Below, piece after piece: positions 1-64,000 of a stretch of DNA of 64,000 nt. This stretch comes from Nitrosomonas sp. HPC101 (GTDB taxonomy: Bacteria; Pseudomonadota; Gammaproteobacteria; Burkholderiales; Nitrosomonadaceae). Each line of letters starts with the position of its first letter. Positions within the stretch are counted from its first letter, which is position 1. Location: the NCBI RefSeq assembly GCF_009833125.1, contig NZ_QRCC01000005.1, positions 62,001-126,000 on the forward strand, written 5' to 3'. The position numbers and the translations under genes are program-made. The notes under the pieces were generated by a model. That model worked only from the letters and a program-made list of their open reading frames with translations. It searched no databases and was not told where the DNA came from.

Positions 1-3000
1 CCTGGCGGGTAACGCTTGATGTAACCTGGTTCCTTGTCGGTATGTTCAAAGGGTGGGGTGAATAGACGCGCGATTCCCCGATTGTCGTCAACCAGCATTT
101 CGACCGCTTTGCTGACTGCCTGTCTGGCGCGTTCGGGATCGTCCGCACCCGACAGCACTGCCCAGGATTGTGCTATAGAATCGATACGGCACTCGTCGGA
201 TATGTGCGATCCAAGAGGTGTGCCATCGTCATAGCTGCCGCGCTGATACCAGTTTCCATCCCATGTGTGAGCTTGGAGCGCGAAAGCCAGGTGACGGGCA
301 TGTTGTTCCCAGGTTGCAGCACGCTTTGCGTCATTGCGTTGCCTTGCAATAAGCGCAAAATTCCGTAGTGTTCCAAGCAGAAACCAGCCCAACCAGGTAC
401 TGGTGCCTTTTCCTGCTTTACCGACCAGATTCATGCCGTCATTCCAGTCACCACCGAGGATCAATGGCAGACCATTTTCTCCTGTTCGTTTTATTGCGAG
501 ATCAAGCGCGCGTGCACAGTGTTCGTAAAGGCACGCGCTTTCTTCGTCAGTTTTCGGCGTGAAGAAAACATCAGCCTGTCCTTGTTCCAGCTCAGGTCCT
601 GTAATGAAAGGTAATTCTTCATCGAGAATGGCGTGATCATTGGTGGTTTTGATGTAATGCCAAGTCGCGTAGGCAAGCCACACTACATCGTCCGAGATGG
701 TGGTGCGTACGCCTGAGCCACTCAGTGGCAACCACCAGTGCTGAACGTCGCCTTGTGCGAACTGGCGACCTGCTGCATTAAGGATTTGTGTACGAGCAAG
801 TGTGGAATCGTGTAAAAGCAGTGCCAGCGTATCCTGAAGCTGATCCCGAAAACCGTAGGCGCCACTTGCCTGATAAAAAGCTGAACGGGCGCGGATACGG
901 CAGGTGAGAGTCTGATAGGGCAGCCAGATATTTACCATTGCATCAAAGGCAGGATCAGGTGTTTGTACCTGAAGTGTGCTGGCGAATCTATTCCATGTTG
1001 CGTCATTATCAGTGAGACGGATGTTGAAATCTTTGGCTAGGTGAGTTTGTACCAACGCTGAAATTTCCTGTGGTGAATCAGTTGTACCCAGCACAAAATG
1101 CAGCGTTGATTCATCTCCCGGTGCGATCTTGATATCGCAGGCTAGCACCGCACAGGAATCGGCATTTGCTGTGGTTCTGCCTGACAGCGTTGCACCGGTT
1201 AAGACAGCTGCCGGTGCGGCGGTCGAATGGCCTGCGCCGATAAACTCGCTCCGGTCGCAGGTGAAATACTGATTACTACCGTCACAAGCCAGAAAAGCGG
1301 TAATGTTATCAAACACGAGGTGGTAAGGATTACGTGCACTCAGTGCCCCGGTTTTCGGATCACGGTTGGTTACAATGAAGGGCACATAACGGGCGCGGTT
1401 GTTGCCAAGTACCCACTCGACGTAAGCGTAAATTCTGAATTTGCGTGGCTTGCTATCTATGTTTTTAAACTGGAGGCGCTGTATCTTTACGGACTCAACC
1501 GGATCGACAAGTTGGGTGAGTGTCACTGCCAGGCGGTTGCGTTGAATTGTGAAGCTGGATGTGCCTCGTGCATGACGTGCTTCGTAAATGGCGGCTGGAT
1601 CACGCAACAGACAGGCAAATGGGGAAAAGGCCGTACCCGTGTCAAGATCATGAATATAAATACCTTCTCCTGGCCGGTCAGTAACAGGGTCGTTTGACCA
1701 TGGGGTCAGATGAAAATCTCGACTGTTGCGGCTCCAGGTGAAAGACGCTCCCTCGGATGAAGTGTGGAAGCCGAAGTTATCGTTAGCGATGATGTTGATC
1801 CATGGTTGTGGTGTGACTCGGTTGCCTGAGAGCCGTACGACATATTCCTGATATGCATTTGCGAAGCCACCAAAGCCATTCCAGAAAGCGAGATCTTTGC
1901 TGTGCACGGTAACCGGAGCGGCCTGTTGCAAACGAGTCAGAGATGAGGGCGTGATTTTGTGGCGGGTAAGAGATATTTCCGCATGTTCGATTTGATCAAG
2001 AACAGGACCATTGTGCGTGTGCAGAGTAATATGAGCAGCCGCCAGTAATGCATAATAAGTATCTGTATCTATCAGATCCCGGCGTACCACGAAGATATGC
2101 TGACATGATCCCGATGTGTCGTTGAGAAATCTTGCATTGTGGCAAAGTTGTTCAATTGCTTGTTGTAAATCCTGCACGTAAGAAGTGGGTTGCTCGTTGA
2201 TAACGGTGAGATCACAAATCAGATTGCGGCTGCGCAGATATTCCTGAATACGCAGGGCATGGATAATGATATCCAGGTCAGCGATGTCGGCGATACGTAA
2301 GATAAATATCGGAAAATCGCCCGAGATTGCCAGGGACCAGAGTGCCGATTGCTGACTCAGACCGGATGCAATTGTATCTGCAGGTGCTCGCAGTACCGGG
2401 TGAGGATAGAGCAAGTAGCGGGCAAGTTTCTGTATGCCAGACGTCTCTGCAAGTTTTAAGCCTATGTGACGCGCCTGGATTTGTGAACGAGTCCAGGCAA
2501 GCTTCGCCTGCCTTCGAAAGCAACCAGGATGGGCAAGGCGACGGATATGATGCTCAATTTCAGAACGGTCTTTGCCAGCGATAGTCCAGAAAACAATTGA
2601 TGTTTTACGCCGTGCGGGTACACGCACTTTAACGCGTAATGCGATGATAGGATCAAGTGTAAAGCCGGCTGTTCCGGAAAGTCGTGCCTTGGGATCAAAG
2701 GCAGCCGCATTGGCAATAGAGCGACCGCGACCAATGAAAGCACGGCGATCAGTTTCAGCTTCGACCTCACGAAGCATGCCTTCGCTGAAGGTAACCAGAT
2801 GGGCAAGCGAGATGTCAAGTTCGGTTTCCAGACGTTTACGTCGTTCAGCAAAGATGGTTGTATTGTTGCGACAGATTTCTGTCCGGACAAACATTTTGGA
2901 AAAGGACGGATGCGCGTTATGGTTTGCTTCGGGTGCGAGAGCCAGTTCAGCAAAAGAGGTGACCTCGATATGACGATCTTCATCACCATCATTCCACAAT

Positions 3001-6000
3001 GTAATGCGGCGCATTTCTCCATCATACTCGGACATGACGAGACATTCTGTTTCTGAGCGCAGCTGGCCCACCGTTTTAGAAAAAATGGCTCGGTCGTTGT
3101 AAAACGTGGTGTGACACACCTCATTACGGACACGTTTAGGCTCGGTGGTGGCTGACCACCATGCGTCTGTGACAGGATCAGAGATAAACAGGAAAGTGCC
3201 GGTGCGTTCTTCATTGGGATCATTATCCCAGCGGGTGATGGCGATTTCACCGATACGGCTGTAACCACTGCCGGATGCGGTCAGCATCAGCGAATAGCGG
3301 CCGTTCGACATGACGTTGATTGCACGGGGGGCAATGAGTGGATCTGCTATCAGCCGTGAATCCGGGCGTTGATCAAGCAGTTCTGGCTTGATCCGATCAC
3401 TGGCCTCAGCATGAATAGGCATAGTGGGTACCGTACGCGGTGCTTTTTCCTGTAATAGCAATTCAGCTGCTTCGATTACCGGATCAGCATGGAACCGTTC
3501 ACGCATTCGGCCATTGAGCAGAGCATTGTTGATGGCGATGATCGACATACCATGATGGTGTGCCATGAAATTACGTATCACGGCACATCTCCGATCTTTG
3601 GGCAAACGTTCTGGCGTGAAATCCACGGCATCGTAAAACCCGTAATACCCTGATGCGCCCAGTGCTTCCAGCCGGATGAGGTTTGCAACCGCTTCCTTCG
3701 GACGAAACTGAGCAGCAAGTAGACAGGCATAGGGCGCGATGACTGTATCTTGAGCCAGACCACGTTTCAGCCCTAATTCCGGGATGCCAAAACTGGCGTA
3801 TTGGTAAGTCATTTCCCGGTCACGGGCATTGTAGGCAGATTCCGATATACCCCACGGTATACCTTTTTTACGACCATAGGCAATCTGGCGCTCGATGATC
3901 AATTGATTCGTCTGGTTAAGGATACTGCCCAATGGCTCCTTCATTACCAGGGAAGGCATCAGATACTCGAACATTGAGCCAGACCATGATATCAAGGCAC
4001 CGGAAAATCCGATTGCCGTTAGCGGGCGGCCAAGGCGGAACCAGTGCCTGGTTGGCAGATCACCTTTGGCGATTGCAAAGAGGCTGGTCAGCCGAGCTTC
4101 AGAAGCCAGCAGATCGTAGCAGCTTTCATCCAGCTGATGCTCTGCCACCCGGTAGCCGATAGAAAGCAGCTTACGCTCTGGTCGTAGTAAAAACTGAAAA
4201 TCCATCTCAAAGGCAAATTTTCTTAATGCATCATGCAAAGCAAGTAGCCGCTGGCGCAGCTGTTTGACTGTACTGGCGTCAATGCGCGTGTCATTTAGAT
4301 GTGCATTGCAGGTTTCTTCCAGATTTTGTGCCCACAGCACCAGTTTCTGGCAAGCCGGAGAAAGCATTTCTTCATCGAGAGCTTTTGCCAGATTGACGAT
4401 ATCAGCAGCCAGTGCAACGAGATTGATCGTGCGGATAGAAGCTGTTCCGGGTTCGTTATGTAATGAACGGACTGCATGACGCATGCTTTTGAGGCGCTCA
4501 ATCAGCCGTTGTCGTAATGGTCTGAGCTGTTTTCTGTCATCTGGCAGTGCCTTGAGGGTTTCATACATAATATCGGTGCAGTCGGTGATACCTTCGTAAT
4601 CACCTTGCAGATGAACAGCCAGTGCAGCAGACCAGTTGCTGCAGGTTGCTGCAGCCGTGATCAGGTGGCCGGCGAGATTACCGCTATCCACCGAGGATAT
4701 ATAGAGAGGCTGAAGAGGTTCGAGGCTGCGTGTGTCATACCAGTTGTAAAGATGGCCACGGAAACGTTCCATTTTGTGCATTGTGGCAAGTGTTTCTTCC
4801 AGCCGTTTTACTGTCTCGATAAATCCGATCCAGCCGAAATCCCGTGCAGCGATCGTGGAGAGAAGATAAACACCGATATTGGTGGGTGAACTGCGACCGG
4901 CGACAAGTGGTATGGGTTTTTCCTGATAATTATCAGGTGGCAGCATATTGTGTTCGTTTGTGACAAAAGTTTCAAAATAGAGCCAGGTCCGGCGTGCAGT
5001 ACGACGTAATGCAGCAATATCTTCTGGCGCAATTCTCAGTCTGTTTTCAGCTTCTGCCGGGTGACTGATGAGCCATGCAAAGACGGGTGATCCTGCCCAG
5101 AGTGCTGTAAACAGCATCGCTGTTGCTATTCCATCTACATTGAATATTAGCGGCATAAAAAATCCGGCAGCGGCAATTACCAGTGCACCCGACATGACAC
5201 GAAAGTGACCTGCGAGACTGCGTTCACTGCGTCGCGTCTCATGTGAAGCTGTACGCCATTCAAGCAGGTGCCGTTTGCTGATCAGCAAACGGTGCAGCGT
5301 ACGCAAGATCGCATCACTGAATGACCATGCCTGGTGCGCCATCAGAATGATTTTTGACGCTATTTGTGTTATTAACCGCACGGCATCACGAGTGAAGGCG
5401 GCAAAGTGACTTCCGAGCGTTGTCCTGCTGTCGAACAACAGCAGTGCACTTAGCAAACCTGGAGCCTGTGGCAAGAACAGACATAATGTTAGTAATGCCA
5501 GCCATTCCACTGCTGATTCAGAAGAAAGGAGTGTCCAGCCTGCAACTGCAGCAGCTATCCATGAGATCGATGTGATTGAGCGACGCAAGTTGTCGAGCAT
5601 TTGGCAACGCGACAACATTGATAATCCGGAATCAGGTTTGAAAATCCATGGTAGCAGTTGCCAGTCACCGCGCACCCAGCGATGTCGGCGGGCGGAATCG
5701 ACCAGGTAACGGGTTGGATAATCTTCAATGACTTCGATATCAGTGACCAGGGCGGTGCGCGCGTAGGCTCCTTCCAGCAGATCATGGCTGAGAATGGTAT
5801 TTTCAGGAATACGCCCTTGCAGGGCGGCTGTCATCGTATCAAGGTGATAAAGTCCTTTTCCAGTAAAAATTCCTTCCATAAACAGATCCTGATAAATATC
5901 CGAAGCTGTAAATACATAAGGATTCATACCACGGTTGGTAGAAAAGATGCGCTGAAATAATGACGCTTTGTCGCCGACGGTAAGGGATGGCGTGATACGC

Positions 6001-7985
6001 GGCTGCAAAATACCGTAGCCTGTCCGAAGTTGTCCGCTTTCTACATCCAATATCGGGTAATTAAGTGGATGAGCAAGTTTTCCGACCAGGCGTGCAATTG
6101 CATCGCGCGTTGTTCTTGTGTCGGCGTCGAGCGTCAGCACATACTTGATATCTTCAGGCAATGGTTTGTCTGGCGCAAAGTAGGTCGTGCGGGTGTCGCC
6201 GCGCAGCAGGGCATTGAATTCCTGTAATTTGCCTCGTTTGCGCTCCCAGCCCATCCAACAACCTTCTGCCTCGTTATAGAGCCGGCTGCGATGCAGAAGA
6301 TAAAAACGGGTGTCGCTTTCATTTGGATAACGATCATTGAGCGCTGCCATCTGTTTTTGTGCAAAGACAAGCAGTTCATGATCGGCAGGAGTTTCTTCCG
6401 TATTGCTATCGGGCCAGTCAGATAGCAGTGCGAAATACAACGTGCCTTTCATGTTGGCAAGATAGAGAATCTCAAGGCCGCGTATGGCTTGTTCAACTTC
6501 ATCGCGGTTACTGATTAATGTGGGCACAACTACAAAGGTGCGTGCTTCATCCGGTACGCCATGCTTGAATTCATAACCAATCAGTTTGTCTGGTTTGATC
6601 AGCATGGCAACGAGTGCATTGAACAGACCGTTTGCCGCTTCGATTGCCGGAGCAAGGAAGAATACAAGCAGCAGTAGCATGACATATATATCTGATTTTT
6701 CTGCATGCAGCTTCAAGATAACAGCAGCCAGTAACAGCCCGGTTATCAGGCTGACCGGCAGTATGATGCCAAGCCAGCTGCTTTTACGCCATACATAACG
6801 GAGACGTTCGCCAAAGGGTGTGATGCAGCCGAGTGCGTTTTCCAGTTCACGCCGTCGCGGCCCAACCAATAAGCAACCAACGTCAACTTTGCCGAGATTG
6901 TGTATTGTTTCGTCTGGTGCTATTTCAGCCAGTTCCACTACCCGCCGGGCGACGTCATGCTCGTTATACCCTGAGCGCTTGGCAAGTGTTTCGATCGCGC
7001 TGCGATACGTATCGCGTGAGGCAAAATCAAGCGCAGCGAAATCAGTTCGTGTGCGCAGAAGCTGATCGATAAGGCTGACATGTTCAAACCAGTTGGCCCA
7101 ATCGATATCATCGATAAGACGTAGACTCCTGAAGATATTGCTGGTAATGATTCCATGGATTGACAGATCAGCGTGTTCATCAAGTGTGATCTGCTCGGCA
7201 TTTGTTTGAGCAGCCTTCAGTGCGGATTCCAGCCAAAGCAATCCCTGGTGTGAAATGTGGGAACCATCACGTAAACGATGGAGAAACTGGGTGGCAAAAG
7301 TCCTGTCTTGTGCGTATTGGGCATAATCAGCCAGTATTCTTTCTTCTTCTTCGGGTGATGCATCAGCCAGCCTGTTGGCAACGAGGTTCGCTGTTAGCCG
7401 CATGTCGTGTGTGTGCACGATACGAATTGCCATGCGTCGGAGATTTTCAACCAGAACAAAACGTAATAGCGAAGGCAATACCCATAACTCCCCGATATTC
7501 AGGGGTTGTATAGCTTGAAAGCCATCGACGACAGTACGAAAACTTGTTTCCGATATGGCACTATCGACATCTGCAACATAAGCCCAGGCAATTGCAAGTG
7601 TACGTGATACCTTGAAGTTGGGCATGAGGGGGAGTTGCAGATAGAAGCGAGGTGGGAGATCACGTAAAACAGCGGTAATTGCCTCTTCAATGACGTGAGT
7701 ATTATTGAGCAGCCAGCTTGCAGCTGGTGTTATGGTTTTGCCCCGTTGTTGAGCACGATTCAGGATGCGCAGCACTGCGCGAATGTAAAGTGCGTTTTCA
7801 CGTGTTCGTTCTCGTAACCTGAAATGGTGAAGCCCAGCTAAGTGTACCTGGGAGCCTCGGGCAATTGCTGCGCCGAGTTGATCCGGACTGCTGTGCGGGC
7901 CGAGCGTAGAACGGATAAGCGGATCGTTATTGCCTGGGAGGTGTGAGCGGAATAAATCGAACGTTTGTATGAAGTGGAAATTCAT
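1..7985 (-). CDS. ndvB: cyclic beta-glucan synthase, NdvB/Cgs type (3' end outside window)
   Basis: The minus strand stays open for 2,661 codons from an ATG at 7985 to the window edge. I checked the same frame at the start, middle and end. Order: an N-terminal region; hydrophobic segments near residues 400-440; a GT84 glycosyltransferase core with the DxD-type motif LTLDADTRT (D620/D622); more hydrophobic segments near 805-850 and 925-975; a glucoamylase-like domain (VDSGNLAGHL); then beta-sandwich and GH94 phosphorylase domains. The GH94 signature GDWNDGM lies at residues 2512-2518, and the readable end is GYIKRYPP, a conserved GH94 stretch. Family members (about 2,800 residues) polymerise UDP-glucose on the inner membrane, cyclise the chain and export it as periplasmic osmoregulatory glucan. 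About 150-200 residues should lie beyond position 1. Linkage (beta-1,2 expected) is inferred from the family. Confidence 0.93.
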   Translation of the reverse strand, partial: MNFHFIQTFDLFRSHLPGNNDPLIRSTLGPHSSPDQLGAAIARGSQVHLAGLHHFRLRERTRENALYIRAVLRILNRAQQRGKTITPAASWLLNNTHVIEEAITAVLRDLPPRFYLQLPLMPNFKVSRTLAIAWAYVADVDSAISETSFRTVVDGFQAIQPLNIGELWVLPSLLRFVLVENLRRMAIRIVHTHDMRLTANLVANRLADASPEEEERILADYAQYAQDRTFATQFLHRLRDGSHISHQGLLWLESALKAAQTNAEQITLDEHADLSIHGIITSNIFRSLRLIDDIDWANWFEHVSLIDQLLRTRTDFAALDFASRDTYRSAIETLAKRSGYNEHDVARRVVELAEIAPDETIHNLGKVDVGCLLVGPRRRELENALGCITPFGERLRYVWRKSSWLGIILPVSLITGLLLAAVILKLHAEKSDIYVMLLLLVFFLAPAIEAANGLFNALVAMLIKPDKLIGYEFKHGVPDEARTFVVVPTLISNRDEVEQAIRGLEILYLANMKGTLYFALLSDWPDSNTEETPADHELLVFAQKQMAALNDRYPNESDTRFYLLHRSRLYNEAEGCWMGWERKRGKLQEFNALLRGDTRTTYFAPDKPLPEDIKYVLTLDADTRTTRDAIARLVGKLAHPLNYPILDVESGQLRTGYGILQPRITPSLTVGDKASLFQRIFSTNRGMNPYVFTASDIYQDLFMEGIFTGKGLYHLDTMTAALQGRIPENTILSHDLLEGAYARTALVTDIEVIEDYPTRYLVDSARRHRWVRGDWQLLPWIFKPDSGLSMLSRCQMLDNLRRSITSISWIAAAVAGWTLLSSESAVEWLALLTLCLFLPQAPGLLSALLLFDSRTTLGSHFAAFTRDAVRLITQIASKIILMAHQAWSFSDAILRTLHRLLISKRHLLEWRTASHETRRSERSLAGHFRVMSGALVIAAAGFFMPLIFNVDGIATAMLFTALWAGSPVFAWLISHPAEAENRLRIAPEDIAALRRTARRTWLYFETFVTNEHNMLPPDNYQEKPIPLVAGRSSPTNIGVYLLSTIAARDFGWIGFIETVKRLEETLATMHKMERFRGHLYNWYDTRSLEPLQPLYISSVDSGNLAGHLITAAATCSNWSAALAVHLQGDYEGITDCTDIMYETLKALPDDRKQLRPLRQRLIERLKSMRHAVRSLHNEPGTASIRTINLVALAADIVNLAKALDEEMLSPACQKLVLWAQNLEETCNAHLNDTRIDASTVKQLRQRLLALHDALRKFAFEMDFQFLLRPERKLLSIGYRVAEHQLDESCYDLLASEARLTSLFAIAKGDLPTRHWFRLGRPLTAIGFSGALISWSGSMFEYLMPSLVMKEPLGSILNQTNQLIIERQIAYGRKKGIPWGISESAYNARDREMTYQYASFGIPELGLKRGLAQDTVIAPYACLLAAQFRPKEAVANLIRLEALGASGYYGFYDAVDFTPERLPKDRRCAVIRNFMAHHHGMSIIAINNALLNGRMRERFHADPVIEAAELLLQEKAPRTVPTMPIHAEASDRIKPELLDQRPDSRLIADPLIAPRAINVMSNGRYSLMLTASGSGYSRIGEIAITRWDNDPNEERTGTFLFISDPVTDAWWSATTEPKRVRNEVCHTTFYNDRAIFSKTVGQLRSETECLVMSEYDGEMRRITLWNDGDEDRHIEVTSFAELALAPEANHNAHPSFSKMFVRTEICRNNTTIFAERRKRLETELDISLAHLVTFSEGMLREVEAETDRRAFIGRGRSIANAAAFDPKARLSGTAGFTLDPIIALRVKVRVPARRKTSIVFWTIAGKDRSEIEHHIRRLAHPGCFRRQAKLAWTRSQIQARHIGLKLAETSGIQKLARYLLYPHPVLRAPADTIASGLSQQSALWSLAISGDFPIFILRIADIADLDIIIHALRIQEYLRSRNLICDLTVINEQPTSYVQDLQQAIEQLCHNARFLNDTSGSCQHIFVVRRDLIDTDTYYALLAAAHITLHTHNGPVLDQIEHAEISLTRHKITPSSLTRLQQAAPVTVHSKDLAFWNGFGGFANAYQEYVVRLSGNRVTPQPWINIIANDNFGFHTSSEGASFTWSRNSRDFHLTPWSNDPVTDRPGEGIYIHDLDTGTAFSPFACLLRDPAAIYEARHARGTSSFTIQRNRLAVTLTQLVDPVESVKIQRLQFKNIDSKPRKFRIYAYVEWVLGNNRARYVPFIVTNRDPKTGALSARNPYHLVFDNITAFLACDGSNQYFTCDRSEFIGAGHSTAAPAAVLTGATLSGRTTANADSCAVLACDIKIAPGDESTLHFVLGTTDSPQEISALVQTHLAKDFNIRLTDNDATWNRFASTLQVQTPDPAFDAMVNIWLPYQTLTCRIRARSAFYQASGAYGFRDQLQDTLALLLHDSTLARTQILNAAGRQFAQGDVQHWWLPLSGSGVRTTISDDVVWLAYATWHYIKTTNDHAILDEELPFITGPELEQGQADVFFTPKTDEESACLYEHCARALDLAIKRTGENGLPLILGGDWNDGMNLVGKAGKGTSTWLGWFLLGTLRNFALIARQRNDAKRAATWEQHARHLAFALQAHTWDGNWYQRGSYDDGTPLGSHISDECRIDSIAQSWAVLSGADDPERARQAVSKAVEMLVDDNRGIARLFTPPFEHTDKEPGYIKRYPP

Positions 7986-8087
7986 TCGGCAAACCTGCAG
8001 GTAATATCTGATTTTTGACCTTGATAGAAGTAATTGAATTTTAGGTTTTGCAGTTTGATCATTTGTTTGTGGATACGCTTGTGAAAG

Positions 8088-8114
8088 AAAAAAATCCAGG
8101 AATTCCAGCCTGGA
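8088..8114 (-). terminator. Rho-independent terminator (minus strand)
   Basis: Read on the minus strand, TCCAGG (8114-8109) pairs with CCTGGA (8100-8095) across an 8-nt loop and is followed by seven T (8094-8088). It lies downstream of the decayed transposase and about 100 bp upstream of the ndvB start, so it would insulate ndvB from minus-strand read-through out of the IS relic. Confidence 0.7.
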
Positions 8115-8121
8115 AATAAAA

Positions 8122-8677
8122 TTATTTTTTAAAATTTCTCGGGCTGTCAGGGTGAAGTGCGTTGCCACACAAGAGTTGATCCATCATGGATTTTCCTGAT
8201 TCGCAACAAGCCTCAGCCAGCCGGATCACGCGCAAGGGTTGCGATGCACAGGTAGTTGCAGCCAGGAGCAGTCGCGTATGGAACATGCGCAAATCGAATC
8301 GGCGATTGAATCGATGCGTGAACGCGGCTAGATAGCGGGCGGCATATTTACAGTGTTGGCCCACTGGAGCTCAGGCAAGTCCTTTGGCTTTCACCTGCTA
8401 ACGACAGTGGACGATGCCGTGCAGTCTGTCGTGGTCACCCCAGCGAAGCGGGCCAGCCATCAGAGAACACGATGTTGCCCGGAACCAGGTGTGTCTGGGC
8501 CCACTGATTGATGGCGTTCAAACTGAAACCGCGGGTGTGGGTGAGCTTAGTGCACAGCGTGGCACTGAAACCCTGTTGGGCAACATGACTGCTCTGGCGC
8601 TGCTGCGCTTCGGTTCCGTGGTGCCTGAAAAATTCAGGCAGCGGCAGTCCGGGTTGAAATTGGATTCGGTTTATGCA
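8122..8677 (-). pseudogene. decayed IS1595/ISXO2-like transposase
   Basis: Minus-strand remnant. The first piece starts like IS1595-family transposases (IQFQPGLPLPEFFRHHGTEA near 8665-8605), jumps directly to a piece of the DDE domain (INQWAQTHLVPGNIVFSDGW, about 8510-8450), shifts frame, and ends with the typical C-terminus (KYAARYLAAFTHRFNRRFDL, within 8364-8122). About 150 central residues (zinc ribbon and first catalytic Asp) are missing and there is at least one stop/frameshift, so it cannot encode an active enzyme. An end-like sequence with GGGTAACAGATAGTC (minus strand, about 8742) may be the element's left terminus. I found no matching right end. Confidence 0.8.
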
Positions 8678-9138
8678 TGTGCATTTTTAAGCCGAAATGC
8701 TTTTCACATGTATTATAGCCCAATGATGACTATCTGTTACCCTGGCTGAACATCATTGCTAATCAGATCCTGACTTATTCTATTTCTATCCAGCCGTGAA
8801 TGGTTGATATGTCCATGAAATGGAATGGCTTGAACGAGGTGCTGAACGGCTAGTGCGTCTGGATTGCTGCCCGGTGTCGCGGTGTGATGGATGATGGGAG
8901 GGTTGGGTGCTGACATGGTTGGATGAACCCGATATCAGAATTTCAAGTGTTAATGTGAATTGTCCATAATTGTATTTTTTGATGCATTTTGCTGCAAGAT
9001 GGCAGCATGTTTTGGAGAACTCGTGCCATCACTTGTAAGTGAAAAACATGATAAATGTGGCAAACGTGTCGTCAGGATTCATATGGGTCCGGACATGTGT
9101 TTGCGACTATCGCACAGAGGAGATGATAAACTGACTAT
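8678..9138. other. intergenic, no gene recognised
   Basis: About 460 bp between the IS relic and the glycosyltransferase gene. It probably includes the outer end of the IS relic (to about 8745). The remainder has stops in all frames and no motif that I recognise; a promoter for the downstream glycosyltransferase is presumably here but I cannot place it. Confidence 0.5.
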
Positions 9139-9864
9139 ATGTATATTTCTTTTATCATTCCGGCTTTCAACGAAGAGCAATTAATTGAGCAGTGCCTGCG
9201 CTCAATTGCCGATGCAGTGGCAGCGAATCGCTCTTATGGTTACACGCATGAAGTCATCGTGGTGGATAATAATTCTACTGATGCTACCGCTTGTCTAGCT
9301 AAACGAGCGGGAGCCTGCGTTGTTTTTGAGCCAGTTAATCACATCGGACGAGCCAGAACTGCCGGCGCAAATGCTGCACGTGGAGACTGGCTGATATTCA
9401 TGGATGCGGATTGCCAACTGAATGCCGGGCTGACGGGAGATATTTTTGAATTGATCAAACAAGGCAGGCATGTCGGCGCAGGCAGCACGGTTTATATGAT
9501 GGATCAACCCTGGTGGGCGGAAGCCCTATTGAAGCTATGGACGGTGCTGTCCGTGCGACTTGGCTGGATGGCGGGGGCGTTGATGGTGTGTAACACGGCA
9601 GCGTTTAGGGAGGTGGGGGGATTTGATCTGACGCTGTATGCGGCAGAAGAAATTGATCTGAGCCGGAAGCTCAAAAAATACGGGCGTAAGCATAAACTCA
9701 AATTTGCGATTCTGAATGCACACCCGCTTGAAACATCTTCCAGAAAGACGCGTCTTTATAGCGGATGGGAAATTGCCGGACAATGCCTGCGGCTGGTCCT
9801 GTCTCCATTTAGTACATTACGTAATAAAAAGAAACTGTCTATGTGGTATGACGGCAGGCGCTGA
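9139..9864 (+). CDS. glycosyltransferase family 2
   Basis: 241 residues with the GT2 GT-A fold. The nucleotide-sugar binding start reads FIIPAFNEEQLIEQCL, followed by EVIVVDNNSTDAT and the metal-binding DxD at FMDADCQL (about residues 88-95). An acceptor-side motif lies in AAEEIDLSRKLKKYG. There is no clear multi-span membrane domain, so it is a cytoplasmic or peripheral enzyme that adds one sugar to an unknown acceptor, perhaps a lipid or envelope glycan. ATG at 9139; the nearest purine-rich stretch (GAGGAG, 9117-9122) is rather far upstream, so the start is less certain. It stands alone between an IS relic and a convergent Rof-like gene. Substrate cannot be read from sequence. Confidence 0.85.
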   Translation: MYISFIIPAFNEEQLIEQCLRSIADAVAANRSYGYTHEVIVVDNNSTDATACLAKRAGACVVFEPVNHIGRARTAGANAARGDWLIFMDADCQLNAGLTGDIFELIKQGRHVGAGSTVYMMDQPWWAEALLKLWTVLSVRLGWMAGALMVCNTAAFREVGGFDLTLYAAEEIDLSRKLKKYGRKHKLKFAILNAHPLETSSRKTRLYSGWEIAGQCLRLVLSPFSTLRNKKKLSMWYDGRR

Positions 9865-9886
9865 TCGAGTTTCTATGCTGACACGC

Positions 9887-10156
9887 TCAGGATTCGCAGG
9901 CATCCGGAAAGATGACTTCTCTGAACCGGGCATTTGGTGTCAGCACTTCCATTTTATCGAGTGAAATCAGCTCGACCTGCTGCGAGCCGGCAGAGGTTTC
10001 CAGTAGCAGGAATTCACGTTTCTCCGCATCTGTCAAAATGTCCTTTGCCTTGCCTTCCTGGACTGACTGGTCTTTCAGAATCAGCCTCAACTGATAGCCG
10101 TACATGCAGGCTACCTCGATATAGTCGTGCAAATCACAGGAGATATGTTGAGTCAT
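9887..10156 (-). CDS. Rho-binding antiterminator, Rof-like
   Basis: 89 residues. The start (ISCDLHDYIEVACMYGYQ) matches the Rof/YaeO pattern in which a CDxxDYxExAC segment leads into a small SH3/Sm-like beta barrel; the middle (LRLILKDQSVQEGKAKDI) and end (VELISLDKMEVLTP) continue that barrel. In E. coli Rof binds the transcription terminator Rho and inhibits it, notably under stress. The gene is convergent with the glycosyltransferase (22-bp gap). MITE copy 1 begins 35 bp upstream of its start, so the element sits in its promoter region and may influence expression. An Sm-like protein of other function is the main alternative. Confidence 0.72.
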   Translation of the reverse strand: MTQHISCDLHDYIEVACMYGYQLRLILKDQSVQEGKAKDILTDAEKREFLLLETSAGSQQVELISLDKMEVLTPNARFREVIFPDACES

Positions 10157-10190
10157 ACTATTTGTCCGTCGTCAGAAGAAGTCATTTATT

Positions 10191-10337
10191 TTAAGGAATC
10201 TCTGCAAAACAATTTGTATCGCCATTCCTGTGTTAAAAGTCAGCCCAAAATGCTCATTTATTACATATAAACTCTGTTTTTTGCTGTCTTCTGCCTTGAG
10301 CTGACTGTTTCGCTAATGTTTTCAGGGGGCTCCTTAA
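10191..10337. repeat. MITE-like element, copy 1
   Basis: A 147-bp non-coding unit whose ends are imperfect inverted repeats: AAGGAATCTCTGCAAAAC at the left and GTTTTCAGGGGGCTCCTTA at the right, the whole being bounded by TTAAGGA/TCCTTAA. Its inner ~100 bp (from TGTTAAAAGTCAGCCCAAAA at about 10231) is closely similar to 44078-44175, the second copy in this window. Small size, terminal inverted repeats and no coding capacity fit a miniature transposable element mobilised in trans. It lies between the Rof-like and GST genes, both transcribed leftwards. Confidence 0.75.
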
Positions 10338-10442
10338 CTGAAAGAGCCTGCGACAGCGGTTAGAATCTGTTCGGGGTCAGGCATAAGCCGCGACGCTGGC
10401 ATATCGCTTCCTAAACATCGCGGAGATAATTATTTTAGCCGG

Positions 10443-11057
10443 TTAATTTGGAGCGACAGTGGTTTTGAATGATTGGCGCTCCGCCAGTTTGTCAGCTAAC
10501 CGGGCAAGATTGGGGTGAGTGTTTCGCCATTTAACTTCAGAGAAGCGTGCGTCCAGATAACCGAATGCGCAGCCGAGTGCGATATCCGCCAGGGTCATGG
10601 ATGCGCCCTCGCACCATGCACGATCCCCCAGATCTGCAGCCGCCGCCTGCAATCCCTGGTCAATTTTCTTCTGCTGGCGTTCGATCCATTCCTGGCTTTG
10701 CTGCGATTCCGGACGCTTTCGTTCAAGATAAATGGCCACGCAGGCATCAATGATGCCGTCAGCAAGCGCTTCCCAGCGTTTGACATGCAACCGTTCTGGT
10801 CCGGAAGCCGGGATAAACCTGCTTGAGCCGGTTCCACTCTGGCCGTCCAGATATTCAACGATTACACGAGAATCAAACAGAATGTAGCCATCATCCATAA
10901 TCAGGGCCGGTACCTTGCCGAGCGGGTTGATCTGGGCAACCTTGGTATCGGGGCTGAATGGCGGATCGTTGGTAAATTCGTGGTTGATCTCTTTTTCGGC
11001 GAGCATGATGCGCACCTTGCGTACGTACGGACTGGTCAGTGATCCAATAAGCTTCAT
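10443..11057 (-). CDS. glutathione S-transferase family protein
   Basis: 204 residues with the two-domain GST plan. The N-terminal thioredoxin-like domain has SPYVRKVRIMLAEK (likely glutathione-activating Ser at residue 9), the cis-Pro motif NPLGKVPAL (about 45-53) and the glutathione-binding FDSRVIVEYL. The alpha-helical C-terminal domain includes a conserved MTLADIALGCAFGYLD N-capping box. It resembles the YibF-type bacterial GSTs, which act in cytoplasmic thiol chemistry or detoxification; substrate is unknown. It is divergent from purB with a 118-bp shared upstream region. Confidence 0.9.
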   Translation of the reverse strand: MKLIGSLTSPYVRKVRIMLAEKEINHEFTNDPPFSPDTKVAQINPLGKVPALIMDDGYILFDSRVIVEYLDGQSGTGSSRFIPASGPERLHVKRWEALADGIIDACVAIYLERKRPESQQSQEWIERQQKKIDQGLQAAAADLGDRAWCEGASMTLADIALGCAFGYLDARFSEVKWRNTHPNLARLADKLAERQSFKTTVAPN

Positions 11058-11172
11058 TTTGCTGTCCTTTTGTTTTTGAATATTAATCTCATTTTATCCC
11101 AGCTCAGGGAGGATGGCGAGCTGTGTTAAAATGCGCGCTCACGCACCGTGAATGCCTGAATTTAAACATTAA

Positions 11173-12552
<1,380 letters not shown>

Positions 12553-12634
12553 TTCCAGGAAACTGATTTTCCGATTATCGCTACTCTTTACCTATTGAGA
12601 TTGGGCACAACACCAATGATTTTTTCGATTGGGG

Positions 12635-12663
12635 GTTGAAAAGCGAAATGTTGCCCCCAATAT
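12635..12663 (+). promoter_or_regulatory. putative sigma32 (heat-shock) promoter of grpE
   Basis: GTTGAAA at 12635-12641 and CCCCAATAT at 12655-12663 are separated by 13 bp and resemble the RpoH consensus (CTTGAAA, then CCCCATnT). The pair sits 27 bp before the grpE start. No CIRCE (HrcA) inverted repeat was seen, so sigma32 control is the simplest reading. Confidence 0.6.
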
Positions 12664-12689
12664 CACCGGCACCGTTATAGGAGAAGTCT

Positions 12690-13277
12690 ATGCAAGAGTC
12701 ACATAATCAGGAATCTATCGAAAAACAGAAGTTGCCGGAAGTGGAAGAGACGCTGGAAACACATCATTCCGGTGAATCAGCAGCACATCCAGAAAAAGCC
12801 GGGGAAGATATCCCTCTTGATTTAGAGCAGCAGTTGAAAGAAGCAGAGATAAGAGCGGCTGAACATCATGATGCCTGGCTGCGTGCCAAGGCGGAAACCG
12901 AGAATATCCGTAAGCGTGCACAAACGGATATTGCCAATGCACACAAATACGCTATCGATAGTTTTGCTACCCAGCTGCTGGCTGTGATGGACAGTCTGGA
13001 TGCTGCGCTGATTGTGGAGAATTCCACCATTGACAGTTTGAAGGATGGTGTGGAACTTACACGCAAACAGCTTGCGGCGATCTTCGAGAAATTCAGTATT
13101 CATACCATTAATCCACAGGGGGAAAAGTTCGATCCGCATCAGCATGAGGCGATGTGCACGGTGGAATCGGATGCGCCTCCCAACACAGTCACGCAAGTGA
13201 TGCAAAAGGGGTATGTGTTACATGAACGGGTTATCCGGCCTGCCATGGTTGCTGTTTCCAAAGCAAAGAGCTCTTGA
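12690..13277 (+). CDS. grpE: nucleotide exchange factor GrpE
   Basis: 195 residues. A charged, disordered N-terminus (about 1-45) leads into the long dimerising coiled coil (LEQQLKEAEIRAAEHHDAWL, then RAKAETENIRKRAQTDI) and a C-terminal beta domain that ends in a GrpE-typical pattern (GYVLHERVIRPAMVAVSK). GrpE accelerates ADP release from DnaK. A good Shine-Dalgarno (AGGAGAAG) precedes the ATG. It is first in the cluster grpE-dnaK-dnaJ and follows a sigma32-like promoter. Confidence 0.97.
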   Translation: MQESHNQESIEKQKLPEVEETLETHHSGESAAHPEKAGEDIPLDLEQQLKEAEIRAAEHHDAWLRAKAETENIRKRAQTDIANAHKYAIDSFATQLLAVMDSLDAALIVENSTIDSLKDGVELTRKQLAAIFEKFSIHTINPQGEKFDPHQHEAMCTVESDAPPNTVTQVMQKGYVLHERVIRPAMVAVSKAKSS

Positions 13278-13340
13278 GATTTTCAGGAAAACCCTTATTT
13301 CATGTTGGCAGGATAAATTTCAACTTTTAAAGGACATACT

Positions 13341-15281
13341 ATGGCAAAAATAATTGGCATTGACCTGGGAACGACCAACTCGTGCGTTGCCGTCATGGAG
13401 AACAACAAGCCCAAGGTCATCGAGAATGCTGAAGGCACGAGAACGACCCCGTCGATTGTGGCCTATGCAGAAGATAATGAAGTTCTAGTGGGTGCATCTG
13501 CCAAGCGTCAGGCAGTCACCAACCCGGAAAATACCTTGTTCGCTATCAAACGGCTGATTGGTCGCCGGTTTGATGAAGAAGTGGTGCAGAAGGATATCAG
13601 TGTCACGCCTTATAAGATCGTGCGTGCTGATAACAATGACGCATGGATAGAAGCACGCGGCAGGAAAATCGCTCCGCCGGAAGTTTCTGCGCAAGTGCTG
13701 ATGAAGATGAAAAAAACGGCAGAGGATTATCTGGGCGAATCGGTCACGGAAGCAGTTATTACCGTTCCGGCGTATTTCAACGATTCTCAGCGACAGGCCA
13801 CCAAGGATGCAGGCCGTATTGCGGGACTGGAAGTCAAGCGCATTATCAATGAGCCTACTGCGGCAGCGCTTGCGTTCGGACTGGACAAGAAAGAGGGTGA
13901 TCGCAAAATTGCGGTATATGATCTGGGGGGCGGTACGTTTGATATTTCGATCATCGAAATTGCAGAAATCGAAGGTGAACATCAGTTCGAGGTACTGGCA
14001 ACCAATGGCGATACTTTTCTGGGAGGTGAGGATTTTGATTCCAGCGTGATTGGTTATCTGGTAGAAGAATTCAGGAAAGAGAGTGGTATTGACCTGAAAA
14101 AAGACATGCTGGCACTGCAGCGGCTCAAGGATGCAGCAGAAAAGGCCAAAATTGAACTGTCTTCCAGTCAGCAGACCGAAGTCAACCTGCCTTATATCAC
14201 AGCAGATGCTTCGGGCCCCAAGCACCTGGCAATCAAGATCACACGCGCCAAGCTGGAAAGTCTGGTTGAAGAGCTGATCGAACGTACCGCAGGCCCTTGC
14301 CGGACCGCGCTTAAAGATGCGGGTTTATCCGTTTCCGACATTGATGACGTCATTCTGGTCGGCGGGCAGACCCGTATGCCGAAAGTTCAGGATAAGGTCA
14401 AGGAGATCTTTGGAAAAGAGCCGCGCAAAGATGTTAATCCTGACGAGGCAGTTGCGATTGGTGCTGCGATTCAGGGTGGGGTACTGCAGGGTGATGTTAA
14501 GGACGTGCTGTTGCTGGATGTTACACCATTGTCATTAGGAATCGAGACGTTGGGCGGTGTTATGACCAAGCTGATCCAGAAAAACACGACTATCCCGACC
14601 AAGGCCCAGCAGGTGTTTTCAACGGCCGATGATAGTCAGACAGCAGTTACTATTCACGTATTGCAGGGCGAACGGGAAATGGCATCCGGCAACAAAAGTC
14701 TGGGCCAGTTCAACCTGACCGATATTCCACCGGCACCGCGTGGCATGCCGCAAATTGAAGTAACTTTTGATATTGATGCTAACGGGATTCTGCATGTGTC
14801 GGCCAAGGATAAGGCAACCGGCAAGGAGAACAAGATCAAGATCCAGGCAAGTTCCGGGCTGTCTGAAGATGAGATCCAGAAAATGGTAAAAGACGCTGAA
14901 ACGCATGCGGAAGAAGATAAAAAAGCGCTGGAGCTGGTTAATAGCCGCAACCAGTGCGATGCCATGATTCATTCAGTCAGAAAATCACTGACTGAATACG
15001 GTGATAAGTTGGAGGGGGATGAAAAGTCCAAGATCGAGGTGGCGTTGAAAGATGCCGAGGAAGCACTCAAGTCCGGAGACAAGCAGGCGATTGATGCGAA
15101 AACACAGGAATTGACCGAAGCTTCGCACAAACTGGCTGAGAAAATGTATGCCCAGGAACAGGCCCAGGCGGGTCAGCAAGCAGGTGCGAATGCTGGATCA
15201 GCTTCTGATCAATCTGGAGAGAAGCCGGTCGAAGGTGAAGTCGTTGATGCCGAATTTGAGGAAGTCAAGGATAAAAAATGA
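13341..15281 (+). CDS. dnaK: molecular chaperone DnaK (Hsp70)
   Basis: 646 residues. The actin-like ATPase domain starts with [15 protein letters not shown] and includes [33 protein letters not shown] and [12 protein letters not shown]. The interdomain linker ([15 protein letters not shown]) precedes the substrate-binding beta domain, and the tail is Gln/Ala/Gly rich and ends in an acidic EFEEVKDKK. It binds exposed hydrophobic segments in an ATP-driven cycle with DnaJ and GrpE. Spacing of 63 bp from grpE and a clear AAGGA site fit co-transcription. Confidence 0.98.
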
Positions 15282-15335
15282 TTCCCTGCAGGGTTGATGC
15301 GAAATTTGCATAGTGGTCGCTCGTATTGAAAAGAT

Positions 15336-15383
15336 ACGCAGAGAAAGGAGGAAGTAACATATTTACTCTGATCTCTGCGTTTT
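15336..15383 (+). terminator. hairpin between dnaK and dnaJ (possible attenuator/processing site)
   Basis: A perfect 9-bp stem, ACGCAGAGA (15336-15344) with TCTCTGCGT (15372-15380), followed by TTT. The loop carries an inner 5-bp AGTAA/TTACT stem and a Shine-Dalgarno-like GGAGG. It could be a partial terminator or RNA-processing site that lowers dnaJ relative to dnaK. Confidence 0.5.
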
Positions 15384-15455
15384 ACATCCTTTATTAATGA
15401 ATCTTTTATCAAATTGCTGGAGTAACCGGCCGATTTCTGCCGGCAGGAATGTTTT

Positions 15456-16565
15456 ATGAGTCAACGTGATTATTATGAGGTGCTCGGCGTTGGTCGAGAT
15501 GTAGACGAAAGCGAGCTGAAGAAGGTATACCGCAAGCTGGCGATGAAATATCATCCTGATCGGAATGCGGGTGACGCTAAGGCGGAAGAGCGATTCAAGG
15601 AAATCAAGGAAGCCTATGAAGTCTTGTCTGATCCTGGCAAACGCGCGGCCTACGACCAGTTTGGACATGCTGGTTTGAATGGTGGGGTGGGTGGAGCAGG
15701 GGCACAGGGGTTCAGTGATGCCTTCAGCGATATTTTCAGTGATTTTTTCGGTATGCGTGGCGGTGGACGCGCTAGCGTCCACCGCGGAGCCGATTTGCGT
15801 TACAACCTTGAGATTACGCTGGAGCAGGCAGCACGAGGTGCAGAAACCAAAATACGTATTCCCAGACAGGAGGTATGTGATACCTGTCATGGCAGCGGTG
15901 CAAAGCCCGGGACTTCACCCAAAACCTGCCCGACTTGTAATGGACATGGCCAGGTCCGGATGCAACAGGGTTTCTTCTCGATCCAGCAAACTTGTTCGCA
16001 TTGTCATGGCAGTGGCAAGGTCGTATCTGATCCTTGCACGGATTGTCATGGAGCAGGGCGGGTCAAGCGCCATAAAACTCTGTCTGTCAGGATTCCGGCC
16101 GGAGTGGATGAAGGCGATAGCATCCGGTTAACGGGTGAGGGAGAGGCAGGTGCGAGCGGCGGGCCGGCGGGTGATCTGTATGTTGTCATTCATCTTGCCA
16201 GTCACCCTGTTTTTCAGAGAGAAGGGAACCATTTACATTGTGAGATCCCGATCAGCTTTACTGTGGCAGCGTTGGGAGGGGAAATCGAAGTACCCACACT
16301 GGATGGGCATGCGCGTATCAAGGTGCCACCCGGAACCCAGACCGGTAAAATTTTCCGGTTACGCAGTAAAGGAATAACCGGGGTACGCAATCAATCGACG
16401 GGTGATCTGCTCTGTCATGTTGCAGTGGAGACGCCTGTTAATCTGACTTCGCGCCAGAAAGAATTGCTGGAAGAATTTGAATCCATCAGTCAGGAAGATG
16501 GCTCATTGCATCATCCGCGTGCCAAGTCCTGGATGGAGAAGGCACGTGCGTTTTTCACCGAATGA
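15456..16565 (+). CDS. dnaJ: chaperone DnaJ (Hsp40)
   Basis: 369 residues. The J domain (about 4-70) has the HPD motif in [11 protein letters not shown], followed by a Gly/Phe-rich linker. The zinc domain shows all four CxxCxGxG repeats ([32 protein letters not shown], about residues 145-210). The C-terminal peptide-binding domains are complete. DnaJ delivers substrates to DnaK and triggers ATP hydrolysis. It is third in the heat-shock cluster, 174 bp after dnaK with a stable hairpin between. Confidence 0.98.
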
Positions 16566-16647
16566 GATAACCCAGTGGCAGTTTTATCCTATTGTCTATT
16601 GTTATTTCCTGATTACAGTAGATTTGTCAGATAGCTGGGATTTATTG

Positions 16648-19600
16648 CTAACTGGGTGTAATTTTGATTCCTTCTTCCGCGAAATGCTGGTTGATTAACA
16701 TATGCAGTTCATGCTGTAGTTTCATCCTGTCTGACAATTGTCCGGTGAATACCCGTAACTCGAAGTTCAGTGAAGTGGCGCCAAACTCGAGGAGCAATGC
16801 AGCGGGCTCTGGATCACGCAGTACCAGCGGGTGGTCATGTGCGATTTTCAATAGCAGTGCGCGTGCCTTGTCGCAATCTGAACGATAGGTAATGCCTACC
16901 GGGATTACTATGCGTGTAATCTGATCACTCAACGTCCAGTTGGTTAATTGTTGCGTAATGAATATCTTGTTAGGTACGATCACTTCCTTGCGATCACCGT
17001 CGATCAAGGTTGTGGCACGAATGTGAATCTTGCTGACCGTACCGCTGATATTGTTCAGCGTAATCACATCCCCGATTCTGATAGGGCGCTCAAACAGCAG
17101 AATCAGTCCGGATACGAAGTTGGCGAACACTTCCTGCAAGCCGAAGCCCAGTCCGACACTCAATGCGGCAACCAGCCATTGAATATTTGACCACTCCATT
17201 CCCAGTTTCTGCAGCGTTATCATGAGTCCGATGATCACGATTGTGTATCGGAGCAGGGTGGTCATGGCATAGCCTGTACCGGGGTTGAGCGATAGATGGC
17301 GCAGTACCAGCAGCTCCAGCGTGCCGGGCAGGTTATGCGCGGCAATCATGGAAAGGCTCAGAATAATAATCGCAACCAGTAATGTTTTCAATGTGATGGG
17401 CTGCAGAATGACTTCACCATCGATTTCTACTGATGTGCGCCAGATCGTGATTTTCTCCAGAAAGCTGAATGCTGGCAGTACATCGACCCAGATCAATCCA
17501 AGTCCGGTAATCAGCAATGCCCAGACACTGATTTTCAGGACGGTTGCGGATTGCTTACTGATTGTTTTGACATCAATATAGTTATCGTCCAGCAGATCGG
17601 TTTCGCTTTTGCCGGATGCCGCGCGTTGCGCCTGTATTTCCTCTCGTTTCTCAATTGCCCGTTCAAATGCGATCTGGCGCTGAATGATCAACAGACTGCG
17701 AAAACCTGTGAAAAAGACCAGGGCGCACAATACAGCCCAGGCGATTGACTGAAATATCAGCAGATATTGATAAATTGCTGCAAAGTAGTAACCGATTGCC
17801 GCCATGGCAATCATGCTAATTTGTATGATGAAAAAGAGAGACATCCAGAATGCAGGGTGGAGAACGAGCTTGAATGATTCACCCTGGTAGAGTGCCTTGC
17901 CTGAACGGGTAAGTGCCATCCAGCTGGATGCAAATATTGCAAGTGCCAGACACAGCAATATGAAAGCAAGTCGGCCAAAGCCATTACGAACCAGATCATC
18001 ATCCAGAGCATCGGTGAATGCAATCATGATACTTAATACAGCGACGACGGGCGCAAAGTGTCGAACGTCCTGGTACATTTTGTGAACAAGTTTTTCAGCA
18101 CATTTGAGCTGCCCGATCAACATGCCTTCCGGGTGAAGCAAAAGCAGCAGGAACACCCATACGAACATTGCAATAGCGGCTGCCTGAAAGCTGACCGAGA
18201 ATGCATGGCCAATTTCTGTATTGACGCTGTATCGCAAAACTAAGGCTGACAACTGGAAAGGCAGGTAAGCACATCCCGCCAGGAAAAAAGTGGATAGCAG
18301 CATCCCTACGGGATATAACAGTCTGTCCTGATTAACCCGGCCTCGCAAATTGTTTCCAGTCTGGATCCAGGTGTAGTAGACCGGCCAGTAGGTGTGCCGG
18401 AAAATAATGAATATTAATGTGAATAGCGTAAAAATAATGGCAATATTTTTCCAGGTTGCATTGACTGTTTTTTCAATCGCAGCCTGTATTTTGCGTGAAG
18501 CCATCCAGTTCATGGCATCCTGAATGTTCTGTACGATATCCATGGAAATGGGTTCCGCATTGCGTGTCAGCAGCAGATTTTCTTTCAGCAACAGCTGGTG
18601 TTGACCAATTTTCTCGACAAGCTGCTGTTGAACCGTGAGATGAAGTTGTAATTCCTTGATATAGCCGTGCAGCACCTGGATAAGCTGATCGGCCATTTGT
18701 TCTCGGGATTGCTTTAATTCATAAAATGCATTGGTAAGCTGCTGATAAGCAGGAGTATTGTTGGGTGGTAAATCTTCGTCGTTCATTTTTTGTTTGAAAT
18801 AGCCGCGTTCATTCATCATTTGCAGCTTTTCCTGCTCAAACTGGAACAGCTCCAGTTTGGCGTTGCTCAGCGCTCTTTCGGTTTGTGCTACGGCCGGTTC
18901 AATCATGATTTCCTTGAACTGCTTTCTGACTTCCGTTCCCAGCGCGGTGTCTTCTCCCTTGAGTTCAAGCCGCTGCTGCAGCGCCGTATAGCTTTGTGTG
19001 ACGAGAGCAAGACGTTTTTCATCATTCGTTTTCTGATTGACCAGTTGGGAGGAAAGCTCAGCATAACTGCTGAGTTTTTTGGCCAATGACTGGTTATCCT
19101 GAGCAAGTTTCTTCAACCCCAGGTATTGCCATTCCTTTTCGACCAGTAATTGCTGGGATTTTTCAACTACCTGTTCAGTTTCAACTCGTTTTTTCTGGCT
19201 GATTTCTTCTGCTAATCTTTCAGCTTCCTGCTCCAGCGCTTGAATCCCGGGAATCAGCGTAAGTTTTTCCTGCAATGAGGCTGCTTCAATAGCATTGGGC
19301 AATACCAGAGATTCCAGCTCCAGCATGCGTGTTTTGTCGGTGAGTGCCTGTAACTGGGCATCCTGATAATTTGCCAGTGCATTCAGTATTTTTTTATCAG
19401 TCGTTTTCTGCGTTTCGGCAGGGGTTTCCGCCAGTTCTGCCCGCAAGGTTCCGACTGATGCAAGCTCCTCGCGAACAGTGACTGCGCGCTGTCGCAGTTT
19501 AGTGATTTCGGCAGCAAGTTTTTGCTGTTGATTTTGCAGATTGGACAGATCAGCTTGCGCGGCAACATAGCGCTGTTCCAGCGCCTCCAGCGGCAATTTG

Positions 19601-19932
19601 GCCAGCTTGTCCAGCGTAGTGGTAGCTGTTCCGGTAGATGTCTCGTTTCTTTTAAGTTTCTCCAGTTGTTGCAGTTGTTTTGGGTACTGCTCCAGCTGTC
19701 GGGAGTAATTTGCAGTTTTTTTCAGATACTCCTGATGATCGAGTAATACCTGTTGATGGTCATTGTAAATCTCACGCAGACGCTTTTTTTGTGGTGTCTC
19801 TTCGCCGTTGCCCAGCACGCCGAGTTTTGTCTGGATCGCCTGAAGCTCCTCATCCAGCTCGCTGGCGTGGCCGTATCCGCTGCCAATTGTGACCAAGAGT
19901 AAGAAAACGGTAATGCGAAGCAATCTGTTCAT
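16648..19932 (-). CDS. large mechanosensitive channel, MscK/MscM (KefA/YjeP) type
   Basis: 1,094 residues. Signal peptide (MNRLLRITVFLLLVTIGSG...), then about 450 residues of periplasmic coiled coil rich in Gln/Glu/Leu, then about eleven membrane segments (residues ~490-960), then an MscS pore and cytoplasmic vestibule. The pore region reads LSVGLGFGLQEVFANFVSG, and the beta domain follows (IRIGDVITLNNISGTVSKI). Such channels open under membrane tension and release solutes in hypo-osmotic shock. Length matches E. coli MscK (1,120) and MscM (1,107); the sequence alone does not separate them. Divergent from galU across 174 bp. Confidence 0.92.
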   Translation of the reverse strand: MNRLLRITVFLLLVTIGSGYGHASELDEELQAIQTKLGVLGNGEETPQKKRLREIYNDHQQVLLDHQEYLKKTANYSRQLEQYPKQLQQLEKLKRNETSTGTATTTLDKLAKLPLEALEQRYVAAQADLSNLQNQQQKLAAEITKLRQRAVTVREELASVGTLRAELAETPAETQKTTDKKILNALANYQDAQLQALTDKTRMLELESLVLPNAIEAASLQEKLTLIPGIQALEQEAERLAEEISQKKRVETEQVVEKSQQLLVEKEWQYLGLKKLAQDNQSLAKKLSSYAELSSQLVNQKTNDEKRLALVTQSYTALQQRLELKGEDTALGTEVRKQFKEIMIEPAVAQTERALSNAKLELFQFEQEKLQMMNERGYFKQKMNDEDLPPNNTPAYQQLTNAFYELKQSREQMADQLIQVLHGYIKELQLHLTVQQQLVEKIGQHQLLLKENLLLTRNAEPISMDIVQNIQDAMNWMASRKIQAAIEKTVNATWKNIAIIFTLFTLIFIIFRHTYWPVYYTWIQTGNNLRGRVNQDRLLYPVGMLLSTFFLAGCAYLPFQLSALVLRYSVNTEIGHAFSVSFQAAAIAMFVWVFLLLLLHPEGMLIGQLKCAEKLVHKMYQDVRHFAPVVAVLSIMIAFTDALDDDLVRNGFGRLAFILLCLALAIFASSWMALTRSGKALYQGESFKLVLHPAFWMSLFFIIQISMIAMAAIGYYFAAIYQYLLIFQSIAWAVLCALVFFTGFRSLLIIQRQIAFERAIEKREEIQAQRAASGKSETDLLDDNYIDVKTISKQSATVLKISVWALLITGLGLIWVDVLPAFSFLEKITIWRTSVEIDGEVILQPITLKTLLVAIIILSLSMIAAHNLPGTLELLVLRHLSLNPGTGYAMTTLLRYTIVIIGLMITLQKLGMEWSNIQWLVAALSVGLGFGLQEVFANFVSGLILLFERPIRIGDVITLNNISGTVSKIHIRATTLIDGDRKEVIVPNKIFITQQLTNWTLSDQITRIVIPVGITYRSDCDKARALLLKIAHDHPLVLRDPEPAALLLEFGATSLNFELRVFTGQLSDRMKLQHELHMLINQHFAEEGIKITPS

Positions 19933-20106
19933 GTGTCAATCATAATGAGAAAAATCGGTTTTCTGAATGGTGAATGAGTATGAGGTTGCATCAGCCTTTC
20001 TGTAAACAGCCTGCGCACTCACTGTGTAATTATGCCGGTTTCATCATAGAAAAATCAGTGTTGATCGGGTATCCTTGTCTGCATCTGAACAAAATAATCT
20101 TCTGTC

Positions 20107-20985
20107 ATGAATCTGGTGAAAAAAGCTGTATTTCCGATTGCGGGGCTTGGCACCCGCTTCCTGCCTGCGACCAAGGCATCTGCCAAAGAGATGCTGCCCG
20201 TAGTGGACAAGCCGCTTATTCAGTATGCGGTGGAGGAGGCATATGCTGCCGGAATCCGGCATATGATTTTTGTGACGGGACGTACCAAGCGTAGCGTTGA
20301 AGATCATTTCGATACTGCCTATGAACTGGAAAACGAGCTGGAGCTGGCTGGCAAAACCGTGTTGCTGGATGTCGCACGCAGCATTGCCCCTGATGACATG
20401 GTTTGCACTTATGTGCGCCAATCTCGTGCAATGGGGCTTGGCCATGCGGTATTGTGTTCAAAAGAACTGGTTGGGAATGAACCCTTTGCGGTATTACTTG
20501 CTGATGATCTCATGATCGGAGAACCTGCGGTAATCGCGCAAATGGTCGAGCAGTTTTCCAGAAGGCAAGCTAGTATCCTTGCTGTTCAGGATGTGCCGCG
20601 TGAACATACCAGGCGTTATGGCATCGTCAGTGGCCAGAGCGTGATGCCGGATCTTGTGGATGTTAACGGAATTATTGAGAAGCCTGCTTCAGATGTTGCA
20701 CCCACGACGCTGGCCGTTGCTGGTCGCTATGTTCTGACCCCCGGTATTTTCAGGGAACTGGAAAACATGCCGCGTGGTGTGGGGGGAGAGATCCAGCTTA
20801 CTGACGGCATTGCCCGGCTCCTGCAGCACGAAAAAGTTTTTGCTTATCGCTACAAGGGGATTCGTTATGATTGCGGAAGTAAGCTGGGATTTTTGCAGGC
20901 CACTGTGGACTTGGGTGAACTTCACGCTGAAGTGGGTGACGAATTTTCGGCATGGCTGCAGCAACGTGGTGTGCGGGACAACTGA
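20107..20985 (+). CDS. galU: UTP--glucose-1-phosphate uridylyltransferase
   Basis: 292 residues, normal GalU length. The nucleotide-binding start is [20 protein letters not shown], followed by [16 protein letters not shown]; later motifs include [10 protein letters not shown] and the sugar-binding EKP in GIIEKPA. It makes UDP-glucose from UTP and glucose-1-phosphate. UDP-glucose is the donor for glycogen, surface polysaccharides and the cyclic glucan synthase at 1-7985. It appears to be a single-gene unit, divergent from the mechanosensitive channel gene. Confidence 0.97.
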
Positions 20986-21185
20986 TCATTTGAGACGGCT
21001 CCGGGGGCTGTTGCTAAACGATGCCTGATATTTTATGTCTTAATCAAGGGTTTATATCGCAGGCAAGTTTCTACAGTTTCATGATGTTGAGATTCATTTA
21101 AAATTTAGTTGTGCGGGATGCAGTGCATGGAGCATAACCATAGCAATTTATTTCTGAAACTTTTCTGAACTATCAAGGAATTCTT

Positions 21186-22295
21186 ATGAACCTGGAATCA
21201 CTCCTAAACCAGTTGAATAACCATCAGAATGATCTGGCTATCAGCATCCTGCTGCCTACTCACCGGACTTTCCCGGATAACAAACAGGATGCAATCGCTC
21301 TGAAAAATCTGATCAAGGAAGCCGAGGATCGCTTAAATACCCAGCTGGACAAGCGTGAGGTTGAAGTGATGATCGATGCAATTCATAAAAAAATTGATGC
21401 GCTTGATCATAATTACAATCTTGACAGCTTGGGTATTTTTGCTAATCGTCACGGTGTGACGGCTGCACGTTTTCCGTTTGCAGTCGGGGAGCAACGGGTA
21501 ATCATCGATGATACCTTTGCTGTGCGCGATCTCGTGCGGGCAATCAATGATGCAGTTCATTATCATGTGCTGGTGATTTCGCGGACGTCTGCCCGCCTGA
21601 TTGAAGCGTTTAATGATCGTCCGATCCATGAATTTGATTCAAAAACTGTCTTGAGAACAGGCAGTTTTCCGGCAGAAAATCCGTTTCTGTTTGCTGCGAA
21701 AGGATTGGATCGTGCTCAGATTCCTAATGACGCAGGCAATCTTAAGGAATTTTTTAATCGCGTGGATAAAAGTCTGCAAGAGATTCAGAACAACCCTGAA
21801 AATAAGCGTTTGCCGGTCATCGTAGTGGGGGATTCGCGTAATGTTGCTTTTTTTAAGGAAGTCTGTGATCAACCGACTGATATTGTCGGAGCGGTCACCA
21901 CTGTGCCTGATTTAAAGATAGCTGCTGAGAAACTTATTCCGGAAGTACAAACCGTATTGACTGAATATCGTCTCAACCGAGCTAAAACTGCCTTGCAGCA
22001 TCTTGCTCAGGCGCGTAATGCACATCAGTTACTGACAGACTTCTCCATGATTCTTCGGGCGATTATTGAAGGCAATGCGGCGCGCTTGTTCGTGCGCCAG
22101 GGTTATATTCAACCCGGTGTCATTGATTTCGACCAGAAAATCGTTACTGTTCACGATGCTGCTGCAACTGATGTGACAGATGACGTAGTGGATACATTTA
22201 TCGAGCTGGTCATGCAGCAGGGCGGGGAGATCTGTTTCTTGTCAGCTGAGCAACTGGGAGAGGAGAAGCCGCTCAGTTTGCAGACAAGATATTGA
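21186..22295 (+). CDS. bacterial eRF1-like (baeRF) protein, possible ribosome-hibernation factor
   Basis: 369 residues. The N-terminus (LAISILLPTHRTFPDNKQDA, then LKNLIKEAEDRL) is typical of baeRF-type proteins, distant homologues of archaeal/eukaryotic release factor 1 and Pelota. The middle (YHVLVISRTSARLIEAFND) and the C-terminal L7Ae/eRF1 domain-3-like part (IIEGNAARLFVRQGYIQPG) follow that plan. I see no NIKS or GGQ motif, so peptide release is not expected. The family includes Balon, which occupies the ribosomal A site in cold-stressed Psychrobacter; whether this protein belongs to that subgroup is an inference. A strong AAGGA site precedes the ATG. The next gene follows by 26 bp. Confidence 0.75.
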   Translation: MNLESLLNQLNNHQNDLAISILLPTHRTFPDNKQDAIALKNLIKEAEDRLNTQLDKREVEVMIDAIHKKIDALDHNYNLDSLGIFANRHGVTAARFPFAVGEQRVIIDDTFAVRDLVRAINDAVHYHVLVISRTSARLIEAFNDRPIHEFDSKTVLRTGSFPAENPFLFAAKGLDRAQIPNDAGNLKEFFNRVDKSLQEIQNNPENKRLPVIVVGDSRNVAFFKEVCDQPTDIVGAVTTVPDLKIAAEKLIPEVQTVLTEYRLNRAKTALQHLAQARNAHQLLTDFSMILRAIIEGNAARLFVRQGYIQPGVIDFDQKIVTVHDAAATDVTDDVVDTFIELVMQQGGEICFLSAEQLGEEKPLSLQTRY

Positions 22296-22321
22296 GTAGT
22301 TTTCCGGCTGAAAGGAGTGCC

Positions 22322-23686
22322 ATGATTCTGACCCGGAATCCTGCAACCGGAGCAATACTGCGAACTTATACGCAATATTCCGAAACGGTGGCTTTCAGTG
22401 CGCTGGAACATGCGCATGCAGCGTATCTTGCATGGCAGCAGACATCCCTGGCTGATCGGATGGAGTGCTTGCTGAGGCTGGCAGAAGTACTGCGTCAGAA
22501 ATCTGAGCAATATGCCCGGTTGATGTCGGAAGAAACGGGTAAAACCATCCGCGCTGCACGGGCAGAAATCGAAAAATGTGCCTGGACTTGTGAGGTGTAT
22601 GCAACTCATGCTGCAGCTTGGTTGGCGGAGGAAGAAGTTGCAGCAGACGGCCGAAAGCATCGCGTCGTCATTGAGCCGCTGGGGGTTATCCTGGCGATCA
22701 TGCCCTGGAATTTTCCGTTCTGGCAGGTCATCCGTTTTCTGGTTCCGACATTGCTGGCAGGCAATGGTGCCTTGTTGAAACATGCCGCCAATGTTACGGG
22801 ATCTGCCTTGAATATTCAGGAGGCAGTGAATGAAGCAGGATTCCCACAAGACTTGTTCAGTACGATTCTTGTTTCCCATGAGCTGGTTGAGCAGATCATT
22901 GCTCATCCTTTGTGCCAAGGTGTTTCACTGACCGGCAGCGCTGAAGCAGGCAGGATTATTGCTGCTACAGCTGGTAGATACTTGAAGAAAACCGTACTGG
23001 AGCTGGGGGGTTCCGACCCCTTGATTGTGCTGGCGGATGCAGATACTGCTGCGGCAGCAAAAGCTGCGGTGACAGGACGATTCCAGAATAACGGACAGAG
23101 TTGCATTGCTGCCAAGCGCTTGATTGTGCTGCAGGAGGTTCAGGAGGCATTTATTGCCGCATTATTGGTTGAAGTTGCAAAACTGGTGGTAGGTGAGCCG
23201 CTCGACGAAAAAACGGACATTGGCCCATTGGTAAATGAACAGGCTGCAGAAAAAATGGAGCGGTTTGTAGCGGATGCTGTTGCAAAAGGTGCGGTGATAC
23301 GAACGGGCGGGAAACGCCATGGCACCTATTTTGACCCGACTGTGCTGACCCATGTGACGCCGGATATGGCAGTGTTCACTGAGGAAGTATTCGGCCCGGT
23401 AGCACCGGTGATTGTTGCTCGCACCGAGGATGAAGCGGTTGCACTGGCTAACAGCACTCGCTTTGGCCTGGGAGCAAGTGTGTGGAGTCGTGATCTGACG
23501 CATGGTGAGCAGATCGCGCGGAAACTGGACGCGGGAGCCGTGTTTGTCAATGGCCTTACCAAATCGGATCCGCGCATGCCTTTTGGTGGTATCAAAGCAA
23601 GCGGCCTGGGTCGAGAGCTTTCCAGGTGGGGGCTGAGAGAATTTGCCAATATCAAGACTATCAATGTTTATGATAATTTGGGGTAA
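22322..23686 (+). CDS. NAD(P)-dependent aldehyde dehydrogenase, succinate-semialdehyde type
   Basis: 454 residues from the ATG at 22322, chosen because AAAGGAG precedes it by five bases; an in-frame upstream ATG at 22292 overlaps the previous gene and lacks a site. Motifs: PWNFPFWQVIRFLVPTLLAG (cofactor loop), the general base Glu in VLELGGSDP, and the catalytic Cys in FQNNGQSCIAAKR, a variant typical of GabD1/Sad-like succinate-semialdehyde dehydrogenases. The C-terminus (MPFGGIKASGLGRELSRWG) is also typical. It would oxidise succinic semialdehyde or a similar aldehyde to the acid. It lies between the eRF1-like gene and the TPR gene in a tight run. Confidence 0.88.
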   Translation: MILTRNPATGAILRTYTQYSETVAFSALEHAHAAYLAWQQTSLADRMECLLRLAEVLRQKSEQYARLMSEETGKTIRAARAEIEKCAWTCEVYATHAAAWLAEEEVAADGRKHRVVIEPLGVILAIMPWNFPFWQVIRFLVPTLLAGNGALLKHAANVTGSALNIQEAVNEAGFPQDLFSTILVSHELVEQIIAHPLCQGVSLTGSAEAGRIIAATAGRYLKKTVLELGGSDPLIVLADADTAAAAKAAVTGRFQNNGQSCIAAKRLIVLQEVQEAFIAALLVEVAKLVVGEPLDEKTDIGPLVNEQAAEKMERFVADAVAKGAVIRTGGKRHGTYFDPTVLTHVTPDMAVFTEEVFGPVAPVIVARTEDEAVALANSTRFGLGASVWSRDLTHGEQIARKLDAGAVFVNGLTKSDPRMPFGGIKASGLGRELSRWGLREFANIKTINVYDNLG

Positions 23687-23708
23687 AAACTGCTAAGGAG
23701 AGGTTCGC

Positions 23709-25430
23709 ATGCTTGTTTCAAAATTTATAGTGGCCGGCTGCATGTTGACGCTGGCAATTACAGAGATTCCCTGTTCATTTGCCCATACTGATCATGGCAG
23801 CAATGAAATACCTGCCATGACCAGCGGCGAATCTGCCAGGACGGCGACGGATGAATCATTGGCGGATGAACGACAAGCCTCGGCGCTGCTGAATCTCGGC
23901 ACGCATACGTTTCCTGTCAGCACAAAAAACGGATTGGCCCAGCAGTTTATCAATCAGGGGATCAATCTTGCCTATGGTTTTAATCATGCCGAAGCCGGCC
24001 GTGCATTCAAGGAAGCTGCCCGGCTGGATCCTGCACTGGCAATGGCGTATTGGGGGCAGGCGCTGGTGCTTGGCCCCAATATCAATGCAGTAATGGATGC
24101 AGGTGAAGAGCCGCAGGCGGTTAAGCTGATTAATCAGGCAAAATTACACATGGTTACGGCGTCACCAAAAGAACAGGCACTGATACAGGCGCTTGAAAAA
24201 CGCTATTCAGGCATGGCTGGAGATCGCAAGATCAATGATAAAGCGTACGCGGATGCCATGCGCGAAGTTCATCACCGCTTTCCGGGCGATCCGGATATTG
24301 CCATGCTGTATGTGGAATCCACCATGAATCTTCGTCCCTGGGGTTATTGGATGCGTGATGGTTACCCGTATGCAGGCACAGATGAAATTGTAGCATTGAC
24401 CGAAGATATATTACGCCGCTACCCGAAGCACCCCGGCGCGTTGCATATGTATATCCACCTGATGGAGCCTACATCCAGTCCTGAGCGTGCCGAGCGGGCA
24501 GCAGATACGCTGCTGACACTGATGCCGCAAGCAGGGCATATGATTCACATGGCTTCGCATATCTATCAGCGTGTGGGCCGTTATGCAGATGCCATGAAAA
24601 GCAACCAGATGGCAATCAGGGCTGACGAGGAATATATCGCGCAGTTTAAGGCGCAGGGGCTGTACCCGATGGCGTATTATCCACACAATATTCATTTTCT
24701 CTGGTTTGCTGCCTCAGCCAGCGGTCGGTATGCGCTGGCACTCAACAGCGCACGCGAAGCTGCCAGTAAAGTAGATGATACGTTATTGAATCAGCTGCCT
24801 TTTACTGCAACTTTCCGCGTGTTGCCTTACTGGACGCTTGCCCGGTTTGGACAATGGCAAAGTGTACTCGCAGAGCCTGCACCGCCTGTTGATAATGCCT
24901 TTCTAAGAGGCAGCTGGCATTATGTACGCGGCCTTGCTCATGTGGCGGTCGGACAATTACAGCAGGCACGGGAAGAACTGGAGCAATTGCGTGAAACGAT
25001 CCAGGATCCTTCGCTTGGCCGCCCGCTGCTTTCTCAAAATACAGCATATGCCATATTGAGAATCGCACCTGAAGTACTGGCCGGCGAAATCGAGGCGGCT
25101 CACGGAAAATTTGAATCCGCTGTTAGCCATCTGGAACGGGCCGTCCGGCTTGAGGATGGTCTGGTTTATACGGAACCGGCTGAATGGCATTACCCGCCAC
25201 GTCTGGCACTGGGCGCGATCCTGCTGGAATCGGGCCGTCCGGATGAAGCAGAAACCGTGTACTGGGAAGATCTGCGGCGCAATCGTGACAATGGCTGGGC
25301 ACTGTTTGGCCTGCAGCAGGCGCTGCGTGCACAAAACAAGACAGCAGAAGCAGATATGATCGAGGCGCGCTTCAGGAAAGCCTGGGAACATGCAGATATT
25401 ACCCTTTCTGCCTCCCGTATGGGGCAATGA
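23709..25430 (+). CDS. exported TPR-repeat protein of unknown function
   Basis: 573 residues. A signal peptide (about 1-25) is followed by an exported helical-repeat protein. TPR-like helices are clear at FNHAEAGRAFKEAARLDPAL (about 98-117), and further repeats lie in the C-terminal third (LRGSWHYVRGLAHVAVGQLQ; LALGAILLESGRPDEAETVY). A His/Met-rich central piece (GALHMYIHLMEP, GHMIHMASHIYQRVG) is conserved in this family and could bind metal, though no enzyme is known. Good AAGGAGAGG site; 22 bp after the aldehyde dehydrogenase, so probably co-transcribed. Periplasmic location inferred from the signal. Confidence 0.8.
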   Translation: MLVSKFIVAGCMLTLAITEIPCSFAHTDHGSNEIPAMTSGESARTATDESLADERQASALLNLGTHTFPVSTKNGLAQQFINQGINLAYGFNHAEAGRAFKEAARLDPALAMAYWGQALVLGPNINAVMDAGEEPQAVKLINQAKLHMVTASPKEQALIQALEKRYSGMAGDRKINDKAYADAMREVHHRFPGDPDIAMLYVESTMNLRPWGYWMRDGYPYAGTDEIVALTEDILRRYPKHPGALHMYIHLMEPTSSPERAERAADTLLTLMPQAGHMIHMASHIYQRVGRYADAMKSNQMAIRADEEYIAQFKAQGLYPMAYYPHNIHFLWFAASASGRYALALNSAREAASKVDDTLLNQLPFTATFRVLPYWTLARFGQWQSVLAEPAPPVDNAFLRGSWHYVRGLAHVAVGQLQQAREELEQLRETIQDPSLGRPLLSQNTAYAILRIAPEVLAGEIEAAHGKFESAVSHLERAVRLEDGLVYTEPAEWHYPPRLALGAILLESGRPDEAETVYWEDLRRNRDNGWALFGLQQALRAQNKTAEADMIEARFRKAWEHADITLSASRMGQ

Positions 25431-25618
25431 AACAGGAGCGGATAACATTCCAGTTTTATCCTCGTGCCTGTCAGGCTGGCGATGATCAGGAAGCTGGAAA
25501 GTGAAGGTATTCTGCTGTCTGGTCTCGCCTTAATCGCCCTCTTTAACGGTGATCACCGTACAAGTGGCGTTATAATCTGCCTTTTTTGAAAAGGACGGAT
25601 CATTGTCCTGAGTAGCTT

Positions 25619-27736
25619 ATGTCTGTTAAACCCGAATTGTTTCAAAGAACGCCTGCTCTGAGCGGTGATGATGCTGCAGCCAAGCGTGAGGAGTTGCGCG
25701 CCTATTTTCATACGACGCTGGATCGGTATGAGCGATTGTTCGAGACCCTGCGTAGTAATGAAGCTTATTACATCAAACCCATTGCGCTGCGCCATCCCCT
25801 GATTTTTTATCTGGGCCATACCGCTACTTTTTTCATCAATAAATTGATTCTGGCGGGTGTGCTGACGGAACGTATTGATTCTAGGCTGGAATCCATCTTT
25901 GCTGTGGGGGTGGATGAAATGAGCTGGGATGATCTGAATGCGACGCACTATGACTGGCCGACCGTTGAGGAGGTGATGGCTTATCGTCGTACTATGCGTG
26001 AGACAGTGGATGGCCTGATCAGCACGCTGCCACTGACTTTGCCGATTTCGTGGGAAAGCCCGTGGTGGGCGATTGTGATGGGGGTGGAGCATGAGCGTAT
26101 TCACCTGGAAACTTCTTCCGTGTTGATTCGTCAGCACAAGCTTGATCATGTACAGCCTCATCCTGCTTGGCAGTCCTGTCGCGGGAGCGGAAATGCACCG
26201 GAAAACGAGATGATCCCTGTGTCGGCTGGTAAGGTGATTTTGGGCAAGCGCAAAACCGACCCTGTGTATGGATGGGACAACGAGTATGGTCATCATGAGG
26301 CCGAATTGCCTGATTTTCAGGCCAGCCGCTATCTGGTAAGCAACCAGGAATTTCTCGATTTTGTCACCGCACACGGCTATGAAACGGATGATTACTGGGA
26401 GGAGGAAGGGCTGGCCTGGCGAAAATTCAGCAATGCTGCCCATCCGACGTTCTGGATCCGGCGCGAAGATCAATGGTGGCTGCGTCTGATGATGGAAGAA
26501 GTGCCTATGCCCTGGAACTGGCCGGTAGAGGTGAATTATCATGAGGCCAAAGCATTCTGCAACTGGCAGGCAAAAACAACCGGGCAGCCGGTACGTTTAC
26601 CCACTGAAGATGAATGGTACCGTTTGTACGATGTCGCCGGATTGGCCGAGGTATCCGGCGTTGAACGGGCACAGGGCAACATTCATCTTGATTACTATGC
26701 CTCCAGTTGTCCGGTAGATGAATTTCGGCAGGGCGAGTTTTTTGATGTGGTGGGCAATGTCTGGCAATGGACAGAAACGCCCATGCATCCATTTCCCGGT
26801 TTTGAGGTACATCCGCTATATGACGATTTCACGACGCCCACTTTTGATGATCGGCATAATCTCATCAAGGGAGGTTCATGGATTTCATGCGGAAATGAAT
26901 CCATCCACGCATCGCGCTATGCGTTCCGCAGGCACTTTTTTCAGCATGCCGGTTTTCGTTATGTGATTTCTGCCGTATCTGCTGCACACCACAGTTCACA
27001 CTACGAAACCGACCGATTATTGTCGGAGTATGCGGAATTTCACTACGGCGATACTTATTTCGATGTACCTAATTTTCCGGCGACACTGGCAAAACTGGCC
27101 ATTGCGGCAATGGGGGATCGTCCTGCACGTACTGCACTTGATCTGGGCTGTGCTTCCGGGCGGGCAACATTCGAGCTGGCGCAGCATTTCGATCATAGCA
27201 CCGGTGTTGATTTTTCCGCGCGCTTTATTAATCAGGGCGTGGCGTTGGCGGAACATGGCATTCTGCGTTATACCCTCGTGGATGAAGGAGAATTGGTTTC
27301 TTACCGGGAATGTACGCTTGCCGGATTGGGGCTGGAGGGCGTCAGACACAAGGTCGAATTTTTCCAGGGAGATGCCTGTAATCTTAAACCGATACTGACG
27401 GGATATGATTTGATCCTGGCAGCTAACCTGATTGATCGTTTGTATGAACCCGCCAGATTCCTGACAATGGTACATGAACGGCTTAATCAGGGAGGGTTGC
27501 TGCTGCTTGCTTCACCCTATACCTGGCTGGAGGAACACACCAAGCGAGCACATTGGATCGGTGGCTTCAAACGGGATGGTGAAAATTTCACTACACTGGA
27601 TGGCCTGAAAGAAATGCTCGGCAACCATTTTCAATTGCTTGGGGAGCCGCAGCAGGTACCGTTCGTGATCCGTGAAACCCGGCGCAAATTTCAGCATACG
27701 CTGTCGGAAGTGACTCTCTGGGAGAAGATTGCTTGA
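25619..27736 (+). CDS. ovoA: OvoA: 5-histidylcysteine sulfoxide synthase / 5-thiolhistidine N-methyltransferase
   Basis: 705 residues, the normal length of full OvoA. Three domains in order: DinB-like N-terminus with the iron-binding HxxxHxE in EHERIHLETSS (about residues 158-168); FGE/sulfatase-modifying-factor-like domain (ISAGKV-type start, RLPTEDEWYRLYDVAG, VVGNVWQWTETP, LIKGGSWISCGNESIHASRY; about 200-460); and a C-terminal SAM methyltransferase (ALDLGCASGRATFELAQHF, about 500-518). OvoA couples cysteine to histidine C5 with O2, and its methyltransferase makes the ovothiol N-methyl group. It overlaps ovoB by 4 bp. EgtB would lack the methyltransferase and be shorter. Confidence 0.93.
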   Translation: MSVKPELFQRTPALSGDDAAAKREELRAYFHTTLDRYERLFETLRSNEAYYIKPIALRHPLIFYLGHTATFFINKLILAGVLTERIDSRLESIFAVGVDEMSWDDLNATHYDWPTVEEVMAYRRTMRETVDGLISTLPLTLPISWESPWWAIVMGVEHERIHLETSSVLIRQHKLDHVQPHPAWQSCRGSGNAPENEMIPVSAGKVILGKRKTDPVYGWDNEYGHHEAELPDFQASRYLVSNQEFLDFVTAHGYETDDYWEEEGLAWRKFSNAAHPTFWIRREDQWWLRLMMEEVPMPWNWPVEVNYHEAKAFCNWQAKTTGQPVRLPTEDEWYRLYDVAGLAEVSGVERAQGNIHLDYYASSCPVDEFRQGEFFDVVGNVWQWTETPMHPFPGFEVHPLYDDFTTPTFDDRHNLIKGGSWISCGNESIHASRYAFRRHFFQHAGFRYVISAVSAAHHSSHYETDRLLSEYAEFHYGDTYFDVPNFPATLAKLAIAAMGDRPARTALDLGCASGRATFELAQHFDHSTGVDFSARFINQGVALAEHGILRYTLVDEGELVSYRECTLAGLGLEGVRHKVEFFQGDACNLKPILTGYDLILAANLIDRLYEPARFLTMVHERLNQGGLLLLASPYTWLEEHTKRAHWIGGFKRDGENFTTLDGLKEMLGNHFQLLGEPQQVPFVIRETRRKFQHTLSEVTLWEKIA

Positions 27737-28908
27737 GTAATGATTTCGATTGCGAAATTGATCGGAGCGGGACATACAGCACTAAATACGATGGTCGCGC
27801 GATAGCGTTCGGCCACCCGGACGTCATGCCGCTGTGGGTGGCCGATATGGATTTTGCTGCTCCGGCTGCTGTTACCGAAGCGTTGGCCAAACGTGCTGCT
27901 CACCCTGTTTATGGCTATACGCAACTGCCTGACAGTCTGTATGCTGCGCTGATTGACTGGTTGAAATCACGCCATGACTGGCAAATTGAGCGTGAATGGA
28001 TCGTTTTCTGTCCCGGTGTAGTACCCTCTCTGAGTACCACCCTCCTCGCACTGAGCGAGCCGGGTGAATCAGTTATTGTTCAGCCACCGGTGTACTACCC
28101 GTTCTTTTCGGTAGTCAAAAAAACCGGCAGAAGGCTGCTGAACAATGCGTTGCAACTGGAACAGGGGCGCTACGGCGTGAATTTTGCCGATTTGGCACAA
28201 CAGGCTGTCTCCGCGCGTATGCTGCTGTTTTGCTCACCCCATAATCCGGTTGGCCGAGTGTGGAGCAAGCCGGAGTTGGAAAGACTGCTGGATATTGCTG
28301 GACAACATCAGCTTATTATTATTTCTGACGAAATTCATGCCGATCTGATCTATCCGGATTATAAACATCACATATTGGCCCGCTTGGCAGATGCACCGGA
28401 AGCAGTTATCACGGCAGTGGCGCCCAGCAAAACGTTCAACATTCCGGGCCTTAACCTGTCCGCACTGATTGTTCCTGATCCGCAGTACCGGAGGGCCATC
28501 CGGAATCAACTGGAGAGGATGCATGTCAGTGCCGCCAACCCGTTCAGTGTGGTGGCGTTTGAAGCGGCTTATCATGCGGGTGGGGAGTGGCTGGATGCAC
28601 TGATGGCATATCTGGACACTTCACGCGAGATGGTTCGGCACTATCTGGCAGAGTATCTGCCACAAATTCAGCTGATTCCTTCGCAAGGTACCTATCTGTT
28701 GTGGCTCGATTGTCGTGGACTTGGTATGAACGATGATCAACTCAAACACTTTTTCATTTTTGAGGCCGGAATCGGCTTGAACGCTGGTATTACCTATGGC
28801 GAGGCGGGCAGCGGTTTCATGCGCATGAATATCGGAACCCCTCGCCGCCATATCAAACAAGCGCTGGATAATATTCGCAGCGCGCTTGAACGAAGAAGGG
28901 TTTCCTGA
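27733..28908 (+). CDS. ovoB: OvoB: PLP-dependent C-S lyase (PatB/MalY family)
   Basis: 391 residues, class I/II aminotransferase fold of the PatB/MalY cystathionine-lyase type. Motifs: LPLWVADMDF-type start, FCSPHNPVGRVWSKPEL, the Asp in IISDEIHADLIYP, and the PLP lysine in APSKTFNIPGLNLSALI. Start is TTG at 27733; its TTGA overlaps the ovoA stop, implying translational coupling. In ovothiol synthesis the lyase cleaves the histidylcysteine sulfoxide to 5-thiolhistidine, releasing pyruvate and ammonia. The position directly after ovoA makes this role far more likely than general cystathionine lysis, although the family is broad. Confidence 0.88.
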   Translation: MSNDFDCEIDRSGTYSTKYDGRAIAFGHPDVMPLWVADMDFAAPAAVTEALAKRAAHPVYGYTQLPDSLYAALIDWLKSRHDWQIEREWIVFCPGVVPSLSTTLLALSEPGESVIVQPPVYYPFFSVVKKTGRRLLNNALQLEQGRYGVNFADLAQQAVSARMLLFCSPHNPVGRVWSKPELERLLDIAGQHQLIIISDEIHADLIYPDYKHHILARLADAPEAVITAVAPSKTFNIPGLNLSALIVPDPQYRRAIRNQLERMHVSAANPFSVVAFEAAYHAGGEWLDALMAYLDTSREMVRHYLAEYLPQIQLIPSQGTYLLWLDCRGLGMNDDQLKHFFIFEAGIGLNAGITYGEAGSGFMRMNIGTPRRHIKQALDNIRSALERRRVS

Positions 28909-29005
28909 AAAGAAGTTGGTTCCCTGTGGCCTTGGGAAGAACTGGATGTTTTGTTGGAGATAATGTTGAATCTGTATTCTGCTTTTTCACTCTGGAATGC
29001 ACGCC

Positions 29006-30199
29006 ATGTCTCGTACACCCCGGCAAAAATCATTGTTTGATCCCGGTGATAGCAGCGAACTGACTGTCACCGATGTTCTGACACATACAAAACCGCAAAC
29101 CAGACAGCAGGCAGCCTTCCGGCACCTGGTGCGGCAAATTGACGCGCAACGTTCCCGGGTTGTAGAGTGGCATACCTACGGTGAACGCTACAATCAGCGT
29201 ATGAGCAGTGAATTGGTACCCTTGTTTACACGCCTGCGCGAAAAACGTATCGCCATACTGCATCTGCTGGATACGCAATTTCATCAGCGCAATGTCGTTC
29301 GTGGCAGGCAGCAGCGTGCTAAGTTACGCGACATCATTCTCAATCTGGCACACGATCTGTTACTTGAGCAGCATGATGAGGCAATCGTGGCGTTGCATGA
29401 CAAGTATAGCGACCTCAGCTATGACGATCAGGCCGAGCTTGACAAGGCAATCGCACAAGACATGATTGAAAACCTGTTTGGTGTACACTTGGACGATGAT
29501 TGTACGGGTGGCGGCATTGAGGAAATGCTTGCAAAGGCCATGCGTCAACAGCAGGAAGAAGCTGAAAACAAGGCTGAATCGGCTTCGCACCAACGTAAGA
29601 CGGCCAAACAAACTGCTGCTGAGGAGCAGCGTGCTGTGGGGAAAAAAGAGATTGGCCAGTCAATACGTGAAATCTATCGCAAACTGGCCAGCAGTCTGCA
29701 TCCCGATCGCGCAAGCACCAGTCTGGCAGTGGATGAAAAAACTGCTCTGATGCAGCGTGTTAACCAGGCTTATGATCGAGGCGATTTGTTTGGGCTGCTG
29801 AACATCCAGCTCGAAATTGAACAGATTGATGCCGACTATCTTACCAATCTGCCTGTCGAGCGCATTGAACACTATATCCAGGTGCTGCGTGAGCAACTGG
29901 CAGAACTCAAGGCTGAACTTACATCACTACTGACGCCCTATCGCTCGCTGGTACCGTATACACTGAAGATCAGACCGACTCATGTTGACAAAGCGATGGA
30001 TGCCGAAATCGCGCGAATGGAAATGGAGTTGCGGCAAGCCGATATTGATCTGGAAGCTTTTCGGGATGCTAAACAGCTCGCTATCTTTATCAAGCATTAT
30101 CAGATGAATGACGGGATCGATGAGTTCGATGAGCTGCAAATGCTGGATGATTTGATGGACAGATTTTCCGCGCCGCCTTCTCGTTACCACAAGCGCTGA
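29006..30199 (+). CDS. J-domain protein with long helical flanks, unknown role
   Basis: 397 residues from the ATG at 29006; an alternative ATG at 28997 has its purines too close. The J-like domain is internal (about residues 220-285) with the HPD motif in REIYRKLASSLHPDRAS; it is preceded by about 200 helical residues, including an acidic patch (VHLDDDCTGGG) and a Gln/Glu/Lys coiled coil, and followed by another helical, Leu/Glu-rich segment. No Gly/Phe linker, zinc fingers or membrane anchor are seen. A J domain would stimulate an Hsp70, here DnaK; the flanks presumably choose the client. It follows ovoB by about 100 bp in the same direction. Confidence 0.75.
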   Translation: MSRTPRQKSLFDPGDSSELTVTDVLTHTKPQTRQQAAFRHLVRQIDAQRSRVVEWHTYGERYNQRMSSELVPLFTRLREKRIAILHLLDTQFHQRNVVRGRQQRAKLRDIILNLAHDLLLEQHDEAIVALHDKYSDLSYDDQAELDKAIAQDMIENLFGVHLDDDCTGGGIEEMLAKAMRQQQEEAENKAESASHQRKTAKQTAAEEQRAVGKKEIGQSIREIYRKLASSLHPDRASTSLAVDEKTALMQRVNQAYDRGDLFGLLNIQLEIEQIDADYLTNLPVERIEHYIQVLREQLAELKAELTSLLTPYRSLVPYTLKIRPTHVDKAMDAEIARMEMELRQADIDLEAFRDAKQLAIFIKHYQMNDGIDEFDELQMLDDLMDRFSAPPSRYHKR

Positions 30200-30474
30200 A
30201 ATTAATCCGGATGCGTGAATACTGTAGTTATGCCACTTGGCGGATCGACTGGAAACGACTAGGATGGCAGAAGAAGTGCAATATGACGTCGGCAACAGTA
30301 TAAAAAGTCATCCCCTCATCCAGGCATTCCTTGGAATGTCTATGCCGTTTACGTGGCGCACGACAACGAGCACTATGGGTTACAAATTGTGGTGCGCTTT
30401 GATGGTGTAACGATGACAGAGCTGAATGACGAAGCGTCGGGGCAACTTGAGAATATATGGAAACAGGAGGTCGT

Positions 30475-31557
30475 ATGCCGGATAAAGATATACAGGATCG
30501 TGCCGCAGGAGCCATCATGGGCGCGTTTATCGGTGATGCTTTGGGATTGGGGCCGCATTGGTATTACAATCTTTCCGAGCTTCGTCGTGATTATGGTGAC
30601 TGGATCACCGGGTACACTGACCCCAGGCCGGATCGATATCATGCCGGGTTGAAAGCAGGGCAGTTATCACAGTCCGGCTTCATTCTGAAGCTGATGGTTC
30701 GTTCGCTGGTTGAGTGCGGTGGTTATGATTCTGAAGATTTCTGCCATCGCATGGATGGTGAGTTGTTTCCGTTACTGGATGGTACACCGGCTAACGGCCC
30801 GGGTGGCTATACCAGTCAGTCGATTCGTGAAACTTGGCGGCGGCGTGTGCAGCAGAAGCTGCCCTGGGGGCAGACGGGTAGTCACGCGGATACGACCGAG
30901 GCAGCGGAACGTACGCTTGCAATTGCCGTTCGTTACGGGGGCCGGCCAGACAAACTTGCAGCAGCAGTTTCAGCGAATACGATACTGACCCAGGCAGATG
31001 AAACAATTGTTTCGATGACCGTTGCATACGGTGCGGTACTGGGACTGCTGGTTCAGGGGCATGCGTTTGATACCGATTTATCGGGAAAACTCATGGATCT
31101 TGTAAAAAGTGGTGCGCTGCCGTTCCACGCTGTAACTGCTGATGATCTGCAACCACCGCGTCCTGGTGATCCGGATCCTCCGCGTGCAGGCCGTTTTGCT
31201 TCCCCGGATGCGTTGCTCACACCTTCTTATATGGCTGCAGCGGCCGCAGATCCCGAAATTCGGATCGAGCCGGCCTGGAAGGTGTCTATCGTATATGGCA
31301 TGCCGTGTGCGATTTATCACCAGTTACCGGCTGCCTATTATCTGGCCGCAAGGTTTCGTGACGATTTTAAATCAGCCGTTCTCCATGCGATCAATGGTGG
31401 AGGGCAGAACCAGGCGCGTGCCATTCTGACCGGGGCGCTCGTGGGTGCACAAACCGGTTTGTCCGGGATTCCACAGTATTTGCTTGACGGACTCGATGAT
31501 TCGGCAATGCTGGGTAAATTAGCGACGGATCTTGCTGCTATGGTGGATTCCGCCTGA
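30475..31557 (+). CDS. ADP-ribosylglycohydrolase-fold protein lacking metal ligands
   Basis: 360 residues from the ATG at 30475, chosen for the perfect AGGAGGT four bases upstream. The start (AAGAIMGAFIGDALGLGPHW) and end (ILTGALVGAQTGLSGIP) are those of the ARH/DraG/J1-crystallin fold. ARH enzymes remove ADP-ribose using two Mg ions held by Asp residues in TDDT and GGDTDT motifs. Here the first reads LSQSGF (about residues 66-71) and the second GGGQNQARA (about 309-317), so the ligands are Gln or Ser. It is probably not a classical hydrolase; a binding protein or altered enzyme is more likely. Followed by gnd and zwf (69 and 3 bp gaps). Confidence 0.8.
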   Translation: MPDKDIQDRAAGAIMGAFIGDALGLGPHWYYNLSELRRDYGDWITGYTDPRPDRYHAGLKAGQLSQSGFILKLMVRSLVECGGYDSEDFCHRMDGELFPLLDGTPANGPGGYTSQSIRETWRRRVQQKLPWGQTGSHADTTEAAERTLAIAVRYGGRPDKLAAAVSANTILTQADETIVSMTVAYGAVLGLLVQGHAFDTDLSGKLMDLVKSGALPFHAVTADDLQPPRPGDPDPPRAGRFASPDALLTPSYMAAAAADPEIRIEPAWKVSIVYGMPCAIYHQLPAAYYLAARFRDDFKSAVLHAINGGGQNQARAILTGALVGAQTGLSGIPQYLLDGLDDSAMLGKLATDLAAMVDSA

Positions 31558-31626
31558 GGCCGACGCTTTTGATTCCATGATCGATTGGTCGGTATTCCTG
31601 ATTGTATCTATACAAAGGAGAAGAAG

Positions 31627-32535
31627 ATGGAATTCGGTATGGTGGGTTTGGGGCGTATGGGCGGCAATATGGCACGCCGTCTCGCCCGGGGAGGTAAAAG
31701 AATTGCGATAACGAATCGCAGTTTTGATGTTACCGAGACACTGGCTGGTGAAACGGGGCACAGTGCGTGCAGAAACTATGCCGATCTCGTCGCCGCGCTT
31801 GAGAAGCCTCGCATCATATGGCTGATGCTGCCAGCGGGTGAAGTCACTGAAACAGCGCTTTCCGTATTGTTACCGTTGTTGTCGCCAGGTGATCTGATCG
31901 TGGATGGTGCCAATGCACATTATCAAGAGGATGCACTGCGTGCGGCGCGTTGTGCAGAGCAGGGTATCGAATTTGCTGATGCCGGGGTCTCCGGAGGAAT
32001 ATGGGGACTGGAAAATGGCTATTGCATTATGTTTGGTGGATCGGATGCGGTTGCAGCACGCCTGAAACCCTATATGGAAGCGTTGGCACCCACCCCGGAG
32101 ACGGGTTGGTTGCATACTGGCCCGGTTGGATCGGGACATTATGTGAAAATGATTCATAACGGGATCGAATACGGCATGATGCAAGCCTTTGCCGAAGGGT
32201 TTGCGCTGATGAAGGATAAACCAGGGTTTGATCTTGATCTTGCCGCGATTGCTGAATTGTGGCGACACGGCAGCGTGGTGCGTTCGTGGCTGCTGGATTT
32301 GTCTGCGGACTTTCTGGCTGCAGATCAGATGCTTGATGATATTGCTCCTTTTGTGGCGGATTCAGGCGAAGGTCGCTGGACGGCACTTGCCTCTCTGGAG
32401 CAGGGAATTCCAGCCCCTGTGATCACACTTGCACTGATGATGCGGTTTGCTACGCAAGGCAAGAATGATTATGCCGCCAAAATACTTGCGAAAATGCGCC
32501 ATGGTTTTGGTGGCCATGCCATCAGGAGGGATTAA
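31627..32535 (+). CDS. gnd: 6-phosphogluconate dehydrogenase, decarboxylating (short type)
   Basis: 302 residues from the ATG at 31627 (AAAGGAG upstream). The N-terminal Rossmann motif is GLGRMGGNMARRL. The substrate signature DAGVSGGIWGLENGYCIMFGG-type region and the catalytic Lys/His in YVKMIHNGIEYGMMQAFAEG (about residues 168-187) are complete. It converts 6-phosphogluconate to ribulose-5-phosphate and CO2 with NAD(P) reduction. The short, roughly 300-residue form is the GntZ/YqeC-like class, often NAD-preferring. zwf follows after 3 bp, so the two oxidative pentose-phosphate enzymes are coupled. Confidence 0.95.
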   Translation: MEFGMVGLGRMGGNMARRLARGGKRIAITNRSFDVTETLAGETGHSACRNYADLVAALEKPRIIWLMLPAGEVTETALSVLLPLLSPGDLIVDGANAHYQEDALRAARCAEQGIEFADAGVSGGIWGLENGYCIMFGGSDAVAARLKPYMEALAPTPETGWLHTGPVGSGHYVKMIHNGIEYGMMQAFAEGFALMKDKPGFDLDLAAIAELWRHGSVVRSWLLDLSADFLAADQMLDDIAPFVADSGEGRWTALASLEQGIPAPVITLALMMRFATQGKNDYAAKILAKMRHGFGGHAIRRD

Positions 32536-32538
32536 GAA

Positions 32539-34029
32539 ATGGACGATGCAACGACAAATCAACCGGGAAGGCTGCCTTGCTCGTTTGTCATTTTTGGCGC
32601 AACTGGCGATCTCTCAACACACAAGTTGTTGCCGGCATTATTTAATTTGGAGAATGCCGGTCGCTTTGAGGATGATCTTTCTATCGTTGCCTTCGCGCGT
32701 CATGACTGGGTAACCGATGATTTGACTGGCTACGTCCGTGCAGCATTGAAAGACAAGGCCAGCCAGCCTTCCCGTCAAGGAGTACTGGATCGATTTCTTA
32801 CGCGCTTTCGTTACGTACGGGGAGATTTCAACGATGTGGAATCCTATCGTGCGCTGGTCGCTGATCTGGCGCCTGGACTAGCCTGTTCCCGCACAGTATT
32901 TTATCTTGCCATCCGTCCAGCCGATTTTGTTGCAGTGATCAAAAATCTTAAAGCTGTTGGCCTGAATGAACCGCGCGGCATGAACCGGATAGTCATCGAG
33001 AAACCGTTTGGAGAAGATCTTGAATCGGCACAAGTGCTGAACCGTGTGTTGCATCAGCATTTTGATGAAGAGCAGATTTATCGTATTGACCATTTCCTGG
33101 GTAAGGAAACAGTACAGAATCTGTTTGTTTTCCGGTTTGCCAATACCTTGATCGAGCCACTATGGAATCGCAATTTTATCGATCATGTACAAATTACGGT
33201 GGCGGAATCGGGCGGTATTGAGAAACGTGCCGGCTATTATGATCATGCAGGTGCATTGCGCGATATGCTGCAGAATCATCTGATGCAATTGCTGACAGTG
33301 GTTGCGATGGAACCTCCGCCAGCACTGGAGGCAGATGCCCTGCGTGATGAAAAGGTCAAGGTGTTGCGTTCGATTCGTCCGATCGCCAAACGTGCGGTGC
33401 ATGCGCATGCCGTACGTGCACAATATACACACGGTAATATTGATGGGTCGACGGTAGTAAGCTATCAGCAGGAAGAGAATGTCGAACCAGATTCAATTAC
33501 TGAAACCTTTGTCGCAGCCAAGTTCTATATTGATAACTGGCGCTGGCGTGGTGTCCCTTTTTATCTGCGAACGGGAAAGCGTATGCCCAAACAGCATTCG
33601 ATGATTGCAATTCGCTTCAGACATCCTCCGCAACAGCTTTTTCGTGAAACGCCACTGGAATCGATTACACCCAATTGGATGCTGCTTTCGATTCAGCCGG
33701 AAGAATCGATGCGTATGGAAATTCACGTCAAGCAACCCGGTCTCAATATGAATACCCGGGTGATGCAGATGAACGCGAGTTTCCTCAGAACAGACGAGCA
33801 GATACTGGATGCTTATGAAACACTGCTGCTCGATGTTATTGAAGGCGATCGTTCATTGTTCATCCGTTTTGATGAAGCTGAATGGGCGTGGCGGGTGATC
33901 GATCCGATCCTGAAGTTCTGGACGGTTGATCGCGAATACATTCCGACTTATTCTGCCGGCAGTTGGGGGCCGGCTGAAGCCAATCGTTTGTTTGACAGCG
34001 ATGATCAAGTCTGGCGCAATGAACTTTAG
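32539..34029 (+). CDS. zwf: glucose-6-phosphate 1-dehydrogenase
   Basis: 496 residues, standard length. The N-terminal nucleotide-binding motif is FVIFGATGDLSTHKLLPALF, and the active-site signature is YRIDHFLGKETVQNL (about residues 179-193), with the catalytic His. EKPFGEDLESA and the C-terminal FYLRTGKRMPK also fit. It oxidises glucose-6-phosphate to 6-phosphogluconolactone, giving NADPH. GGAGGG lies in the end of gnd, seven bases before the ATG. No pgl (lactonase) is in this run. Confidence 0.97.
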   Translation: MDDATTNQPGRLPCSFVIFGATGDLSTHKLLPALFNLENAGRFEDDLSIVAFARHDWVTDDLTGYVRAALKDKASQPSRQGVLDRFLTRFRYVRGDFNDVESYRALVADLAPGLACSRTVFYLAIRPADFVAVIKNLKAVGLNEPRGMNRIVIEKPFGEDLESAQVLNRVLHQHFDEEQIYRIDHFLGKETVQNLFVFRFANTLIEPLWNRNFIDHVQITVAESGGIEKRAGYYDHAGALRDMLQNHLMQLLTVVAMEPPPALEADALRDEKVKVLRSIRPIAKRAVHAHAVRAQYTHGNIDGSTVVSYQQEENVEPDSITETFVAAKFYIDNWRWRGVPFYLRTGKRMPKQHSMIAIRFRHPPQQLFRETPLESITPNWMLLSIQPEESMRMEIHVKQPGLNMNTRVMQMNASFLRTDEQILDAYETLLLDVIEGDRSLFIRFDEAEWAWRVIDPILKFWTVDREYIPTYSAGSWGPAEANRLFDSDDQVWRNEL

Positions 34030-34041
34030 TTGTAAGAATTT

Positions 34042-34590
34042 CTAATCGATCGCAGTATGCTGTGAAGGATAGGTCACCTGACAGGAGGGGTGAACGTGTG
34101 CTCCCTCAGTGAAATGTGCTGCTTCTATCCGCGTATGCCCCATCAGATGGAAAACGACTTCACCGCGTGCCAGCAGGTAATCAGAAACAATGCGGCGATG
34201 GCAACGCCACCAGACTGCTTCGGCACACATCATGGCACAACAGCGTTTGTGCCCCAACTCAATCAGTTTGTCCAAGCCTTCCTGGAATGCGTCTGAAAGG
34301 GCGTAATCGGCATAATTGTGGAAACTCCGATTTTTCCAGAAGCTGTTTACATCCGGCAGTACGGTTCTGGATTTGCTGCGCAAACCGCCCAGCTGCGCGA
34401 TGAATTCGTAGTCAATCCCAAACGTTGCCAGACTGTCAGGTAATGTATCCCGGTTGTATTGCGGGTTGGCTCGTGACCTTGGAACAGTACGTATATCTGC
34501 GACCAGTTCTACCTTTGCCATACGCAATAAATCGATAAATTCTTCCAGTGTGCGGGTCGAATGCCCAATGGTGTAGAAAGAGGGATTCAT
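34042..34590 (-). CDS. DUF488 family protein
   Basis: 182 residues. Typical DUF488 start (FYTIGHSTRTLEEFIDLLRM), followed by LVADIRTVPRSRANPQYN and, near the C-terminus, the Cys-rich CCAMMCAEAVWWRCHRRIVSDYL motif (about residues 117-139). The family is widespread and has no assigned reaction; the conserved Cys/His/Arg cluster suggests an active or binding site. Convergent with zwf, 12 bp between stops, so the intergenic space holds at most a shared end. Confidence 0.9.
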   Translation of the reverse strand: MNPSFYTIGHSTRTLEEFIDLLRMAKVELVADIRTVPRSRANPQYNRDTLPDSLATFGIDYEFIAQLGGLRSKSRTVLPDVNSFWKNRSFHNYADYALSDAFQEGLDKLIELGHKRCCAMMCAEAVWWRCHRRIVSDYLLARGEVVFHLMGHTRIEAAHFTEGAHVHPSCQVTYPSQHTAID

Positions 34591-34968
34591 TTCTGGTCCT
34601 GTTTACGCTTTACGACAGTAGAGCACTTCGTGGTGTCTGATCATCGATGTAAAGCGGATGAATGATTTGTTGAGATATATTACACCCTGACAGCTTACTG
34701 TTCAGGTATGCTCCCGGCTTTTATTTTGTTGTGTCTAGGCAGCTATTCTGGTGAGGAGTGCGGCAACATGAAAATTACAATAAATTGTAATCAGTCTGCA
34801 GCGAACGGGGTGAGTTCAGGATATTGCTTTAAAAATGGAATGGAAACCAGTGATTAATAAAGCACAATTGCTTCCAGTACTTTGATTTGATTTGGCAAGC
34901 AATTTATTAAAGAGTAAAATCGCCGATTGGTTAAGTATATGAACTCATTATCAAGCAGGAGCAAGTAA
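34591..34968. other. 378-bp intergenic region, upstream of rpsO
   Basis: Divergent upstream region of the DUF488 gene and rpsO. It is AT-rich towards rpsO and holds the promoter candidate listed separately. No coding frame, tRNA or repeat was recognised. Confidence 0.5.
34882..34910 (+). promoter_or_regulatory. putative sigma70 promoter of rpsO-pnp
   Basis: TTGATT (34882-34887) and TATTAA (34905-34910) are separated by 17 bp, each matching 4 of 6 consensus bases, 58 bp before the rpsO start in an AT-rich stretch. Only a candidate. Confidence 0.4.
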
Positions 34969-35238
34969 ATGGCAGTAACAACTGATCAAAAAAGTCAGGT
35001 TATACAGGATTATCAGAGAGTAGCAGGAGATACCGGCTCGCCAGAGGTGCAGGTGGCCATACTGACAACGCGAATCAATAGCCTGATTGGTCATTTCAAG
35101 GAACATGTCAAAGATCATCATTCCCGTCGTGGTCTGCTGCGTATGGTGAGTCGACGACGCAAACTGCTGGATTATCTGAAATCAAAAAACAGCGACAGTT
35201 ACCAGATCCTGATCGAACGTCTTGGTCTGAGAAAATAA
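34969..35238 (+). CDS. rpsO: 30S ribosomal protein S15
   Basis: 89 residues, exact family length. The S15 signature includes [20 protein letters not shown] and [16 protein letters not shown], which contact 16S rRNA helices 20-22 and protein S18 neighbours in the platform. AGGAGC precedes the ATG by six bases. rpsO-pnp is the conserved bacterial order; pnp starts 179 bp downstream after a hairpin. Confidence 0.99.
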
Positions 35239-35296
35239 AAAGTCATGTAGTCATTAATTGTCGTATTCCACAAACTATCGCAGATAATTCAAAACT

Positions 35297-35322
35297 GCAG
35301 ATGAATCTGGTTAGTCATCTGC
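35297..35322 (+). other. hairpin in the rpsO-pnp spacer
   Basis: GCAGATGA (35297-35304) pairs perfectly with TCATCTGC (35315-35322) around a 10-nt loop, with no T-run after it. In E. coli the rpsO-pnp spacer holds an RNase III-cut stem used for pnp autoregulation; this stem is in the equivalent place, but that role is inferred. Confidence 0.5.
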
Positions 35323-35417
35323 TCTGCGTTCCAAGCCGAACAATCCTGGTCGATCTGCACGTAAATACAATTTTGCAATCAACCTTGGGCATGATTTGAT
35401 CAAAGAAGGGTTATTAA

Positions 35418-37547
35418 TTGAAACCGATAAAAAAAAGCATCACTTACGGACGCCATACGCTCACCATCGAAACTGGAGAAATTGCCAAACAGGCACATGG
35501 CGCTGTTATGGTTTCCATGGGTGATACGGTTGTACTGGTTACAGCAGTAGGAGATAAGAAAACCAAACCCGGCCAGGATTTTTTTCCGCTCACCGTAGAT
35601 TATCAGGAAAAATTTTATGCCGCCGGACGTATTCCGGGAAGTTTTTTCAAGCGCGAGGGACGCCCTTCCGAAAAGGAAATACTCACCTCTAGGCTGATTG
35701 ATCGGCCGATACGTCCGCTTTTTCCCGACGGTTTTTATAATGAAGTACAGATCATTGCAATGGTATTGTCATCAGATGCTGAAATTGATGCTGATATTCC
35801 TGCGATGATTGGTGCTTCTGCAGCGCTGGTACTTTCTGGTATCCCGTTTGACGGACCCATCGGCGCAGCACGTGTAGGTTATATTGACAGCGAATATATC
35901 CTTAATCCAACCACAGCCCAGCTCGGCGAGTCGCAACTTAATCTTGTGGTGGCAGGTACCCGGAAAGCTGTGCTGATGGTCGAATCAGAAGCCAATGAGC
36001 TTTCCGAGGATGTTATGCTCGAAGCCGTGACATACGGTCATGACCAAATGCAGCAAGTGATCGACATGATTAATGAACTGGCTGATGAAGCTGGTGTAAT
36101 GGCATGGGATTGGCAATCGGCAGAGAAAGACCTGTCGCTCATTGAAAAAATTACTCAGCTGGCCGAAGCCGATTTGCGCGATGCATTCCGGCTGAAACAA
36201 AAATCAGCCAGAACAGAAGCAATTAGTGAAATCTGGAATCGTGTATTGACCGAATTGAAAGCAGGTACAGAGGAAGGACCCAGTGAGCAAGCAGTCAAGG
36301 AAATCGGTTTCGCGCTCGAAGCGAGAATCGTGCGCAACAGCATTCTTGACGGGGAGTCCCGTATTGATGGTCGTGGAACACGTACGGTTCGACCCATTAC
36401 CATTCGTCATGGTGTCTTGCCACGTACTCATGGCTCGGCACTGTTCACACGGGGTGAAACACAGGCACTGGTAGTAACTACACTGGGAACTGCCCGGGAT
36501 GAACAGAAAATTGATGCGCTCCAGGGAGATTATTCTGACCGTTTCATGCTTCATTACAACATGCCTCCTTTTGCTACGGGTGAAATCGGACGAGTGGGAT
36601 CACCCAAACGGCGTGAAATCGGGCATGGACGACTGGCTAAGCGTGCCTTGCTCGCTGTCCTGCCGCCAGTGGAGGAGTTCGGCTATTCGATGCGGGTGGT
36701 TTCCGAAGTTACAGAATCAAATGGTTCAAGTTCGATGGCTTCTGTGTGCGGGGGGTGTCTTGCGCTCATGGATGCAGGAGCGCCCCTGAAAGCGCATGTT
36801 GCTGGTATTGCCATGGGATTGATCAAGGAGGGCAATCGATTTGCCGTGTTGACTGATATCCTGGGTGATGAAGATCACCTGGGCGATATGGATTTCAAAG
36901 TTGCAGGTACCGAACAGGGCATCACTGCATTGCAAATGGATATAAAGATCCAAGGGATCACTAAAGAAATCATGCAGATAGCCTTGCTGCAAGCGAAAGA
37001 AGGGCGGCTCCATATTCTGGATATTATGAAGCAGTCTCTTCCGATCGCGAGAGACAGTGTGTCGGCTCATGCACCGCGCATCATCAAATTCAAGATTAAT
37101 CCTGAGAAAATACGTGATGTGATTGGTAAGGGCGGGGCTGTTATTCGTGCGCTAACCGAGGAAACCGGAACGACTATTGATATTTCTGATGATGGCTCTG
37201 TAACAATTGCCAGTGTGAGCAGTGAAGGCGGTGAACAGGCGAAAAGACGGATTGAAAATATTACTGCAGACGTTGAGGTTGGCAAAATTTACGAGGGGAC
37301 AATACTTAAGCTGCTTGATTTCGGTGCTATCGTCAGTATCCTGCCAGGGAAGGACGGCTTGCTTCATATTTCTCAAATTGCCAATGAGCGAGTCGAAAGT
37401 GTTGCTGATCACCTTAAGGAGGGCCAGATTGTTCGTGTTAAAGTGCTGGAGGCAGATGAAAAGGGTCGGCTGCGACTTAGCATGAAGGCTGCCACAGCTG
37501 ATGCGGAGGCCGCAGCCGCAGCCGTTCTGGAAAATGGTGAAAAATAA
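35418..37547 (+). CDS. pnp: polyribonucleotide nucleotidyltransferase (PNPase)
   Basis: 709 residues. Two RNase PH domains (first about 10-140, second about 315-545, with the phosphate-site region [20 protein letters not shown]), a KH domain ([20 protein letters not shown], about 560-579) and an S1 domain ([20 protein letters not shown], about 625-644). It degrades RNA 3' to 5' by phosphorolysis as a trimer, often with RNase E. The start is TTG at 35418 with GAAGGG nine bases upstream; no better in-frame ATG exists before the conserved [11 protein letters not shown]. The rare start could help keep translation low. Confidence 0.97.
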
Positions 37548-37879
37548 ACGGACGTTTAACAATAAACTACGATTTGTCTTTATCCCAGGGTATTCTCCGG
37601 AGGCTGGACTTGTTTCAATCAGGAATGACGTTTCCAGGAAAACCTTCTCCACTTTTTAATTTATTGCGAGGTTCGGTTTTTTCTGTCGCTAAGCAGAAAT
37701 AAGGTGCGAATACTTTTTTGCTATCAGTTTTACTGACTATGCAAGCAGTATTCGTGTAAATACGTCAGTCCTGTTTTCAGCAGATCTGTTCGTCCGGTAT
37801 CCCTGTTGAATTTTGGTCAGATGTTAAAAGTCAAGGCATAATAGACCCTTATTCATTAAGGGTTTAAAAAAGGAATGGT
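37548..37879. other. 332-bp spacer between pnp and efflux operon
   Basis: No coding frame. Near its right end a 7-bp stem (ACCCTTA 37845-37851 with TAAGGGT 37857-37863) is followed by TTAAAAAA and lies only 16 bp before the efflux gene ATG. A CATAAT box (37838-37843) just upstream could be a -10 with a weak TTGGTC -35, placing the hairpin in the leader RNA. Promoter is only a candidate; no regulator gene is next to the operon. Confidence 0.4.
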
Positions 37880-39433
37880 ATGTCGTCGCATTTAAGTTCC
37901 CATTTTCGAATATTCGGAATTGTTACATCCATACTTTTCCGGTTGCCCGTAATATCTCGCATTAAATATAGGAGATCCGTTTCAACTCAGTCGGATCGCT
38001 ATCAAACACCTGTTCTGCTGTTATGTTCAAGCCTGTTGATCACCTCTTGCGCAATGGGTCCAGACTATTCACGTCCTCAGGTGGATGCCGCAGAAAAATT
38101 CCGTTTATCTCAGACAGAAGGGCAATCTATTGCCAATCTTCCCTGGTGGGAGCTGCTCCAGGATGAGAAGCTGCAATTGCTGATCGATCAGGCTTTGGTC
38201 GAAAACAAGGATCTTAAGCAGGCGGCGGCCAGCGTTGAGGAACTTCAGGCTCGTCTGGGGATTGCTCGGATGGACTTTATTCCGAATCTCACCGTCGAAG
38301 GTAACGCACCGATAGATACTCTGGGGGGATTCAGCCGCAAGGGATTTCCGACGCCCTATAACTATTACGGACAGAGTATTTTGAACTGGGAGGTGGATAT
38401 CTGGGGCAGAATCCGCCGTGCTAATGAGGCTGCCCGGGCAGATCTGCTGGCGCGCGAAGAAAACCGCCGTGCGGTTGTTCTGACGTTAGTCAGTTCAGTG
38501 GCACAATCCTATTTCGATCTTTTACAGTTTGATACCCAACTGGAAATTGCACGCAACGCACTGACTTCATGGGAGGAGTCTGTCGTCATTTCCAGAGCGC
38601 AACTGGAAGGGGGGCTGGCTACCCGTCTTGATCTGGATCAGTTTGAAGCAGAACGTGCTGCCGCCGCTGCCCAGGTGGCAGAACTGGAAAGGCAGATTGC
38701 TCAAAAGGAAAATGAGTTGAGTGTGCTGACAGGAAGAACGCCTGCACCGATAGCGCGAGGATATTCACTGAGTGGGCAATCTACTCCTCTTACTATTCCC
38801 CCCGGACTGCCTTCCGAGTTATTACAGCGACGCCCAGATATTTTACAGTCGGAACAAACCCTTAAGGCAGCTATTGCCAGAATCGGGGTGGCCAAGGCCA
38901 CTCGTTTCCCCAGAATAACGTTAACCGGATTTTTTGGATTTTCCAGCCCGGGGCTGTCAAGTCTGTTGGATTCTGACAGCAAATTCGGTACTGCTGGATT
39001 TGGTATTGCGGGACCATTGCTGAACGCACAAACACTTGGCTATGAACAGCGGGCGGCAGAAGCACAGGCAAAACAGGCGCTGGCACAGTACGAACAAACT
39101 ATTCTGGTAGCATTCAGGGAGGTTGAAGATGCACTTGCTGCCATTCGAACGGCAAACGATCAGTACCATGCCAAGCAGAAACAGGTTGAGGCATTGGGTT
39201 CAGCTTTACAGATAGCTGATCTGCGCTATCAGGGAGGCATTACGAGTTACGTTGATGTGCTGCTGACAAAACGCAAGCTGTTTGATGCCGAATCTGCACT
39301 TGTAGCTGCCCGTCATTTGCATCTGGTTTCTGTTGTCCAGCTTTACAAGGCACTGGGTGGGGGCTGGATCACTGATGGTGTCGATGCTGATGTACCGCTG
39401 CCTATATCCACTGGTCTGCTGCACAACCACTGA
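37880..39433 (+). CDS. outer-membrane efflux lipoprotein, NodT/OprM family
   Basis: 517 residues. A long N-terminus leads to a lipoprotein signal (LLLCSSLLITSC; lipidated Cys near residue 57), so the true start may lie further downstream than 37880. Mature protein begins AMGPDYSRPQVD, the hallmark of NodT-type factors, followed by LPWWELLQDEKLQLLI and two TolC-like helical repeats (about 95-290 and 300-500). It forms the trimeric outer-membrane duct of an RND pump. It comes first in the operon, before the MFP and RND genes, the reverse of the common order. Confidence 0.92.
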   Translation: MSSHLSSHFRIFGIVTSILFRLPVISRIKYRRSVSTQSDRYQTPVLLLCSSLLITSCAMGPDYSRPQVDAAEKFRLSQTEGQSIANLPWWELLQDEKLQLLIDQALVENKDLKQAAASVEELQARLGIARMDFIPNLTVEGNAPIDTLGGFSRKGFPTPYNYYGQSILNWEVDIWGRIRRANEAARADLLAREENRRAVVLTLVSSVAQSYFDLLQFDTQLEIARNALTSWEESVVISRAQLEGGLATRLDLDQFEAERAAAAAQVAELERQIAQKENELSVLTGRTPAPIARGYSLSGQSTPLTIPPGLPSELLQRRPDILQSEQTLKAAIARIGVAKATRFPRITLTGFFGFSSPGLSSLLDSDSKFGTAGFGIAGPLLNAQTLGYEQRAAEAQAKQALAQYEQTILVAFREVEDALAAIRTANDQYHAKQKQVEALGSALQIADLRYQGGITSYVDVLLTKRKLFDAESALVAARHLHLVSVVQLYKALGGGWITDGVDADVPLPISTGLLHNH

Positions 39434-39521
39434 AACAAGCTGTAAACAGCCCTTTCATGATTTTTATCCCGACTTCAGAATATCTTTTGATTATTTCTTC
39501 CGAGCTACCGAGAATAATATT

Positions 39522-40730
39522 ATGTATCAAACGCTTCGTCAGACGGCCACACACGCCAATCCGGGCATAACAGGTTGCTTGCTGCTCCTTGCTTTTCTGG
39601 CAGGGTGTTCAAAATCACCTACAGATTCTCCTCCCCCTCCCCCGCAGGTTGAAGTAACCACTGTTACCACCCGCACAATCGCGGATGAACCCGAGTTCAT
39701 TGGACAAACGGAATCTTTCCGACCCGTTGAAATTCGCTCACAGGTAGACGGTATCATCAAAAAAATATTTTTTATTGAAGGGCGTAATGTCAAAAAAGGT
39801 GACAAGCTGTATCTGATTGATCCAACTCCTTTCAGAGCCGCTTATCTGGGCAGTAAGGCAATGGTCGCCCAGGCACAGGCTCGGCTGGAACAAGCCAACA
39901 AGGATCTGGCCCGGGTGCAACCACTGTTGAAACAAAAAGCAGTCAGCAAAAAAGATGTTGATGATGCTATAGCTGAGGTACGCAGTGCGAAAGCGACTCT
40001 GGATGCGGCACAGAACGATGTGATCAGGACTAAATTTGACCTGGACAACACACTTATCACTGCACCGGTAGAAGGCCGGATTAACCGCAGTCAGTTTTAT
40101 GAAGGACGCCTGATCGAAGCTCAGACCAATCTGTTGACCACCATCGATCAGCTGGATCCTATGTATGTCAATGTGAATATTCCAGAAAGTTATTTGTTGC
40201 GCCTTCGCCGTGAGCTTTCTGAGCACAAGATTGAGAGACCTGAAAGTATTTTTCAGCTGCGTGGTGTGATGACTTTTTCCGATGGCAGTATCTATCCGGA
40301 AGAAGGATTGCTGGATTTTGAAGATATCGTGATACGGCCTGAAACCGGCATGCTGCTGGGGCGATTCATGTTTCCCAACCCGGCCGGCAAAAATCCCCCC
40401 GGAGAAGCTCACTTCTACCCGGGCCAGTTTGTCAAAATTCGCATTAAAGGTTACAGCAGAACAGGAGCAGTTTTGATTCCCCAGCGTGCTGTGCAGCAAC
40501 GGCCGAGCGGCTCATTCGTTTATGTTATTAATGAAGGGAAGGCAGAACTCCGTCCAGTACTGGCCAGCGCATGGCGTGGCAGTGAATGGTTGATTGAAAG
40601 CGGCCTGCGTGCAGGAGAGCAGGTGATCGTGGAAGGAATTCACAGAGTCCATCCAGGCGTTGAAGTAGATCCTGTCCCTTACCAGCAGAAAGAAGAAAAC
40701 CAGACCTCCTCAAGCAATCATCAAGAATAA
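39522..40730 (+). CDS. RND efflux periplasmic adaptor (membrane fusion protein)
   Basis: 402 residues from the ATG at 39522, chosen because it gives a lipoprotein signal with lipobox LLAFLAGC; a longer upstream frame overlaps the previous gene. A Pro-rich tether (residues ~35-40) precedes the first lipoyl half (VEIRSQVDGIIKKIFFIEG), a helical hairpin (about 105-170), the second half (LITAPVEGRINRS) and a beta-barrel domain. It bridges pump and outer-membrane channel. 17 bp before the RND gene. Confidence 0.94.
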   Translation: MYQTLRQTATHANPGITGCLLLLAFLAGCSKSPTDSPPPPPQVEVTTVTTRTIADEPEFIGQTESFRPVEIRSQVDGIIKKIFFIEGRNVKKGDKLYLIDPTPFRAAYLGSKAMVAQAQARLEQANKDLARVQPLLKQKAVSKKDVDDAIAEVRSAKATLDAAQNDVIRTKFDLDNTLITAPVEGRINRSQFYEGRLIEAQTNLLTTIDQLDPMYVNVNIPESYLLRLRRELSEHKIERPESIFQLRGVMTFSDGSIYPEEGLLDFEDIVIRPETGMLLGRFMFPNPAGKNPPGEAHFYPGQFVKIRIKGYSRTGAVLIPQRAVQQRPSGSFVYVINEGKAELRPVLASAWRGSEWLIESGLRAGEQVIVEGIHRVHPGVEVDPVPYQQKEENQTSSSNHQE

Positions 40731-40747
40731 ACCGCGTAAGGCGTGCC

Positions 40748-43700
40748 ATGAATTCCCGTTTTTTTATTGAGCGACCGATTTTTGCATCGGTATTGTCCAT
40801 CATCATCGTAATTGTCGGTCTGGTTTCCCTGAGTGATCTCCCGGTTGCCCAGTTTCCTGAGATCACACCGCCTGTTGTTCAAATTGATGCGGATTATCCG
40901 GGTGCCAGTGCGGATGTGGTGGCGGAGGCCGTTGCACGCCCGATAGAAGTGCAGCTACCGGGTATCGATAATCTTCTGTATTACGAATCCACCAGCACAA
41001 ACGACGGCCACATGACAATGAGGCTCACATTCGAAATTGGGACGGATATCGATATCGCACAAGTACAAACCCAGAATCGGCAGAAACTGGCTGAACCGCA
41101 ACTGCCTGATGAGGTGATCCGGCAAGGGATAACGGTCAAGAAAACCTCACCTGATCTACTGCTGGTTGTTGCACTGAGCTCTACCGACCCTGCTCACGAC
41201 ACCATATTTTTGTCGAACTACGCCGTACTCAGAGTACTCGACAATATAAAACGACTTCCCGGTGTTGGAGATGCTTCAATCTTTGGCGGTCAGAATTATT
41301 CCATGCGGCTGATCCTCGATCCTGTCCGGATGGCGCAGCTCAATTTCACACCGAGTGATATTGTTGCTGCCGTTCGTGAGCAGAATCGGGATTTTCCTGC
41401 TGGGAGAATTGGCCGCGAGCCAGTAATCAATGAGACTGAGCTCACCATTCCCGTTATGACCAAGGGGCGGATGAGCGAGGTCAAGGAATTTGAAGACATG
41501 ATCATCCGGGCTTATCCGGATGGCTCCATGGTGCGATTGAAAGACGTGTCACGAGTAGAGTTGGGTGCACAATCCTATGATCTGCAAGCGCGCCAGAACG
41601 GACGACCCAATACCTTTTTGCTGACTTATCTTTCACCTGGCGCCAATGCGCTTGAAACAGCACAGCGTATCCGTAATGAAATGGACGCGCTTGCCAAGGA
41701 TTTTCCTGCTGGTGCGTCCTATGATGTGCCTTACGATACCACCACATTCATTGAAGTTTCAATCAATGAGGTTGTAAAAACGCTGGCGGAAGCTTTGCTG
41801 CTGGTCGTGCTGGTTGTTTTCGTCTTTTTACAAAGTTGGCGTGCCACGCTGATACCGGCTGTCGCAGCGCCCATTTCTCTCATTGGTACGTTTATGGGGA
41901 TGGAGGCACTGGGGTTCTCAATCAATACACTCACTCTGTTTGGCATGGTGCTCTCCATTGGTATCGTGGTGGATGATGCGATTGTCGTGGTGGAAAACGT
42001 CGAACGCCATATAACCAATGGCCTCACGCCTAAAAATGCCGCAATAAAGGCCATGCAGGAATTATTCGGGGCACTGATTGCCATCGTCCTGGTGCTTGCT
42101 TCGGTATTCCTGCCCGTTGCATTTTTAGGCGGTATTACCGGTGAACTGTACAAACAATTTGCCATAACGATCGCGTTGTCAGTCATGATATCCGGTTTCG
42201 TCGCGCTGACACTCAGCCCTGCTTTATGTGCCATCGTGCTTAAACCTGGTCATGATTCTCCTAACAGGCTATGGAAAATTTTTAACCGAACATTTGACTG
42301 GGCACAAGCGCGTTACGTCAACATGGCCGGTACGATCATAAAAAAATCGGCGTTATCAATTTTCATCTTTTTAATAGTGATATTTTTTGCTGTCGGCTTG
42401 TTCAAAACGGTGCCGGGAGGTTTTCTTCCGGAAGAGGATCAGGGTTATTTTATTACGATCGTTCAACTTCCGGATGGCGCATCCATTTCTCGTACCCAAA
42501 AGGTTCTGAAAAAAATAGAAGATTATTTTCTATCCATTCCGGCTATTCATTCGACTGATGCAATGGCTGGCATGAATTTTGTTTTCAGTAGCCGTGGCCC
42601 GAATCACGCCACGATGTTCGTGCCACTGCACCATTGGGATACACGAAAAGACACTGAAAACCAGGTGCAGAACCTGATTGCCAGTTCATTTGGTGAATTT
42701 GCAAAAATCCCTGAAGCGCTGATACTTTCCTTTAACGCACCCTCGATCCGAGGGTTGGGTGCAACAGGTGGCTTTTCAATTCAATTGCAGGATCCAAGCG
42801 GAGGAGATTTTTCAGAATTTGCCGAAACAGCCCAGGCATTTGTAAACAAGGTCATGGAACATCCGGCCATCGGCATGGCCGGCACCAACTTCCGTGTCAG
42901 TGCCCCCAGACTATATGCCCATGTAGATCGCGAACGTGCCAAAGCCCTGGGTGTACCCATATCGGATGTCTTCGATACGATGCAGGCTTATTTTGGTAAC
43001 TTGTACGTGAATGACTTTGTCAAGTTTGGCCGCGTTTATCGTGTACAAACCGAGGCGCCACCCGAGTATCGATCCAGCCCGGATGATATTCGCAATATCT
43101 ACGTTCGTGCCCAATCCGGAACAACCAGTACAATGATACCGCTCGATTCTGTGGTGACCGCCGAGTTCAACAGCGGTCCGGATCCGGTGACTCATTTCAA
43201 CGGATTCAATTCCGCACTCGTGCTGGGAAGTGCAGCACCAGGCTACAGCTCCGGACAGGCTCTGAGTGCACTGCAGGAAGTAGCTGATGAAGTACTGGCA
43301 CCCAAGGGCTACGCTCTCGATTGGAGCGGAATTACCTATCAGGAAAAAAAGGCGGACAGTGGGCAAAAAATATGGATACTTTCCTTTGCTCTGCTCATGG
43401 TGTTTTTAGTCTTGGCTGCTTTATATGAAAGCTGGTCCATTCCATTTGCTGTCATTTTAGCGGTACCCTTCGGCATATTGGGTGCATTGCTGGCTATCTG
43501 GATGCGTGGATTAACCGATGATATTTATTTCCAGGTTGGATTGATTACTCTGATTGGGTTATCCGCTAAAAACGCTATTCTTATTGTAGAGTTCGCCAAT
43601 GACTTATATGCCAACGGTGCATCACTGACCGAAGCTGCTCTGGAAGCAGCCCGGGTTCGTTTCCGTCCGATCATCATGACTTCCATGGCCTTTATCATGG

Positions 43701-43942
43701 GAGTGTTTCCACTTGCAATTTCATCCGGAGCAGGCGCTGCCAGTCGTATAGCTATCGGCACTACCGTGCTTGGAGGTATGCTGGCGGCTACTTTTATGGC
43801 TATATTTTTTGTACCACTTTTTTTCGTGCTTATCGGAAAAATTACCCATCGCAGCAGACGCCCTGTTTCCGAAGCCGTACAAACTGAAACTGGAAATCAG
43901 GCAATTATTGCCAGCAATAAGGAAGATGCTGATGGCAAATGA
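40748..43942 (+). CDS. RND multidrug efflux pump, HAE1 (MexF/OqxB-like) family
   Basis: 1,064 residues, full length. Starts with the canonical RFFIERPIFASVLSIIIVIV transmembrane helix 1. Two large periplasmic loops separate TM1-2 and TM7-8. TM4 carries the proton-relay Asp pair in GIVVDDAIVVVENVERH (about residues 401-417), and TM10-11 contain GLSAKNAILIVEFANDLY with the conserved Lys. The pump takes up hydrophobic compounds from periplasm/inner leaflet and expels them through the tripartite complex by proton exchange. Substrates unknown. The operon has no adjacent regulator and ends about 100 bp before MITE copy 2. Confidence 0.96.
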   Translation: MNSRFFIERPIFASVLSIIIVIVGLVSLSDLPVAQFPEITPPVVQIDADYPGASADVVAEAVARPIEVQLPGIDNLLYYESTSTNDGHMTMRLTFEIGTDIDIAQVQTQNRQKLAEPQLPDEVIRQGITVKKTSPDLLLVVALSSTDPAHDTIFLSNYAVLRVLDNIKRLPGVGDASIFGGQNYSMRLILDPVRMAQLNFTPSDIVAAVREQNRDFPAGRIGREPVINETELTIPVMTKGRMSEVKEFEDMIIRAYPDGSMVRLKDVSRVELGAQSYDLQARQNGRPNTFLLTYLSPGANALETAQRIRNEMDALAKDFPAGASYDVPYDTTTFIEVSINEVVKTLAEALLLVVLVVFVFLQSWRATLIPAVAAPISLIGTFMGMEALGFSINTLTLFGMVLSIGIVVDDAIVVVENVERHITNGLTPKNAAIKAMQELFGALIAIVLVLASVFLPVAFLGGITGELYKQFAITIALSVMISGFVALTLSPALCAIVLKPGHDSPNRLWKIFNRTFDWAQARYVNMAGTIIKKSALSIFIFLIVIFFAVGLFKTVPGGFLPEEDQGYFITIVQLPDGASISRTQKVLKKIEDYFLSIPAIHSTDAMAGMNFVFSSRGPNHATMFVPLHHWDTRKDTENQVQNLIASSFGEFAKIPEALILSFNAPSIRGLGATGGFSIQLQDPSGGDFSEFAETAQAFVNKVMEHPAIGMAGTNFRVSAPRLYAHVDRERAKALGVPISDVFDTMQAYFGNLYVNDFVKFGRVYRVQTEAPPEYRSSPDDIRNIYVRAQSGTTSTMIPLDSVVTAEFNSGPDPVTHFNGFNSALVLGSAAPGYSSGQALSALQEVADEVLAPKGYALDWSGITYQEKKADSGQKIWILSFALLMVFLVLAALYESWSIPFAVILAVPFGILGALLAIWMRGLTDDIYFQVGLITLIGLSAKNAILIVEFANDLYANGASLTEAALEAARVRFRPIIMTSMAFIMGVFPLAISSGAGAASRIAIGTTVLGGMLAATFMAIFFVPLFFVLIGKITHRSRRPVSEAVQTETGNQAIIASNKEDADGK

Positions 43943-44040
43943 TGGTTATTTCGAGCTGAATGCCTGCAAGGATAAAGAACTGCAGGTGGCACTGACACAT
44001 AACCGAGGTAAGGAACAGGAACATACATGCGCGATGTTGA

Positions 44041-44181
44041 GGAGCCCCTGAAAAACCACCTGCGTTGTTCATTTATGTGTTAAAAGTCGGCTCAAAATGC
44101 TCATTTATTGCGAATAAACTCCGCTTTTTTGCTGTCTTTTTCCTTGAACTGACTGCCTCGCTGACGTTTTTCAGAGGTTCC
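44041..44181. repeat. MITE-like element, copy 2
   Basis: 141 bp. Left end GGAGCCCCTGAAAAA and right end TTTTTCAGAGGTTCC are imperfect inverted repeats. The interior (TGTTAAAAGTCGGCTCAAAA from 44078, then TGCTCATTTATTGCGAATAA) is the same unit as at 10191-10337, in the same orientation, with scattered substitutions. It has no coding capacity. It lies in the spacer after the RND gene. Confidence 0.75.
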
Positions 44182-44328
44182 CTGGTGGAGGATTCGCCGG
44201 CGTGCCTCTAGGTTTTATAAAGAATTGAAAGGCTATTTGTTTGCAGTAAATTCACTGTTCACGATTTTCGTAGATAAATAGCGCAGAACGCAGTTTGATC
44301 GCAACATCCTTTCCCTCGGGGTAGTTTT

Positions 44329-44670
44329 TCATACGCTGGGGGGGTAAAATCTTTCCTTGACAACCTCCAGCCCAGCACCGCATTGCCAGCATAGCTGGAA
44401 ATTACCCGGATTTTCCTCACCACACTTCGGGCAGAAAATGCTATCAGTCACTTGTGGCATCTGCTCGTAGGTTGAAACGATTGCCCGTCCGCGATCGTAG
44501 TCAAGATCGCGTACAACCCATACCTCAGGATAAGCATGGGTAAATGGAATTTCTCCCACGCCTCCCTGCGCATACTCATTGAACAACCTGGATGGGATAT
44601 AGGCACTTTCCAGCAGATCCTGAATGATGTGCGCTTCCAGCAAATTATTAGCGATATAAAGTTTTTTCAT
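44329..44670 (-). CDS. DUF2007 zinc-ribbon protein
   Basis: 113 residues from the ATG at 44670; a longer frame to 44922 has an unlike, Arg/Ser-rich extension, so the shorter start is preferred. The DUF2007 part (KKLYIANNLLEAHIIQDLLE, about 2-70) is the ferredoxin-like 'signal transducing' domain, and a C-terminal zinc ribbon has CPKC...CWQC (residues ~87-105). Homologues are small cytoplasmic proteins of unknown function. It stands alone and is convergent with the RND operon, with MITE copy 2 between. Confidence 0.85.
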   Translation of the reverse strand: MKKLYIANNLLEAHIIQDLLESAYIPSRLFNEYAQGGVGEIPFTHAYPEVWVVRDLDYDRGRAIVSTYEQMPQVTDSIFCPKCGEENPGNFQLCWQCGAGLEVVKERFYPPSV

Positions 44671-45303
44671 ATAGCGAACAAGATTATTACATAATGATTT
44701 GATCAAACTGACATCACCAGTCATTTTTTGCTTCCCATGGGTCGATAGCACCAAAGCTGGCAGTCTGGAATCGTGCAATGTTTCGCGCAGCGATAGTTGT
44801 GGCCGGGCAGCTATGATGGCAGTAATATAGCGGCTTAACGTGAAAAATTTCCTGCTACAGCTTTGAGTATAACGGTCAGATCTGCGTGATGCCGAGCGAT
44901 ATGGGTGATCGAATACCAGCACATACGACCTTCGAGCAGTTCTGGCAGGAAAACGGTTGTTGCAATAGTGTCATGAGTTTCAGCTTTAGTACTACGACCT
45001 GCTGCTTGTATACGAAGTGCATGGTGCACTTTGTCAGATCAATGCTAGCGTAGCAGGAATAATGACATCATCTGCTGTCCAGTAAGCTGAAATAGTCATT
45101 TTCCTGCCATCTGGTAAAGAGGTTTTCTGCTGACTTTGTAAAGGGAGCAATGACCAAATCCAAATAAACCAAATGCGATCATTTTCCTTCTGCCTGGAGC
45201 TGCACTACAGAAATACTATACTGCAGGGTTAACTTGACTCCTGATGCTGTTTATACAAGAGGTATTTCGTTATTTTCATCATCATTTATCCGGAGGGCAT
45301 GCC
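44671..45303. other. 633-bp region without a confident gene
   Basis: Both strands hold only short frames. A minus-strand frame at 45029-44835 (64 codons, containing LPELLEGRMCWYSITHIARH) has gene-like composition but matches nothing I recognise and is not followed by a continuation. It may be a fragment of a lost gene. The 60 bp before 45304 end in CCGGAGGGC, the ribosome site of the next gene. Confidence 0.4.
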
Positions 45304-45777
45304 ATGCGACACGTTGCTACAATTACTTTCATTGCCAGCCTGACAGGTTTGTCATCACCTGTGTTTTCGTTTCCTGCCATTATAGCTGATGCTATGGATA
45401 CCTCAGCCAGCATGAGGGTGGCATTATTACCTTTGCGAACGGCACACCCGGCTATTTCAGGATTCGATCAGCAGATCCTGACAAATAAACAGGATACAGC
45501 GCATATTTTTTCTATTTTCCGGAATTCAAATCTTTTCCAGCCCGTGTATATCGTGGCGTCTGGCGCAGAAGCTACTGGTAAGTCTGCCATACAGCCAGTA
45601 ATTCAGGGTAATGAAATACAGGATGAGCGTATGGAATTTGAAGAACAGGCAACGCGCAGAGAGTTCGGGGATGAATCGAATCAGGAAGAATTTAAAGAGC
45701 AGGCTGTACGCAAGGAATTTGGCGGGCAGACAAAATTTGCAGAACCTGTCCCCGAAGCAGGGAAGCATGATCGTTGA
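45304..45777 (+). CDS. small exported protein with acidic tandem repeat, unknown
   Basis: 157 residues from the ATG at 45304, chosen because GGAGGG lies five bases upstream and a signal peptide (RHVATITFIASLTGLSSPVF, cleavage near 22-25) starts there. The mature part has no recognised domain. The C-terminus holds two copies of an 18-residue unit, EFEEQATRREFGDESNQE and EFKEQAVRKEFGGQTKFA, encoded by 54-bp direct repeats beginning at 45634 and 45688. The repeats are highly charged and probably helical. Likely periplasmic; function unknown. It lies in a decayed neighbourhood and may be lineage specific. Confidence 0.6.
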   Translation: MRHVATITFIASLTGLSSPVFSFPAIIADAMDTSASMRVALLPLRTAHPAISGFDQQILTNKQDTAHIFSIFRNSNLFQPVYIVASGAEATGKSAIQPVIQGNEIQDERMEFEEQATRREFGDESNQEEFKEQAVRKEFGGQTKFAEPVPEAGKHDR

Positions 45778-45960
45778 TGCATAGCTGTTGATAAGACTCA
45801 GGTTGTTGATCCCTGACGCTGTGATGCGCTTCGCGCTGAGATACTGAACAGATTAGATTTTCAGTTTTCTGCCAAAAACACCCTGCGCAAACAGGATGTT
45901 TAACTGTTAGAAAATTGAAAGCCAGTGGTGATCAGTTCCTTACGGTAATTGTTTGACTGA

Positions 45961-46570
45961 TTACGATCTTGTGATATTGGGTGCTTCGGCGGTCACCATT
46001 AGCATGCTGTCGCTCGGTGCGCTGCCCCATGTATTCCAATGATAGTTCAATGATTTATCGTTAATAGCGGCAATTGAATTACCATCGATTTTCAGATTAA
46101 TTTTGTGGGTGTTATTGTCAGCCTTTATCTCGATATTTTCGAAATGACCAACTTTCCGGCCATCCTTGAGGTTGAATCGAATAATCTGTAGTGGCGGTTC
46201 TATCGTGGAGCCGGCGTCGTTATTTTTACGTTTATAGTAACCGACGAGGACACTCCCAAGTTGCTTGCCAGCAGCATCAAAGACGTACGCTACCAGGGCA
46301 TGCTGTCATCACTCAGCGGAATAGTGTTCCAGGTAAAGCTGAGGTCTGGCTTATCATCTTCCTTAACTGTGTTGCCGTGCAGCTCTGTGCGTACTGCACC
46401 ATTATATTGTCGGAGTAGTTGACGCTCACAGCTACGCTGCCAGATGTCGCTCCATTATAGCTGATGTTGGCTAGTTTGGCGCCGTTGTCTGTCGCCCAGC
46501 GGGTACCTTTGGCCATATCGCTCAAGTATGCACGGCCGTCCGGCATGGGAATACGTACAAGGATGCACGC
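45961..46570 (-). pseudogene. degenerate subtilisin (S8) peptidase with Ig-like repeats
   Basis: Minus-strand remnant read in at least two shifted frames. 46570-46430 encodes an S8 peptidase piece (GRAYLSDMAKGTRWATDNGA, then KLANISYNG), the helix and strand just before the substrate-binding region. After a frameshift (about 46420) come Ig-like pieces: DKPDLSFTWNTIPLSDDSMP, then AYVFDAAGKQLGSVLVGYY, then KINLKIDGNSIAAINDKSL and YHWNTWGSAP, to a TAA at 45961. No catalytic Asp, His or Ser region and no signal peptide remain. The intact ancestor was probably a secreted or surface protease of several hundred residues. Confidence 0.65.
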
Positions 46571-46631
46571 ATTCCAAGCTACCGCATAGAGTTGCTTGCT
46601 GTTGCCTGCAAAATAGTGTGGAATATGCAGC

Positions 46632-47015
46632 ATGAAAAATGACCAGAAATATAACATCAAGGTGGAAGTGCATACTGCTTACCTGCAGAATCAGTCAGAT
46701 CCCGCAGAGGAACAGTATGTGTTTGCCTACACGATTACGATCAGTAATACAGGGAACGTGGCTTCTCAACTGGTGAGCCGCCACTGGATCATCACCGATG
46801 CTGGTGGAGCGATACGGGAGGTACGGGGGTTAGGTGTGGTTGGGGAGCAACCTTTGCTTAAACCTGGCGAGAGTTTTGAGTACACCAGTGGAACTGCAAT
46901 TTCCTCTGTTGCGGGCTCCATGAAGGGGTTTTACCAGATGGTAGCTGAAGATGGTTTTCATTTTTCGGTGGAAATTCCTGAATTCATTCTGAGCGTGCCG
47001 CGTGTGCTACACTGA
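46632..47015 (+). CDS. apaG: ApaG/CorD protein
   Basis: 127 residues, exact ApaG length. The fold is a fibronectin III-like beta sandwich; diagnostic pieces are YVFAYTITISNTGNVASQLV, RHWIITDAGG and the glycine-rich VRGLGVVGEQPLLKPGESFE (about residues 62-81), with GSMKGFYQMV near the end. ApaG is a small cytoplasmic protein associated with cobalt/magnesium resistance and Ap4A metabolism; its biochemical role is unsettled. In many proteobacteria it neighbours ksgA and apaH, but here it sits alone between decayed genes. Confidence 0.95.
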   Translation: MKNDQKYNIKVEVHTAYLQNQSDPAEEQYVFAYTITISNTGNVASQLVSRHWIITDAGGAIREVRGLGVVGEQPLLKPGESFEYTSGTAISSVAGSMKGFYQMVAEDGFHFSVEIPEFILSVPRVLH

Positions 47016-47018
47016 TTT

Positions 47019-47270
47019 GTGAACGTTGATCCGCTGACAATGCTCTGCGGTATGCTTGCGCTATATCTGATTCCAACTCCGTTGGGGGAGGAAGATTTCA
47101 CCAAAATATTGTCTATCGGAGTTCAGCAACCGGCTGGATCTGCAAAAAAGAGTCGGCGATATTTTTGCTGTACGGACAGCCTGAAAGCCATAGTGGTTCG
47201 CAGTCGAGAACGTAATGAAGTGATTCTTATGGAGTTGCTATTCAAACAAGATGGATTTTACCTCGGCTGA
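47019..47270 (+). pseudogene. probable fragment of a tetrapyrrole-methylase-like SAM methyltransferase
   Basis: An open frame of 83 codons begins with GTG three bases after apaG. Its segment ALYLIPTPLGEEDFTKIL resembles the N-terminus of the RsmI/YraL-type methylase family, but that family has 230-280 residues and the rest of this frame matches it poorly (only a possible end-piece, VILMELLFKQDGFYLG). An internal deletion of a former gene is the simplest explanation. Weak evidence; the remaining 156 bp to the tlpA stop show nothing. Confidence 0.35.
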
Positions 47271-47426
47271 TTCCATTTCCGTTCCATTGATACATTAATC
47301 ATTTGAAGCTGAGCAGCAAGGATTAGATGCGCTGGTAATTTCTGTTCAGGCATCCTGGGTAAGAACTTGAGATGATTTTCTCCAGAGAAATAACACTTTT
47401 ACCAGTCTTACGATATAAAGGGGGTG

Positions 47427-47972
47427 TTACAGTATCGGTTGAATGATTTTCTCTATCTGCTGTTTCTTGATTCGCCCCAAGTGGGTATCGATGATCGTAC
47501 CATTGCGATCAATAGTCACGGTGAAGGGCAGGGCACCCTGCGGATTACCCATAGCCTCTGCCAGTGTAAAGGCATCGAATTCCCCGGCCAGGACAGGATA
47601 GTTGATATTGAACTCCTTGCTGAACGCAGCGACTTTTTCGGCGTTGTCTATGGCGATTCCGACGATAACAAAATCTTTCTGGTGGTACGTCGTATACGTA
47701 TCGATCAACTCAGGAATTTCATCCCGACAGGGTAGACACCAGGTTGCCCAGAAATTGACAACAATAACTTTCCCCTGCCATTGCGACATAGCCTGAGGAA
47801 TACCTTCCGGGGTTGAGAGTGTCGTGTTGAAGAATGTTTCTGCTGCAACCTGCCTGACGCTATCCGGCAGGGTAGTTGTGATACCCATTTCTCTGGATTT
47901 ATAGGCAACACCGGCGGCCAGAGAAAGGATAGCGACAATAACGTAAAATGAAAATTTGTTGGGTCTGGACAT
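47427..47972 (-). CDS. TlpA/ResA-like thiol-disulfide oxidoreductase
   Basis: 181 residues. An N-terminal anchor (FSFYVIVAILSLAAGVAY, about 7-24) holds a thioredoxin domain in the periplasm. The redox motif is VVNFWATWCLPCRDEIPEL (Cys near residues 79 and 82), followed by FVIVGIAIDN and the cis-Pro region GALPFTVTIDRNG. Such proteins reduce disulfides, for example apocytochrome c haem motifs or copper-centre proteins. dsbD lies upstream on the same strand (157-bp gap) and is the natural electron donor. Confidence 0.92.
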   Translation of the reverse strand: MSRPNKFSFYVIVAILSLAAGVAYKSREMGITTTLPDSVRQVAAETFFNTTLSTPEGIPQAMSQWQGKVIVVNFWATWCLPCRDEIPELIDTYTTYHQKDFVIVGIAIDNAEKVAAFSKEFNINYPVLAGEFDAFTLAEAMGNPQGALPFTVTIDRNGTIIDTHLGRIKKQQIEKIIQPIL

Positions 47973-48129
47973 AGAGGATTCCGGAAAGAAGTGGATTTTA
48001 CGCGGTACAGCACATAGATAGCGAATATCAGTATCGGGTATTCTCTATACAGGCGACGTACTCAAGACATGATGTGAACTTGTCATGCCTGTGAAATGGT
48101 GCGGGTGTGGATAGGTTGCTTCCTGATTA

Positions 48130-50070
48130 TCAGAGTAGTATTGCATCCAGCACGGTAACAAAGTCTTTTTTGTCGAGATAGCCAATGATTTTGATGTTGG
48201 GGATCTCGACCCCTTGCGAGTCAAAAAACAAGATTCCGGGTGGCCCGAAGAGCTTGAAACGTTTGAGCAGTGCGGTGTCATCCGGTGTTCCCTCGGTTAC
48301 GTTGATCTGAACCAGTTCGACATTTTTCAGGCGCTCCTGGACATGCGGATCGGTAAAGGTGAAACGTTCCATTTCCTTGCAGGAAACACACCAGTCAGCG
48401 TAAAAGTCGATCATGACGTAACGTCCCCGTGATTTCCGAATGAGTTCATCCAGTTCTGCGACTGTTTTTACCTGCTTGAACGGCAGAAGGTTGTTTGTGC
48501 TTGCTGGTGATTCGGTAAGCTGTGCGGAAAGAGGCATTGCAGCCAGATTGAATCTGGATAGCGGCTGCAAAACATCCCGGCTGCCGGACAGGACGCCGAT
48601 GAGTAATGCGATACCAGTCAATAGTGCAATGACACCCACTCCTTTGAGGAATTTACTGAAGCCCGGTGCCTGGTTGGGAAGTGGATCAAGCGCATGCAGA
48701 TAGATGGCGGAAATGATCAGTAACGCTGCCCAGAGTAGCATATGCGTAACTTCCGTGATTACAGGCGAGATCAGCCAGATGGCGACAGCCAGCAGCAGGA
48801 CACCGAAAAATTGCTGGATGGATTTCATCCACGCACCGGATCTGGGCAGCAGTGCGCCGGCAGAGACTCCCAGCAGCAACAGTGGCACGCCCATTCCGAG
48901 CGCCATGACAAACAAAGCTGAACCGCCCAGTATGACATCGCGTGTCTGGCTGATGTAGATTAATGCACCAGCCAGTGGTGCGGCGACACAGGGGCTGACG
49001 ATCAGGGCAGACAGTGCACCCATTCCAAATACACCAGCAAATTGTCCCCCTCTGAAATGACCGGTTTCCTCAACCAGTTTGTTTTGTATGGAAGCGGGCA
49101 ATCGCAATTCGTAGAAACCAAACATCGAAAATGCCAGTGCAGTGAAGACCAGCGCAAACGTTCCAAGCACCCAGGCGTTTTGCAGTGCAGCAGACAGCAT
49201 TGCACCAGACAGGCCTGCTGCCGCGCCGGCGATGGCGTAAGTGATCGACATGCCCAGTACATAGGCGAGCGCCAGCATAAAGCCGCGCAGTTTTGACATC
49301 TGTTGCCCCTTGCTGGCAATGATGCCGGACAGAATCGGAAACATGGGGAATACGCAGGGCGTAAAGGCGAGTAGCAGGCCGATGCCGAAAAAACCGCTCA
49401 AAATCAGCCAGAAATTGCCACTAGCGAACAGGCGTTCTATTTTGTAGGATTCTGTTTCAAACAGCGGCGCATCACCGGGTACCTGGAATAACTCAGCGGT
49501 GGGGTTTGTGCTCGCGGCCTGAGCGCTGCTGCTGATGACGTCAGCCGCTGTGCTTACCATGGCCTTAAGGACAGGCAGCAGTAGTTCCTTTTCCTTGTTG
49601 ATGGGTGCATAACATACACCAATCGGTTCATTACAACCCTGGTAGGAGGCGGATAGGGAGAGTTGTTCCGGAACAGGTTTGTCCCGACGTAGTGTGATAA
49701 CAGCCTCCAGGGGCTGGTAGTACACTTCAGTTTTGCCAAAAAGCTGATCATCCTTCATCTTCCCGGATGGCAGCGTGACTTGCTCGATGTGGATCCCTTC
49801 ACTTTTTGATTCAAAAGCGATCTTGTCACGATAAAGATAGTAATCCTTGGCTGGTGTCAGATGAGCGACCAGCGTGTGGTCATCCCGTACTTCAAGTGAC
49901 AGTTTGAACGCTTCATCTGGTGGCAATAGCTCCTGTTCGGCCTGGTCAGTATTCATCCCCAGACGTTGCAGAATACTCATTAATCCCCCGGACCGGCTTT
50001 CTTCGGCCAGGACGTGCGTGCTGATCAGGCAGAGTGACAGCAAAATTAAAATGAATTTTATCCAGCGCAT
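48130..50070 (-). CDS. dsbD: thiol:disulfide interchange protein DsbD
   Basis: 646 residues. Signal peptide (about 1-22); N-terminal DsbD-alpha domain with the cysteine pair in YQGCNEPIGVCYAP (about 143-156); an eight-helix membrane domain (about 215-500) with cysteines in AFTPCVFPMFPILSG and IVSPCVAAPLAGALIY; and a C-terminal thioredoxin-like gamma domain with DFYADWCVSCKEMERF (Cys about 562 and 565). DsbD carries electrons from cytoplasmic thioredoxin to periplasmic proteins. It is flanked by cutA (12 bp upstream) and the TlpA-like gene downstream. Confidence 0.97.
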   Translation of the reverse strand: MRWIKFILILLSLCLISTHVLAEESRSGGLMSILQRLGMNTDQAEQELLPPDEAFKLSLEVRDDHTLVAHLTPAKDYYLYRDKIAFESKSEGIHIEQVTLPSGKMKDDQLFGKTEVYYQPLEAVITLRRDKPVPEQLSLSASYQGCNEPIGVCYAPINKEKELLLPVLKAMVSTAADVISSSAQAASTNPTAELFQVPGDAPLFETESYKIERLFASGNFWLILSGFFGIGLLLAFTPCVFPMFPILSGIIASKGQQMSKLRGFMLALAYVLGMSITYAIAGAAAGLSGAMLSAALQNAWVLGTFALVFTALAFSMFGFYELRLPASIQNKLVEETGHFRGGQFAGVFGMGALSALIVSPCVAAPLAGALIYISQTRDVILGGSALFVMALGMGVPLLLLGVSAGALLPRSGAWMKSIQQFFGVLLLAVAIWLISPVITEVTHMLLWAALLIISAIYLHALDPLPNQAPGFSKFLKGVGVIALLTGIALLIGVLSGSRDVLQPLSRFNLAAMPLSAQLTESPASTNNLLPFKQVKTVAELDELIRKSRGRYVMIDFYADWCVSCKEMERFTFTDPHVQERLKNVELVQINVTEGTPDDTALLKRFKLFGPPGILFFDSQGVEIPNIKIIGYLDKKDFVTVLDAILL

Positions 50071-50082
50071 TGGTTATCTCGG

Positions 50083-50421
50083 TTAGATATCTGTTTCAGT
50101 TGTTTCATTGGCAACCCACTGCAGGTAAGCAGGCAATCCGTTATCGAGAAAGACAGCAATAACTTCAGGGAGTTCGTAGGGGTGGTGTGATTTAATCGCC
50201 TGTTCCACATCCTGGTAGCGCCCCCGGGTGGTTTTGATCAGAACCGGTACTTCACTGGTTGTTTCAATGTGATCTTGCCAGCGGTAGATTGAAGTACACT
50301 CTTGCAAAATATTAATACATGCTGCCAACCGATGATCAACCAGTACTTTTGCCAGCTTTCTGGCACTTGCTTCGTCCGGAAAGCTGGTCAGAACAAGCAG
50401 GATTCGGGATGATTCGGTCAT
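50083..50421 (-). CDS. cutA: divalent-cation tolerance protein CutA
   Basis: 112 residues from the ATG at 50421, the normal family length; an in-frame ATG at 50454 would add 11 residues and neither has a strong ribosome site. Ferredoxin-like trimer motifs: LVLTSFPDEASARKLAKVLV, LAACINILQECTSIYRWQ, then EVPVLIKTTRGRYQDVEQAI and HPYELPEVIAVF. CutA has been linked to copper tolerance and thioredoxin-type disulfide reductase genes; its exact activity is unknown. It precedes dsbD on the same strand by 12 bp. Confidence 0.95.
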   Translation of the reverse strand: MTESSRILLVLTSFPDEASARKLAKVLVDHRLAACINILQECTSIYRWQDHIETTSEVPVLIKTTRGRYQDVEQAIKSHHPYELPEVIAVFLDNGLPAYLQWVANETTETDI

Positions 50422-50537
50422 TTCATACGGTTTTGGGAATTGCTGCCCCAGCATAATCCATCTGAATTTATATGATATGCTATTGTAGTTGAAATATAAT
50501 TTTCCATGGCAATAAGAAGATGGTGTAAGGCAGTACG

Positions 50538-50729
50538 ATGAAAAATCTGTTTGTATTACTCCAGTCCATTACGGTAATTTTTCCTATTGGTGTTTTCTTT
50601 ACCTATATCATTATGGATGAAGGGGATCAGTTTACCTATGAGCACTATTTGATGACAACATTGAGTGCTTTCCCTTTTTTCATGGTCCTGCTGATCAAGT
50701 ATTTCATATCAGGATTCGATGACAAGTAG
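50538..50729 (+). CDS. small two-helix membrane protein, unknown
   Basis: 63 residues. Two hydrophobic segments (about 3-24, VLLQSITVIFPIGVFFTYII, and 38-57, TTLSAFPFFMVLLIKYFI) joined by a short acidic loop (DEGDQF). TAAGG lies nine bases before the ATG. It is divergent from cutA and followed by an SH3 protein gene about 100 bp downstream. I recognise no family; the hydrophobic pattern and ribosome site support it as real. Confidence 0.55.
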   Translation: MKNLFVLLQSITVIFPIGVFFTYIIMDEGDQFTYEHYLMTTLSAFPFFMVLLIKYFISGFDDK

Positions 50730-50828
50730 CACCAGCATTCTTGGATCAGGCCAGCATGAAATCCGGATGTTCGGTATCTGTTAGTAATAATTGTGCTGCC
50801 GTGTTTCCGGAACCACACTATACGTGAA

Positions 50829-51515
50829 ATGAGTAAACTTACCTGTTCTCTGATTGTTTTTGTCATTTTTCTGTGTATGTTGCCACTGACGGTTCGAGCT
50901 GAAAAAGGCTATACCAGTGATCAGGTGGAAGTGCTGATGCGGACAGGTCCCAGCCATAAGCATGCAATTGTGAAGATGCTGAAAAGTGGCGCTGAGCTGG
51001 AAATACTGGAACAAGATCGGGATAAAGGTTATTCCAGGGTTCGGGCTGTCGGAGGAGCCGAGGGATGGGTGCTGGCGCGTCATCTGATGGTTGAGCCGGC
51101 GGCGCGGATATTGCTTGAAGAATTAAGCAATCAATTTTCAGGATCCGGCAATCCTACGGAGAGAGAGAGTCCGCGCGCCCAGGCTGATTTTATCAGGCAT
51201 GAATATGAAATAATGATACGGCGGGTAGCAACGCTTGAGAAGCATAATAATCAGCTGGAAACCGAGCTGTCTAAAATAAAGCAGTTGGCTGCCAATGCCG
51301 TACAGCTTGATAATCAGAATCAGGAAATGCGGCGGCAAACAGATGTTTTGACGACAAAGCTTGGCAAGCTTGAGCAAGAAAACCAGACATTGGGTAAACA
51401 GGTTGAGCGTGAGTGGTTTTACGCAGGTGCGCTGGTGTTATTTGCTGGTTTATTTCTGGGACTGGTTATTCCACGAATTCAATGGCGCAAGCGGTCACGT
51501 TACAATGATTTTTAA
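50829..51515 (+). CDS. TIGR04211-type SH3 domain protein (YgiM-like)
   Basis: 228 residues from the ATG at 50829, chosen because a signal peptide (LTCSLIVFVIFLCMLPLTVR) starts there; an upstream in-frame GTG at 50793 would bury it. A bacterial SH3 domain follows (residues ~28-90: QVEVLMRTGPSHKHAIVKML, then YSRVRAVGGAEGWVLARHL), then a coiled coil (about 125-195), and a C-terminal membrane helix (WFYAGALVLFAGLFLGLVIP) with a basic tail. E. coli YgiM has the same order. It is probably an inner-membrane protein with a periplasmic SH3 head that meets peptidoglycan; role unknown. Confidence 0.85.
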   Translation: MSKLTCSLIVFVIFLCMLPLTVRAEKGYTSDQVEVLMRTGPSHKHAIVKMLKSGAELEILEQDRDKGYSRVRAVGGAEGWVLARHLMVEPAARILLEELSNQFSGSGNPTERESPRAQADFIRHEYEIMIRRVATLEKHNNQLETELSKIKQLAANAVQLDNQNQEMRRQTDVLTTKLGKLEQENQTLGKQVEREWFYAGALVLFAGLFLGLVIPRIQWRKRSRYNDF

Positions 51516-51648
51516 CAGTATCCGGATTTGTAATTAAGTTTGAATTAGCAGGCTGTCGAGAAATTTTTGTGGAACTTGCTCGTGACGTTGCATGGTGTTG
51601 ACTTCTGCCTGTCCATGCGCTTTACAGTTTTGATCGCGCAATGACCTG

Positions 51649-52524
51649 TTAATACAGAATCAGTGCACTTGGATGCTGAATGTGTATCGAAAAACGGTTT
51701 TTTTTGCGCGATACCCAACCGCGTACTTCCAATGATTTATTCAGATAGGTTTCCAGAGATGGGAACAGGGCCAGATCCCGGTTGGCAATAGAGAGGTCGA
51801 TATTTTTGCTAACAATGAGGCGGCTGAACCGGCGATTGCGTTTGAGTGCTGTGACTTTTACCCGGTAGCGTTGCCAGCCAAGCGGTTTTTCGGCAAGTTT
51901 GATCAACTGGCGTGGCTGGTATTGTTTCATTGACCAGATTCCGAGTTCCTTTGCTTCCGCCCGTTGTTGTGCCTTGATCAGGGTACTGGCGTGCAGCAGA
52001 TTTGGGGGGATCAGATTGACGGTGGCCAGTCCTTTTTCCACCAGGGATAGGTTGATGTGTTCACCGTCCGGAAGATACAGGTGAGCAAGCATTCTTTTAT
52101 AGTGATCTTGTGTTTGCCGGTCATGTTCCAGATAGACGTTGCGCCCTGATAGCTTTCCTTGCAGCCATTTTTTTGCTTCAATTCCGCCTGGTTCTGCCGG
52201 GCGAAACCGATTTTCGATTTCGGGTGCATTCACGCCCAGCAATCTTACTCGTTTGTTATTTTCGAGCACGACGGTATCACCGTCGATAACCCGGATGATC
52301 CGGTGCTTGTTCTGGGCTGGCTGGGTGGCAAGCTGCAGTGGTTTTGCAGTTGCCGTGGGGATGTCCGAATAAAGGGATTGACCATGGGGATCCGTAGAGC
52401 GATAGATGGTGTCGGCCAGGCCCGGTTGAGTATGCAGAACAACTGGAATAATTGTAAAAAGACAGAATTTCAGGAAAAAGAATGACAGGTTGGGCTGTAT
52501 CCGAGGGGCTCTGGTAAAATGCAT
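51649..52524 (-). CDS. exported DUF4124 + staphylococcal-nuclease-like protein
   Basis: 291 residues. Signal peptide (about 14-37), then a DUF4124 segment (DTIYRSTDPHGQSLYSDIP, about 38-56), then an SNase domain (about 75-190). SNase landmarks are present: the metal Asp in RVIDGDTVVLENNKRVRLLG, APEIENRFRPAEPGGIEAKK, and YKRMLAHLYLPDGEHINLSL with the catalytic Arg and Glu-type region. A C-terminal OB-like tail (about 215-291) follows. It is likely a secreted or periplasmic nuclease. Divergent from the mla operon. Confidence 0.85.
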   Translation of the reverse strand: MHFTRAPRIQPNLSFFFLKFCLFTIIPVVLHTQPGLADTIYRSTDPHGQSLYSDIPTATAKPLQLATQPAQNKHRIIRVIDGDTVVLENNKRVRLLGVNAPEIENRFRPAEPGGIEAKKWLQGKLSGRNVYLEHDRQTQDHYKRMLAHLYLPDGEHINLSLVEKGLATVNLIPPNLLHASTLIKAQQRAEAKELGIWSMKQYQPRQLIKLAEKPLGWQRYRVKVTALKRNRRFSRLIVSKNIDLSIANRDLALFPSLETYLNKSLEVRGWVSRKKNRFSIHIQHPSALILY

Positions 52525-52648
52525 AAATGGATTGTGTCAGGGAAATGTTTGGGCTGGGAGATTGGCGTAACCGGTATCTGGATTGGCGCGCAACCGTGGA
52601 GATGTTACTTATGTCGCTGAACTTTTGGAAGTTGAAAGACAAAAACTG

Positions 52649-53467
52649 ATGGCTACCCTTCCGCTGATTGAATTCAAAAATGTTAATTTTTCCTATGGCT
52701 CCCGGGTAATTCTGAATGGTGTCGATATGAATATATCCCGGGGACAGGTGATTGCCATCATGGGTGGGAGCGGATCAGGAAAAACTACACTGCTGCGCCT
52801 GATTGGCGGTGAAGCCAAGCCATCGGCCGGTTCTGTCAGTGTGGCAGGGCGGGTGGTACATGAACTTGGCCGGGATGAATTATTTAAACTGCGGCGCAAG
52901 ATGGGTATGTTGTTTCAGTTTGGAGCCCTGTTTACGGATTTGTCAGTATTCGATAACGTTGCTTTTCAGATGCGTGAGCATACCAATCTCCCTGAATCGA
53001 TGATCCGGGATCTGGTACTGATGAAACTGCATGCAGTGGGTTTACGTGGAGCACATCATCTGATGCCAGCCCAGCTTTCCGGTGGAATGGCACGGCGTGT
53101 GGCGCTGGCTCGCTCGATTGCGCTGGACCCGATGCTGATGATGTTCGATGAGCCATTTACCGGCCTGGATCCAATCTCGTTGAGTGTGATTGGAGGGTTG
53201 ATCCGGCGCTTGACTGACACGCTCGGTATGACTTCTATTCTGGTAACACACGACATTCAGGAGTCACTGCGGATTGTTGATTACGTTTATTTTTTGGCAG
53301 ACGGAGTAATTGCTGCACATGGGACACCGGATGAAGTGCGTGAATCGAAAGTGCCATTCGTACATCAGTTTGTCCATGGTGAAATAGATGGTCCGGTACC
53401 ATTTCATTATCAGGCACAGACTTCTTACTCCCAGGATTTGGGTGTAAGGACTGAAAGTGGTGTCTGA
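52649..53467 (+). CDS. mlaF: phospholipid ABC transporter ATP-binding protein MlaF
   Basis: 272 residues from the ATG at 52649; a longer frame to 52583 adds 22 unlike residues. ABC ATPase motifs: Walker A IMGGSGSGKTTLLRLIGGE, signature LSGGMARRVALARSIALDP, Walker B LMMFDEPFTGLD, and the switch His in ILVTHDIQESL. With MlaE it powers phospholipid transfer between inner and outer membranes to keep outer-leaflet asymmetry. First gene of mlaFEDCB, divergent from the nuclease gene by 124 bp. Confidence 0.95.
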   Translation: MATLPLIEFKNVNFSYGSRVILNGVDMNISRGQVIAIMGGSGSGKTTLLRLIGGEAKPSAGSVSVAGRVVHELGRDELFKLRRKMGMLFQFGALFTDLSVFDNVAFQMREHTNLPESMIRDLVLMKLHAVGLRGAHHLMPAQLSGGMARRVALARSIALDPMLMMFDEPFTGLDPISLSVIGGLIRRLTDTLGMTSILVTHDIQESLRIVDYVYFLADGVIAAHGTPDEVRESKVPFVHQFVHGEIDGPVPFHYQAQTSYSQDLGVRTESGV

Positions 53468-53493
53468 GGATGCTGCCGGCATGAATACGGGGA

Positions 53494-54300
53494 GTGATCA
53501 GCTTGGCTAGACGTATCAGAATCATTATCGAATCGATCGGACATAGAGTAGTTGATGGCATTTTCCGGCTCGGAAGTGCGAGCCACTTCATGCTGCTGGT
53601 ATTGTTGAAATCCATTCCCAGTTTTTTGCGTTTTCGTCTGATTACACGTGAAATCTATTTCGCCGGGGTGATGTCGCTGATTATCATTCTGGTGTCCGGA
53701 TTGTTTGTTGGTATGGTGTTGGGATTGCAAGGCTACGAAACACTACAGAAATATGGTTCAGAGTCAGCTGTGGGAACATTGGTAGCGTTATCTCTGTTAC
53801 GTGAACTGGGGCCGGTGATTGCCGCACTATTGTTTGCCAGTCGGGCCGGCTCGGCCATGACTGCCGAAATCGGTCTGATGAAAGCAACCGAGCAACTGGC
53901 CGCCATGGGCATGATGGCAGTAGACCCGATCGCACGCATCGTCGCACCGCGCTTCTGGGGAGGTGTTTTCTCTATGCCGCTGCTAGCTGCCATGTTTTCG
54001 GTAGTGGGCATATTTGGAGGCTATCTGGTGGCAGTGGTTTTCATCGGTGTGGATGAAGGATCCTTCTGGTCACAGATGCAGAGTTCGGTTGATTTTCGTT
54101 ATGACGTCGTCAATGGTGTGATCAAAAGCTGTTTTTTTGGAGTGGTTGTAACGGCAATTGCAGTGTTTGAAGGGTTCGATGCACCACCAACAGCAGAAGG
54201 TGTATCAGGTGCGACTACTCGGACAGTGGTTACTTCTTCGCTGGCAATTCTTGGTCTGGATTTTGTTTTAACCGCATTTATGTTCAGAGGGGTAAGCTGA
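53494..54300 (+). CDS. mlaE: phospholipid ABC transporter permease MlaE
   Basis: Up to 268 residues. Motifs typical of MlaE: IYFAGVMSLIIILVSGLFVG, LGLQGYETLQKYGSESAVGT, LLRELGPVIAALLFASRAGS and LMKATEQLAAMGMMAVDPIA; five or six membrane helices. The start is either GTG at 53494 or, better placed for the GGGGAG site, TTG at 53503 (8-base spacing). The stop overlaps mlaD by one base (TGATG). Product is the inner-membrane permease dimer that holds the MlaD ring. Confidence 0.95.
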   Translation: MISLARRIRIIIESIGHRVVDGIFRLGSASHFMLLVLLKSIPSFLRFRLITREIYFAGVMSLIIILVSGLFVGMVLGLQGYETLQKYGSESAVGTLVALSLLRELGPVIAALLFASRAGSAMTAEIGLMKATEQLAAMGMMAVDPIARIVAPRFWGGVFSMPLLAAMFSVVGIFGGYLVAVVFIGVDEGSFWSQMQSSVDFRYDVVNGVIKSCFFGVVVTAIAVFEGFDAPPTAEGVSGATTRTVVTSSLAILGLDFVLTAFMFRGVS

Positions 54301-54779
54301 TGCAACGTACCATGATGGATTTTTGGGTGGGCCTGTTCGTCATGGCAGGTATCGGAGCATTGCTGGTTCTGGGGTTGAAAGTGGGTAACCTTACGGATTT
54401 TCAGGCAGATAAAGGCTATGTGCTGATAGGTAATTTTGAGAATGTCGGTGGTTTAAAAGTACGGGCGCCGGTAAAAAGCGCGGGTGTAGTGGTGGGGCGC
54501 GTGGTGGATATACAATTCAGTGTGAAAACGTATGATGCAGTGGTAACCGTGAAAGTGGATATGCAGTATCAGTTTCCAAAAGATACGTTTGCCAGCATCT
54601 TGACGTCAGGATTGCTGGGTGAACAATATATCGGGTTGTTGCCTGGAGGGGATGAGGAGATGCTCACAGACGGTGATAAATTTATAAAAACCAACTCGGC
54701 AATTGTGCTGGAGGAGATGATCGGGCGTTTCCTGTTCGATCGGGCTTCAGAAAAAAAAGATTCGGATCCGGAAATTTAA
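54300..54779 (+). CDS. mlaD: outer-membrane asymmetry MCE protein MlaD
   Basis: 159 residues. One N-terminal membrane helix (FWVGLFVMAGIGALLVLGLK, about 5-24) is followed by a single MCE domain (GNFENVGGLKVRAPVKSAGV, then VVDIQFSVKTYDAVVTVKVD, then ASILTSGLLGEQYIGLLPGG). MlaD forms a hexameric ring on MlaE that passes lipids to MlaC. It overlaps mlaE by one base, so translation is coupled. Confidence 0.95.
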   Translation: MQRTMMDFWVGLFVMAGIGALLVLGLKVGNLTDFQADKGYVLIGNFENVGGLKVRAPVKSAGVVVGRVVDIQFSVKTYDAVVTVKVDMQYQFPKDTFASILTSGLLGEQYIGLLPGGDEEMLTDGDKFIKTNSAIVLEEMIGRFLFDRASEKKDSDPEI

Positions 54780-54794
54780 AACAGGCGATAAAAC

Positions 54795-55409
54795 ATGAAA
54801 TTATTGAATAGAATTATTTTTCTGACATTACTGGCTATCGTGTTCCCCGCAACAGCTCAGAATTCTTCACCTGACGTGCTGATCAAAAATACAGTTGATG
54901 AGGTGGTTGCCGTACTCAAGCAGGATGATGGGATCAGGGAGGGTAATCAGGATAAGGTGCTGAATCTGGTGCGAGAGAAAATACTACCTCATTTTAATTT
55001 TACACGTATGACCCAGTTGGCAATGGGCAAAAACTGGTCACTTGCAGGCCCGGAGCAAAAAAAATCACTGGTGAAGGAATTTCGTACGCTATTGGTGCGA
55101 ACCTACTCCAATTCACTGACCAGCTATCGTGATGAAGTCATCAAGGTCAAGCCGACTAATGTCAGCCCGCAGGACACCAGGACAATAGTCAAAACCCAGG
55201 TGATTCAGGGAGGAGGTAAACAACCTGTGCCGATTGACTATTCTATGGAAAAAAGTAATAACGGCTGGAAAGTTTACGATGTGACCGTGTCTGGTGTCAG
55301 TTTGGTGACCAATTATCGGGGGACTTTTAACAGTCAGGTCAGAGATGGCGGTGTGGATGGCCTGATCACGGCACTGGTGGAGAAGAATACATCCATGAAG
55401 GGCAAGTAA
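54795..55409 (+). CDS. mlaC: periplasmic phospholipid shuttle MlaC
   Basis: 204 residues. Signal peptide (LLNRIIFLTLLAIVFPATAQ, cleavage near 22). The Ttg2D/MlaC domain follows: ILPHFNFTRMTQLAMGKNWS, LVKEFRTLLVRTYSNSLTSY, then VPIDYSMEKSNNGWKVYDVT. It carries one phospholipid across the periplasm between MlaD and the outer-membrane MlaA complex. 15 bp after mlaD. No mlaA is found in this window. Confidence 0.95.
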   Translation: MKLLNRIIFLTLLAIVFPATAQNSSPDVLIKNTVDEVVAVLKQDDGIREGNQDKVLNLVREKILPHFNFTRMTQLAMGKNWSLAGPEQKKSLVKEFRTLLVRTYSNSLTSYRDEVIKVKPTNVSPQDTRTIVKTQVIQGGGKQPVPIDYSMEKSNNGWKVYDVTVSGVSLVTNYRGTFNSQVRDGGVDGLITALVEKNTSMKGK

Positions 55410-55415
55410 GCGGTC

Positions 55416-55736
55416 ATGGAAACAGAAACCGGTATTCGTGTGGAGGAAGGCTGTCTTTTTGTGTTTGGCGCGATAACCTATGACAATGTAGTTAGAGCGA
55501 CTCGTGCAGGTGAGGCGGCGGTCGAGATGAACAGTCAGCGGGTAGTTATTGATCTGGCGGAGGTCACCCAGGTGGATTCTTCGGCTGTCAGTATGCTGCT
55601 TGAGTGGGTACGTGTTGTGCAGACACGCGGCCAGGAAATTGAATTCGTCAATCTGCCGGCAAATCTGGCGGATCTTATCGAGCTGTACGATGTGGATGAT
55701 TTGATTCCATCTGGTTATACAGGAAAATTCAGTTGA
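55416..55736 (+). CDS. mlaB: STAS-domain protein MlaB
   Basis: 106 residues, single STAS domain. The core pattern RVVIDLAEVTQVDSSAVSML (about 46-65) has the Asp-Ser-Ser motif of anti-sigma-antagonist folds. MlaB binds MlaF in the cytoplasm and is needed for transporter activity. 6 bp after mlaC, it closes the mlaFEDCB set. Confidence 0.9.
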   Translation: METETGIRVEEGCLFVFGAITYDNVVRATRAGEAAVEMNSQRVVIDLAEVTQVDSSAVSMLLEWVRVVQTRGQEIEFVNLPANLADLIELYDVDDLIPSGYTGKFS

Positions 55737-55791
55737 CTGGGCTGGGATACTACCGGATTTAGAATAATTTATATTGTTTCCCGTTACCGAG

Positions 55792-56706
55792 ATGACTCCA
55801 GCTATTGAGATACAGCAACTAGGTAAGCGTTATGGTGCTCTGGTTGCCCTGGATGGTGTCGATCTGGTAATTCAACCAGGTGAGTTCTTCGCATTGTTGG
55901 GCCCCAATGGTGCAGGCAAGACTACGCTGATCAGTATTCTGGCCGGATTGACCCGGGCAAGTCATGGCACAGCCAGCGTAATGGGATACGATGTTTTGTC
56001 TGATTATCGTGAGGCACGGAAAAGGTTGGGTGTGGTTCCGCAGGAGCTGGTGTACGACCCCTTTTTCACCGTGCGCGAGACACTGGTGATCCAGTCAGGC
56101 TATTTCGGAATTAAAAGCAATGAAGTCTGGATTGATGAAATTCTACACCATCTGGATCTTGCAGAAAAAGCGCATGTAAATGTACGAACGCTGTCAGGAG
56201 GTATGAAACGGCGTTTACTGATTGCTCAGGCACTGGTGCATAAACCGCCTGTGATTATTCTTGATGAGCCTACTGCGGGTGTAGATGTGGATTTACGCCA
56301 AAGTTTGTGGCAATTCATTCAGCAACTCAATTTACAAGGCCATACGATAGTGCTGACCACACACTATCTGGAAGAAGCGGAAGCCTTGTGTAATCGTGTG
56401 GCAGTACTCAAACAGGGAAAAGTCATTGCACTCGATAGTATGCATAACCTTGTGCATAGTGCTCGAGGTTATACACTGGAGTTGCGTTTGTCCTCAGATC
56501 ATTTGCCATCCGGTTTGCAAATGTGGCCGAGTAAACACGATGGTTGTCTGCACAGCCTGAAAATCAAGGACAGTTCCGAGATTGAAACAGTGTTATCGAC
56601 ATTGCGGAAATCCGGAATACAAGTGTTTGATATTCGGCTACTTCAACCCGACCTGGAGACTGTATTCATGAAACTGATGGAAGTTGGTCCGGAAGGTGTT
56701 GCGTGA
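55792..56706 (+). CDS. ABC-2 type transporter ATP-binding protein (YadG-like)
   Basis: 304 residues from the ATG at 55792; a TTG at 55774 would add six residues. Walker A LLGPNGAGKTTLISILAGL, signature LSGGMKRRLLIAQALVHKPP, Walker B VIILDEPTAGVDVDLRQSLW, switch His in VLTTHYLEEAEALC. Pairs with the permease that follows (4-bp overlap). Homologues of YadG/YadH and Ttg2-linked transporters occupy this place after mla genes in betaproteobacteria; the substrate (lipid, drug or polysaccharide) is not known. Confidence 0.92.
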   Translation: MTPAIEIQQLGKRYGALVALDGVDLVIQPGEFFALLGPNGAGKTTLISILAGLTRASHGTASVMGYDVLSDYREARKRLGVVPQELVYDPFFTVRETLVIQSGYFGIKSNEVWIDEILHHLDLAEKAHVNVRTLSGGMKRRLLIAQALVHKPPVIILDEPTAGVDVDLRQSLWQFIQQLNLQGHTIVLTTHYLEEAEALCNRVAVLKQGKVIALDSMHNLVHSARGYTLELRLSSDHLPSGLQMWPSKHDGCLHSLKIKDSSEIETVLSTLRKSGIQVFDIRLLQPDLETVFMKLMEVGPEGVA

Positions 56707-57458
56707 CTGGTTTTTATACCCTGTTTCATAAGGAATTGTTACGTTTCTGGAAAGTCAGCTTGCAGACGATACTGGCACCGATTTTGTCCAGTTTGTTGTA
56801 TCTATTGATTTTTTCTCATGTACTCTCAAATCGTGTGCAGGTCTATGATGGTATTACTTATGCCGTATTTCTGATTCCGGGGCTGGTCATGATGACGGTT
56901 TTGCAAAATTCTTTTGCCAATTCATCTTCCAGCCTGATCCAGTCGAAAATAACCGGGAATCTGGTTTTTGTTCTGCTGTCTCCACTGTCTTACCTGGAAA
57001 TTTTTCTCGCCTATGTCAGCGCCTCGACATTGCGTGGATTGATCGTTGGTATGGGGGTATATGCTGTTGCACTCCTATTTTATCCGCTGCCGTTATGGTC
57101 GTTATTCTGGGTGATGCTATTTGCGTTTCTGGGTAGTGCCTTGCTGGGAGTGTTGGGTATCATTGCCGGAGTTATGTCTGATAAGTTTGACCAACTGGCG
57201 GCTTTTCAGAATTTTATTGTGCTCCCGCTAACATTTCTTTCCGGTGTATTTTATTCCATTCATTCTCTGCCACCTGTATGGCAAGTTTTATCTCACCTGA
57301 ACCCCTTTTTTTACATGATTGATGGTTTTCGTTATGGTTTTTTTGGCACCTCTGATATTTCACCTTATATCAGCATGAGTGTTGTATTGTGCTGTCTCAT
57401 CGCTGTTTCAGGATGGGCACTTTGGATGCTGAAGAGTGGTTATAAAATCCGATCATGA
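56703..57458 (+). CDS. ABC-2 type transporter permease (YadH-like)
   Basis: 251 residues, six membrane helices. GTG start at 56703 overlaps the ATPase stop (GTGA). The family pattern is clear: FYTLFHKELLRFWKVSLQTI, then FLIPGLVMMTVLQNSFANSS, then FQNFIVLPLTFLSGVFYSIH, and ending LNPFFYMIDGFRYGFFG. It forms the membrane channel with the preceding ATPase. Export direction is expected. Confidence 0.92.
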   Translation: MTGFYTLFHKELLRFWKVSLQTILAPILSSLLYLLIFSHVLSNRVQVYDGITYAVFLIPGLVMMTVLQNSFANSSSSLIQSKITGNLVFVLLSPLSYLEIFLAYVSASTLRGLIVGMGVYAVALLFYPLPLWSLFWVMLFAFLGSALLGVLGIIAGVMSDKFDQLAAFQNFIVLPLTFLSGVFYSIHSLPPVWQVLSHLNPFFYMIDGFRYGFFGTSDISPYISMSVVLCCLIAVSGWALWMLKSGYKIRS

Positions 57459-57505
57459 ACGGAGGGGGCAGCTTTTGTGTTATCTGAGAATAAAGGAGAG
57501 TGGTT

Positions 57506-57760
57506 GTGGTTACAGCAGAGTCAATAGAACATTCAATTAAAGCCTCGTTGCCTTGTGTATGGATCAGGGTAGAGGGGGATGATGGGCATCATTTCAGTGC
57601 CCTGATCGTTAGCGAACTGTTCCAGGGAAAGAATGTGGTCAAACAGCATCAGCTGGTTTATCAGGCGCTTGGTGACCGGATGCGCGAGGAAATTCATGCA
57701 TTATCACTGAAAACCTATACTCCTGAGCAATGGGAAGCGGTCAGACAATCAGTTGATTAG
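57506..57760 (+). CDS. ibaG: BolA family protein IbaG
   Basis: 84 residues from GTG at 57506, chosen because GGAG (57495-57498) is 7 bases upstream; GTG at 57500 is too close. BolA fold: HSIKASLPCVWIRVEGDDGH, then FSALIVSELFQGKNVVKQHQ and LGDRMREEIHALSLKTYTPE with the conserved His. IbaG works with monothiol glutaredoxins in iron-sulfur handling and acid stress. In related genomes it follows this ABC pair and precedes murA; murA is absent here. Confidence 0.93.
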   Translation: MVTAESIEHSIKASLPCVWIRVEGDDGHHFSALIVSELFQGKNVVKQHQLVYQALGDRMREEIHALSLKTYTPEQWEAVRQSVD

Positions 57761-57765
57761 TAGTA

Positions 57766-57859
57766 TGGCCACTTTTGATCGTGTCAGTCTGGCTGGGATA
57801 CTACATAGTACATAGCGTGCTGACTCAATAGATTCAATAACCAGTGGTGAAAGTGGCCA
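57766..57859. repeat. 10-bp perfect inverted repeat (possible IS21-end relic)
   Basis: TGGCCACTTT (57766-57775) and its complement AAAGTGGCCA (57850-57859) bound a 94-bp spacer with no coding capacity, between ibaG and the sucB stop. The repeat resembles the GTGGCCACTTT-type motifs reported at ends of IS21-family elements, but no istA/istB remains. It could equally be a coincidental or regulatory palindrome. Confidence 0.3.
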
Positions 57860-57912
57860 GTGTTCACGCGAGCCTTGAGATGATCAGAAACAGTCAGCTG
57901 CTGAATTCAGGT

Positions 57913-59172
57913 TCAATCATCAAATAACGGGCTGGCCGGATATTCCAGTGCTTCCTTCATTGCTACTAATGATAATACTGCCTCACGTCCATCTATAATG
58001 CGATGATCGTAGGAAAGCGCCAGGTAGTTAATTGGTCGGATCACAATCTGGCCATTTTCAACGACAGGGCGTTGCTTGGTGGCGTGGATGCCTAGAATGG
58101 CACTTTGTGGTGGATTGATGATTGGCGTGGAGAGCATCGAGCCAAATACACCACCGTTGGTAATAGAGAATGTTCCGCCTGTGAGTTCTTCTATTGTCAA
58201 CTTCCCATCCTGTGCCCGTTTTGCCAGATCGGCGATCTGTTTTTCTATTCCAGCAAATGTGAGCTTGTCGGCATCGCGGATGACCGGTACAACCAGACCA
58301 CGCGGACTGGCCACGGCTATACCGATATCATAATACTCGTGATAGATGATATCGTTTCCATCTACTGATGCATTGATGATAGGGAATTTTTTAAGTGCTG
58401 CAATGGCTGCTTTGACAAAAAATGAGGTAAATCCGAGTTTGATACTATGCTCTTTCTCGAAACTGTCCTTATAGCGTGCACGTAAATCCAGAACAGCCTG
58501 CATATTGACTTCGTTGAATGTTGTCAGAATAGCTGCTGTGGATTGAGACTGTACCATCCGTTCGGCGATACGCATGCGCAGACGGGTCATCGGCACGCGT
58601 TTTTCCAATCGCTCCGGTTTTTCTGCATGCGCTGTACTAACCGCCTGATCGATCTGTGAATCTGACTGCTGATTGATGTTGGTGGTAGTGCTGTTTTTCT
58701 TGTTTTTGATGTAATTCAGTACATCTCCCTTAGTGATACGTCCACCACGGCCTGTGCCGCGTATGGCTGCAGTTTCCCCGGAAGCAAGATTGTTTTCAGC
58801 AACAATCTTTTTGGCTGCTGGCATAAGCGGTTGATGTGGGTGTGCAGAATCAGTACCGGGTGCTTCATCAGGGCGATTGTCTTTTGCAGGCTCGGCCTGG
58901 GTGTGTTTTTGCTCGGCTGTTTTCGTATTTTGGGCAGAAGTATCGATGCGGGCGATAATTTCTCCGCTGGTGACAACGGTACCATCGCTTTTGATGATTT
59001 CAGTAAGTACCCCGTGTTGCGGAGCAGGAAGTTCCAGTACGACTTTATCGGTTTCGATATCGATCAGGTTTTCACCCCGCTCGACATATTCTCCTGACTG
59101 CTTGTGCCAGTTAATCAGCGTGCCTTCAGTGACTGACTCGGAAAACACGGGAACTTTAACTTCGATCAGCAT
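57913..59172 (-). CDS. sucB: 2-oxoglutarate dehydrogenase E2, dihydrolipoyllysine succinyltransferase
   Basis: 419 residues. Lipoyl domain (about 1-78) with the lipoylated Lys in IDIETDKVVLELPAPQ, a linker with Thr/Gln/Pro/Ala, the E1/E3-binding domain (MPAAKKIVAENNLASGETAA, about 117-136) and the catalytic domain ending in NYLALSYDHRIIDGREAVLS with the active-site His and Asp. It transfers succinyl groups to CoA. Last known gene of the operon here, 22 bp after sucA; no lpd follows on this strand before ibaG. Confidence 0.97.
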   Translation of the reverse strand: MLIEVKVPVFSESVTEGTLINWHKQSGEYVERGENLIDIETDKVVLELPAPQHGVLTEIIKSDGTVVTSGEIIARIDTSAQNTKTAEQKHTQAEPAKDNRPDEAPGTDSAHPHQPLMPAAKKIVAENNLASGETAAIRGTGRGGRITKGDVLNYIKNKKNSTTTNINQQSDSQIDQAVSTAHAEKPERLEKRVPMTRLRMRIAERMVQSQSTAAILTTFNEVNMQAVLDLRARYKDSFEKEHSIKLGFTSFFVKAAIAALKKFPIINASVDGNDIIYHEYYDIGIAVASPRGLVVPVIRDADKLTFAGIEKQIADLAKRAQDGKLTIEELTGGTFSITNGGVFGSMLSTPIINPPQSAILGIHATKQRPVVENGQIVIRPINYLALSYDHRIIDGREAVLSLVAMKEALEYPASPLFDD

Positions 59173-59194
59173 AATGACTTCTCCATCATTCTGG

Positions 59195-62065
59195 TTAGAT
59201 TGTGTCGCGGAACGCCGCTTCGATTAATTCTTTTTGCCTGAATCTGTCAATGGCGAAATACCCGACCGAAGGTGAAGCGGATGAAGGCCGGAGCGCGTAC
59301 CCCAGTTTCTGATCTGGCCGCATGTGGCGCAGCAGGTAGTGCTGGATACGATGCCAGGCGCCCTGGTTACCTGGTTCTTCCTGGCACCAGAGCACTTCTT
59401 TAGTGTGTGTGTAGTGATTAACTTCCACCTGAAAATCTTCGTGTGGGAATGGATAAAGCTGTTCCAAGCGAATGATGGCCATATTGGTGATGGTGTGTTC
59501 ACGCCGATAGGCAATCAGCTCATAGTATATTTTCCCGCTGCAGACAATCAGACGGTTTATTTTTTCTGTTTCGAATGTTTCTGTTTCGGGAATGATGGGC
59601 TGAAAGCCACCGTTCGCCAGTTCTTCCAGAGATGAAACTGCTTCTTTGTGACGCAGCATGCTTTTGGGAGTGATGACGATCAGCGGTTTGCGTATTGGTC
59701 GGATCATCTGCCGCCGGAGCAAATGGAAGATTTGTGCGGGTGTGGAGGGAATGCATATCTGGATATTATATTCGGCACACAATTGCAGGAAGCGTTCCAG
59801 GCGTGCTGATGAGTGTTCCGGCCCCTGTCCTTCATAACCATGTGGCAGCAATAGAACCAGCCCGCATAGACGTCCCCATTTTGCTTCACCTGAAGCAATG
59901 AACTGATCAATTACGACTTGGGCACCATTGGCAAAATCACCAAACTGTGCTTCCCAGATGACGAGCGTGTCCGGACGTGCCGTGGCGTAACCATATTCAA
60001 AGCCCAGTACTGCTTCTTCCGAGAGGATTGAATCGATGACAGCAAAATCAGATTGCTTGGGGGCGATATAGCGTAAAGGTATATATATACCATCTTCCCA
60101 TTGATCCTGTTCACGGTTCTGGTCATGCAGGACGGCGTGGCGGTGAAAAAAAGTACCGCGTCCGCTGTCCTGTCCGGAAATCCGGACCGGATAACCTTCT
60201 TTCAGCAAGGCAGCATAGGACAGGCTCTCAGCCATTCCCCAATCAAGCGGTAAGCTGCCTTCACCCATTTTGCGTCGGTCTTCGATTACTTTTGCAACCC
60301 TGGGATGCAGCTGGAATGTGGCTGGAATAGTGGTAAGACGCTCCGACAGATGCTTCAGATCCTCAATTGCTATGCCAGTCTTTACTGGTTGATTCCATTT
60401 TTCAGAAGAGAGGAATGTCGTCCAGTTGGCTGCGTTAGGTGATTTATAGTCATAACAGATCGTGGTATTGGGGTTGCGCCCTTCGTCCATAGCATCCTGA
60501 TAGGATTGCACCATGGCTGCTGCATCGGCTTCCTCAATGATGCCTTGCTGGATGAGTTTATCGGCATAGAGTTTACGAACGCCTGGGTGCTGATGAATGA
60601 CGCGGTACATGGAGGGCTGGGTTACCATGGGTTCATCCTGTTCGTTATGACCCAGCTTGCGAAAACAAACCAGATCGATCGCGATATCTTTGCGGAACTG
60701 CATGCGGAAATCGAGCGCTATTTCAGTTACCAGAATAACCGCATCAGGATCATCTCCGTTGACATGCAGAACCGGCGCATCAATCATCTTGACGACATCT
60801 GTGCAGTACAGTGTGGAACGGCTGTCACGCGGATCTGATGTAGTGAAGCCGATCTGGTTGTTGATGACGATATGGATCGTCCCGCCGGTGCCATACCCCC
60901 TTGTTTGTGACAGATTGAGCGTTTCCATGACCACACCCTGCCCGGCAAAGGCGGCATCGCCATGAATCAGCACCGGGATGATCAGGTCGCCATTTTCATC
61001 ATGAATCCGATGTTGACGTGCGCGCACCGAGCCTTCCACTACCGGGTTAACGATTTCGAGGTGTGATGGATTGAAAGCAAGCGCCAGACGCATGATACCG
61101 CCCGGTGTCATAACTGCGGAAGAAAATCCCTGATGATATTTGACGTCGCCGGAAGTCAGTTCCTGTGGTTGTTTGCCTTCAAATTCCTGGAACAGTTCGG
61201 AAGGCATTTTTCCCAGGGTATTAACCAGTACGCTCAGACGTCCGCGATGGGCCATTCCCATGACAACTTCCTGTATGCCTGATGTGCCTGCGTGCTGTAA
61301 TAATTTGTCCAGCATCGGGATAAGACTTTCATTGCCTTCCCCGGAAAAACGTTTCTGACCAACGTAGCGATTGTGCAGATATTTTTCCAAGCCCTCCGCG
61401 GCGGTCAACCGCTCAAGAATGTGGCGTTTGTATTCCGGAGTGAAATTGGGCTGGGAACTGATAGATTCGAGCCGATTTTGTAACCAGCGTTTCTGTTTCA
61501 CATCCGCGATGTACATGTATTCGGCGCCAATACTGCCGCAATAGGTTTGCTGCAACCTGTGCAGGATTTCCTGCAAGGTGGCGTGTTCCGGGCCGACCAG
61601 AGAACCGGTATTGAATACCTTGCCCATGTCAGCGTCAGTAAGCCCGTGAAATTCGGGGTCAAGTCCGGGAACATCCTGTTTCTGTTGCAGATCGAGCGGA
61701 TCAAGGTTGGCTCTGCGTATACCCAGGAAGCGGTAGGTATTAATCAGCTGCAGGACAGCAATCTGTTTGCGTTCCAGTGCTTCGAGATCAACTGTTTGCG
61801 GCTCGACTGCCTGCCCTTTGGGTACTCTGGGCGGAAATGGTTTGTGCTGTGTCGCTGATTGTATCAGTGACTCAACGACTGGAGCGTGAGGAATATCACG
61901 GTTGGAGATTGTTTCTGTAGGTTGCAGCGAGTCGAAATACAGGCGCCATTGATCCGGTATGCTGGCTTGATCTTCCAGATACTGATCATAGAGCATTTCG
62001 ATGAATGCCGCATTGGTACCAAACAGTTTTGAATCTTCTAACAGTTGTTTGATCACGATAGCCAC
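59195..62065 (-). CDS. sucA: 2-oxoglutarate dehydrogenase E1
   Basis: 956 residues, ThDP-dependent decarboxylase. Near the N-terminus: GTNAAFIEMLYDQYLEDQAS. Landmarks: VVMGMAHRGRLSVLVNTLGK (about 268-287), HGDAAFAGQGVVMETLNLSQ (about 368-387), the ThDP-binding GDDPDAVILV and the transketolase-type second half (LGFEYGYATARPDTLVIWEA). It oxidatively decarboxylates 2-oxoglutarate and passes the succinyl group to SucB. Its presence implies a closed TCA cycle, notable if the cell is a chemolithoautotroph. Confidence 0.97.
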   Translation of the reverse strand: MAIVIKQLLEDSKLFGTNAAFIEMLYDQYLEDQASIPDQWRLYFDSLQPTETISNRDIPHAPVVESLIQSATQHKPFPPRVPKGQAVEPQTVDLEALERKQIAVLQLINTYRFLGIRRANLDPLDLQQKQDVPGLDPEFHGLTDADMGKVFNTGSLVGPEHATLQEILHRLQQTYCGSIGAEYMYIADVKQKRWLQNRLESISSQPNFTPEYKRHILERLTAAEGLEKYLHNRYVGQKRFSGEGNESLIPMLDKLLQHAGTSGIQEVVMGMAHRGRLSVLVNTLGKMPSELFQEFEGKQPQELTSGDVKYHQGFSSAVMTPGGIMRLALAFNPSHLEIVNPVVEGSVRARQHRIHDENGDLIIPVLIHGDAAFAGQGVVMETLNLSQTRGYGTGGTIHIVINNQIGFTTSDPRDSRSTLYCTDVVKMIDAPVLHVNGDDPDAVILVTEIALDFRMQFRKDIAIDLVCFRKLGHNEQDEPMVTQPSMYRVIHQHPGVRKLYADKLIQQGIIEEADAAAMVQSYQDAMDEGRNPNTTICYDYKSPNAANWTTFLSSEKWNQPVKTGIAIEDLKHLSERLTTIPATFQLHPRVAKVIEDRRKMGEGSLPLDWGMAESLSYAALLKEGYPVRISGQDSGRGTFFHRHAVLHDQNREQDQWEDGIYIPLRYIAPKQSDFAVIDSILSEEAVLGFEYGYATARPDTLVIWEAQFGDFANGAQVVIDQFIASGEAKWGRLCGLVLLLPHGYEGQGPEHSSARLERFLQLCAEYNIQICIPSTPAQIFHLLRRQMIRPIRKPLIVITPKSMLRHKEAVSSLEELANGGFQPIIPETETFETEKINRLIVCSGKIYYELIAYRREHTITNMAIIRLEQLYPFPHEDFQVEVNHYTHTKEVLWCQEEPGNQGAWHRIQHYLLRHMRPDQKLGYALRPSSASPSVGYFAIDRFRQKELIEAAFRDTI

Positions 62066-62251
62066 CTGAAGCGTGTGAAATTACCGCAACATACTTTCCG
62101 GGGCAGGAAAAAGACAAATGGCGAGGTGCGGATAAGCTGCCTGTCTTTTATCTTTCCAGCTGTAGCTGCCGGGTTTATGAGCCACCTGCGGGTAGCGAGG
62201 TGTTAAAAAAATGTTTTAGAACTTACCTGTCTCGTGGATGTATCCCGGTAG

Positions 62252-63538
62252 TTATCGTGGCACATCCCGGCGCGGTGAGCCAACGTATAATTGGCGCGGT
62301 CTGCCTATTTTTTGTTCTGGATCGGAAATCATTTCATTCCATTGTGCAACCCAGCCAATGGTGCGCGCGGTAGCAAAAATGGCGGTAAACATAGATGTTG
62401 GAATACCCAGTGCGCGTTGCACGATGCCCGAGTAGAAATCAACATTGGGATAAAGTTTTTTGGTAATAAAGTAGTCGTCTTCCAGGGCAATTCTTTCCAG
62501 CTCCAGTGCGAGCTTGAACAACCGGTCATTATGCAGCCCCAGTTCATCCAGCACTTCATGGCAGGTTTCACGCATCAGTGTAGCGCGCGGGTCGAAATTT
62601 TTGTAAACCCGGTGACCAAAGCCCATCAACCGGAAAGGATCATTTTTATCCTTGGCGCGAGCGATGTATTCACTGATACGTGAAACATCCCCGATTTCTT
62701 CCAGCATATTGAGACAGGCTTCGTTCGCGCCACCATGTGCCGGACCCCACAGGCAGGTAATTCCGGCAGAAATACAGGCGAATGGATTGGCACCGCTTGA
62801 GCCTGCCAGTCGGACTGTTGACGTGGAGGCATTCTGCTCGTGATCCGCGTGCAGGATCAGAATGCGGTCCAATGCTCTGACAATGACTGGATTGGGCGTA
62901 TATTTTTCGGTCGGGGTGGAAAACATCATATGCAGGAAGTTTTCCGTAAAATCCAGGTCATTGCGTGGATAGATGAAAGGTTGCCCAATATTGTATTTGT
63001 AGGCGATTGCCGTAATGGTTGGTAGTTTTGCGATCAGTCGAAATATGGATTGCTCACGGTGCTGGGCGTCGGAAACGTCCATGGCGTCATGATAGAAAGC
63101 TGACAGTGCGCCAACCACGCCAACCATGACTGCCATGGGATGTGCATCACGGCGGAATCCGCTGAGAAACCTGATCAATTGTTCGTGGAGCATCGTGTGA
63201 TTCTTGATGTTGCTGACAAATTGTGTCTTTTGAGCCGGTGTCGGCAGCTCTCCATTCAACAAAAGATAGCTGACTTCCATAAAGTCACAGCGGGTAGCCA
63301 GCTGCTCGATCGGGTAGCCGCGATACAGCAGGATGCCTTGGTCACCATCGATAAATGTAATGGCTGATTTACAGCTGGCGGTTGATACGAATCCGGGATC
63401 GTAGGTAAACATGCCGTTCTGAGCGTATAACGAGCGAATATCAATGACATCGGGACCTTCATTACCGGACAGGATGGGCAGTTCGATCGCTTTCTTGTTT
63501 TCGCCCAGTGACAAAGTGGCAACATCTTGTTGTGACAT
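62252..63538 (-). CDS. gltA: citrate synthase, type II
   Basis: 428 residues from the ATG at 63538, preceded by GGAG at a 6-base distance; an in-frame ATG at 63550 lacks one. Motifs of hexameric type II enzyme: [33 protein letters not shown], the catalytic His region [20 protein letters not shown], and [17 protein letters not shown], with the active-site Asp in [15 protein letters not shown]. It condenses acetyl-CoA and oxaloacetate. 56 bp after sdhE; sucA starts 186 bp downstream. Confidence 0.98.
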
Positions 63539-63594
63539 AGTTTTCTCCATTTATCCTGCATTCAGATTGATCTGACAGATGATCAGGATCTTGG

Positions 63595-63828
63595 TTAATT
63601 TTCCTGTAAAAGTTTCAATAGAGGCCGAAAAGCTTCATCAGGTACGTCTATATTGCAAGCGATCATGTTCCACAGATCATGATCTGGGTATGTGAGCAAC
63701 GCTTCAAGCAGTTTGCGTTGATGCTCATCCAGTTGTTCATAATGTGTATCCATGAAGCGCAACAGGACGATATCCAGTTCCAGCATGCCGCGACGACAGC
63801 GCCAGCGCATGCGGGCCTGGTGGTTCAT
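63595..63828 (-). CDS. sdhE: succinate dehydrogenase assembly factor 2 (SdhE)
   Basis: 77 residues, family size 75-90. The defining motif [19 protein letters not shown] (about residues 12-30) includes the RGMxELD needed for FAD attachment to SdhA. Its ATG lies in ATGA overlapping the sdhB stop, so it is coupled to sdhB. It helps covalent flavinylation of succinate dehydrogenase. Confidence 0.95.
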
Positions 63829-64000
63829 ACCGTTTTATTCAGCATCATAGTTTTTATGCTTTCTATCGCAGCGGTCGGATTTAACCCCTTGGGGCAGGCA
63901 TCGACACAATTCATGATGGAATGGCAACGGAATAAACGGTAGGGATCCTCCAGGTCGTCCAGCCGTTCAGAAGTGGCCTGATCCCGGCTATCCGCCAGAA
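63825..64000 (-). CDS. sdhB: succinate dehydrogenase iron-sulfur subunit, C-terminal end
   Basis: Partial: the last 58 codons on the minus strand, entering from the right edge and stopping at TGA 63827-63825. It reads [20 protein letters not shown], then [17 protein letters not shown], which contains cysteines of the [3Fe-4S]/[4Fe-4S] clusters of SdhB. SdhB passes electrons from the flavin subunit to quinone. sdhCDA should lie beyond the window. Confidence 0.95.

Follow-up and report, generated by a model that had tools for sequence, protein, structure and literature searches.

A predicted two-gene, translationally coupled ovothiol A operon in Nitrosomonas sp. HPC101 and its conservation in the Nitrosomonadaceae

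Introduction

Do ammonia-oxidising bacteria carry the genes for ovothiol, and if so, is the pathway linked to ammonia oxidation itself? The question is raised by two overlapping genes in a 64,000-nucleotide stretch of the Nitrosomonas sp. HPC101 genome (contig NZ_QRCC01000005.1, positions 62,001 to 126,000; hereafter the window, from whose first letter all positions are counted). In the pathway as outlined in passages of PMC12631010, PMC10903977 and PMC9103826, the N-terminal iron domain of OvoA would use O2 to attach cysteine sulfur to C5 of free histidine, and the product would be 5-histidylcysteine sulfoxide. The PLP-dependent C-S lyase OvoB is predicted to cleave this intermediate into 5-thiohistidine, pyruvate and ammonia, and the C-terminal SAM methyltransferase of OvoA would then methylate the imidazole to form ovothiol A. 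A first-pass annotation of the window knew of no characterised ovothiol in ammonia oxidisers, which is consistent with our full-text search: within its limited literature coverage, no paper was found that connects ovothiol to Nitrosomonas or to the oxidation of ammonia. Among the matches listed for ovothiol and nitric oxide no title concerned ammonia oxidisers, and the one paper listed for Nitrosomonas and low-molecular-weight thiols was unrelated. In the main text of the proteomics study PMC5960693, the words "sulfoxide", "sulfatase", "antioxidant" and "glutathione" were absent.

Results

Two genes sharing a TTGA overlap

Both genes lie on the forward strand. The upstream gene, ovoA (25619..27736; 705 aa, ATG start), is predicted to encode a 5-histidylcysteine sulfoxide synthase fused to a 5-thiohistidine N-methyltransferase, and the downstream gene, ovoB (27733..28908; 391 aa), a PLP-dependent C-S lyase of the PatB family. 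The first-pass annotation had described two reading frames overlapping by 4 bp with the second starting at TTG; both points were confirmed, the overlap being TTGA (27733..27736, + strand), in which the TTG start of ovoB lies within the end of ovoA. Chance reading frames were ruled out for 25619-27736 and 27733-28908 by the ORF check and the family-model scores.

OvoA

Residues 11-449 of OvoA (25649..26965, + strand) matched the NCBIfam equivalog TIGR04344 with 707.1 bits (cut-off 400) and form the DinB_2 and FGE-sulfatase sulfoxide synthase region (PF12867, PF03781). Residues 462-703 (27002..27727, + strand), the SAM methyltransferase domain, matched the equivalog TIGR04345 with 342.6 bits (cut-off 170) and the OvoM structure 9bxl with an E value of 2.1e-74. 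The best solved structure was the OvoA of PDB 8khq (E 1.6e-286 over residues 22-704). The predicted iron-binding motif HxxxHxE, H158-x3-H162-x-E164 (26090..26110, + strand), is also present in 8khq, and Y401 in PLYDDF (codon 26819..26821, + strand), a candidate active-site tyrosine, aligns with a tyrosine there. H67 (codon 25817..25819, + strand) was assigned as the remaining predicted iron ligand from the iron-binding triad of EgtB. H67, H158, H162 and Y401 were invariant in all 138 aligned OvoA sequences; the three histidines presumably form the iron site, and Y401 would be the active-site tyrosine. The active-site tyrosine of Erwinia OvoA is given as Tyr417 in a passage of PMC10903977, and we infer that Y401 is its counterpart. 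The first-pass annotation of a full-length OvoA with HxxxHxE and a C-terminal methyltransferase is thus upheld by two domain models far over their cut-offs, and 25619-27736 is predicted to encode a full-length bifunctional OvoA.

Because the DinB-FGE architecture is common to several synthases, an ergothioneine or selenoneine-type product made by EgtB or SenA/OvsA chemistry was considered. The EgtB and SenA models did score on OvoA (178.6 and 163.5 bits), but both scores are less than half of the respective cut-offs (360 and 420), and OvsA structures matched far worse than 8khq; an EgtB, SenA or OvsA identity was rejected on these grounds. No EgtB was found in the genome, whose sole FGE-domain match is the window OvoA. 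Its sole EgtD-family match (PF10017) is a fragment covering 70 of 304 positions. It scored 25.9 bits, nominally above the Pfam cut-off (23), and we read it as a putative generic methyltransferase and not as a credible EgtD. Such a product is therefore extremely improbable.

OvoB

The lyase matched TIGR04350, the PatB family, with 555.8 bits (cut-off 340); no other protein of the genome exceeded the cut-off of this family. The PatB-type lyase of the first-pass annotation was therefore supported, whereas its placement as OvoB does not follow from the family, as TIGR04350 is a subfamily model and a match alone means a C-S lyase. K233 in SKTFN (codon 28429..28431, + strand), presumably the PLP Schiff-base lysine as is usual in this family, was lysine in each of the 129 OvoB sequences aligned (numbered 232 in that alignment) and was also invariant in the 20-sequence alignment A2. 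The model of the lyase superposed on 5z0q ("Crystal Structure of OvoB") with a TM score of about 0.88 and 35-36% identity, below the identities to the PatB-type structures 4dgt (38%) and 6qp3 (40%). Both its sequence and its fold thus place the protein closer to general PatB/cystathionine beta-lyases than to the OvoB that has been characterised, so the substrate was predicted from the operon. The breadth of the family model, the nearest structures and the lack of a second PatB-family match in the genome would all suit a gene serving mainly as a housekeeping PatB/MetC-type cystathionine beta-lyase, with an incidental role in ovothiol synthesis. A description of OvoB as a broad-specificity lyase in part of PMC12631010 points the same way. 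Against it stands the arrangement of the pair in related genomes: every one of the 106 fetched family loci had an ovoB relative directly 3' of ovoA and in the same orientation, with the overlap conserved while close neighbours varied. We consider the housekeeping reading unlikely and prefer that of an OvoB working with OvoA.

The 106 loci were drawn from the 115 other family genomes with OvoA over cut-off (G028, G029, G039, G054, G057, G060, G063, G071 and G081 were omitted). In one, L069, ovoA is broken, and the ovoB match is partial in two, L148 (at a contig end) and L094.

The TTG start

The in-frame TTG overlap was found in 96 of 107 Nitrosomonadaceae loci, the window included, and ATG was never seen. 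The TTG start is credible because ovoB homology begins at residue 3-4 of the TTG-initiated protein in the sequence comparison and because the overlap start was the sole candidate 5' of this homology in 73 of the 107 loci. Of all fourfold sites in ovoA, the base that sets the TTG was the most strongly biased across the 107 loci (L069 and L065 included, whose last codons are not at a TTGA overlap), as judged against the spread at the other such sites of the gene in related and thus not independent genomes. Other NTGA overlaps of long reading frames in the window, tallied with antisense and chance frames, had C in 13, T in 9, A in 6 and G in 3, indicating that the TTG bias of ovoB is not general in this DNA.

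A further possibility is that the main activity of OvoA is that of a cysteine or thiol oxygenase, or that a 5-thiohistidine derivative other than ovothiol A is made. The title of a study on Methyloversatilis OvoA, cited in a passage of PMC10903977, names thiol oxygenase activity beside that of sulfoxide synthase, and N-acetyl-5-thiohistidine is made in some Bacteroidota according to part of PMC12631010. However, the methyltransferase domain of the window OvoA is complete and a C-S lyase is coupled to it, and no acetyltransferase was found among the five neighbouring proteins scanned, which makes these outcomes quite improbable beside ovothiol A.

Surroundings of the pair

The genes beside the pair in the window are rare at family loci with enough flank: the TPR gene in 2 of 100, the aldehyde dehydrogenase in 2 of 96 and the DnaJ-like gene in 4 of 96. 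A larger conserved operon was rejected on these counts, the widest cluster of neighbouring reading frames covering 28 of 107 loci. In most cases the fetched flanks ended before the genes for a ribosome hibernation factor and an ADP-ribosylglycohydrolase and the gene at 31585-32535, so the counts cover the nearer neighbours. A local RNA element was rejected because the Rfam scan of the window was empty. Informative promoters or terminators were likewise rejected (5 and 4 found, versus shuffle means of 3.6 and 3.6). Between 25400 and 29000, the only repeat was one inverted pair, 80% complementary, within ovoA.

Distribution

The check proposed with the first-pass annotation, a search of other Nitrosomonadaceae, gave a strong yes: OvoA was over cut-off in 116 of 125 family genomes, including ones titled Nitrosomonas eutropha, N. 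communis and Nitrosospira multiformis, and among the 99 family genomes of good quality, only two (G055, G069) lacked an OvoA that passed it. Over-cut-off OvoA occurred in 43 of 300 genomes of the order sample, nine of them from the family, and in 19 of 369 of the class sample. At outgroup OvoA loci, an ovoB relative lay within the fetched stretch in 23 of 31 (in L159, L166 and L167 about 0.7 kb further on) and was not found within it in 8 of 31. Among comammox Nitrospira, none of 25 genomes, drawn from the best 80 of 407 AmoA candidates and of completeness not given, had OvoA over cut-off; among AMO/pMMO-positive genomes of the class sample outside the family, one of nine did. OvoA was thus rejected as a marker specific to ammonia oxidation, and the comammox result in particular marks it as a trait that goes with the lineage of the betaproteobacterial ammonia oxidisers.

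Discussion

Taken together, the pair very probably constitutes an operon of two translationally coupled genes for the synthesis of ovothiol A. The domains, the residues, the conservation of the pair and the presence of AmoA in the genome bear out the first-pass proposal of a complete predicted ovothiol route, coupled by an overlap, in an ammonia oxidiser. Ribosomes ending ovoA may restart on the overlapping TTG of ovoB, and this conserved weak start probably holds OvoB low relative to OvoA. The pathway chemistry is ordinary; its distribution is notable. The product would most likely be a core small-molecule thiol beside glutathione (GshB is present in the window's genome) in betaproteobacterial ammonia oxidisers, and since most related genomes examined keep ovoA-ovoB, ovothiol probably belongs to the basic means by which they manage redox stress. 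Protection from hydroxylamine and nitric oxide, as the first-pass annotation suggested, does not hold as a general rule given the counts in comammox and other AMO/pMMO genomes; it may be a lineage-specific solution. More speculatively, and with considerable doubt, ovothiol might be a constitutive, near-obligatory redox cofactor of betaproteobacterial ammonia oxidisers, tied to their nitrosative chemistry (nitric oxide, HNO or hydroxylamine) or to a dedicated but undiscovered ovothiol-using enzyme, with ovoB selected at a weak coupled start that balances sulfoxide supply and cleavage. If the operon works as predicted, important nitrifiers hold a second thiol beside glutathione, unmentioned in the literature reached and relevant to the handling of nitric oxide and nitrous oxide. 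A family of bacteria in which the operon is retained almost throughout offers a place for testing this.

Compared with known systems, the window OvoA resembles the bacterial OvoA 8khq in its two-domain architecture over residues 22-704, HxxxHxE and PxYDDF, and differs by sequence divergence only; no function-bearing difference was found. With EgtB, SenA and OvsA it has the DinB and FGE-sulfatase architecture in common but is set apart by the fused C-terminal methyltransferase, by scores below the EgtB and SenA cut-offs and by a genome with no credible EgtD. The lyase and the OvoB of 5z0q share the PLP fold (TM about 0.88), whereas their identity is 35-36% and the window protein, nearer to the PatB type, has a gene that directly adjoins ovoA through a conserved TTG overlap. 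The PatB/cystathionine beta-lyases 6qp3, 4dgt and 9k71 come closest to it in both sequence and fold, with identities of 36-40%; unlike these proteins, titled C-S or cystathionine lyases or a putative aminotransferase, the window gene is locked to ovoA.

Results

The window's ovoA (25619-27736, plus strand) encodes a 705-aa protein, which scored 707.1 bits with TIGR04344 (cut-off 400) and 342.6 bits with TIGR04345 (cut-off 170), both NCBIfam equivalog models. EgtB or SenA was rejected as its identity, both models giving less than half of their own cut-offs. The top solved-structure match was 8khq (E 1.6e-286, residues 22-704), named 5-histidylcysteine sulfoxide synthase / putative 4-mercaptohistidine N1-methyltransferase, and the next structures were EgtB-IV and OvoM, one for each half of the protein. 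H67, H158, H162 and Y401 were present in 138/138 aligned OvoA proteins; from what is known of EgtB, we take the three histidines to be the predicted iron ligands. By position, Y401 is the likely counterpart of Tyr417, a residue named for the Erwinia OvoA in an excerpt of PMC10903977.

The second gene (27733-28908, plus strand, 391 aa) starts at TTG and shares four bases, TTGA, with ovoA. It scored 555.8 bits (cut-off 340) with TIGR04350, a subfamily model of PatB-type C-S lyases, and was the genome's sole over-cut-off PatB-family match. It is a predicted C-S lyase by sequence and fold, and its assignment as OvoB comes from its linkage to ovoA. The ovothiol operon described in the first-pass annotation proved to be real, correctly identified and complete.

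In the 2.52-Mb genome, PF02461 matched a subunit of ammonia monooxygenase at 378.6 bits, and the genome's AmoA shares 99% identity with the Nitrosomonas eutropha Nm24 protein. In the tree, the window's OvoA stood closest to those of G015 and G016, two genomes that identical match positions identify as N. eutropha Nm57 and Nm24. This OvoA was the only FGE-sulfatase domain match. The EgtD family matched one fragment (25.9 bits, 70/304 positions), which nominally exceeds the Pfam cut-off (23) and which we read as a generic methyltransferase. Glutathione synthetase was found at 419.3 bits.

The first-pass annotation had suggested looking for the pair in other Nitrosomonadaceae, and the search bore it out. 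OvoA exceeded the cut-off in 116/125 family genomes and in 97 of the 99 of good quality; a laxer tally at E 0.001, which takes in weaker FGE-domain matches, gave 121/125 and 99/99. The two failing genomes, G055 and G069, possibly reflect assembly gaps or real losses, and in the latter case would be useful natural controls. G055 has AmoA. AmoA itself was detected in only 67/125 family genomes, a shortfall probably due to the loss of multi-copy amo operons during assembly. Among the other 115 over-cut-off family loci, 106 were fetched, and all 106 had an ovoB relative downstream on the same strand, with two partial matches (L148, at a contig end, and L094). The ovoB homology started at most 39 bases beyond the ovoA end, except in the Nitrosomonas locus L069 (G019:C23:26494-35813). 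There ovoA stops prematurely (open frame 541 aa) and is followed by a further open stretch and then ovoB, suggesting that the gene became a pseudogene recently or that the sequence is in error.

The close neighbours were rarely kept: among family loci with enough flank, a TPR gene occurred near the pair in 2/100, an aldehyde dehydrogenase in 2/96 and a DnaJ-like gene in 4/96, indicating that the pair stays together while its surroundings change. The window's three farther neighbours lay mostly past the edges of the fetched flanks. In the window, a TPR-rich protein of 573 aa without assigned function (23709-25430) precedes ovoA, a ribosome hibernation factor of the AOC03_06830 family (NF052287, 447.6 bits, cut-off 330) lies at 21186-22295, and 30457-31557 encodes a member of the ADP-ribosylglycohydrolase family (187.2 bits with PF03747), which fell short of the DraG cut-off of NCBIfam. 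The upstream aldehyde dehydrogenase ORF could likewise begin at a TTG, sharing 4 bp (22292-22295) with the hibernation factor ORF before it; this is probably not the real start, since the matching base is C in the relative L047. In some outgroup loci the overlap was GTG, TTG or ATG; in others the start was set apart from ovoA or the relative lay some 0.7 kb off, and in 8/31 of them no ovoB relative was found within the fetched stretch.

At the overlap, the ovoB frame of the 107 loci including the window read TTG in 96, GTG in 7 and CTG in one (L147, with an in-frame ATG 15 bases further upstream), and three loci (L062, L065, L096) had a different junction layout. Counted from ovoA's own first stop, TTG occurred in 95, because the interrupted L069 is left out. 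None of the 107 had an in-frame ATG there; L062 has these letters at that place, in a frame other than that of ovoB. The initial T of TTG doubles as position three of the last ovoA codon, mostly Ala GCT (41) or Ser TCT (33), so ATG is mostly one synonymous change away. Of 94 fourfold-degenerate last codons, 85 end in T, 7 in G, 2 in C and none in A. Across 256 comparable fourfold columns of ovoA, the commonest base had a median share of 0.47, and one column alone reached at least 0.84 (0.894): a T column of variable amino acid which, being last in the column list, is the overlap column itself. Only 1/256 columns lacked A. Elsewhere in these genes GCT is the least used Ala codon (1057/5433), and where other long ORFs of the same DNA overlap, T occurred in 9/31, no such bias. 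The TTG bias suggests selection for an ovoB start that is both weak and coupled, which might plausibly set the OvoA to OvoB ratio.

A FastTree tree of the 138 OvoA sequences, with a single distant locus as its root, united all 107 family sequences in one clade (0.919 support). The four Nitrosomonadaceae genera each had a clade of their own (1.0, 0.99, 0.99 and 0.488). This topology fits vertical inheritance within the family. Three other families (f15, f20, f37) were not recovered as clades, and support was low on several deep branches (0.0 and 0.447 included), leaving room for OvoA transfer or loss in the order.

Discussion

The first-pass annotation proposed that ovothiol protects against products of ammonia oxidation. 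This is possible; the comparison does not favour it. OvoA exceeded the cut-off in 43/300 genomes of the order sample (nine being Nitrosomonadaceae) and 19/369 of the class sample (two being Nitrosomonadaceae). We searched 37 of the genomes behind the best 80 of 407 AmoA candidates, namely those of all 25 Nitrospirota-titled (comammox) loci and, from the remaining 55 loci, 12 named betaproteobacterial ammonia oxidisers, several duplicating genomes of the 125-genome family set. OvoA passed in 12/12 of the latter and in 0/25 comammox genomes, one of which had a sub-cut-off match of 211.5 bits. The class sample held 11 AMO/pMMO-positive genomes, and OvoA passed in 1/9 of those outside the family. 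That lone genome is G757 (C1:39706-40407 and C4:17891-19207). On these genomes, ovothiol genes as a general companion of ammonia oxidation were therefore rejected, and the trait is one of this lineage.

Full-text searches found no paper treating ovothiol together with Nitrosomonas or ammonia oxidation, and the OvoA enzyme name was absent from ammonia-oxidiser papers among the matches listed. This agrees with the earlier remark that no characterised ovothiol is known from ammonia oxidisers; a survey covering OvoA and OvoB in Proteobacteria, cited in an excerpt of PMC9103826, may already list Nitrosomonadaceae. The pathway is already known, in a lineage for which our searches found no report. 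Three points are new: OvoA is nearly universal in this family of betaproteobacterial ammonia oxidisers, it was missing from the tested comammox genomes, and the weak start codon of ovoB is conserved.

By the established route, as excerpts of PMC12631010, PMC10903977 and PMC9103826 describe it, OvoA would oxidatively couple histidine and cysteine, OvoB would then cleave the C-S bond, and the C-terminal domain of OvoA would then perform N-methylation. The predicted structure of the lyase (mean pLDDT 86.5) was most similar to 4dgt and Bacillus PatB 6qp3 (38-40% identity, TM 0.93-0.94), while 5z0q, the entry titled Crystal Structure of OvoB, was a somewhat poorer match (35-36%, TM about 0.88).
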